IMG/VR virus record: IMGVR_UViG_3300046727_000067
Location: 1 to 28,927 of that record
Length of the DNA stretch: 28,927 nucleotides
Reading direction: 5' to 3' (one strand)
Source of the DNA: a virus
This document shows, in pieces, positions 1 through 28,927 of the stretch. Position 1 is the stretch's first letter. Each line of letters opens with the position of its first letter. The translations under genes and the position numbers were made by a program. Under the pieces are notes generated by a model. The model was given only the letters and a program-made list of their open reading frames with translations, was not told the origin of the DNA and ran no database searches.

Positions 1-2
1 AA

Positions 3-236
3 GACGACTATGAGCCCCTGTCCAAGCGTGCTTTCGGGCTCAATCTGGAGGAGCGGGGAATCATGGCTGGAAGGTCAGGGAAGGCCAGGGAACGTGTTCG
101 TAAGGGTATTGCAATTAAAGGAGAATTCGAGGATGCAGCCCAGGCTGCATTTGCAGTCCAGCAGGCAAAACCCACTCGCGCGGCGGACGCAGCGGACGCA
201 GCGGACGCAACTCCGGGGAATTATTGGAATTCTTGA
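3..236 (+). CDS. Phage/plasmid primase-helicase (P4 family), C-terminal fragment
   Basis: The reading frame is open from the left edge, so only the last 77 codons are visible. The segment around EPLSKRAFGLNLEERG, followed by basic residues and KGIAIKGEF, resembles the winged-helix end of P4-type phage primase-helicases, where a 'lsk..FG..L.erG' helix is followed by a GI-x-L strand. In that family the protein primes and unwinds phage DNA and can bind the origin. The tail contains the repeat AAD-AAD-AAD, encoded by three perfect 9-bp repeats, and the protein ends NYWNS. An internal ATG at position 63 would give a 57-residue protein, but the upstream frame is coding-like, so I treat this as a truncated larger gene. 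The family call is moderate because the catalytic domains lie outside the window. Confidence 0.6.
   Translation, partial: DDYEPLSKRAFGLNLEERGIMAGRSGKARERVRKGIAIKGEFEDAAQAAFAVQQAKPTRAADAADAADATPGNYWNS
183..209 (+). repeat. Three tandem 9-bp iteron-like repeats (block 1)
   Basis: Three perfect head-to-tail copies of GCGGACGCA lie at 183-191, 192-200 and 201-209. They sit inside the 3' end of the primase-like gene and encode its Ala-Ala-Asp repeats. Near-identical units recur at 250-276 in the same orientation and at 328-354 in the opposite orientation, which suggests a DNA-level role rather than a protein-level one. Confidence 0.85.
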
Positions 237-262
237 CAGCAACGGCTTGGCGGACGTATAGG
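233..262 (+). promoter_or_regulatory. Sigma70-like promoter running into the palindrome
   Basis: A perfect -35 box TTGACA lies at 233-238. It is followed after 18 bp by TATAGG at 257-262, which matches 4 of 6 bases of the -10 consensus. The -35 overlaps the stop of the primase-like gene, and the -10 lies inside the left arm of the palindrome at 248-356. A transcript would therefore start within the palindrome and lead into the nuclease-like gene at 429. Protein binding to the repeats could block it. This is inferred from the boxes only. Confidence 0.45.
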
Positions 263-356
263 ACGTAGCGGACGCACTTTCCGGAAACTCCAGCCACATG
301 TGCGTATGCGCGAGACTTTCCGGAAGTTATGTCCGCTACGTCCTATACGTCCGCCA
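248..356. repeat. 109-bp imperfect palindrome containing repeat blocks 2 and 3
   Basis: The arms at 248-273 and 331-356 are perfect reverse complements over 26 bp. The symmetry continues inward around position 302: TTCCGGAA at 279-286 mirrors TTCCGGAA at 318-325, and CACATGTG at 295-302 lies at the centre. Each arm carries three 9-bp units. The left arm has GCGGACGTA, TAGGACGTA and GCGGACGCA at 250-276. The right arm has the same series, ending GCGGACATA, read on the minus strand at 354-328. The structure could be an origin, a dimeric-protein binding site or a large RNA hairpin. Confidence 0.85.
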
Positions 357-370
357 CCTAACTATTAGGT
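356..370. promoter_or_regulatory. Small dyad, possible operator
   Basis: ACCTAA at 356-361 and TTAGGT at 365-370 are perfect inverted copies separated by CTA. The site abuts the right arm of the large palindrome and lies about 60 bp before the gene at 429. Its size and symmetry suit a small repressor operator, but it could be chance. Confidence 0.3.
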
Positions 371-428
371 TTGCGTGGACAAGGCGGGCGTGGGGCAAGC
401 GCATCATGATCGCGGAGGGTGAGGGGAG

Positions 429-1115
429 ATGATCGATTACACGCTGATCAAGGCGAGGCCGACGCGCTATCGCGGTATCATGTTCCGTTCGCGCCTGGAG
501 GCGACATGGGCAGCATTCTTTGACCAGCTACAATGGCCGTGGGAGTATGAGCCCTTTGAATTGAATGGCTGGCTGCCGGATTTTGTAATCAAGGGTGAAA
601 CGAAGGATGTGCTTGTTGAAGTCAAACCAACGACAACACCGGATCTCGATACATTAGAAAAGATAACAAGGGCAACGGGACTGTCGGCTCATTTGGCTTA
701 TTGCGGGTCGGGATTTGTGGATGAATATTTTGCGGGTGAGCGAATGCCGTTCGCTTCAATTCATTCGTGTTGCATGTGTGAGTCAGGTGCGAGGCACGAA
801 TTGGTGGTAAAAGATCAGCCAGCTTATGATTGGGAGGCCGCTGAAAAGATAATATCCAAGATGGTTATTCCTCCTGAAATCAAAGAAGAATTGTCTAAGA
901 TGAAATACACCGGACAATGCGTTTGGATGAATCGGTATATCGTAAAAATAAACGGTAAGTTCGATATCGTGTTCGGTCATTGGCCGACTTACACCGGGTT
1001 CAGAACAGGAATCGAGGTGACTGATGGCGGGGACGACCCATATGTGGGCGATGAAGTGCGCGAGTTGTGGGCGCGAGCGAAGAACGCGACGCAATGGCGC
1101 CCGCATGGCTGGTGA
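429..1115 (+). CDS. PD-(D/E)XK nuclease-like protein
   Basis: This 228-residue protein starts at an ATG preceded by a purine-rich ribosome site (GAGGGGAG). The N-terminal third carries the order expected of a PD-(D/E)XK nuclease core: FRSRLEA with E24, then GWLPDF with D51, then VLVEVKP with E64 and K66. The 'FRSRLEARWA.FFD...W.YEPF' segment is common in phage and mobile-element proteins of this fold. The C-terminal part includes a Cys-rich stretch (HSCCMC, about residues 112-117) and Trp-rich segments I do not recognise. Likely roles are cutting host or phage DNA, recombination, or a selfish nuclease activity. It stands alone after the candidate origin. The middle of the gene is AT-richer than its ends, which hints at separate acquisition. 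Confidence 0.7.
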   Translation: MIDYTLIKARPTRYRGIMFRSRLEATWAAFFDQLQWPWEYEPFELNGWLPDFVIKGETKDVLVEVKPTTTPDLDTLEKITRATGLSAHLAYCGSGFVDEYFAGERMPFASIHSCCMCESGARHELVVKDQPAYDWEAAEKIISKMVIPPEIKEELSKMKYTGQCVWMNRYIVKINGKFDIVFGHWPTYTGFRTGIEVTDGGDDPYVGDEVRELWARAKNATQWRPHGW

Positions 1116-1185
1116 GCATGACCCCCAAAAGCGAAGCGCGACGACCGCGCCCGCTCGTGGCGCTATCGCCGCGTTCTGCCGCTCG

Positions 1186-1204
1186 GCTAAGCGTTGCGCT
1201 TAGC
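1186..1204. terminator. Perfect 8-bp hairpin between convergent genes
   Basis: GCTAAGCG at 1186-1193 pairs with CGCTTAGC at 1197-1204 across a 3-base loop. It lies between the plus-strand nuclease-like gene ending at 1115 and the minus-strand gene ending at 1200, and it includes that gene's TAA stop. No T-run follows on either strand, so it is not a classical intrinsic terminator. Its position between converging genes suggests an RNA 3'-end or termination role. Confidence 0.4.
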
Positions 1205-1442
1205 AACCGTATTCGTCGCTTGCCTGCGTCTTGAACCCATAGCGCTCGATGATGAATTCGATGAACGCGCCGCGCGGGATGCAGCGATTGATCTCGACGA
1301 CATCGTGCTCGCCATCGGCAAGGCGGTCAGCGTGCGTCTTACCGGCCACCGCGTCGCGCACCCACGAGCCATAGATGCCGGCGTAATGCTCGATCTGTTC
1401 GGCTTGGATGCGAAGCGCCTCGGCTTTGGTCATTTTGATCAT
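1200..1442 (-). CDS. Conserved-looking small phage protein, function unknown
   Basis: This 80-residue protein begins MIKMTKAEALRIQAEQ. Start 1442 was chosen because AAGGGAG lies just upstream; a further upstream ATG at 1499 lacks such a site and would overlap the promoter. The protein has a helical N-terminus with QIEHY, then a region with HADRLADGEHDV and a C-terminal segment IPRGAFIEFIIERYGF. I recall similar small proteins in alphaproteobacterial phages but know no function. A promoter with a perfect -35 box sits immediately upstream, so it may be transcribed separately from the other minus-strand genes. It converges on the gene ending at 1115. Confidence 0.65.
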   Translation of the reverse strand: MIKMTKAEALRIQAEQIEHYAGIYGSWVRDAVAGKTHADRLADGEHDVVEINRCIPRGAFIEFIIERYGFKTQASDEYGC

Positions 1443-1470
1443 CTCGTGTTCTCCCTTTCTGACAATCCCG

Positions 1471-1499
1471 AGCCTATCTGTGTTGCGCCAGCGTGTCAA
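1471..1499 (-). promoter_or_regulatory. Promoter for the 80-residue minus-strand gene
   Basis: Read on the minus strand, TTGACA (1499-1494) is followed after exactly 17 bp by TAGGCT (1476-1471). The -35 box is perfect and the -10 box matches 3 of 6 consensus bases. The start codon at 1442 lies about 30 bases downstream with a ribosome site between, a plausible layout for an alphaproteobacterial housekeeping promoter. Confidence 0.45.
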
Positions 1500-1580
1500 C
1501 GCTTTTATGCCCCTAACACCAATTTTCTCCGCTTCCCCACGGAGGCGAATGCCCCCCGCGTGGCCCTCTCGCGTGGTCTC

Positions 1581-1751
1581 TTAAAATCGGAAATAACGGG
1601 TGTGTTTGGCGAACGCAGCGCTCAAATCATTTGCCATTTTGAATCGACCTGAGGCTCGTAAAATGATGGCTGCAATCCGTACGCCGATTAACAAAATGAC
1701 CAGCGCATCCATTGCCCACGCTATAGGTGTGGCAAATTCATGCCACGGCAT
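1581..1751 (-). CDS. 56-residue single-span membrane protein
   Basis: The protein starts MPWHEFATPIAWAMDALV at 1751, preceded by GGGAG five to six bases upstream. Residues about 12-31 (WAMDALVILLIGVRIAAIIL) form one hydrophobic segment containing a single Arg. The tail is basic and aromatic, ending HTRYFRF. The start lies 2 bases after the stop of the upstream membrane gene, so the two are probably translated together. No family is recognised. Small paired membrane proteins in phages can be holin/antiholin components or superinfection-exclusion factors, but nothing in the sequence decides between these. Confidence 0.55.
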   Translation of the reverse strand: MPWHEFATPIAWAMDALVILLIGVRIAAIILRASGRFKMANDLSAAFAKHTRYFRF

Positions 1752-1753
1752 AG

Positions 1754-1921
1754 CTATCTCCCAGCCGCTATGCCGGCTATCAATCCAGCAATGCCGACCA
1801 CAACCCCAGCCCAGCCACAAAACAAACACAGCACCGCCATCCCGTCGCAGCGCCGATAGGCACCTAGCAACAGGAGCGCGAAGCCGACGATAAGCGCCGC
1901 GCCGAACGCCATCATTTGCAT
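1754..1921 (-). CDS. 55-residue two-span membrane protein
   Basis: The protein starts MQMMAFGAALIVGFALLLLG and has two hydrophobic segments, about residues 5-21 and 28-52, joined by a short charged loop (YRRCDG). The second segment is Gly- and Ala-rich. The start at 1921 lies 10 bases after the stop of the 61-residue gene upstream, with GGGACG before it. It is followed at once by another small membrane gene. The topology could suit a small holin, antiholin or exclusion protein. Function is unknown. Confidence 0.55.
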   Translation of the reverse strand: MQMMAFGAALIVGFALLLLGAYRRCDGMAVLCLFCGWAGVVVGIAGLIAGIAAGR

Positions 1922-1931
1922 CGTCCCATTC

Positions 1932-2117
1932 CTACGCCGCGCTGTTGATGAAAACCCTGATTTGGCGCTCGGCAACCCGCGCGTCGTGTTCAGTCCCGTA
2001 ACCCTGGTCGTACAGGGCAAATGCCGCCTTGTTCGCGAGGATTGCCGAAAACAGATCGCGGCGGCTGGTCATCAGCGATATGTGCCAGCGCCCGTCATTC
2101 ATTTGCCAAACGTACAT
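1932..2117 (-). CDS. 61-residue hypothetical protein
   Basis: The protein starts MYVWQMNDGRWHISL and contains TSRRDLFSAILANKAAFALYDQGYG. A very strong ribosome site (AGAAGGAGAT) lies ahead of the ATG at 2117, which makes this the clear first gene of the minus-strand group. It looks soluble, with a short beta start and a helical middle and C-terminus. I recognise no family. It diverges from the terminase genes, so the 2118-2219 interval should hold control signals for both directions, although I found no convincing promoter boxes there. Confidence 0.65.
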   Translation of the reverse strand: MYVWQMNDGRWHISLMTSRRDLFSAILANKAAFALYDQGYGTEHDARVAERQIRVFINSAA

Positions 2118-2219
2118 CGCTCATCTCCTTCTGACAGGATGCATGTTGACACACTCGCGCAACGGAAGCAGCAACTTTCTGCTGGACACGGCCAAAAAAA
2201 TGGCTTATCCGCGTATCCC

Positions 2220-2678
2220 ATGCAAATTACCGGCAATACTGAGCTGCTCGATACCGTGCTCACACGCATGGAAAATGGCGAGGTGCTCACCGCAATTTGT
2301 CGGGATTTGGGGACTACGCCGAGTACCATCTCGCATATCGCAGACCGCGGGCAGGCGGGCGAGGCGTTCAGCCAACGATACGCACGCGCCAAGGAAATCC
2401 AGGCGCATTCCGTCGCTGCGGACGTTGTTCGCATCGCTGACGAGGAGCCTGATGCGCAGCGCGCGCGCGTCAGAGCTGATGCGCGGAAGTGGTACGCCGC
2501 GCGGCTCGACCCAAAAACTTACGGCGACAAGATGCAGCATGAGCATCGCCAGGAGAGCGACCCGGCTGCGGTTGATTATGATCGGCTGATGGTGATTGCC
2601 AAAACTCCGCTGCTGACGATCGAGCATGAACCTAGTGTGGCCGCTGTGCCAGATTGTCAATCTGGCAATAAACGCTAA
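2220..2678 (+). CDS. Terminase small subunit
   Basis: This 152-residue protein binds phage DNA and hands it to the large subunit. The N-terminus is helix-turn-helix-like (GEVLTAICRDLGTTPSTIS), then a central helical region has QRYARAKEIQAHSVAADVV. Next come RIADEEPDAQRARVRADARK and the sequence YAARLDPKTYGDKMQHEH, which is characteristic of a common phage small terminase family. The start is uncertain: ATG 2220 fits the usual family start but has no good ribosome site, while ATG 2139 in the same frame adds 27 residues (MHVDTLAQRKQQ...) and is no better. A 9-bp hairpin lies in the last codons. The large terminase follows after 82 bases. Confidence 0.8.
   Translation: MQITGNTELLDTVLTRMENGEVLTAICRDLGTTPSTISHIADRGQAGEAFSQRYARAKEIQAHSVAADVVRIADEEPDAQRARVRADARKWYAARLDPKTYGDKMQHEHRQESDPAAVDYDRLMVIAKTPLLTIEHEPSVAAVPDCQSGNKR
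2647..2667 (+). terminator. Perfect 9-bp hairpin at the small terminase 3' end
   Basis: TGCCAGATT at 2647-2655 pairs perfectly with AATCTGGCA at 2659-2667 around the loop GTC. It lies inside the last codons of the small terminase gene (VPDCQSGNKR). No U-run follows, so it is more likely an attenuator, an RNA-processing site or a packaging-recognition element than a strong terminator. Confidence 0.45.
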
Positions 2679-2760
2679 ATAAGACAGTTATGCCAGTAGC
2701 TTATAGGCAACGCAGCGAGATAAAGTCAGCCGTATATCAGTGGCGTAGTGCGATTGTGGG

Positions 2761-4245
2761 ATGATTACCCAGCAACAGGCTGCCGCTGAGCTGGTCGCGC
2801 GCATCGACGCGCAGCGCTCGCTCGAAAAGTGCATCGGCATTCTCGCCCCCGACACCATCCCGGCCAAGCATCACAAGCTGCTGATCAGCAAGCTAGAGGG
2901 CGTTGACCGAGGCGAAATCCCTCGGCTGATGGTGATGATGCCGCCAGGTTCAGCGAAGAGCACATATGCGAGCATCCTATTCCCGCCGTGGTTTCTTGGA
3001 CGGAACCCTAAGCATTCCATCATCGGCGCCAGCCACGCGGGAGAATTGGCTGAACGCTTTGGCCGCCGAGTGCGGAATCTATGTGGGTCGGCTGAGTTCA
3101 GACGGATATTTGGCTTTGGCCTCTCAGGTGATAACGCGGCTGCGGGGCGCTGGGAGACTGAGCGAGGAGGAGAGTATTACGCTGTTGGCGTCGATGCTTC
3201 GGTCACAGGGCGTCGGGCCGACCTTGGGATTATCGATGATCCCGTTAAAGGCCGAGCCGAAGCCGACAGCGCGACGACGCGGCAAAGAGTCTGGGACTGG
3301 TACAAGGCCGATTTCTGGCCCCGGTTGAAGCCTGGCGGGCGGATCGTGCTAATCCTGACGCGCTGGCATGAGGATGACCTAGCCGGCCGGCTGCTGGCAG
3401 AGCAAGCTGTCGGCGGCGAGCAATGGGACGTGCTGGCGCTGCCGGCGGAGGCTGGGCAGGACGATCCGCTCGGCCGCGCGCCCGGCGAATTGCTATGGCC
3501 GGAATGGTTCACGCCGGCAATGTTCGCAGAGGCGAAGCGTGATGTACGCAATTGGTCTGCGCTGTATCAGCAGCAGCCGACGCCGGATAGTGGCGACTAT
3601 TTTAAGGCCGATTGGATTAGGTGGTATGATCGGGCGCCGGATATTCGCACCCTTCGCACTTATGGGGCTAGCGATTACGCCGTCACGTCGGCGGGGGGCG
3701 ATTATACCGTACATGGGGTTATCGGGGTTGATCCGAACGACGACATCTACTTGCTGGATTGGTGGCGCGATCAGACGGATTCGCAGCAATGGATCGAGGC
3801 GTTTCTTGATCTGATGGAGCGCTGGCAGCCGCTGATGTGGGCTGAGGAGCAGGGGCAGATCCTGCGGAGCCTCGGGCCGTTCATAGCGAAGCGTCAGATG
3901 GAGCGGCGGATTTACGGTTATCGCCGGGCGTTTACCTCGTCGCATGACAAGGAGACGCGGGCGCAGGCGATCCGTGGCCGGCTGGCGATGGGGAAGGTGT
4001 ATTTCCCGCGGCAGTCGTTGTGGGCGACTGATCTGGTCGAGGAGATGCTGCGGTTTCCGGCTGGGCGGAACGATGATCAGGTGGACGTGCTGAGCCTGAT
4101 CGGGCGCATGCTTGTCAGCCTGGTTCACGGTGACGACATCAAGCATGATGAGCCGATCCGTGGCCTCGCCGGGATGACGTATGGCGAACTGGACAAATGG
4201 CAGAAGACGCGCGACGCTGGGCGCGGTCGGCCGCAGAGGATTTGA
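2761..4245 (+). CDS. Terminase large subunit
   Basis: This 494-residue packaging motor ATPase and nuclease pumps DNA into the prohead and cuts it. The ATPase half shows a Walker A-like PPGSAKST at residues 61-68, Walker B LGIIDDP at 155-161, and the coupling region ILTRWHEDDLAGRLL at 198-212. The RNase H-like nuclease half has acidic residues expected of the active site: D305 in GASDYAV with D314, AEEQ near 361-364, and NDDQVD at 437-442. The length is normal for the family. The start ATG follows GTGGG and fits an N-terminal helical region. The 82-base gap before it has a TATAGG sequence at 2702-2707 but no convincing -35 box. It ends 2 bases before the next start. Confidence 0.95.
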   Translation: MITQQQAAAELVARIDAQRSLEKCIGILAPDTIPAKHHKLLISKLEGVDRGEIPRLMVMMPPGSAKSTYASILFPPWFLGRNPKHSIIGASHAGELAERFGRRVRNLCGSAEFRRIFGFGLSGDNAAAGRWETERGGEYYAVGVDASVTGRRADLGIIDDPVKGRAEADSATTRQRVWDWYKADFWPRLKPGGRIVLILTRWHEDDLAGRLLAEQAVGGEQWDVLALPAEAGQDDPLGRAPGELLWPEWFTPAMFAEAKRDVRNWSALYQQQPTPDSGDYFKADWIRWYDRAPDIRTLRTYGASDYAVTSAGGDYTVHGVIGVDPNDDIYLLDWWRDQTDSQQWIEAFLDLMERWQPLMWAEEQGQILRSLGPFIAKRQMERRIYGYRRAFTSSHDKETRAQAIRGRLAMGKVYFPRQSLWATDLVEEMLRFPAGRNDDQVDVLSLIGRMLVSLVHGDDIKHDEPIRGLAGMTYGELDKWQKTRDAGRGRPQRI

Positions 4246-4247
4246 GC

Positions 4248-4934
4248 ATGGACGCAATCGTTGCCAGCCTGCCCATCGGGACGAGCATAACATGTGAGAA
4301 CGGCCACCCGATTTGCGTGACGGTAAAAGAGATTAGGCTGCACACGCCGGTAGACGCGATGGCGTTAGATGGATTTGCGGCGGAGCAGCATCGACCGGTG
4401 CCTGAACAGGCAATGGATGACGAGCGTTGTGCGAAGTGTGGCGCTCTCTGGTTTGATTCAGAATTAGGCAGCATGCACACGGAGCCTTATGGGTGGTGGC
4501 CTAACCGGCAAATCGCGGTTCGCACGAGTGGAGAGAACGGGATGCTGCGCGGCTCGCTGCCGCTGGTGGTGTTGGTCGCGCTGGCGGTGCTTGCGATTGC
4601 GGTATGGAGCACGGCTCGAGCGCAGACGTGGCCGCATGGGGTTAGCGACAAGGTGACGACGGCGACGCTATCGGTGACGAGCGGTAACTGCCTCGGCGTG
4701 AACACGCAGCGCAAGACGCTGGCATTGGACAACATCGCGGGGACGATCAACATCGGGTATTGCGAGACGAGCGCGGCGACGCCGAACACGCCATGCACGG
4801 CGGCGATTGGGACGGCGGGGACGACGACGCTGTTGGCTGGGGCGTTGCATTATTTTGTGCCGGCGCCTGTCAATCAGTTTTGTTTTATTGCGGCGAGTGC
4901 GACGCCGAGTTTGACGATCCGGGAGGGGCAATGA
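4248..4934 (+). CDS. Zinc-ribbon domain fused to an exported cysteine-containing domain
   Basis: This 228-residue reading frame looks like two proteins joined without a stop. Residues 1-98 hold a zinc-ribbon-like module: C16 and C23 in TCENGHPIC, then C61 and C64 in RCAKCGALWF. At residue 99 an internal ATG (4542) has its own ribosome site (GGAGAGAACGGG), followed by a hydrophobic segment at 104-120 and an ARA-Q signal-peptidase-like site near 125. The remainder is beta-rich with four Cys (SGNC, GYCE, TPCTAA, QFCF) that could form two disulfides in the periplasm. Translation may yield both a membrane-anchored fusion and a shorter secreted form. Function is unknown. It sits between terminase and portal genes and overlaps the next gene at ATGA. 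Confidence 0.65.
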   Translation: MDAIVASLPIGTSITCENGHPICVTVKEIRLHTPVDAMALDGFAAEQHRPVPEQAMDDERCAKCGALWFDSELGSMHTEPYGWWPNRQIAVRTSGENGMLRGSLPLVVLVALAVLAIAVWSTARAQTWPHGVSDKVTTATLSVTSGNCLGVNTQRKTLALDNIAGTINIGYCETSAATPNTPCTAAIGTAGTTTLLAGALHYFVPAPVNQFCFIAASATPSLTIREGQ

Positions 4935-5338
4935 GCGAGTTTCGGGACGCGGTGATTGCGGGGTTGAGGGATAGGGGGTGGCCGGAGCATGGGTTGGACG
5001 ACAATGATCGCGTTGTCTGGCGTGGTGCGGAGGGCGGCTCGGTGAGGTTTGGGCGCGGCGAGTGGGGGCATGTTTTTGAATATGGGACAGCGGACGGATC
5101 GGAGGGTGGGAGGACGAGCTTTGCGGAGGGTGTGTCGCCTGAGCGGGTGGTGGAGTCGATTGACCGTGTGCGCTGGGTGATAGGGCTGCCGGCGCTAGAG
5201 GAGGGGGGGTTCGTCGTCGTGCCGGTCGAGGCGACCTCGACCATGTGCGGCGCGGGGTCGGATGCCGCAGGCGGAGACATTGGAATCGTCGGTGCATCAA
5301 GCGTCTACGAGGCGATGGTGGGGGCGAGGCCGCGATGA
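4931..5338 (+). CDS. 135-residue hypothetical protein
   Basis: The protein starts MSEFRDAVIAGLRDRGWPEHG after a strong GGAGGGG site, at an ATGA overlap with the gene before. The body has WRGAEGGSVRFGRGEWGHVFEYG, which is likely beta-strand, then a helix (SPERVVESIDRVRWVIGLP) and a Gly/Ala/Val-rich tail. I recognise no family. The tight coupling on both sides suggests it is expressed with terminase and portal. Codon use is GC-rich like its neighbours. Confidence 0.6.
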   Translation: MSEFRDAVIAGLRDRGWPEHGLDDNDRVVWRGAEGGSVRFGRGEWGHVFEYGTADGSEGGRTSFAEGVSPERVVESIDRVRWVIGLPALEEGGFVVVPVEATSTMCGAGSDAAGGDIGIVGASSVYEAMVGARPR

Positions 5339-5604
5339 TCTTCATTGATCGCCGTCAGCGGTGCCTGCAATGTGGGAAGGTGCTGACGAGGCGGCGGCAC
5401 AGCACGATCAGCGGCAAGTTTTGCAGCATGTCGCATAGCCTGATCTTTCTCCGTGAGCATGGGATCGCTGCGGGTGATTTGGCGCAGCGACAGCCGGTCG
5501 AGGGTCGGCCGCAGGGATGCGAGACGGTGGAGGCGTGGTTGCTGGCTGGTGGTCGGGTGTACCGGGAGGATGATCCGGCGCTACGGGCGCGGGGGATTGG
5601 TTGA
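5335..5604 (+). CDS. Small zinc-finger-like protein
   Basis: This 89-residue protein begins at an ATGA overlap. Near the N-terminus it has C10-x2-C13 in RCLQCGKVL, and then C30-x3-H34 in KFCSMSH. The spacing suits one treble-clef or C2CH zinc site. The rest (IAAGDLAQRQPVEGRPQGCE, VEAWLLAGGRVYRED) looks like a short helical tail. It could be a small DNA- or protein-binding factor of the packaging region. Function is unknown. Confidence 0.55.
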   Translation: MIFIDRRQRCLQCGKVLTRRRHSTISGKFCSMSHSLIFLREHGIAAGDLAQRQPVEGRPQGCETVEAWLLAGGRVYREDDPALRARGIG

Positions 5605-5733
5605 ATGAGCGATCGTCTTCAGGCGTGGTTTCGCCAAATGTCGAATGATTTGCGGTTGTTAGCCAATCGTCTGGAGGAGGAGCGGATGCTGCGTGAGTAT
5701 GGCGCGGTAGGGTTTGTCCCAAATCATGCCTGA
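5605..5733 (+). CDS. 42-residue small protein before the portal gene
   Basis: The frame starts immediately after the TGA of the zinc-finger-like gene and encodes MSDRLQAWFRQMSNDLRLLA, then NRLEEERMLREYGAVGFV. It is a likely amphipathic helix or short coiled coil. A GGGGGA sequence lies upstream as a possible ribosome site. Its end overlaps the start of the portal gene by 8 bases, so it may couple translation to the portal. Because it is so short, the call rests on coupling and helical pattern only. Confidence 0.45.
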   Translation: MSDRLQAWFRQMSNDLRLLANRLEEERMLREYGAVGFVPNHA

Positions 5734-7357
5734 CTTCGGCGGCAACTTTGCCCCGATCGAGCGCCGCGAGGACATTGGCGACGATGCGAGTGCTGTGTGC
5801 CGGTTTTGGTTGCAGCAGTTGCGGCTGGCTGAGCGTGAGGACCGCAAGTGGGTGAAGACGGGGCGGTTAATTGTCAAGCGGTATCGGGATGAGCGGCGGG
5901 ATAACCCGTCGCGGAACACGGCGAAGTTCAACATCTTGTGGAGCAATGTCGAGACGCTGAAGCCGATTCTTTATGGGCGCACGCCGAAGCCTGATGTGCA
6001 GCGGCGGCACAAGAATGGGGATGAGTCGGCGTTGTTGGGCGCGGAGATTCTGGAGCGGGCGTTGGCGTATGAGGATGACCTCGACGAGTTTGATGAGGTG
6101 ATGCAGCGGGTGGTCGAGGATCGGTTACTGCCGGGGCGGGGCGTGGCTCGGGTGTTTTATGAGCCGGAGTTTGGCGAGCCGGAGGATGACCCTGACGCGG
6201 AGCCGGATGAGGATGGCAAGCGGCCGACGTTTCGGCCGGTCGATAACGAGCGGGCGCCGGTAAGGTATGTGTTTTGGGAGGATTACCGGGAGGCGCCGGC
6301 TCGGGTTGACAATGACGTGTGGTGGAAGGCGTATCGCGCGTACATGACGCGGGACGAATTGGTCAAGCGGTTCGGCAAAATCGGGAAAGAGGTGACGCTC
6401 GACTACACGCCGAAGGGTCTGGAGGACGATGGCGAGAAGGGACCGCAGGCGGATGCCTTCAAGAAGGCGCAGGTCTGGGAGATTTGGGACCGGCAGAAGA
6501 AGCAGGCGATCTGGGTGGCGCCGTCCTATCCCGAGGGTCCGCTTGACCGGAAGAGTGATCCGCTGGAGTTGCCGGGGTTCTTTCCGAGTCCGCGTTCGCT
6601 GAGTGCGACGACGACGAACGAGACGCTGGTGCCGGTGGCGGACTATTCGGAGTATCAGGACCAGGCGATTGAGTTGGATATCTTGACGGGGAGGATCGAC
6701 AAGCTGACGACGGCGCTGAAGGTGGTCGGGTTGTACGCGGGGGAGAGCAAGGCGGAGATATCGCAGCTGTTAACCGATACGGGTGCTGAGAACATGCTTA
6801 TTCCGGTCGAGGGGTGGGGGTTGTTTATGGAGAGGGGCGGGTTGCAGAACGCGATCGTCTGGGCCCCGATGGAGCAGATCGCTAAGGTATTGATTCAGTT
6901 GTATGATGCACGGGATCGGGTGAAGCGGACGCTTTACGAGATCACGGGGATGGCGGACATCTTGCGGGGGGAGACGAACCCGACCGAGACGCTGGGGGCG
7001 CAGCAGTTGAAGGCGCAGTTTGCGACGCGACGGGTGAGCCGAGCGCAGAAGCAGGTTGCGCGGTTTGCGCGGGATTTGATGCGGCTGCGCGGTCAGGTGA
7101 TGGCGCGGCATTTTTCGCCCGAGACCTTGGGGCAGATGAGCGGGTTGCCGGAGCAGTTGCCGGCGATGCCGGCGATGCCGCCGATGATGGTTCCGGCGCC
7201 GCCGCAGGCGCCATCGATGCAGCCTCCCGCCGTCCCCTCGGGAGGTATGCCGCCGGGAGTGCCCTCTCCGGGTGGCATTGCGCCGGGTAGCGGTGTGGCT
7301 GCTGGGGGTAGCCTACCGCCGCCTGTGCATCCGATGGTTGCGGGAGCAACGCCATGA
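5726..7357 (+). CDS. Portal protein, N-terminal and core part (split portal)
   Basis: This 543-residue protein forms the DNA entry ring at one vertex. The N-terminus DRKWVKTGRLIVKRYRDER and the stretch TAKFNILWSNVETLKPILYG are typical of a podovirus portal family. Later AQQLKAQFATRRVSRAQKQV and RFARDLMRLRGQVMARHFSP match the long helices of the crown-proximal region. Related portals usually continue past a Pro-rich linker into a further domain. Here the protein stops after about 70 Pro/Met/Gly-rich residues, and the missing domain is encoded at 7608-8393. Start ATG 5726 is preferred over an in-frame TTG at 5714, whose position relative to the GTAGGG site is too close. It ends in an ATGA overlap. 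Confidence 0.85.
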   Translation: MPDFGGNFAPIERREDIGDDASAVCRFWLQQLRLAEREDRKWVKTGRLIVKRYRDERRDNPSRNTAKFNILWSNVETLKPILYGRTPKPDVQRRHKNGDESALLGAEILERALAYEDDLDEFDEVMQRVVEDRLLPGRGVARVFYEPEFGEPEDDPDAEPDEDGKRPTFRPVDNERAPVRYVFWEDYREAPARVDNDVWWKAYRAYMTRDELVKRFGKIGKEVTLDYTPKGLEDDGEKGPQADAFKKAQVWEIWDRQKKQAIWVAPSYPEGPLDRKSDPLELPGFFPSPRSLSATTTNETLVPVADYSEYQDQAIELDILTGRIDKLTTALKVVGLYAGESKAEISQLLTDTGAENMLIPVEGWGLFMERGGLQNAIVWAPMEQIAKVLIQLYDARDRVKRTLYEITGMADILRGETNPTETLGAQQLKAQFATRRVSRAQKQVARFARDLMRLRGQVMARHFSPETLGQMSGLPEQLPAMPAMPPMMVPAPPQAPSMQPPAVPSGGMPPGVPSPGGIAPGSGVAAGGSLPPPVHPMVAGATP

Positions 7358-7611
7358 GCGATACTGGCGTGATCTTGAATACGGCGGCCAATGCGTTCAT
7401 AAAAATGCGCGCGAGGCGGAATGAAGATAGTCCAGTGAAAGTGTTGGCAGATATTTCATGCATGATGGAAGAAGGTGCCATACCTCGGGAACCACTTCCG
7501 AAAATAATGGATGTTTACCGGCGCGCATTTGAAATGGGACTAATACCCAGGGATGATTTTGAAAAGTCGCTTCGGGAAGCGATGGTACGGGATGGGACAC
7601 TAGGGCCATGA
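7354..7611 (+). CDS. 85-residue protein inserted between the portal halves
   Basis: The gene overlaps both neighbours at ATGA (7354-7357 and 7608-7611). It encodes a mostly helical soluble protein starting MSDTGVILNTAANAFIKMRA, with the C-terminal stretch RRAFEMGLIPRDDFEKSLRE. Its sequence is AT-richer than the portal genes on either side, which suggests later insertion. I know no family. Translational coupling would make it together with the two portal parts. It could be a portal-associated accessory protein or a passenger gene. Confidence 0.65.
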   Translation: MSDTGVILNTAANAFIKMRARRNEDSPVKVLADISCMMEEGAIPREPLPKIMDVYRRAFEMGLIPRDDFEKSLREAMVRDGTLGP

Positions 7612-8393
7612 GCGACATGCCTCCAGGCATGATGCCGCACCCGCCGATGGGCGGAAACGTGCTGCCGTTCCCTGGCGGCGGAATGATGCCGCCGCAACAG
7701 CCGCCGATGATGCTGAACCCTGCCTTCGCGCAGTGGATGCAGATGAAGCAGGCATGGGATGCGGAGACGGCGAGCCGGCAGCAAAAGTTCATGGCGGCGT
7801 GCGAGTTGCTGCGCGGGGACGCGGCGAAGGCCTACAAGATCGATATCGAGGCCGACAGCACGGTTGCGGCTGACGAGGAGGCGGAGAAGGCGGCGCGGAC
7901 GGAGTTCCTGCGAGCAATCGTGCCGTTTATGGAAACGATGGTGCCGATCATGCAGCAGAACCCGGCGATGGCGCCGCTCGGTGCTGAGATGATCAAGTTT
8001 GCTTTTCACGCCTTCCCGTCGAGCAGGCAGCTTGAGGACGCGCTCGATAGCGCGCTCGAAAAGATGCAGCATATGCCGCCACCGCCGCCGCCGCAGAAGG
8101 GCAACACCAAGTCGCCGCAGGAGATTCAGGCTGAGACGCAGATCGAGGGCGCGAAGTTGCAGGCGACGCAGCAGCAGACGGCGGCTAAGGCGGCGTCTGA
8201 CCAGCAAGCCAATGCGGCGAAGGTAATTTCGGCGCAGATTGAGGCGAGCGCTGACCAGCAGCGGACGACGGCGGAGAACCAGCTACGGATTGCCGAATTG
8301 TCGCTTCGGGGACGCGAGGTCGCCGGGCGCGAGGCACTGGATGCGGCGAGGCTGACGCATCTGGCGTCGCGGGATACGAAGGGGCTGGTGTGA
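7608..8393 (+). CDS. Portal protein C-terminal part (split portal)
   Basis: Of 261 residues, 1-36 are Pro/Met/Gly-rich, mirroring the end of the upstream portal part. Residues 37-150 contain LLRGDAAKAYKIDIEADSTV followed by DEEAEKAARTEFL. I recognise this as the segment found near the C-terminus of single-chain portals of this family, where 'idIEtDSTi.pDE.aek.ar.eFl' is typical. Residues 136-150 (FPSSRQLEDALDSAL) also fit that family. A PPPPPP run follows, then a Gln/Ala-rich helix (170-240) that probably forms the barrel or crown coiled coil. It should assemble with the 543-residue portal part. Alternatively it is a separate head protein derived from the portal tail. Confidence 0.75.
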   Translation: MSDMPPGMMPHPPMGGNVLPFPGGGMMPPQQPPMMLNPAFAQWMQMKQAWDAETASRQQKFMAACELLRGDAAKAYKIDIEADSTVAADEEAEKAARTEFLRAIVPFMETMVPIMQQNPAMAPLGAEMIKFAFHAFPSSRQLEDALDSALEKMQHMPPPPPPQKGNTKSPQEIQAETQIEGAKLQATQQQTAAKAASDQQANAAKVISAQIEASADQQRTTAENQLRIAELSLRGREVAGREALDAARLTHLASRDTKGLV

Positions 8394-8677
8394 TGGATGA
8401 TCTTCTTGGGTTTGGCTCGCAGGACACGTCTGACCCAATGTGGCAGCATTGGAGAAAGGTGTCTGAAGAAATCATTTCTGTTCGATCCCATAAAAAACTC
8501 GAGAAATATAATAAGTACAACCGTGATAAGTTAGCTGACGGACTGGCTGGTATTGCTATGAACGCTATGAGACGCACTGTCATTGATGAACTTGAGAAGA
8601 GTTTGTTAGCTATTGAAGAAGCGGACCCTCGTGAGTCACCTCTTATTTGGGCTATGTGCGCGGAGGGGTTGGTGTGA
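8393..8677 (+). CDS. 94-residue hypothetical protein
   Basis: The gene starts at a TGATG junction with the portal C-terminal part. A GTG at 8390 would add one Met-like residue. The protein is helical and charged (MWQHWRKVSEEIISVRSHKK, LEKYNKYNRDKLADGLAG). It ends with acidic and hydrophobic residues (AIEEADPRESPLIWAMCAEG). It is clearly AT-richer than its neighbours, as is the gene after it and the insert at 7354-7611. No family is recognised. Confidence 0.6.
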   Translation: MDDLLGFGSQDTSDPMWQHWRKVSEEIISVRSHKKLEKYNKYNRDKLADGLAGIAMNAMRRTVIDELEKSLLAIEEADPRESPLIWAMCAEGLV

Positions 8678-8850
8678 GCCTTACAGTGGGACCACGCAAC
8701 GTCAACATGCATTTCTATCGGGCAACATGGTCTAACCGCCCTATGTGCGAGTTTCATCTTAAGGTGTTTGGGAAAGTTTATAACGCGGCGTGGGTTTTAT
8801 GGCCGCTCAAGCGTTACCAAGCGTGGGACGAGGCTAAGTGGATGAAATGA
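8674..8850 (+). CDS. 58-residue hypothetical protein
   Basis: Start GTG 8674 overlaps the previous stop as GTGA and has a strong GGAGGGG site six bases upstream. The sequence begins SLTVGPRNVNMHFYRATWSN, continues CEFHLKVFGKVYNAAWVLW and ends DEAKWMK. It is rich in aromatic residues and probably a small beta-fold. No family is recognised. It shares the AT-rich composition of the preceding gene. Confidence 0.5.
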   Translation: MSLTVGPRNVNMHFYRATWSNRPMCEFHLKVFGKVYNAAWVLWPLKRYQAWDEAKWMK

Positions 8851-9197
8851 CCCGCCGCCGCTTCGTCATGCGCAACGGCGAGTTTGTCGAGCTTGATCTC
8901 AATGCCAAGCTGCCGCCGCGGGTCGCGCCGTACATTCAGAGCGATATCGCGCCCTATCCGTCTGTTATCACGCGCGAGATGATCACCAGCCGGTCGGAGC
9001 ATCGCGAGCACTTGCGACGGCATGGCGCGGTCGAGGTCGGCAACGAGTACCCGAAGGGGATTGAGCGCGAGGTGCTACCGCCGGTGCGAGAGGATTTGCG
9101 GGCTGCGTTGGAGGCGTCGCCGGAAGCTCATGCTGAGGCGCAGGCGGCGAGCTCTGCGGCTAAGGACGTAGGGCCGGTTGGGAGGATTTTGCCGTGA
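8847..9197 (+). CDS. Conserved phage head-region protein, function unknown
   Basis: This protein is 116 residues long from ATG 8847; GTG 8838 in the same frame is an alternative that adds 3. It carries RRFVMRNGEFVELDL, then DIAPYPSVITREMITSRSEH and REHLRRHGAVEVGNE. The pattern 'di.pY.s.i.g.mItSRs.HreHLr.hg.iEvGNE' is one I recall from many phage genomes next to coat and scaffold genes. No experimental role comes to mind. The C-terminus is Ala/Glu-rich and probably flexible. It overlaps both neighbours by 4 bases. Confidence 0.75.
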   Translation: MTRRRFVMRNGEFVELDLNAKLPPRVAPYIQSDIAPYPSVITREMITSRSEHREHLRRHGAVEVGNEYPKGIEREVLPPVREDLRAALEASPEAHAEAQAASSAAKDVGPVGRILP

Positions 9198-9568
9198 GAG
9201 TCGTCGATATGAAAAGAACCAAGGCCGAGAAGACGGCTCGCGAGAAATCGTGGAAGGACGGGCCGGTAATGGGTGACGATGCCGATTATCATCACGGCCT
9301 GCACGTCAGCCTCGATCATGAGTCGATGAACAAGGTCGGCATGAGTGAGACGCCGAAGCCTGGTACCGAGTACCGGATCGAGGCGCATGGACGCGTCGTG
9401 TCGGCGTCGGATAGCTCGCGTGAGGGACAGAAATCGCCGGATCGCCGGGTTGAAATCCTGATTCACCGCCTGGGAGCGGAGCCGAAGGCGGCTTCGGATG
9501 ACGGCAAGAGCGTCAAGGACGATGTGCGGGATGCGGCTGATCGGGCGGAGGACCGAGGCAACGGGTGA
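9194..9568 (+). CDS. Small virion-associated protein, possibly capsid staple-like
   Basis: This 124-residue protein starts at GTG 9194, at a GTGA overlap, with GGAGG eight bases upstream. The middle, HHGLHVSLDHESMNKVGMSE, is followed by PKPGTEYRIEAHGRVVSAS and VEILIHRLG. The order 'yGL.l.Ld.e.l.klG....p..G.......g.V.svs.......r.velqi' matches a small beta-barrel protein family found beside scaffold and coat genes, some of which I recall as capsid staple proteins. The C-terminal tail is charged (DDVRDAADRAEDRGNG). It likely binds the capsid surface. Confidence 0.6.
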   Translation: MRVVDMKRTKAEKTAREKSWKDGPVMGDDADYHHGLHVSLDHESMNKVGMSETPKPGTEYRIEAHGRVVSASDSSREGQKSPDRRVEILIHRLGAEPKAASDDGKSVKDDVRDAADRAEDRGNG

Positions 9569-9687
9569 AATGGTGGCGCGGGTTACGGATGACGCCGTGT
9601 CGTTTTGCCCGCTGGTGGGTCTTCGGCGTGGTTGCCGATCTGTCTCGCCGGCTGAACTTATGGGCACGTCGGCACCGTGATGGCTGA
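9565..9687 (+). CDS. 40-residue Trp/Arg-rich microprotein
   Basis: Starting at GTG 9565 (GTGA overlap with the previous stop), the frame encodes VKWWRGLRMTPCRFARWWVF, then GVVADLSRRLNLWARRHRDG. It is strongly basic and aromatic, suggesting membrane-interface or nucleic-acid binding. GAGG lies a few bases upstream. An alternative frame from ATG 9570 (36 residues, ending at 9680) is possible. I prefer the GTG frame because the coupling pattern and residue distribution look protein-like. Confidence 0.35.
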   Translation: MKWWRGLRMTPCRFARWWVFGVVADLSRRLNLWARRHRDG

Positions 9688-9898
9688 TTATCCCAGCGTC
9701 CGCGATAGTCTGCGACAATCGGCGGAGGCTGAAGATGCAAAGGTCAGCAAGACATCGGTTGGTTACGAGCATCCTGCAGCGAAGCCGCCGCAACACTGCG
9801 GGATTTGTACCCACTGGCAACCGCCGCGATCCTGTGAAGTCGTCAGCGGACAAATCCGACCGGAAGATTGGTGTGAACGATACAGGAAGGCTACCTGA
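9680..9898 (+). CDS. HiPIP-like four-cysteine small protein
   Basis: This 72-residue protein has cysteines at 40, 43, 52 and 65 (HCGICTHWQ, SCEVVSGQI, DWCERY). The C-terminal arrangement C52-x6-I-x3-D-W-C65-x2-Y closely follows the high-potential iron-sulfur signature C-x(6,9)-[LIVM]-x3-G-[YW]-C-x2-[FYW], with Asp in place of Gly. HiPIPs bind one [4Fe-4S] cluster. There is no signal peptide, unlike bacterial HiPIPs, so it would act in the cytoplasm or virion. I recall similar small proteins near the head genes of phages. A zinc-binding role is the main alternative. It overlaps the scaffold gene by 1 base (TGATG). Confidence 0.6.
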   Translation: MADYPSVRDSLRQSAEAEDAKVSKTSVGYEHPAAKPPQHCGICTHWQPPRSCEVVSGQIRPEDWCERYRKAT

Positions 9899-11112
9899 TG
9901 CCGCCCGATGAAGAAGAAGGCCAGGATTTACGTTCGGTCCTGTCGCGCGTGGTCGACGAGGCGGAGGCTGAACCGACCGCGACGGAAGCGCCGGCAAGGG
10001 AGCCTCCGGCTCGCGAAGCGCCGGAGCCAAGATCGACGGAGCCTGCCGGTGAACGCCAGCGCGGCCCTGACGGCAAGTTTCTGCCGAAGGAACCTGCTGA
10101 GGGCAGCGAAGCGGAGCCACCCGAGGCTGTCGAACCTGTCGCGGTGGTTGACCCTGAGCCAGAACCGGCGAAAACCGGCGAATTGGCGACCGATGTTCCG
10201 CAGCACTGGTCGCAGGCCGACAAGGATTTGATCGCCAGCCTGCCGAAAGACAGCCAGGCCAAGGTCGTCGAGCGCTACAAGGCGATCGAGGCCGGATTTA
10301 CGCCGCGGTTGCAGAAAGCCGCTGAAATCGAGCGCAACTACGCCGGTGCAATCGAGCTATTCCAGCCATATGCCGCTGAATTGCAGCAGCAGGGCAAAAC
10401 GCCGTCTGACATCATCCGCACCTGGGCAGCAGTCGAGCAAAATCTCGTCCAGGGGCGCCAAATCGCGGCGCAAGGCGGTCAAAACACGAAGGGCGCAGAG
10501 ATTGTCGCTAACATCATTCGGTCATACGGGGTTGATCCCGGCGCAGTGGCGGCGTTTCTGAAGGGAGAAATGCCGCCTCCTCAAAACGGAAACGGTTATG
10601 GGGATCAGGGGAGCTATGTCCCGCCTGCGCTCTTTCAAAAGCTTGATACGATGGAGCAGCGGCTAGCAAACCGCGAGGCCGCAGATCGAAATCGTGAAGC
10701 CGCAGAGCGTGCTGCTCGCGAAAACTCGACGCAATCGCAAATCGAAGCATTCGCCAACGAGAAGGACGATACGGGGTCGCTAAAACACCCCTATTTTTCC
10801 GAGTTGGAACGTGATATGGCTGCCTTCGCCCAGATGGACCTATCTCAGGGCAGGGTTCCGAGCATTCCTGATCTCTATGATCGGGCGGTTTACGCGAACC
10901 GGGAGACCCGCACTAAGGCGCTCGCAGCCAGCTCGGCCGAGTCAGCCCGAAAAGCGGCAGCCGAACGGAAAGCGCAATCAGAGCGAGCGGTCCGCGCCGC
11001 TTCCAGCATCGCCGGCTCCCCTGGGGCGGGCGGATCGCCGGCAGAGCGCACCGGACCACGATCTCTGAGAGACGAAATTGCGGCGGCAGCAGCAGACTTA
11101 GAGGCTGGCTGA
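9898..11112 (+). CDS. Capsid scaffolding protein
   Basis: This 404-residue protein lies directly before the coat gene, the classical scaffold position. The first 95 residues are disordered and Glu/Pro/Ala-rich. They are followed by DVPQHWSQADKDLIASLPKD, a motif I recall at the start of the ordered helical region of phage scaffold proteins. Long charged helices then run to the end (EQRLANREAADRNREAAERA). The C-terminal 80 residues are Ala/Arg/Ser-rich and end with a helix, suited to binding coat subunits. It would direct coat assembly and leave before maturation. No protease gene is visible, in line with P22-type scaffold exit. Confidence 0.8.
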   Translation: MPPDEEEGQDLRSVLSRVVDEAEAEPTATEAPAREPPAREAPEPRSTEPAGERQRGPDGKFLPKEPAEGSEAEPPEAVEPVAVVDPEPEPAKTGELATDVPQHWSQADKDLIASLPKDSQAKVVERYKAIEAGFTPRLQKAAEIERNYAGAIELFQPYAAELQQQGKTPSDIIRTWAAVEQNLVQGRQIAAQGGQNTKGAEIVANIIRSYGVDPGAVAAFLKGEMPPPQNGNGYGDQGSYVPPALFQKLDTMEQRLANREAADRNREAAERAARENSTQSQIEAFANEKDDTGSLKHPYFSELERDMAAFAQMDLSQGRVPSIPDLYDRAVYANRETRTKALAASSAESARKAAAERKAQSERAVRAASSIAGSPGAGGSPAERTGPRSLRDEIAAAAADLEAG

Positions 11113-11158
11113 GCCGTTCCGTTCAACCCGGCCGTCGTGAGACGCCCGTTTCCCCAGT

Positions 11159-11174
11159 GCGGCCTGCGGGCCGC
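11159..11174 (+). promoter_or_regulatory. GC hairpin in the coat gene leader
   Basis: GCGGCC at 11159-11164 pairs with GGCCGC at 11169-11174 around TGCG. It lies in the 79-base gap between scaffold and coat genes, about 17 bases before the coat start. It could stabilise or process the coat message or adjust the coat-to-scaffold ratio. I see no T-run and no clear promoter here. Confidence 0.4.
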
Positions 11175-11191
11175 CAGATGGAGCATAGGGA

Positions 11192-12226
11192 ATGGCAAGC
11201 CCGAATACTAATTGGGGTGAGATCACCACCACCACCCTCTACAATCGGTCGCGCAAACTGGCCGATAACGTCACAAAAAACAATGCGCTGCTCCGCCGCC
11301 TTTCCGAACGCGGAAAGATCAAGGATTTCGACGGCGGCCAAGCGATCGTGCAAGAGCTGGAATACAGCGAGAACGGCACCTACAAGCGCTACAGCGGCTA
11401 CGACATCCTGAACATCACGCCGTCCGACGTTTTCACGGCGGCGCAGTTCTCGATCGCGCAGGCCGCCGTCGCCGTCTCGATCTCCGGCCTCGAAATGCTG
11501 CAGAACAGCGGCAAGGAGAAGATGATCGATCTTCTCGACGCGCGGATCGGCAACGCCGAGCGGACTTTCGAGAATAACCTGTCGAGCGACTGCTATTCGG
11601 ATGGCACGGCGGACGGTGGCAAGCAGATCGGCGGCTTGCAACTGATCGTCGCCGATGTCGGCACCTCCGGCACGGTCGGCGGCATCAGTCGGCAGACCTG
11701 GCCCTTCTGGCGCCCGAACAACCAATCGTTTGCGACCGCTGGCCTCGTGCCGAGCGCTGCGACGATGCAGACGATGATGAACCGCACCTGGCTCGCTCAG
11801 GCGCGCGGTCCCGATCGGCCCGACCTGATCATCGCCGATAACGTCTACTACCGCTACTACTGGGAAAGCCTCCAGGCGATCCAGCGCATCTCGCGCACCG
11901 ATGACGGGATGGCCGGGTTCGGCAGCCTCATGTTCATGGACGCCGATGTCGTCTACGACGGCGGCTTTCAGGGCGTCGCGGCAGGCAACGGCTCGGCGAT
12001 CAACGGCGCCGGCATCACATGGACTTCCGGCAGCGGCGCTCCGGCGAGCCACATGTATTTCCTCAACACCGACTACTTGTTCCTGCGCCCGCATCGGGAT
12101 CGGAATATGACTCCCTTGGACCCAGATCGCTTTAGCGTCAACCAAGACGCGATGGTCAAGCTCGTTGGCTGGGCGGGAAATCTGACCTGTAGCAACAGTT
12201 TCCTGCAAGGCGTTTTGACTGCGTGA
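11192..12226 (+). CDS. Major capsid (coat) protein
   Basis: This 344-residue protein begins ASPNTNWGEITTTTLYNRSR, followed by KLADNVTKNNALLRRLSERG and FDGGQAIVQELEYSENGTY. These segments, together with LNITPSDVFTAAQFSIAQAA and VAVSISGLEMLQNSGKEKM, are characteristic of a widespread HK97-fold phage coat family I recall from environmental podo- and siphophages. No N-terminal delta domain or protease site is evident. GGAG about 8 bases before the ATG is a suitable ribosome site. The gene is more GC-rich and codon-uniform than many neighbours, as expected for the most abundant product. It follows the scaffold gene and a leader hairpin. Confidence 0.9.
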   Translation: MASPNTNWGEITTTTLYNRSRKLADNVTKNNALLRRLSERGKIKDFDGGQAIVQELEYSENGTYKRYSGYDILNITPSDVFTAAQFSIAQAAVAVSISGLEMLQNSGKEKMIDLLDARIGNAERTFENNLSSDCYSDGTADGGKQIGGLQLIVADVGTSGTVGGISRQTWPFWRPNNQSFATAGLVPSAATMQTMMNRTWLAQARGPDRPDLIIADNVYYRYYWESLQAIQRISRTDDGMAGFGSLMFMDADVVYDGGFQGVAAGNGSAINGAGITWTSGSGAPASHMYFLNTDYLFLRPHRDRNMTPLDPDRFSVNQDAMVKLVGWAGNLTCSNSFLQGVLTA

Positions 12227-12270
12227 CGCCTGCGGTCGCAATCAGGATGCAAAGGTAAGGAGCAAACACC

Positions 12271-12783
12271 ATGACGTGGATTTTCCAGGAGAACCGCCTC
12301 GGCCTGCAGCCGATCGAGGTTACGAGCACGGTGCAGAACACGGACGAAGGCACTGTTGCTCGCGCTTATGATTCGAGCGGCGTTCAGGGCGGTGGCGAGT
12401 TCATCTACCTGAAGGGCGTCGATAGTACCGTCGTCGGGTCGCTGGTAACCTATAACATGGTTTCTCATGTGACGACGCTGTCAGCAAACACAGGCAACCA
12501 GAATTCCCCGGTTGCGGTCGCCATGTCGGCGAACGTGACGGGATCGTGGGGTTGGTATCAGATCGGCGGGGCTGCCGTCATCAAGAAGACAGCTGTGAAG
12601 GTCAGTCCCTCTGTTCCGCTGTATCAGAGCGGTACGACCGGACGCGTGATGTCTACGGCGGCATCTGGCAAGCAGCTTATGAATGCGCGCTCGGCGAATG
12701 TGGCGGGCGCCACGGTTGCGTCGGCGACGAGCACGATCACGGCGATCATCGACCGCCCATTTTTACAAGGTGCGGTTGTCTGA
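12271..12783 (+). CDS. Capsid-associated (decoration-like) protein
   Basis: This 170-residue protein starts TWIFQENRLGLQPIEVTSTV, with a good ribosome site (AAGGTAAGGAG). The core GGGEFIYLKGVDSTVVGSLV, then the SPVAVAMSANVTG and SWGWYQIGGAAVIKKT segments and the final IDRPFLQGAVV, match a common small phage protein that directly follows the coat gene. The pattern is beta-rich and suits a capsid surface decoration or stabilising protein. The exact role is not established in my memory. It lies immediately upstream of the enzyme cassette. Confidence 0.7.
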   Translation: MTWIFQENRLGLQPIEVTSTVQNTDEGTVARAYDSSGVQGGGEFIYLKGVDSTVVGSLVTYNMVSHVTTLSANTGNQNSPVAVAMSANVTGSWGWYQIGGAAVIKKTAVKVSPSVPLYQSGTTGRVMSTAASGKQLMNARSANVAGATVASATSTITAIIDRPFLQGAVV

Positions 12784-12813
12784 TCCGTATCTCTTGCAAT
12801 TATAGGTTACGGA
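12784..12813 (+). promoter_or_regulatory. Hairpin and weak promoter-like sequence before the enzyme cassette
   Basis: The 31-base gap holds TCCGTA (12784-12789) and its perfect complement TACGGA (12808-12813). TATAGG at 12801-12806 lies 19 bp after TTGTCT (12776-12781), a weak -35/-10 pair. The next start codon follows 1 base after the hairpin arm. The arm could therefore mask the ribosome site, or the region may give the cassette its own promoter. Confidence 0.25.
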
Positions 12814-12814
12814 A

Positions 12815-13444
12815 ATGCCGAACGACAGCGATTTCTCCGGCGTTCATCCGCAGGCCATCGTGGAACCGTGGGTGACGCTTGGGCGCGGCGTTGTCGTGCA
12901 TCCCTATGCGATTGTCGGGAGGGTGCCGGACACAAGCCCGGCGCTCGCCCGACAGCCCCAGTGGACCTATGAATTGCATATTGGCGCCGGCACAGTAATC
13001 GGGCCGCATGCGATCGTGTATAGCGGTGCGGTGATCGGCGAGAATTGCCTGATCGGTGACTTCGCCAGCGTGCGCGAGGGGAGCCGGCTCGGGGATCGCG
13101 TGGTTGTCGGGCGCTATGTCTCGATCAACTACGATTGCGAGATCGCCGATGACGTGCGGTTTCAGGACACGACGCACCTGACTGGCGGGGCGAGGGTCGG
13201 GCGAGGATGCTTCTTCGGGGTCGGGGTCGTTACGTCGAACGATCGCCGGGTTGACCTGCAAAACTATCATTATCCCGGCGCGCAACCGACTATATTTGGC
13301 GAGCGGGTGTTGGTCGGTTCCGGAGCGAACGTACTGGCCGGCGTGCAGGTTGGCGACGATGCCGTGGTCGCGGCGGGCGCGCTCGTGGTCAAGGACGTTC
13401 CTGCTGGCGTGACGGTCATGGGACCGATTGCGAGGGCGGCGTGA
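12815..13444 (+). CDS. Left-handed beta-helix (hexapeptide-repeat) acyltransferase
   Basis: This 209-residue protein is built of hexapeptide repeats: HPQAIVEPWVTLGRGVVVHP, IGAGTVIGPHAIVYSGAVIG, LGDRVVVGRYVSINYDCEIA and VLVGSGANVLAGVQVGDDAV. Such trimeric LbH enzymes transfer acetyl or acyl groups from CoA or carrier protein to amino- or hydroxy-sugars and similar acceptors. The C-terminal GALVVKDVPAGVTVMGPIAR is the usual end of sugar O- or N-acetyltransferases. The ribosome site is weak (ACGGAA). It overlaps the hydrolase gene by 4 bases (GTGA), so the two are coupled. Substrate unknown; a glycan on the virion or cell surface is plausible from context. Confidence 0.85.
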   Translation: MPNDSDFSGVHPQAIVEPWVTLGRGVVVHPYAIVGRVPDTSPALARQPQWTYELHIGAGTVIGPHAIVYSGAVIGENCLIGDFASVREGSRLGDRVVVGRYVSINYDCEIADDVRFQDTTHLTGGARVGRGCFFGVGVVTSNDRRVDLQNYHYPGAQPTIFGERVLVGSGANVLAGVQVGDDAVVAAGALVVKDVPAGVTVMGPIARAA

Positions 13445-13998
13445 TCGCTATCAGCCACCGAGGATATGATACGACGGTTGTCGCCTTTTCGGGCATGGCG
13501 CCGCAGAACCACATTTACGAGTGGACGACGGCATTCGAGGATTTCCCGGCGAATTTTATCGGCGTGCAGGACGAGCACCAATGCTGGTATCAGCGCACCG
13601 GCCTGAGTGTAGTGCGCAGTCTGCTACGGCAGAAAATGGCGGGAATGACGGTCTTTGTCGGCGGCTCTGCCGGGGGCTTCGCGGCTCTTTGGTTTGGCAA
13701 GATGATGAAGGCTGATCGGATTATCGTGTTTTGCCCACAATCAGCGTGCGGTAAGGCGAAGCGTGAGCTGGGGGACCATCGCTGGCCGGGGAAATGCGAA
13801 CAGACGCCGGCAAGGGACATTGCGGGCACTTATCCGCAGGCGATGGTACATTACGCGGAGAACGATGATCTTGATGCGATGCACGCCGCTCGATTGGGGG
13901 CGGAGCGTCGCAAGTGGGCGCATGGCGGGCACGATTTGCCGCATCGGCTAAAGGAGAGCGGTGCATTGCGCGGCCTTCTTATGGACGCGATGGCATGA
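13441..13998 (+). CDS. Alpha/beta hydrolase-like protein (probable esterase)
   Basis: This 185-residue protein starts at GTG 13441. It shows a serine hydrolase nucleophile elbow VGGSAGGFAAL with S76, a possible acid in ENDDLDAMHA (D142, D143 or D145), and a possible catalytic His in WAHGGHDLPHRL (H161 or H164). The order and spacing fit a compact alpha/beta hydrolase. The segment MVHYAENDDLDAMHAARLGA resembles capsule or O-antigen region hydrolases that sit beside glycosyltransferases. Paired with the acyltransferase before it, it could remove or adjust acyl groups on the same glycan. This is inference. It overlaps the next start at ATGA. Confidence 0.7.
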   Translation: MIAISHRGYDTTVVAFSGMAPQNHIYEWTTAFEDFPANFIGVQDEHQCWYQRTGLSVVRSLLRQKMAGMTVFVGGSAGGFAALWFGKMMKADRIIVFCPQSACGKAKRELGDHRWPGKCEQTPARDIAGTYPQAMVHYAENDDLDAMHAARLGAERRKWAHGGHDLPHRLKESGALRGLLMDAMA

Positions 13999-15461
13999 AC
14001 GTCGTCTCGATATACGCTCCTCGTCCAGAGCACCCGCTCTATCAGGATTATACGCCGTTTCTCGACATCCTGCGCGAGTCGTGCAAGCGCTACGGCCATC
14101 GGCATATCGTCATCACCGACGATCTTCAGGTGGGGCAGTATCCCGAGGGCACGCTCGATTACAGCGGTGGTGATGCTTTCTTTGTGGAGGCACTGCCGCG
14201 CCCGCTGATGAAGGCGATCATTTTCGGGCAGCTGGCCTATCTCAATTCGTCGCTCGCCAAGGAAGATACGCTGTTCCTGGGCGCCGATTGCGTGCTGGCG
14301 CGCGATCCGGCCGAGGTGTTCAAGCGGGAATTCGACATCGCGTTTACGGTTGGGCCGTTTGCTGACTGCGTGCTGAACACCGGGGCGATCTTCATTCGCA
14401 GCGGCTTCGATGCAGCCTATATCTGGGTGCGAGCCTTCGCCAACATGGGCGAGGAATGGGGAGATGACCAGAAGGCGCTAGCTGCGGTAGTCAAACCCAC
14501 ATCAACGCCGAGCGTCGTTTGCAGCTATGGCAACGGGCCGGTCATCCGCTTCCTTCCGGTCGATCCGTACAATCTTGCGCCGGAGTATCCTGACGACGAC
14601 TGCTCGCGCGGCTACGTCCTGCACTTTCGGGGCGAACGCAAGCAGTGGATGAAGGACTATAGCGCGAAGTGGCTCGGAATCGGCGAGCGGATCGAGTGGA
14701 ATGTCGTTTCGAATTCGCCGAAGGACAAGATTTTCGAGAATGTGGCAATCAATAGCCGGCGGCAGATACCGTGGGCGAAGGAGATGCCTGCGCATGACGG
14801 GCACGCCGTCATTGTCGGGGGTGGGCCATCGGCTGCCGATTGCCTCAACGATTTGCGCCGCCGGGAGGCGCAGGGACAGGATTTATTTGCGCTGAACGGC
14901 GCGGCGCAATGGCTGGCGCAATACGGCTTAATTCCTAAATATCAGGTTTTGCTAGATTCTCGTCCGCAGAACCGGCGCTTTGTGCGGCCTATTTGTGCTG
15001 AAGCGTTCCTCGTCGCCTCCCAATGCGACCCGGCGATCTTCGATATCTTGAGCCGTGAAGACGTGACGCTGTTTCATCATGCCGAGGAAGGCATTGAGGG
15101 GCAGTTCGAGGGACATTCGATCCTCATCGGAGGCGGCATCACGGTCGGGTTAACGGCGCTGGCGCTGGCCTATGCGCTTGGCTATCGGCAGATGCACCTC
15201 TATGGCTACGACAGCAGTGACCGGGACGGCGAGAGCCACGCCTACGCGCAGGCCGAGGCTGGCGCGGAGAATGAGCGCCGCGAGGTCTGGTGCGGTCGCA
15301 AGAAGTTTGTCTGCTCGCCGGCTATGTACGCCCAGGCGCAAGCGTTCCCCGAGTTCGCCAAGCTGCTGGCCGATCACGGGGTCGTCATCACGGTTCATGG
15401 GTCAGGACTGTTGCCGGAAGTCGCGCGGCAAACCTTTGGCATGGCGCAAGCCGCCGCATAG
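13995..15461 (+). CDS. Two-domain glycosyltransferase-DUF115 (MptE-like) fusion
   Basis: This protein is 488 residues long from ATG 13995. Residues 1-240 look like a GT-A glycosyltransferase related to GT8: KEDTLFLGADCVLARDP (89-105) supplies a DxD-like site, and VLHFRGERKQWM (208-219) matches the 'HF.G..KPW' end motif. Residues 268-475 match DUF115, seen in MptE 6-hydroxymethylpterin pyrophosphokinases and in motility-accessory Maf proteins: HAVIVGGGPSAADC, NGAAQWLAQYGLIPKYQVLL and LIGGGITVGLTALALAYALG. Fusion of the two in one chain is unusual. It could glycosylate a virion or cell-surface target; a nucleotide-linked role is the main alternative. It is the last gene of the three-gene coupled cassette. 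Confidence 0.75.
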   Translation: MNVVSIYAPRPEHPLYQDYTPFLDILRESCKRYGHRHIVITDDLQVGQYPEGTLDYSGGDAFFVEALPRPLMKAIIFGQLAYLNSSLAKEDTLFLGADCVLARDPAEVFKREFDIAFTVGPFADCVLNTGAIFIRSGFDAAYIWVRAFANMGEEWGDDQKALAAVVKPTSTPSVVCSYGNGPVIRFLPVDPYNLAPEYPDDDCSRGYVLHFRGERKQWMKDYSAKWLGIGERIEWNVVSNSPKDKIFENVAINSRRQIPWAKEMPAHDGHAVIVGGGPSAADCLNDLRRREAQGQDLFALNGAAQWLAQYGLIPKYQVLLDSRPQNRRFVRPICAEAFLVASQCDPAIFDILSREDVTLFHHAEEGIEGQFEGHSILIGGGITVGLTALALAYALGYRQMHLYGYDSSDRDGESHAYAQAEAGAENERREVWCGRKKFVCSPAMYAQAQAFPEFAKLLADHGVVITVHGSGLLPEVARQTFGMAQAAA

Positions 15462-15472
15462 GAGAAATCAAG

Positions 15473-15835
15473 ATGGCTCTGAAATCAGAATTGATGGCAG
15501 CCGGTATGCCCGCCGGAGAAGCGCGACAACTCGGTCAAGATGCCGTGCAGACGGTTGTAGGAGCTGGCACAACGCAGGCCACCGGGACCGCATTGAGCGG
15601 CAATTTCACGATTGTCTCGACGGCGCCTGCAAGCTCTGGCGTGGTGCTGCGGTCGACCGGCAATCAGGGGCCGCAACTGATCTACAATGCCGGCGCGAAT
15701 ACGCTGAAACTCTATGGCAACGGTTCTGAGACGATCAACGGCATCGCGGGCGCGACCGGTGTTTCGTTACCGACGCTGAAGGCGGCAATTATTATCGGCG
15801 CCGGCACCGGCTCGATCGCGATCATCAGCGCCTAG
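15473..15835 (+). CDS. Small beta-rich structural protein
   Basis: This 120-residue protein starts ALKSELMAAGMPAGEARQLG after a strong AGGAGAA site. The start with 'ELMAaGMPa.qA..lG' and the following beta-rich part (TTQATGTALSGNFTIVST, LIYNAGANTLKLYGNGSETI) match a common phage protein found between head and adaptor genes. It is probably a small virion protein. No enzymatic motif is seen. It follows the enzyme cassette with an 11-base gap, so the structural gene order resumes here. Confidence 0.65.
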   Translation: MALKSELMAAGMPAGEARQLGQDAVQTVVGAGTTQATGTALSGNFTIVSTAPASSGVVLRSTGNQGPQLIYNAGANTLKLYGNGSETINGIAGATGVSLPTLKAAIIIGAGTGSIAIISA

Positions 15836-15845
15836 GGAGCATCGA

Positions 15846-16601
15846 ATGCAGTCGCAGTATACACGGTCATGGAGCGGCGGCGAAGAGGCGCCCGCTGGTA
15901 GCGTCCGTCCGCGCTTCTATCTTGAGCCGGTGGTTGATGAACTCGCTAGCGCAAGGGAGGGGCACGGCGTCTATCACGATGAGGAGCGCGTCGAGATTTT
16001 CCTGCCAGGCAATCCCTACACGATGCCTGTCCACAGGGTTACTGACGAGCACCGGCGGCGCTGGCCGCGTGAATATGAGCAGTTCCGGCAGGGGATCGAT
16101 CAAACGGTCGATGGCATACCTCTTTCGGAATGGCCTGTTTTGCGCCCCGCCCATGTGATGGATTTGAAAGCCCTGGGGTTTCAGACGGTCGAGGAAGTTT
16201 CGTCGGCGTCAGATCAGACCTGTCAACGGTCAATGGGGTTGTTGCAATTGCGAGATAAGGCTCGCGCCTATCTCGACGATGCGGCGGCTATGGCACTAAC
16301 AGAACGATTGAGTGCCGAAGGTGAAGCGCAGCGGTCTGAAATTGCATCACTGACGCGGCAGGTTCAGGAGCTGCAGACCCTCGTGACCAAGTTGCACGCC
16401 GAGAGCATGGCGGCGCGAAACGCGCACAGCCCGATCGCGACAACGATCCCAAGTGTTGCAGACCCCATGCAGCAAATCCTCTCGGCTCAGCAAGCGGGGA
16501 TGGAACCGCGAGAGAATCCCCTCTCGTCGCTTGGGGCCTTTGTCGAAGAGAAGCGTCGCCCAGGTCGTCCACGGCGCACCCCGATTGAGGATGCTGCCTG
16601 A
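15846..16601 (+). CDS. Conserved phage structural-region protein
   Basis: This 251-residue protein starts QSQYTRSWSGGEEAPAGSVR. The segments RPRFYLEPVVDELASAREG, VEIFLPGNPYTMPVHRVTDE and HRRRWPREYEQFRQG match a conserved phage protein I recall between coat and adaptor genes. It continues with GIPLSEWPVLRPAHVMDLKALG and a helix-hairpin-like segment, then a coiled coil at about 150-195 (SLTRQVQELQTLVTKLHAES). The C-terminus is disordered and basic (KRRPGRPRRTP), of the AT-hook type. It could bind DNA inside the head. Function is not known. Confidence 0.7.
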   Translation: MQSQYTRSWSGGEEAPAGSVRPRFYLEPVVDELASAREGHGVYHDEERVEIFLPGNPYTMPVHRVTDEHRRRWPREYEQFRQGIDQTVDGIPLSEWPVLRPAHVMDLKALGFQTVEEVSSASDQTCQRSMGLLQLRDKARAYLDDAAAMALTERLSAEGEAQRSEIASLTRQVQELQTLVTKLHAESMAARNAHSPIATTIPSVADPMQQILSAQQAGMEPRENPLSSLGAFVEEKRRPGRPRRTPIEDAA

Positions 16602-16756
16602 TGGCGAAGTTGGAAGCGCGAACACCGATGCGGCGGGTTACGATTTCGGGGGGCAATTTCTCTGCGAAAATCGCGAAGCAGCCGCCAAAAGGTTCGTCGG
16701 TCGTCAAGGATCTCGGCCGGCGTCTTGATGCCAAAGCCAAGAGCCGGGGAAACTGA
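16601..16756 (+). CDS. 51-residue basic small protein
   Basis: Start ATG 16601 overlaps the previous stop (TGATG). It encodes MAKLEARTPMRRVTISGGNF, then SAKIAKQPPKGSSVVKDLGR, then RLDAKAKSRGN. It is strongly basic and lacks hydrophobic segments. It is the first of three consecutive small genes whose junctions all read CTGATGGCGAA. The KIAKQPPK segment recurs as RIAKQPLK in the next gene, suggesting duplication and divergence. Function is unknown; DNA or capsid binding is possible. Confidence 0.55.
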   Translation: MAKLEARTPMRRVTISGGNFSAKIAKQPPKGSSVVKDLGRRLDAKAKSRGN

Positions 16757-16941
16757 TGGCGAAAGCTGTCTTCAACGAGTGGCCGCCCTCAAGGATGGGG
16801 CAGGCGGGGGCTGATTTGATCGCTCTGGGAGAAAAAGCGAGTCTGGAGTTCGACGCGAATGGTCTGCGTCGTTATGTGGCGAGGATCGCGAAGCAGCCTC
16901 TAAAGCCAGGGGCCGAAACGATCGGGATGGAAGGTAGCTGA
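16756..16941 (+). CDS. 61-residue small protein related to its upstream neighbour
   Basis: The gene starts at a TGATG junction and encodes AKAVFNEWPPSRMGQAGADL, then FDANGLRRYVARIAKQPLKP. The RIAKQPLK segment echoes KIAKQPPK in the preceding gene. It ends ETIGMEGS, just before another ATGGCGAAG start. No family is recognised; probably a small structural or accessory protein. Confidence 0.5.
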   Translation: MAKAVFNEWPPSRMGQAGADLIALGEKASLEFDANGLRRYVARIAKQPLKPGAETIGMEGS

Positions 16942-17147
16942 TGGCGAAGTTGACAACGAAGGGGCGAGCTAAGCTGCCGGCGGCTGAATTCGCTGGGCCG
17001 GATCGCAGTTACCCCGTGCCGGATCGTGCCCACGCAGCGAATGCCAAAGCGCGCGCCACACAGGCGGCAAATGCTGGCCGCATCTCTCGCGAGGTTGAGA
17101 AGCGCATCGACGCCAAAGCTGATCGCGTTCTCGGGCGGAAGAAATAG
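16941..17147 (+). CDS. 68-residue small protein, phage LPA-EFAGP family
   Basis: This protein begins AKLTTKGRAKLPAAEFAGPD, then RSYPVPDRAHAANAKARATQ, and ends EKRIDAKADRVLGRKK. The sequence 'Lpa.eFAgPgRsyPi.DraHA.nAkaRasq' followed by 'idaKADrvL' matches a family of small phage proteins I recall in many phage genomes; its role is unknown to me. It is basic. It starts at a TGATG junction, so it is coupled to the previous gene. Confidence 0.7.
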   Translation: MAKLTTKGRAKLPAAEFAGPDRSYPVPDRAHAANAKARATQAANAGRISREVEKRIDAKADRVLGRKK

Positions 17148-17152
17148 CCGAG

Positions 17153-17335
17153 ATGCCGTCCAAGACACCCGCACAGGCACGACTCATGGCGGCTGCCGCG
17201 CACGATTCGAAGTTCGCGAAGAAAGTCGGCGTGCCTGTGGGGGTGGCTAAGGACTTCAATGCGGCCGATACCGGAACCGGCATCATCAAGCCGAAGCGCA
17301 AAGTCAGCACGTCTCTGAGATACCGGCGCGGCTAA
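17153..17335 (+). CDS. 60-residue small protein, phage PSKTPAQARLM family
   Basis: It starts MPSKTPAQARLMAAAAHDSK, then PVGVAKDFNAADTGTGI, and ends in a basic tail KPKRKVSTSLRYRRG. The start 'MPSKs.aQarlMaaaAh' and the later 'v..eF..AD' are common in small phage proteins near head-completion genes. The function is not known. It lies 5 bases after the previous stop and 4 bases before the adaptor gene. Confidence 0.7.
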   Translation: MPSKTPAQARLMAAAAHDSKFAKKVGVPVGVAKDFNAADTGTGIIKPKRKVSTSLRYRRG

Positions 17336-17339
17336 AGCC

Positions 17340-18425
17340 ATGAGTTTGTTGTCGATTTGCCAGAACGCAGCAAACTGCCTGGGCGTTACTGTGCCATTAA
17401 CCATTATCGGGTCTTTTGATACGGCAGCTGTCAGACTATTACAGTTGGCTCGCCGCGAGGGCGCCAACCTCTCTACTCGTGCGAACTGGGTCGCGCTGGT
17501 GGTCGAGAATGTATTTGTGGCAAATGGGACGACATCGGACTTTTCGCTGCCGGCAGATTTCCGCTCGATGGTCAACGACACGCTATGGGATCGTTCGCGG
17601 CGCTGGCAAATGCGCGGGGCGATGACGCCGCAGCAGTGGCAACTCTACAAATCGAGCATCATCGGTCGGGCGACTATCGAGCGTCGGTGGCGCATTCGCG
17701 TATCGAGCGGTTCTCCGGCTGGCGCGCCGGCGACATTCGATATCGATCCGCCGGTAAACAACATTACTACAAGTCCGCTGCTCAACGAGGACGGGTCGCC
17801 AATCCTAAATGAGAATGGGCAACCGATCCTTGTGGAAAAGAACGTAGGGGGCGGCGTTTTTGTTTACGAGTATGTGTCAAAAAATTGGGTAATATCTACA
17901 ACTGCGTCACAACTCGCTGGGGCAACACCGGATACCGGAGGTAGCGGATACGCTGTCGGAGATATAATAGTCCCGGATCATGGCACGGTGCCAATAGTAC
18001 AGTCTCCTTTCTTGGTGGTCACTGGTATCGCAGACGCTACGATAGGGAGCATAGGGGATTTGGAGGTAACACAACCTGGACAATATAATGCTACGCCTAG
18101 TAATCCGGTCGGGCAATTCAGCACTACCGGGAGCGGCGTGGGGGCCGCATTCAATTTAACTTATTGTGGCCTAACGCAAAACGATTGGGTTGCCGACACC
18201 GATACGTCCTTGCTGGACGAAGACCTTATTGAACTTGGCGTTATCTGGCGCCTGGCTCGGCGACTGGGATTGTCTTATGATGAGGAACGCGCGGAGTACC
18301 TTAATCAGGTGGGGCAGGCGGTAGCGAGAGACGGCGGCACACAGACGCTTCATCTAGCGCCGGTTGACCGGCTAACGCTAGTCGGTCCGTATAACGTGCA
18401 AGAGGGGAGCTTCCCCGGAGCGTAA
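17340..18425 (+). CDS. Head-tail adaptor protein with an inserted beta-domain
   Basis: Of 361 residues, the flanks match the podovirus head-tail adaptor family (P22 gp4 / T7 gp11-like): SLLSICQNAANCLGVTVPL and TAAVRLLQLARREGANLSTR at the start, ADFRSMVNDTLWDRSRRW in the middle, and WVADTDTSLLDEDLIELGVI with helical WRLARRLGLSYDEE near the end. Between them, residues about 184-279 form a separate Gly/Thr/Val-rich beta-domain beginning GGSGYAVGDIIV, and the region just before has a duplicated NE[DN]G[SQ]PIL motif at 149-164. The insert is AT-richer than the flanks. It could project from the connector to contact the tail or host surface. The gene is essential for attaching the tail to the portal. 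Confidence 0.8.
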   Translation: MSLLSICQNAANCLGVTVPLTIIGSFDTAAVRLLQLARREGANLSTRANWVALVVENVFVANGTTSDFSLPADFRSMVNDTLWDRSRRWQMRGAMTPQQWQLYKSSIIGRATIERRWRIRVSSGSPAGAPATFDIDPPVNNITTSPLLNEDGSPILNENGQPILVEKNVGGGVFVYEYVSKNWVISTTASQLAGATPDTGGSGYAVGDIIVPDHGTVPIVQSPFLVVTGIADATIGSIGDLEVTQPGQYNATPSNPVGQFSTTGSGVGAAFNLTYCGLTQNDWVADTDTSLLDEDLIELGVIWRLARRLGLSYDEERAEYLNQVGQAVARDGGTQTLHLAPVDRLTLVGPYNVQEGSFPGA

Positions 18426-18426
18426 G

Positions 18427-18711
18427 ATGGAAACTCTCGCATCAATCCTTTCCGGCGCTGGCGGCAATCCCTATCAGGGGAGCGGGGACGGTGGCGGGAT
18501 ATCGCCTTTGTTGAGCCAGATGCTTCTGGCGAGGCAGATGGGGTCTCCACAGCTTGGGCAGCCTCTCATGCAGCAGGGAATGATGCCTCCAGGTATTGGG
18601 CAGACACCGCAGCCGACGCCGCAGCAACAACCGACAATGGGGCAGCCGGCGTTGCCGCAGGGATTTGGTAGTCTCGGCGCGTTGCCGGCGCTTATCTCAG
18701 GCGCTTATTGA
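18427..18711 (+). CDS. 94-residue low-complexity Gln/Pro/Gly/Met-rich protein
   Basis: It starts METLASILSGAGGNPYQGSG with GGAG six bases upstream. The middle is rich in Gln, Pro, Gly and Met (GQPLMQQGMMPPGIGQTPQP) and the end is hydrophobic (LGALPALISGAY). It is probably intrinsically disordered. Low-complexity proteins of this type occur among podovirus tail and ejection genes. No specific function is recognised. It ends in a TGATG overlap. Confidence 0.55.
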   Translation: METLASILSGAGGNPYQGSGDGGGISPLLSQMLLARQMGSPQLGQPLMQQGMMPPGIGQTPQPTPQQQPTMGQPALPQGFGSLGALPALISGAY

Positions 18712-18908
18712 TGAGCTTCCTGACCGACGCAAATCTGATGGTTGCGGGGATGCCGGTTGGTTTACAGCGGCTATTCTCGGCATTTATTGTGGCTGAGATC
18801 GCCGAGCAGGAAGGCCTTATGGCGGAGCTGACGACCATGCCGGCGCCTGATCCGATAGCCGCTGATCAGGTCGTCATGGCGGCGCTCCAAGCGGTTATCC
18901 TGGCATAG
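18711..18908 (+). CDS. 65-residue small protein
   Basis: It starts MSFLTDANLMVAGMPVGLQR at a TGATG junction and continues FSAFIVAEIAEQEGLMAELT. It is mainly one helix with acidic residues, too polar to be a clear membrane span. It ends VVMAALQAVILA. No family is recognised. It lies between the low-complexity protein and a beta-rich structural protein, so a small virion role is likely. Confidence 0.5.
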   Translation: MSFLTDANLMVAGMPVGLQRLFSAFIVAEIAEQEGLMAELTTMPAPDPIAADQVVMAALQAVILA

Positions 18909-18912
18909 TTCG

Positions 18913-19266
18913 ATGGCAATCCGTCCATCAGTTCTGTTTGGCGAAACTCCTGTGTCGAATTCGGCAGCAGCGCTCTATACGGTGCCCGCGAGCACGACGG
19001 CAGTGATCACGCGAGCAGTAGTTACCAATGTAACGGCATCGCCCGCGACGTTGACATTATGGCTTGTGCGAGCTGCCGGGTCGCGAGCTGATGGGAATAT
19101 CATTGTTGGCGCCGCTGCGGCGGGGCAATCGATTGGTGCGGGGCCGGCGGAGCCAACTGTGTTGAACGCGTTAGCTGGTTTGGTGCTGAATGCGGGAGAT
19201 GCCATTCATGGATTAAGCGCCACGGCGGCGGCGCTCAATATCGGTGCTAGCGGGTGGACTCATTAA
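18913..19266 (+). CDS. Small beta-rich virion protein
   Basis: This 117-residue protein starts AIRPSVLFGETPVSNSAAAL, then YTVPASTTAVITRAVVTNVT. The start 'ALYTVPA.T.AvIt.vvv.N.t' with alternating beta strands (TLTLWLVRAAG) is typical of small phage proteins found near tail genes. No enzymatic motif is present. It lies just before the tailspike and may form part of its mounting or a small tail protein. This is inference from position. Confidence 0.65.
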   Translation: MAIRPSVLFGETPVSNSAAALYTVPASTTAVITRAVVTNVTASPATLTLWLVRAAGSRADGNIIVGAAAAGQSIGAGPAEPTVLNALAGLVLNAGDAIHGLSATAAALNIGASGWTH

Positions 19267-19267
19267 G

Positions 19268-20890
19268 ATGGTCTCGCTTCCTTATCTTTTGGTGAATGGC
19301 ACGCTCGCCGACGCCGATCAGGTGATGGCGGATTTCAATGCGCTTAATCAGGGGATAGAGGGATTAGCGGAGAACATTACGCGAGCTGGCATTCCTGCTG
19401 TCACCGTCAAAGCTGCGTCATTTTTTACGACAGGTTATGCTACGATCGGGGATCGCGGCTCCGGCGGGCAGTATGTGCCGGGCGCGGCCACACCGGCATA
19501 TCGCAAGCCGATCCAGGATTTTTCCGGCGCTTATTGGTATCTTGCCAATGGTCCGTTTATCTATACGAACGCTGGTCACTACGGATTGGTAGGAGACGGG
19601 GCGACTGATAACCACGCGGCTATCCAGGCCGCGATCGATCATACTGCGGCGCAGGGAGGTGGCGGGACAATAGTATTCCCGATCGGCGCATTCGTCATAA
19701 AGACCGGACTTACTGTATCGACTGGGATGCGTTTTGTGGGCGCAGGCAACGGTATCGGCCCCGGCGGGACCGTTGTTGGTGGTACACAGATTATATCTGA
19801 CATTACCTTCAAAACAGGGGATATGATCACCTGCACTACAAATCAAGCAGTTGAATTTCATAGCATTGGATTTAACGGGTTGGGGGGTCCATTTGCCCGT
19901 ACGGCTGGCGCCGCTATCAAGATATCAGGTGTTTTGAGTTCCGGCACGATTAACGTATCTTCAATCGTTCGGGACTGTGCATTCAGCAATCAATTTCAAT
20001 GCATCCGTTTAGCCGAATGCGCTGTAAGCGTGATAGAGTGTAACACCTTTATTGAGTGGGGGCATTCGGCGGTCTATGCTGCTGATGATTATAGCATAGA
20101 GGCTAATGGCGGTCGGATAAGCAATAACTACTTCTTCGGACAGGTCGATGCTGCGACAACCGCATTAACGTGTATACTTTTAGAGTGCGGGTACACTACC
20201 ATAACTAATAACTTGATACTCGGGTGCCAATTTGGCATAGCATATATTCCATCTCTCAGCAGCACGGACGCGGCGGCTATTCTCATCGCCAATAATTTTA
20301 TTGAAGAGCAGGCGATAAAGGGTATTGTATTTATTGAGAACGTAAGTGTTACTGCCGAATTAACCGGTGTTGTAATAACCGGTAATGAATTTTCGAACTT
20401 TACTAATGTGAGTGCGTTTCAGTCACATATCTCAGTTCTCGCTGGGGCAGCGGTATGGATAGCCAATATTGTGATTTCACATAATACGTTCAGGAGTGGT
20501 CTGACGCATGCGGGGGGCGCATACATAAGCATTCAAAGCGGTGATAATGTTGTGATATCCGAAAATGTAATCAATATGAATAACCAGGACGGAGCAGGAG
20601 GGATCGTCATAGGCTCTCAGCCTACTGGGCACATATTTGTTTGCAACAACTTGTTTGCCCTTAAGGGCGCAGTCGCCTTGTACGATTGCGGGTCGAATGT
20701 GCGGATAGTGGACTTGAACTTGCAACTGGCGGTCGCCGACCTGGGGAGTTGGGCAAACGGTAGCCAGTGCTATGTGAGCGACGGGCAAGCGACATCGGGG
20801 GTGGATCAGATATTGATTGGGAGCGGATCGGGATGCACCGCCAATCGAGCTAGGGGGCAATGGCTCGCGCCCTATGGATTGACTGGGTAA
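19268..20890 (+). CDS. Tailspike with pectate-lyase-type beta-helix
   Basis: This protein is 540 residues long from ATG 19268; an upstream in-frame GTG at 19244 lies in the preceding gene. The N-terminal 120 residues are a short adapter (LPYLLVNGTLADADQVMADF and a helix), then the pectate-lyase superfamily start appears: GLVGDGATDNHAAIQAAIDH and GGGTIVFPIGAFVIKTGLTV. Long repeats of asparagine-rich turns follow (ISNNYFFGQ, TITNNLILGC, ILIANNFIEE), typical of a right-handed beta-helix. It probably binds and cuts host surface polysaccharide. The second half is AT-richer than its surroundings, common for receptor-binding genes gained by exchange. It lies between head-tail genes and the gp10-like hub. 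Confidence 0.85.
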   Translation: MVSLPYLLVNGTLADADQVMADFNALNQGIEGLAENITRAGIPAVTVKAASFFTTGYATIGDRGSGGQYVPGAATPAYRKPIQDFSGAYWYLANGPFIYTNAGHYGLVGDGATDNHAAIQAAIDHTAAQGGGGTIVFPIGAFVIKTGLTVSTGMRFVGAGNGIGPGGTVVGGTQIISDITFKTGDMITCTTNQAVEFHSIGFNGLGGPFARTAGAAIKISGVLSSGTINVSSIVRDCAFSNQFQCIRLAECAVSVIECNTFIEWGHSAVYAADDYSIEANGGRISNNYFFGQVDAATTALTCILLECGYTTITNNLILGCQFGIAYIPSLSSTDAAAILIANNFIEEQAIKGIVFIENVSVTAELTGVVITGNEFSNFTNVSAFQSHISVLAGAAVWIANIVISHNTFRSGLTHAGGAYISIQSGDNVVISENVINMNNQDGAGGIVIGSQPTGHIFVCNNLFALKGAVALYDCGSNVRIVDLNLQLAVADLGSWANGSQCYVSDGQATSGVDQILIGSGSGCTANRARGQWLAPYGLTG

Positions 20891-20891
20891 A

Positions 20892-22415
20892 ATGCTTAGC
20901 GCTGCTGAAAAAACGCGGTCTAGCCGACGAATCGCGGCACCACAAGAGGTATCATCACCGCTATTGGGATGGAATACGCGCGATCCGTTTGAGGCAATGC
21001 AGCCGACCGACGCGATCTTGCTAGATAATTGGTACCCTGACTTTGGTGGCGTATCTGTCCGCAAGGGGACGCAATCCTTCGCTAACGGGTTGGGTAGCGG
21101 CAGTGTGGAGACGCTATCGATCTTCAGCAGCAATACAACCAAAAAAATGTTGGGAGCATGCGCCGGATCTATCTTCGACGCATCAAGTGCCGGGACGGTA
21201 GGTGAAGCCATAAAACAAGGATTTACGTCTAATCGCTGGCAGGACACGATGTTTAATGGGCATCTGTTCTTAGCGAATGGCGCAGACAAGGTGCAGATAT
21301 ACGACGGTGCTACGATGAGCGACGCCGGATTTACCGGAGTTTCGCTTGACACGCTAAAGGGGGTGGCAGCGATTCATAATCGCCTGTTTTTCTGGACGGG
21401 CGGCGACCCCAGTTTCTGGTATGGACCCGTAAACGGTATTACTGGAGTACTCGCGAACTTCGATCTGAGCACGGTACAGACAGAGGGTGGCAATCTCATT
21501 GCCGTTGAGGTTATGAGCTACGACGGTGGCACGGGTATTGACTCTTATACCTGTTTCTTTATGTCTACTGGCGAATTGCTTATGTACGCGGGATCGGACC
21601 CGTCTAATCCGAACAACTGGGCGCTTGTGGGGCGCTACACCCTGCCGCCGCCAGTCAATACCAGAGCAATTGTCAGGTTTGGTGGTGATATCTACATCGC
21701 CACAACAAGCGATCATCAGCAACTCTCCAAGATGCTTATAGCGGCAAAGTTGGGAGAGACGGTGCCGCGCTCAAAGATCGCGGGAGCTGCTACCGCAGCC
21801 TATATGGCCGGCGGGTCGTTGTTCGGGTGGCAGGCAATATATTATCCAGCAGGCTCGCGGTTGATTTTCAATATCCCGAACCCAGACGGAACATTTGTTC
21901 AGCATATTTACAATACGTCCATCCAGGCATGGTGCAGATTTCGTGATATGCAGGCGTCCTGCTGGGCGGTTTTCAATGACGCTCTTTATTACGGAACTGC
22001 TGGCGGACTCGTAAACAAGGCAGATACTGGATTTCTTGATAAGGAAACGGCTATCGCAAGCCGCAGTCAACAGGCATGGCAAAGCTTTAATTCACCGCTC
22101 TTGAAACGGCTTACGGCATCGAGAATTGTCGTTAGAACCACAAACCAGGGGGCGTCATATTGTTTTGAAGTTGCGTTCGATTATCGCAATCCAGGGTTTT
22201 TTGCGCCGATCAGCACGCCGATTGGCGCATCTATTTGGGGTGTCAGCACATGGGGCGAGTTCATTTGGGCGGCGTCGAGCCTATTCAGCGATATGCGATG
22301 GCACATGGAGGGTGGGGAGGGATCAACGCTGTCATGGGGGATCAAGGCTAATACCAAGGCGGAAACGCTATGGATACGCACCGATCTGATGCTTGAGCCG
22401 GGGAACATGCTGTGA
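20892..22415 (+). CDS. Tail hub / packaged-DNA stabilisation protein (gp10-like)
   Basis: This 507-residue protein carries SPLLGWNTRDPFEAMQPTDA, then ILLDNWYPDFGGVSVRKGTQ. 'gglNt.dpl.am.p..A..ldNw.P..ggv..R.G' is the usual start of podovirus tail hub proteins of the P22 gp10 / T7 gp12 group. Later strands such as HNRLFFWTGGDPSFWYG and GGDIYIATTSDHQQLSKM look like beta-propeller blades. It is likely needed to close the portal and connect adaptor and tail tip. The ribosome site is weak (CTGGG). The end overlaps the GNAT gene at GTGA. Confidence 0.8.
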   Translation: MLSAAEKTRSSRRIAAPQEVSSPLLGWNTRDPFEAMQPTDAILLDNWYPDFGGVSVRKGTQSFANGLGSGSVETLSIFSSNTTKKMLGACAGSIFDASSAGTVGEAIKQGFTSNRWQDTMFNGHLFLANGADKVQIYDGATMSDAGFTGVSLDTLKGVAAIHNRLFFWTGGDPSFWYGPVNGITGVLANFDLSTVQTEGGNLIAVEVMSYDGGTGIDSYTCFFMSTGELLMYAGSDPSNPNNWALVGRYTLPPPVNTRAIVRFGGDIYIATTSDHQQLSKMLIAAKLGETVPRSKIAGAATAAYMAGGSLFGWQAIYYPAGSRLIFNIPNPDGTFVQHIYNTSIQAWCRFRDMQASCWAVFNDALYYGTAGGLVNKADTGFLDKETAIASRSQQAWQSFNSPLLKRLTASRIVVRTTNQGASYCFEVAFDYRNPGFFAPISTPIGASIWGVSTWGEFIWAASSLFSDMRWHMEGGEGSTLSWGIKANTKAETLWIRTDLMLEPGNML

Positions 22416-22867
22416 TTCGTGCGATGATAGGCGCAGACGCACCCATTGCTCGCTGGGTCGGCGAGCAGCTTGGCATTGATGATTTCGGGGAATGCGCGAC
22501 GTTTGCGATTCTGGACGATCAGCAGTTGATAGCCGGCATTGTCTTCAACAACTATCGAGGTCAGGATATCGAGGTCACGATGGCCTCGATCTCGCCGCGA
22601 TGGTGTACTCGGTCGATCATGCGAACCGTGTTTTCCTATCCTTTTCACCAAATTGGGTGTAAACGCATAACTGCTTCTGTCGAGGACACGAATCAGCCCG
22701 TTCGGGCATTCCTCTGCCACCTCGGATTTCGACAGGAAGGCGTGATGCGCCAGGCGTTCAGAACCGGCCGCGATGCCGTGATCTTCGGGATGCTACGCGA
22801 CGAATGCCGTTGGCTTGGGCAGAGGAACGATGTCAAAGGGCGGAACGAGCGCGCCACCCAGCATTGA
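22412..22867 (+). CDS. GNAT-family N-acetyltransferase
   Basis: This 151-residue protein starts at GTG 22412. ATFAILDDQQLIAGIVFNNY and the later CKRITASVEDTNQPVRAFLC with HLGFRQEGVMRQAF match the GNAT fold, where the 'v...N..a..fl..lGF..eG..r' pattern marks the acetyl-CoA-binding end. Such genes occur at this position among tail and ejection genes in many phages, so a role in modifying a virion or host protein is plausible. The target is unknown. Its last 38 bases overlap the start of the next gene in a different frame. Confidence 0.8.
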   Translation: MIRAMIGADAPIARWVGEQLGIDDFGECATFAILDDQQLIAGIVFNNYRGQDIEVTMASISPRWCTRSIMRTVFSYPFHQIGCKRITASVEDTNQPVRAFLCHLGFRQEGVMRQAFRTGRDAVIFGMLRDECRWLGQRNDVKGRNERATQH

Positions 22868-24041
22868 CCCGAACGCCTTAGCGGCGTCTCAGGCTCAATC
22901 TAATATAGCGACTGCGCAATCGCAGTCGGCGCTGAACAATGTCAACACATACTCGCCACTTGGCAGCTCGGTATTCACGCAGGGACCGGACGGTCGCTGG
23001 GGTCTTAACCAGCAACTCGGCCCATATGAGCAAGGCGTCTATAATTCGCAGCTTAATTTAGGCGGGAACCTCGCCAATCTCGGCAATAATGTTGCCAACA
23101 TTGTAACGGGACCGGCTAATTACGGCGCCAATGCTCTCGGCGGCGCGTTTAACAGCATCTTTCCGAGCACGCTGAACCCGTCGTCTAATCTCCAGACTGG
23201 ACTAGATTTTGGCAGCTTGGGCAGGCTGCCGTCCAGTACGGCCGATTTCAGCAATCAGGTCGATGCGGCCAGGAATGCTGCCTATAAGCAGCAGACTGGA
23301 TATTTGGACCCGCAGTTCGCGCAAAAGGGCAGCGATCTCAGGCAGCAGCTGGCCGACGAGGGGATCGGCGTCGGTACGGATGCCTACAGCCGGGCGCAGG
23401 GCGATCTTGGGCGGCAATCGACGCTTGCTTACCAACAGGCGGCGGATGCCGCTACTACGGCTGGGCAGGCTGAGCAGGCGAAGCTGTTTGGCGAGGATTT
23501 AGCGGCTCGGCAGCAGGGCGCGAGCGAGCTACAAGCAGGGGGCGCGTTCAGGAATCAGGCGCTCCAGCAGATGTGGCAGAACCCTCTGACCGCGCTGCAA
23601 TCGTTGTCCGGCATTGGGACCGGTATCCTGGGGAGCGCCGCACAGGATTTGACGACGCTCAACCCGCTTTCGGGGTTCCAGTGGGCCGGCAGCCTGCCGA
23701 CGTTCGGCGGATCGCCGACAAGCGTTTCACCGGCAAATGTCGTGGGCGCTGGCCAGGTTGCTTCACAGAATGCGGCTAACCGCTTTGCCGCCGGGAATAC
23801 GCTCAACAACACGCTTTTCAATGGTCTCGGGTCGCTTGGAGGCGCGCTCGGGTTGGGGAACGGCGGTTTGGGCAGTTTTTTCGGGAGCCTATTAGGCGGC
23901 AGTGGTGCTTCAGCACTAACAGGGACCGCCGCCGGTTCACCATTCTTGATCCCTGGCGGCGCCACGATAGGGTCCGATATCGCGACCGCCGGAACGAGTC
24001 TGGGAGGCGGTGGTCTCCTGGGATTCTTGGGTTTAGTATAA
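22830..24041 (+). CDS. Internal virion / DNA-ejection protein (Ala/Gln/Gly-rich)
   Basis: This protein is 403 residues long from ATG 22830, overlapping the GNAT gene. It is Asn/Ala/Gln/Gly-rich with YSPLGSSVFTQGPDGRWGLN near the start. The middle carries YLDPQFAQKGSDLRQQLADE with GVGTDAYSRAQGDLGRQST, a pattern I recall from podovirus ejection proteins ('ldPq.aq...dl...LA.qGi..Gs.aY.ra'). The C-terminal third is Gly/Leu/Ser-rich and would suit a channel-forming or membrane-associated role. It probably leaves the head with DNA. Confidence 0.7.
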   Translation: MSKGGTSAPPSIDPNALAASQAQSNIATAQSQSALNNVNTYSPLGSSVFTQGPDGRWGLNQQLGPYEQGVYNSQLNLGGNLANLGNNVANIVTGPANYGANALGGAFNSIFPSTLNPSSNLQTGLDFGSLGRLPSSTADFSNQVDAARNAAYKQQTGYLDPQFAQKGSDLRQQLADEGIGVGTDAYSRAQGDLGRQSTLAYQQAADAATTAGQAEQAKLFGEDLAARQQGASELQAGGAFRNQALQQMWQNPLTALQSLSGIGTGILGSAAQDLTTLNPLSGFQWAGSLPTFGGSPTSVSPANVVGAGQVASQNAANRFAAGNTLNNTLFNGLGSLGGALGLGNGGLGSFFGSLLGGSGASALTGTAAGSPFLIPGGATIGSDIATAGTSLGGGGLLGFLGLV

Positions 24042-24042
24042 A

Positions 24043-24732
24043 ATGGCTGACGCATCCCTCCTCGCCTCGATCATCAGCGGCACCAATCCGATGGCGCCGA
24101 CGATGCTCGGCTCGTATCAGGGGGCGCAACTCCAGAATGCTGCGCTTGATCCGAACTTCGGACACAACGAGGGGCTGTTCGGCGCGCTGGCAAAGACGCT
24201 GGCCGGGTTCAGCGGTGGTAATGCGCTGCGGCAGGGCGTGCAGCAGACGACCGCTGCTAATCAGGCGGCGCTCCCGGATTTGGCGAAGTTGTTGGCGAAT
24301 CCCGATCCTTACACGGCGCTGGCCGGCAATACGGCTGGATTCGATCCGATCGCCGCGGCTCGGCTGCTTCAGGGGGCGACGCCTGAGGATGTAGCAAAGG
24401 CGCGGCTGGCAAATGCGCAGGCGGCGTTCCAGGGGGCGCGCACAACTAACGCTATCAATCAGATGAATGCCCCTGCCGTCCCGATGTACACGTCTGATAC
24501 AGCTCGAGCACCAGCCTCTTCTTCGGCACCTCTGGTTGGTGGCGCTTCTTCCTTTGGGGCGGTGACAGCGCCTGATGCTGTTCCCGACCCGGCGCAAGTG
24601 GCTAAGATGCCACCGGCATTGGGTGCGGCGCGGTTGAGAATGATGAGCCCCGCGGCTAAGGCGAAATATCTGCAATTGCTGCAACAGCTGCAACAGCAGG
24701 GGGGTGGCAATGCCGTTAGACCCCCAACTTGA
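24043..24732 (+). CDS. Small internal virion / ejection protein
   Basis: This 229-residue protein starts ADASLLASIISGTNPMAPTM. It is Ala/Gln-rich and helical, with DLAKLLANPDPYTALAGNTA in the middle and a Ser/Ala/Pro-rich linker before the final helix (AKYLQLLQQLQQQGGGNAV). The position and composition fit the set of ejection proteins that follow the tail hub. Its last 23 bases overlap the transglycosylase gene. Specific function is not known. Confidence 0.6.
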   Translation: MADASLLASIISGTNPMAPTMLGSYQGAQLQNAALDPNFGHNEGLFGALAKTLAGFSGGNALRQGVQQTTAANQAALPDLAKLLANPDPYTALAGNTAGFDPIAAARLLQGATPEDVAKARLANAQAAFQGARTTNAINQMNAPAVPMYTSDTARAPASSSAPLVGGASSFGAVTAPDAVPDPAQVAKMPPALGAARLRMMSPAAKAKYLQLLQQLQQQGGGNAVRPPT

Positions 24733-26533
24733 TCCCATTTTTCAGAGCGCGGCCGACCAGTACGGGCTGAAGCCGGAATTTCTCAAGGCGGTGGCGCTTA
24801 CAGAGAGTTCCGGGAACCCGACTGCCGTAGGGCCGGTTACGAGATCAGGGCAACACGCTGGCGGTCTCATGCAGATCATGCCGAATACGGCTAAGTATCT
24901 TGGTGTGAACGATGTAAACGACCCAGCCCAGGCGATCCCCGGTGCCGCTCGCTATCTTGCTGAAGGGTTGCTTAAAACGGGGACTCCTGAGGGCGCGCTA
25001 GGGCACTATTACGGTGTGCAAGATCCTGGCTATATCAATGGGGTGCTGAAGAATTATCGATCTCTGAATGCTCCGCCGGCACCTGCCAATGGGGTAGATC
25101 AGTTAGCTGCGGCGCGCGGCCCAATGCCTGCTCCTGGCGCGGTGGCAACGAATGTTCAGCCGCCTCCGGGAGCGCCCGACACGCTGGACGCTGCACCTAC
25201 GCCCGTTGCTCAGTTAGCGGCGCTCTCAGGATTAGGGACGACGCCTGGGGGCACGACGCAGCCTGGGGCGCCTCAAGCTACACGGGTCGCGCAAGCAGGG
25301 GCGCCTGACGATATTGATGCGCTTCTCGCTCAGACACAGAAGCTATTTGGCGGGGGCGCTCCAGCCGCAGCGCCAGCAGGAGCGGCAGTGCCGAATCTTC
25401 AACCCGGCGGTGGAGCGAGTTTTGTCCTGCCGGGACAACGACTTAATCCGGATTATATCCTTAATGCGCAGCGTCAGGCTAATATTGACGCTGTGCTCGG
25501 GGAGCAAACGCCTGCCTTTAAGGTAGACGCCTCGCGTATGGCTCCTGGCCTGCCAATGTCGCCTGAGTATCAGGGGCAGGCCGCATTGGCGGGGGAGTTG
25601 GGCCGGAACAGGCAAGTGATTGGCCCTGCCGGTATCGAGAATGTGCCTGGAAGCGTCGCAGCGGATGCGGAAAAGCAAGCGGCGGTAGCCAAGGCTACGG
25701 CAGAAGCCAAAATTACGGCATCTCAAGCCGAGGCCGCTATCAAAGCAGGGTTCGATCTAAAGCCGGCCTTCAATCCGACGACTGGATTGCCCGGTTATGT
25801 GAATGGGCTTGGGCATTTTTTAGCGTTGCAGGACGCGGGGACAGGCGCAGGAGCGCCGATCGTGTCGGAGAACCCATATAAAGCAGTGCAAGAGGCGCAA
25901 CAGAAAGAAGCAAACACGTCCTTAGATACAGCCAGAAATATGAGGCGGCTCTCTGATGATTTTGTTTCAGAGTATTCGCACATTAAAGACCCTGGATACG
26001 GGCAACAGGGTATCCAGAAGTTGCGAAAAATTGGGCAGCAGATATTCCAGCTTAGTGGCACGGAAGCGCCCGAGGCGTTGACTAATACGACTTCTGCGAC
26101 TGAGGCATCAAATTATATAAGTCAACAGCTTGTGGCGCAGGCCGCAAAAGAAATGAGTCCGCGTCTGGCGCGGCAACTTGTGGAACAGATTAACGCTGTT
26201 AAGTTGTCTCCGACGATTACCCAGGAAGGTGTGTCAAAGATACACAAGTTGATCTATGGAGCAACTCAGGAGCCTATAGACCGGGCGAAGTTTATGGCTG
26301 ACTACTACAATGGGGCCACAGACGCTGGCGACGCGGCTCGCCTGCGAAACGATGCTATTACGCAATTCGATATGAGATATCCTTCGTCTGGATACAATGT
26401 CATTGCAAATGGGCCATTTGGGCCTACTGAAAACGCAAAGGCAGTCGAGGTTCTGCGGAAGAATCCCGGTGCTCGTGATGCCTTTGAGCGCCGCTTCGGG
26501 CCAGGATCAGCGGCGATGGTGCTGGGGCAATGA
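24710..26533 (+). CDS. Ejection protein with lytic transglycosylase domain
   Basis: This protein is 607 residues long from ATG 24710, preceded by AGGGGGGT. The N-terminal 110 residues form an SLT-type lysozyme-like domain: KAVALTESSGNP with catalytic Glu at residue 32, GGLMQIMPNTAKYLGVND, and ARYLAEGLLKTGTPEGALGH then YYG. It should open peptidoglycan while DNA crosses the envelope. The middle is Pro/Gly/Ala-rich and flexible. The C-terminal half is helical (TATAEAKITASQAEAAIK-like and LRKIGQQIFQLSGTEAPE regions) and would form part of the ejection tube. It overlaps the final ejection gene at ATGA. Confidence 0.85.
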   Translation: MPLDPQLDPIFQSAADQYGLKPEFLKAVALTESSGNPTAVGPVTRSGQHAGGLMQIMPNTAKYLGVNDVNDPAQAIPGAARYLAEGLLKTGTPEGALGHYYGVQDPGYINGVLKNYRSLNAPPAPANGVDQLAAARGPMPAPGAVATNVQPPPGAPDTLDAAPTPVAQLAALSGLGTTPGGTTQPGAPQATRVAQAGAPDDIDALLAQTQKLFGGGAPAAAPAGAAVPNLQPGGGASFVLPGQRLNPDYILNAQRQANIDAVLGEQTPAFKVDASRMAPGLPMSPEYQGQAALAGELGRNRQVIGPAGIENVPGSVAADAEKQAAVAKATAEAKITASQAEAAIKAGFDLKPAFNPTTGLPGYVNGLGHFLALQDAGTGAGAPIVSENPYKAVQEAQQKEANTSLDTARNMRRLSDDFVSEYSHIKDPGYGQQGIQKLRKIGQQIFQLSGTEAPEALTNTTSATEASNYISQQLVAQAAKEMSPRLARQLVEQINAVKLSPTITQEGVSKIHKLIYGATQEPIDRAKFMADYYNGATDAGDAARLRNDAITQFDMRYPSSGYNVIANGPFGPTENAKAVEVLRKNPGARDAFERRFGPGSAAMVLGQ

Positions 26534-28596
26534 GCGACGACCCCTTCACCTTTCTCGATAAGAAGCCGACTGCTCCTGTAGCCGCTCCGATCAGTGGCGA
26601 TGCACCCGATCCGTTTGCGTTTCTAGAGCCTCCCGCGTCCGCGTCAACGGATCGATTGGAGGCGGTCGCGCCCTACAGTGGCACAGACGCCATCGTTCAT
26701 GGGATGACGCTGGGCTTGAATGAGCCGCTAAGGGCGCTGGCAACAGCAGGCAGCCGATATCTGCGGGGGGCAACGCCAGAATTTGATTATCAGCAACCGA
26801 TGAAGGAGATACAGCGCGGGAGGGATATGTATGCCGTAAATAACCCGATATCTAACTTTGTGAACAATCTAGGGGGCGGCGTGGCGGGCGGCGGGATAGC
26901 TACGCTTGGTGCCAAGGCAGCGACGGTGGCCCCGACGGCGCTTGGTTCCCTGGGCCAAATCCTGAAGGGTGCGGCAACGGGCGCTGGTATGGGAGGGATA
27001 ATGGGCGCGGCCGATAACGCAACCAGCATTGGCGAGGCTGCGCCAGCCGCGCTACATGGCGCTGAGATGGGAGCGGCGCTGGGAGGCGCGATACCAGCAG
27101 GCTTGGCTGCCGTCCCTGCGGCATCTCGGGTAGCCCGTGGTCTTCTTAATCCGTCTGGACCGGCAGCGGATGAGGCTGCGATTGCTGCCCTTGCCGCGCG
27201 GCAATCGCGCAGTCAGGCCGGTGGCGGCCCATCGATCGCGCAGATGTCCTCCCAACTGAACCAAGCGGAGACGCCATTAACGATTGCTGATGTTGCCGGC
27301 AAGCCGGTACGGAATTACCTGGGGTCGCTTGCCCGCTCCGATACCCCGGCAGCGCAGGTGGTTGAAAGCGCGTTGGTGGGGCGCGATCAGGGAATGGGGG
27401 ATCGCCTGATTAATGTGATCAATCGCGACATCTCGTCGTCGCCGAGCGCCTTTGATGCGACACAAGCTTTAACCCAGGCACAGAAGACTAATTCAGCGCC
27501 ACTTTATGAGAAAGCTCTAAACTCTGGGCCGCTTTATAGTGACCGTTTGCAGCAGTTTCTTGATAATCCTAGGGTGCAGACCGGCATCAATAAGGGTGTA
27601 AGAATTGAGCGAGATAATGCTCTAGCCGAGGGGCGCGCGTTCAATCCTAATGATTATGCGATCGTGAACTTTAATTCGGCTGGTGATCCAATCATTGGGC
27701 CGGTCCCGAATATGCGTTTGCTGGATACGGCAAAGCAGGGTCTCGACGACATGCTTGAACCGTATCGCAACGCCGTAACAGGGCACCTGCAACTGGACGG
27801 CGAGGGGCGTGCAATCAATAATGTCAGAAAGTCATTTATCAAGGAACTTGACAGCCTAAACCCTGATTATGCTGCCGCCAGGCAGGCGTTTGCGGGGCCG
27901 GCACAGGTTAAAGACGCTATAGCGCAAGGGCGTGATTTTTCCAGCTATGAACCTGAGCAAATCAAGTCTTTGGTGAGTTCGCTTAACCCTAGCGAAAAAG
28001 AGGGTTATCTCTTGGGTGCTGCACAAAGTTTGCGGAACAAGGTTAATGACACGAGCCTCGGGGGAAATGAGTCGCTGAAAATCGGCTACAGCACAGGATC
28101 GCAGCAGAGGCTTCGTCAGCTGTTCGATAGCGATGCACAATTTGCGCAGTTTATGAAGCCAATCGAGGAGGAGCGGTTGGGGGCGCGTACCAAATACAGC
28201 GTTATGGGGAATTCACTATCAGGGGAACGGGTAGCGGCTGATGTAGCGAATAACCCGGTGATGTCGATGGGCGGTGGCGTAGGGCCAGCGGTGGTAGGCG
28301 CCGTTGCCGGTGGTAATCCGGTTGCGGGGTTTGGTATAGCAGCGGCAAAGAGCCTCGCCAATATCCTCGGATCGCATCTGATGGGGCAAACCCCGCAGGC
28401 GCAAACTGCGGCGGCGCAAATGCTGACATCGACGGACCCGGCATATCGCCAGTTGGTTTTGAACCAGATGCTTGGGGCGGCCCAGCCGGCAGGGCGTTAT
28501 ATCAGCCCGCTATCCGGATTGCTGGCTGGCACTCATAGCAGCATGCGCCCGGCGCTTAACCTGATCGTCCCCAATGCAGATCAGGGGGGAAGATAG
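26530..28596 (+). CDS. Large internal virion / DNA-ejection protein
   Basis: This 688-residue protein starts MSDDPFTFLDKKPTAP and has a second DPFAFLEPP near residue 27, a short duplicated motif that could act as a head-loading tag. Residues about 110-200 are Gly/Ala-rich hydrophobic stretches (NNLGGGVAGGGIATLGAKAA, GAATGAGMGGIMGAADNATS), typical of proteins that insert into membrane during ejection. The rest is helical, with LDTAKQGLDDMLEPYRNAV in the middle. The end is again Gly/Ala-rich. The family is one I recall from phage ejection regions. Its 3' end overlaps a convergent minus-strand gene by 41 bases. Confidence 0.75.
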   Translation: MSDDPFTFLDKKPTAPVAAPISGDAPDPFAFLEPPASASTDRLEAVAPYSGTDAIVHGMTLGLNEPLRALATAGSRYLRGATPEFDYQQPMKEIQRGRDMYAVNNPISNFVNNLGGGVAGGGIATLGAKAATVAPTALGSLGQILKGAATGAGMGGIMGAADNATSIGEAAPAALHGAEMGAALGGAIPAGLAAVPAASRVARGLLNPSGPAADEAAIAALAARQSRSQAGGGPSIAQMSSQLNQAETPLTIADVAGKPVRNYLGSLARSDTPAAQVVESALVGRDQGMGDRLINVINRDISSSPSAFDATQALTQAQKTNSAPLYEKALNSGPLYSDRLQQFLDNPRVQTGINKGVRIERDNALAEGRAFNPNDYAIVNFNSAGDPIIGPVPNMRLLDTAKQGLDDMLEPYRNAVTGHLQLDGEGRAINNVRKSFIKELDSLNPDYAAARQAFAGPAQVKDAIAQGRDFSSYEPEQIKSLVSSLNPSEKEGYLLGAAQSLRNKVNDTSLGGNESLKIGYSTGSQQRLRQLFDSDAQFAQFMKPIEEERLGARTKYSVMGNSLSGERVAADVANNPVMSMGGGVGPAVVGAVAGGNPVAGFGIAAAKSLANILGSHLMGQTPQAQTAAAQMLTSTDPAYRQLVLNQMLGAAQPAGRYISPLSGLLAGTHSSMRPALNLIVPNADQGGR

Positions 28597-28927
28597 TGGC
28601 GCGCGGCGGCTTTTCCAGCAACCACTGGTCCGCAAACGTGCCAGGAGGGATGGCGGCGGCGCTCTTGGGGCGGCGGCTGATGTACCCCGACCATAGGACA
28701 AGCAATGCAGCCGTGAGCGTGCCACCCCCCAGCGCGCTCGTGAAGTCGAGATGTAACCCGGCCCCCATGCCGTACACAAGCAGTGCGACAAGAAAGAGAA
28801 CGATCTTCCCGGCCGGTCGGGTTGCCTTGAGAGACGCTAGGATAAACGCGGCGGTAGGGATTGAGGCGACGATGAAGTTGGTTGTCGTGTCGGACGGATC
28901 GATCTGTTCCAGGGTATGCAGAAAAGA
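28556..28927 (-). CDS. Partial membrane protein, holin-like possibility
   Basis: The minus-strand frame is open to the right edge, giving at least 123 residues. Three hydrophobic segments are visible at about 17-33 (NFIVASIPTAAFILASL), 41-57 (KIVLFLVALLVYGMGAG) and 67-83 (GGGTLTAALLVLWSGYI), followed by a soluble tail ending DLHWGRSG. The N-terminus is outside the window; an internal ATG at 28777 is unlikely to be the start because the frame upstream encodes membrane segments. It could be a phage holin or a host membrane protein. The gene converges on the large ejection gene and overlaps its last 41 bases. Confidence 0.6.
   Translation of the reverse strand, partial: SFLHTLEQIDPSDTTTNFIVASIPTAAFILASLKATRPAGKIVLFLVALLVYGMGAGLHLDFTSALGGGTLTAALLVLWSGYISRRPKSAAAIPPGTFADQWLLEKPPRATIFPPDLHWGRSG

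Follow-up and report, generated by a model that had tools for sequence, protein, structure and literature searches.

What are three enzyme genes doing between the head genes of a phage? The question arises from a viral DNA of 28,927 nucleotides (the window, i.e. the whole stretch analysed; positions 1 to 28,927 of IMG/VR record IMGVR_UViG_3300046727_000067), carried by a phage that is, judged by its sequence, Mx8-like. An initial annotation had proposed that the three genes build and edit an acylated glycan on the virion or the host surface during late infection.

Three coupled genes within a late head operon

The region comprises the following genes:

11192-12226, plus strand: major head protein, Mx8-like, upstream landmark (PHROG 9953, E 2.4e-111; INPHARED matches)
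12271-12783, plus strand: 170-aa decoration-like structural protein, the acceptor proposed here (PHROG 29386, annotated 'virion structural protein')
12815-13444, plus strand: gene 1, 209-aa sugar acyltransferase built of hexapeptide repeats, a left-handed beta-helix (Pfam Hexapep)
13441-13998, plus strand: gene 2, alpha/beta-hydrolase-fold protein, 185 aa, GTG start (GTGA overlap, fold matches)
13995-15461, plus strand: gene 3, fusion of GT8-like and DUF115/Maf-like glycosyltransferase, 488 aa (ATGA overlap, PF01973, predicted Maf fold)
15473-15835, plus strand: small downstream protein, 120 aa
15846-16601, plus strand: Mx8 p50 homologue, downstream landmark (homology; slot boundary in relatives)

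The three open reading frames, their order and their coupling by GTGA and ATGA overlaps were verified as annotated, and their position behind the major head gene and a virion structural gene places them inside a late head operon. For gene 3 a longer listed open reading frame begins at 13914; the 488-residue version starts at 13995. The product of 12271-12783 is, by size and position, a putative decoration protein. Comparison with relative L004 gave dN/dS values of 0.048 (hexapeptide enzyme), 0.071 (hydrolase) and 0.085 (GT-DUF115), indicating purifying selection. The hairpin and weak promoter annotated ahead of the cassette did not rise above chance: between 12200 and 16000 no promoter-like site was found on the plus strand and one on the minus strand (shuffles, mean 1.2), and fold z-scores were -0.02 (12784-12830) and -1.46 (12715-12815). 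In L004, moreover, gene 1 starts about 5 bases past the end of the structural gene, leaving no room for a leader hairpin there.

The fusion annotated for gene 3 was borne out by Pfam for the DUF115 part (MptE-like/DUF115, PF01973; 44.9 bits, gathering cut-off 34.6) and by fold only for the GT8-like half, which has no Pfam match. In the predicted structural model (pLDDT 76.7) the GT8-like domain would span approximately residues 1-234 and the DUF115/Maf-like domain residues 236-478. The best structural match of the model was the Maf flagellin glycosyltransferase 5mu5 (PF01973/Maf_flag10), with Z 21.6 and rmsd 2.8 over 219 aligned residues within 236-478. Residues 1-234 appeared closest to GT-A/GT8 structures, including glycogenin (Z 12.9-14.0), 3tzt (Z 13.2) and the major-capsid glycosyltransferase of the algal virus PBCV-1 (2p73, Z 14.2; 2p73/2p6w/2p72, Z 13.8-14.2), the latter at 12% identity and with the DUF115 part outside the match. 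The DxD metal motif of GT8 enzymes is replaced by GAD in the window, L004, L008, L012, L116 and L038; at this position eight of nine other rows have DLD, and L070 has DLS. A near-identical relative of 58 kb carries one in-frame stop inside the GT-DUF115 gene, so that either the gene is dispensable or the contig is flawed; no further glycan genes were found in the 10 open reading frames scanned among the 59 candidates beyond base 19000 of this relative.

Gene 1 is a hexapeptide-repeat acyltransferase, as annotated (Hexapep, 96.6 bits; cut-off 27). It scored 106.6 bits with the NeuD/PglB/VioB acetyltransferase model TIGR03570, below the curated cut-off of 160.8, and its sequence matches in the PDB include GlmU and QdtC. 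H121, by analogy with related enzymes the putative catalytic histidine, is kept in 6 of 8 sequences, with N in L116 and F in L038, which does not support full conservation of the active site.

The description of gene 2 as a GGSAGG hydrolase with a plausible triad fits the conservation of the motif (S76), an acid near D142 and H164 in all three sequences, two of which are 97% alike. In a model predicted from these three sequences (pLDDT 72.0), S76 follows strand 69-75, the acid 134-139 and H164 155-159, which would be the canonical places of the alpha/beta-hydrolase superfamily. Fold matches of the model (Foldseek, VIA) reached Z 14.7; the UPF0227/YqiA family scored 17.9 bits, below the Pfam cut-off of 21. 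Matches to glycan O-acetyltransferases (CsaC and the Asp2/Gap123 complex, Z 13.6-14.2) were level with those to plain esterases, so that the two activities cannot be told apart and the predicted fold could equally be that of an esterase or an O-acetyltransferase. The chain matched in the Gap123 complex (6oyc_B, Z 14.2) is presumably Gap2. When 289 genomes were searched, 3 matched the hydrolase, the best cellular cousin at E 9.8e-13; this cousin adjoins a Glycos_transf_1 protein (Pfam) and, by eye, a GT8-like and a capsule-export-like open reading frame. A rescan of viral contigs with the hydrolase alignment returned 4 loci, all on contigs already in our sample; no plasmid matched the hydrolase, and no INPHARED phage matched GT-DUF115 or the hydrolase.

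The corresponding slot in related phages

We compared the slot between the capsid gene and p50 in 98 related contigs or records containing both genes. Near copies on different contigs were kept, each contig was counted once, and 14 repeat loci and L001 were left out. DUF115 was present in the slot in 39 of the 98, a sample that draws on the best 80 of at least 592 capsid relatives, and in 23 of the 74 loci contributed by that capsid scan alone. Three kinds of helper occurred only together with DUF115, namely methyltransferases (20 slots), hexapeptide enzymes (9) and hydrolases (4); none was detected in the 59 slots without DUF115, using helper models which were derived from DUF115 slots and may miss dissimilar helpers elsewhere. 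Methyltransferase and hexapeptide enzyme never shared one of the 98 slots. A GT8-like domain was found in 32 of the 39 DUF115 slots and a hexapeptide enzyme or methyltransferases in 29, the helper in relatives often being a methyltransferase fused to DUF115. The full trio recurred in one diverged phage, L038, i.e. in two lineages in all, and the order of the hexapeptide and hydrolase genes was fixed, including in L038. The trio annotated as a unit is therefore better described as a core, the DUF115 glycosyltransferase, with optional helpers, although the complete set is kept in the diverged phage. Neither the hexapeptide nor the hydrolase gene stood without DUF115 in the 98 slots.

The Mx8-like podoviruses Mx8, Mx9, BUCT555 and ppBjS10J-1 resemble the window in capsid sequence (45-57% identical) and gene order but, unlike it, have no DUF115 or helpers detected between capsid and p50. 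Eight of 12 INPHARED capsid matches were inspected, one of them unannotated, and these eight lacked DUF115 in the slot; a second Mx8 record is among the other four. Scanning genome contigs with the GT-DUF115 alignment yielded five metagenome-assembled contigs, 30-42% identical over essentially the DUF115 part. Several relatives have HNH-like open reading frames, recognised by eye, inserted next to the decoration gene.

Association with the decoration-like gene and the likely target

No decoration protein was found in 11 of the 98 rows, and trees of three proteins were compared for 85 of the remaining 87, leaving aside L027 and a row whose p50 stretch was short. Placing the DUF115 label on the decoration tree takes 6 changes, against 11 each for the capsid and p50 trees. 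With supported branches only, the forced changes were 3 (decoration), 4 (p50) and 7 (capsid), which puts the decoration tree only narrowly ahead of p50; the alignment beneath it is heterogeneous, with 182 of 673 columns retained. After phylogenetic correction, the Ser+Thr fraction of the decoration protein (0.218 in the window) was higher by 0.033 with DUF115 (p 0.001; 64 of the 87 rows, left once near copies and L027 were removed), and the shift was not significant for capsid (p 0.12) or p50 (p 0.71). A lambda=1 fit to all 87 rows gave p 0.845, and an independent-pairs test of low power a median p of 0.25. With DUF115, Gly also decreased (p 2e-7), Lys increased, Gln decreased and Asn increased, so that the change in composition is not confined to Ser/Thr. 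That DUF115 is co-inherited with the structural gene upstream of it, together with the Ser/Thr shift of that gene's product, makes the virion a more probable target than the host surface, the two between which the initial annotation had not chosen.

We lean, by a small degree, towards seeing in the cassette one version of a modular system by which Mx8-like podoviruses glycosylate their virions, here through O-glycosylation of the decoration-like protein, late and in the cytoplasm. It would be unlikely, by comparison, for the cassette to alter the host's lipopolysaccharide or capsule, whether towards the end of infection or in a lysogen, blocking superinfection or re-adsorption like O-antigen conversion modules. 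The neighbours of the hydrolase's cellular cousin and the capsule O-acetyltransferase CsaC among its fold matches would suit such a role, but the cassette has no polymerase or flippase partner and lies among head genes behind a structural gene with no detectable promoter, DUF115 presence fits the decoration tree best, and the relatives' frequent methyltransferase fusions speak against it as well. Modification of another virion protein, such as the capsid, the 120-aa protein or a tail spike, is improbable. These candidates come from the same module, as virion components or late-operon products, and the 120-aa protein is by eye rich in Ser/Thr; capsid and p50, however, show no significant Ser+Thr shift, and homologues of the 120-aa protein occur in the DUF115-less relatives L031 and L033, so that it is not cassette-specific. 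We consider it quite improbable that the genes are loosely linked cargo of an insertion hot spot with no shared pathway, as might be suggested by the repeated gain or loss of DUF115, for which the capsid tree, built without the partial capsid of L009, needs 14 changes, by the HNH-like insertions and by a trio known from two lineages only: the helper genes keep to DUF115 and to a fixed order, even in L038, start and stop codons overlap, and dN/dS is low. Finally, PF01973 is named for MptE, a 6-hydroxymethylpterin diphosphokinase, and M. jannaschii HPPK (8sd5) matches the model with Z 15.2, but a pterin/nucleotide metabolism module is very improbable given the stronger Maf match, the GT8-like and helper partners of DUF115, and a weak match of L038 to the flagellin modification model PseD (20.7 bits, far under the cut-off of 670).

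If the decoration-like protein is the acceptor, the cassette would be read out within the late head operon, straight behind that gene. The DUF115/Maf-like domain would move an activated host sugar onto its Ser/Thr residues in the cytoplasm, prior to or during head assembly, and the fused GT8-like domain would add or extend sugar. The hexapeptide enzyme may acylate the sugar, as donor or as protein-bound glycan, and the alpha/beta-hydrolase-fold enzyme may put on or take off an O-acyl group, fixing the surface in its final form; among relatives, the acyl module would be replaced by a methyltransferase. Hydropathy peaks over 19 residues reach 1.67, 1.33 and 1.88, values that do not clearly rule out contact with a membrane, a point against this picture. 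Of the original proposal, sugar-modifying enzymes in a late head operon stand; that the glycan is acylated and edited is what we infer from the enzyme types. The benefit might be masking, adsorption or head stability. The chances seem to us slightly short of even that the Maf-type glycosyltransferase and its decoration-protein acceptor travel together as a self-contained module, with methyl and acyl capping swapped between phages to give a variable sugar coat.

Comparison with known glycosylation systems

Passages of PMC11339370 describe Maf enzymes as O-glycosylating Ser/Thr of flagellin, with a central pfam01973 domain resembling Cst-II and an architecture that includes an N-terminal degenerate Rossmann-like domain. 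The predicted likeness of gene 3 to Maf lies in the DUF115 fold, and modification of a self-assembling surface protein serves as a working analogy. In probable contrast to Maf, the N-terminal half of gene 3 is GT8-like by predicted fold; where Maf has a helical C-terminal domain, nothing or a methyltransferase follows DUF115 (gene 3 ends at 488, ten residues past the match, with no Maf-type helical bundle); and the gene adjoins a head gene rather than flagellin, which was absent from the open reading frames scanned in the window and relatives.

Glycosylation of phage virions is already known. In mycobacteriophages such as Che8 and Rita, phage-encoded glycosyltransferases are thought to modify virion proteins, with glycans on major capsid proteins and, in Maravista, glycosyltransferase genes near the 3' genome end (passages of PMC11256854); here, by contrast, a Maf-like enzyme sits among the genes of the head operon, accompanied by acyl or methyl helpers. 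Asp2/Gap2 of the accessory Sec system, a GxSxG Ser-Asp-His enzyme, is paired with intracellular glycosylation and O-acetylation of a glycoprotein (parts of PMC7948813 and PMC5578698), but that system, unlike the cassette, is a Gram-positive export system. In the open-access papers searched we found no description of a phage DUF115 glycosyltransferase class, its pairing with a decoration-like gene or interchangeable caps. Papers matched for MptE-like proteins in phage were unrelated by title, none among the matches listed for acetyltransferase, glycosyltransferase, structural genes and virion glycosylation was by its title on such a cassette, and the term 'glycosyl' is absent from the main text on the Mx8-like PhiGT1 (PMC10386132).

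Were the proposed role correct, Maf-like protein glycosylation would be a recurrent phage strategy, beyond flagellin and with a candidate acceptor gene adjacent. The reason for head glycosylation in phages, and the way in which DUF115 enzymes locate their acceptors, would become testable questions, and uncultured-phage proteins annotated 'MptE-like' would gain a function. As a separate observation, the GT8-like half of relative L100 matches 31 phage records at 23-31% identity, including P1 PmgQ and P7 HdmD.

Contents of the slot between capsid and p50 genes

The initial annotation described an acyltransferase, a hydrolase and a glycosyltransferase-DUF115 gene joined by GTGA and ATGA overlaps, and three ORFs with these overlaps are indeed present in the claimed order in the window, which is a 28,927-base IMG/VR virus record:

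12815-13444 (+), hexapeptide-repeat acyltransferase (gene 1)
13441-13998 (+), alpha/beta-hydrolase-fold protein (gene 2)
13995-15461 (+), GT8-like and DUF115/Maf-like fusion (gene 3)

Inspection by eye of the 20 bases ahead of genes 2 and 3 gave no evident ribosome-binding site for either, as would suit translational coupling. Gene 1 begins about 30 bases after the decoration-like gene (12271-12783) in the window and about 5 bases after it in L004, a close relative. Neither the promoter nor the hairpin proposed ahead of the cassette rose above chance.

Slot contents were compared in 98 distinct non-window contigs or records with both capsid and p50 genes (IMG/VR relatives and INPHARED; near copies on different contigs were kept). 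DUF115 was found between capsid and p50 in 39 of the 98, and in 23 of 74 loci obtained from the capsid scan alone (best 80 of at least 592 relatives). The GT8-like domain (32/98), the hexapeptide gene (9/98) and a methyltransferase, fused or adjacent (20/98; examples typed by Pfam family), occurred in every case with DUF115, and the hydrolase (4/98; L002, L003, L004 and L038) with both DUF115 and the hexapeptide gene; the helper models were derived from DUF115 slots, so that differing helpers elsewhere could escape detection. Methyltransferase and hexapeptide genes shared none of the 98 slots, and six slots held DUF115 without any other model. These tallies indicate that the trio, claimed as a unit, represents one arrangement within a modular system with a DUF115 core.

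The trio recurs. L002 and L003 nearly duplicate the window phage and L004 is a close relative, while the diverged L038 (capsid 74%, hydrolase 48-49%, GT-DUF115 44-45%) keeps all three genes with order and slot unchanged, giving two trio lineages. The hydrolase label requires 2 changes on the capsid tree and the DUF115 label 14, indicating that the slot was filled or emptied many times. HNH-like ORFs of about 242-258 aa (by eye) are inserted around the decoration gene in four relatives (L009, L011, L012 and L116); the slot thus attracts such elements too. The capsid protein matched 12 INPHARED records, all below 60% identity, among them Myxococcus Mx8 and Mx9, Stenotrophomonas BUCT555 and Bradyrhizobium ppBjS10J-1; DUF115 was not found between capsid and p50 in the 8 INPHARED records examined (7 annotated).

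Predicted activities of the cassette proteins

The reading of gene 3 as a fusion held, both halves of its two-domain predicted model being matched by fold. Residues 236-478 matched Maf 5mu5 (Z 21.6, rmsd 2.8, 219 aligned) and an archaeal pterin kinase (Z 15.2); residues 1-234 matched GT-A/GT8 structures, the PBCV-1 capsid glycosyltransferase (Z 14.2) among them. In the window clade and in L038, Gly stands in place of the first Asp of the GT8-like DxD motif. This need not mean inactivity, since the metal-independent GT-A enzyme 4ayl is among the fold matches. The GT-DUF115 gene is open in the window, L002 and L004 copies; the 58 kb near copy, a contig otherwise near-identical, has a single in-frame TGA (L003, G001:C1, about 5387-5815), and this stop in the core gene counts against the glycosylation reading.

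Several of the top BFVD hits come from uncultured phages and carry the name 'MptE-like', and one top hit is named a methyltransferase-domain protein; these proteins may belong to this system, in which case their names mislead. In a related gene (L100, 2484-3926) the GT8-like half is similar to PmgQ of phage P1 and HdmD of P7, whose annotation is putative morphogenetic function or glycosyltransferase.

By Pfam, gene 1 encodes a hexapeptide-repeat acyltransferase; its nearest model is the NeuD/PglB/VioB group, with a score under that model's cut-off. No family scored above cut-off for gene 2 in family-model scans. Its predicted model (pLDDT 72.0, built from three sequences) has an alpha/beta-hydrolase fold with S76, an acid near D142 and H164 at canonical places. 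Conservation of the putative catalytic residues was borne out for gene 2 (3/3 aligned sequences, two of these 97% alike) and only in part for gene 1, whose putative catalytic His is present in 6/8 homologues. The fold matches of gene 2 are tied between esterases (Est30, Z 14.7; YqiA, 14.6) and glycan O-acetyltransferases (Gap123 complex 6oyc, Z 14.2; CsaC, 13.8), so that the acyl reaction may run in either direction. Asp2, an O-acetyltransferase, has a GxSxG motif and a triad of Ser, Asp and His (PMC7948813).

Candidate acceptor and host-surface alternative

The data show homology, predicted folds, gene order, selection and co-inheritance. Beyond these, we infer that a sugar would be transferred in the cytoplasm to Ser/Thr of the decoration-like protein, and the glycan then capped by acyl groups in the window phage and methyl groups in relatives. 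The donor would come from the host, an assumption made because the scanned ORFs, which cover part of the genome, included no genes for sugar-nucleotide synthesis. No N-terminal signal-like segment was seen by eye in the hydropathy of the three proteins; two have 19-residue peaks (1.67 and 1.88) inside domains, which leaves room for membrane contact. Precedents are Maf enzymes for sugar transfer (PMC11339370) and Asp2 for acylating an intracellular glycoprotein (PMC7948813); capsid glycosylation has its precedent in mycobacteriophages Che8 and Rita, as reported in PMC11256854.

In the 85 phages whose proteins were usable, the DUF115 label required 6 changes on the decoration tree and 11 on each of the capsid and p50 trees; on well-supported branches the numbers were 3, 7 and 4, making the lead over p50 thin. 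The decoration tree had fewer changes in 98-99% of 300 subsamples of 45 rows. In 64 dereplicated rows, of which 25 have DUF115, its presence went with a Ser+Thr content of the decoration protein that was 0.033 higher (p 0.001; at lambda 1, p 0.0018), and neither capsid nor p50 shifted significantly in these rows (p 0.12 and 0.71). Within the window clade (15), values were 0.169-0.224 in ten phages with DUF115 and 0.127-0.167 in five without. Against this, Gly fell more strongly than Ser+Thr rose (p 2e-7), Lys, Gln and Asn likewise shifted, a lambda=1 fit to all 87 rows gave p 0.845 (best-fit lambda 0.0003), and of 8 independent pairs 3.8 were for, 0.3 against and 4.0 undecided (median p 0.25). 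These sequence comparisons suggest, short of proof, that the acceptor is the decoration-like protein.

The second-best explanation is that the cassette acts on the host surface. The hydrolase's one good cellular cousin (best E 9.8e-13; 3/289 sampled genomes matched, class of a Hyphomicrobium MAG) adjoins a protein with Glycos_transf_1 domains, a GT8-like ORF and a capsule-export-like ORF (the last two by eye), the capsule-export-like one without any Pfam match. This neighbourhood supports surface-glycan chemistry for the hydrolase family and does not indicate the target in the window phage. In a bacterial locus (L141, 5418-10078), two hydrolase cousins lie beside a GT8-like gene, and the ORF of one runs on into a capsule-export-like region (by eye).

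Portal region

The portal protein appears as two window ORFs, one corresponding to the initial and the other to the final portion of PHROG portal family 12082; an 85-aa ORF separates them:

5714-7357, portal ORF, PHROG 12082
7354-7611, intervening ORF
7608-8393, portal ORF, PHROG 12082

The arrangement is either an insert or a true split; the portal parts are also apart in L003 and in the related locus L012, and nearly adjacent in L013.
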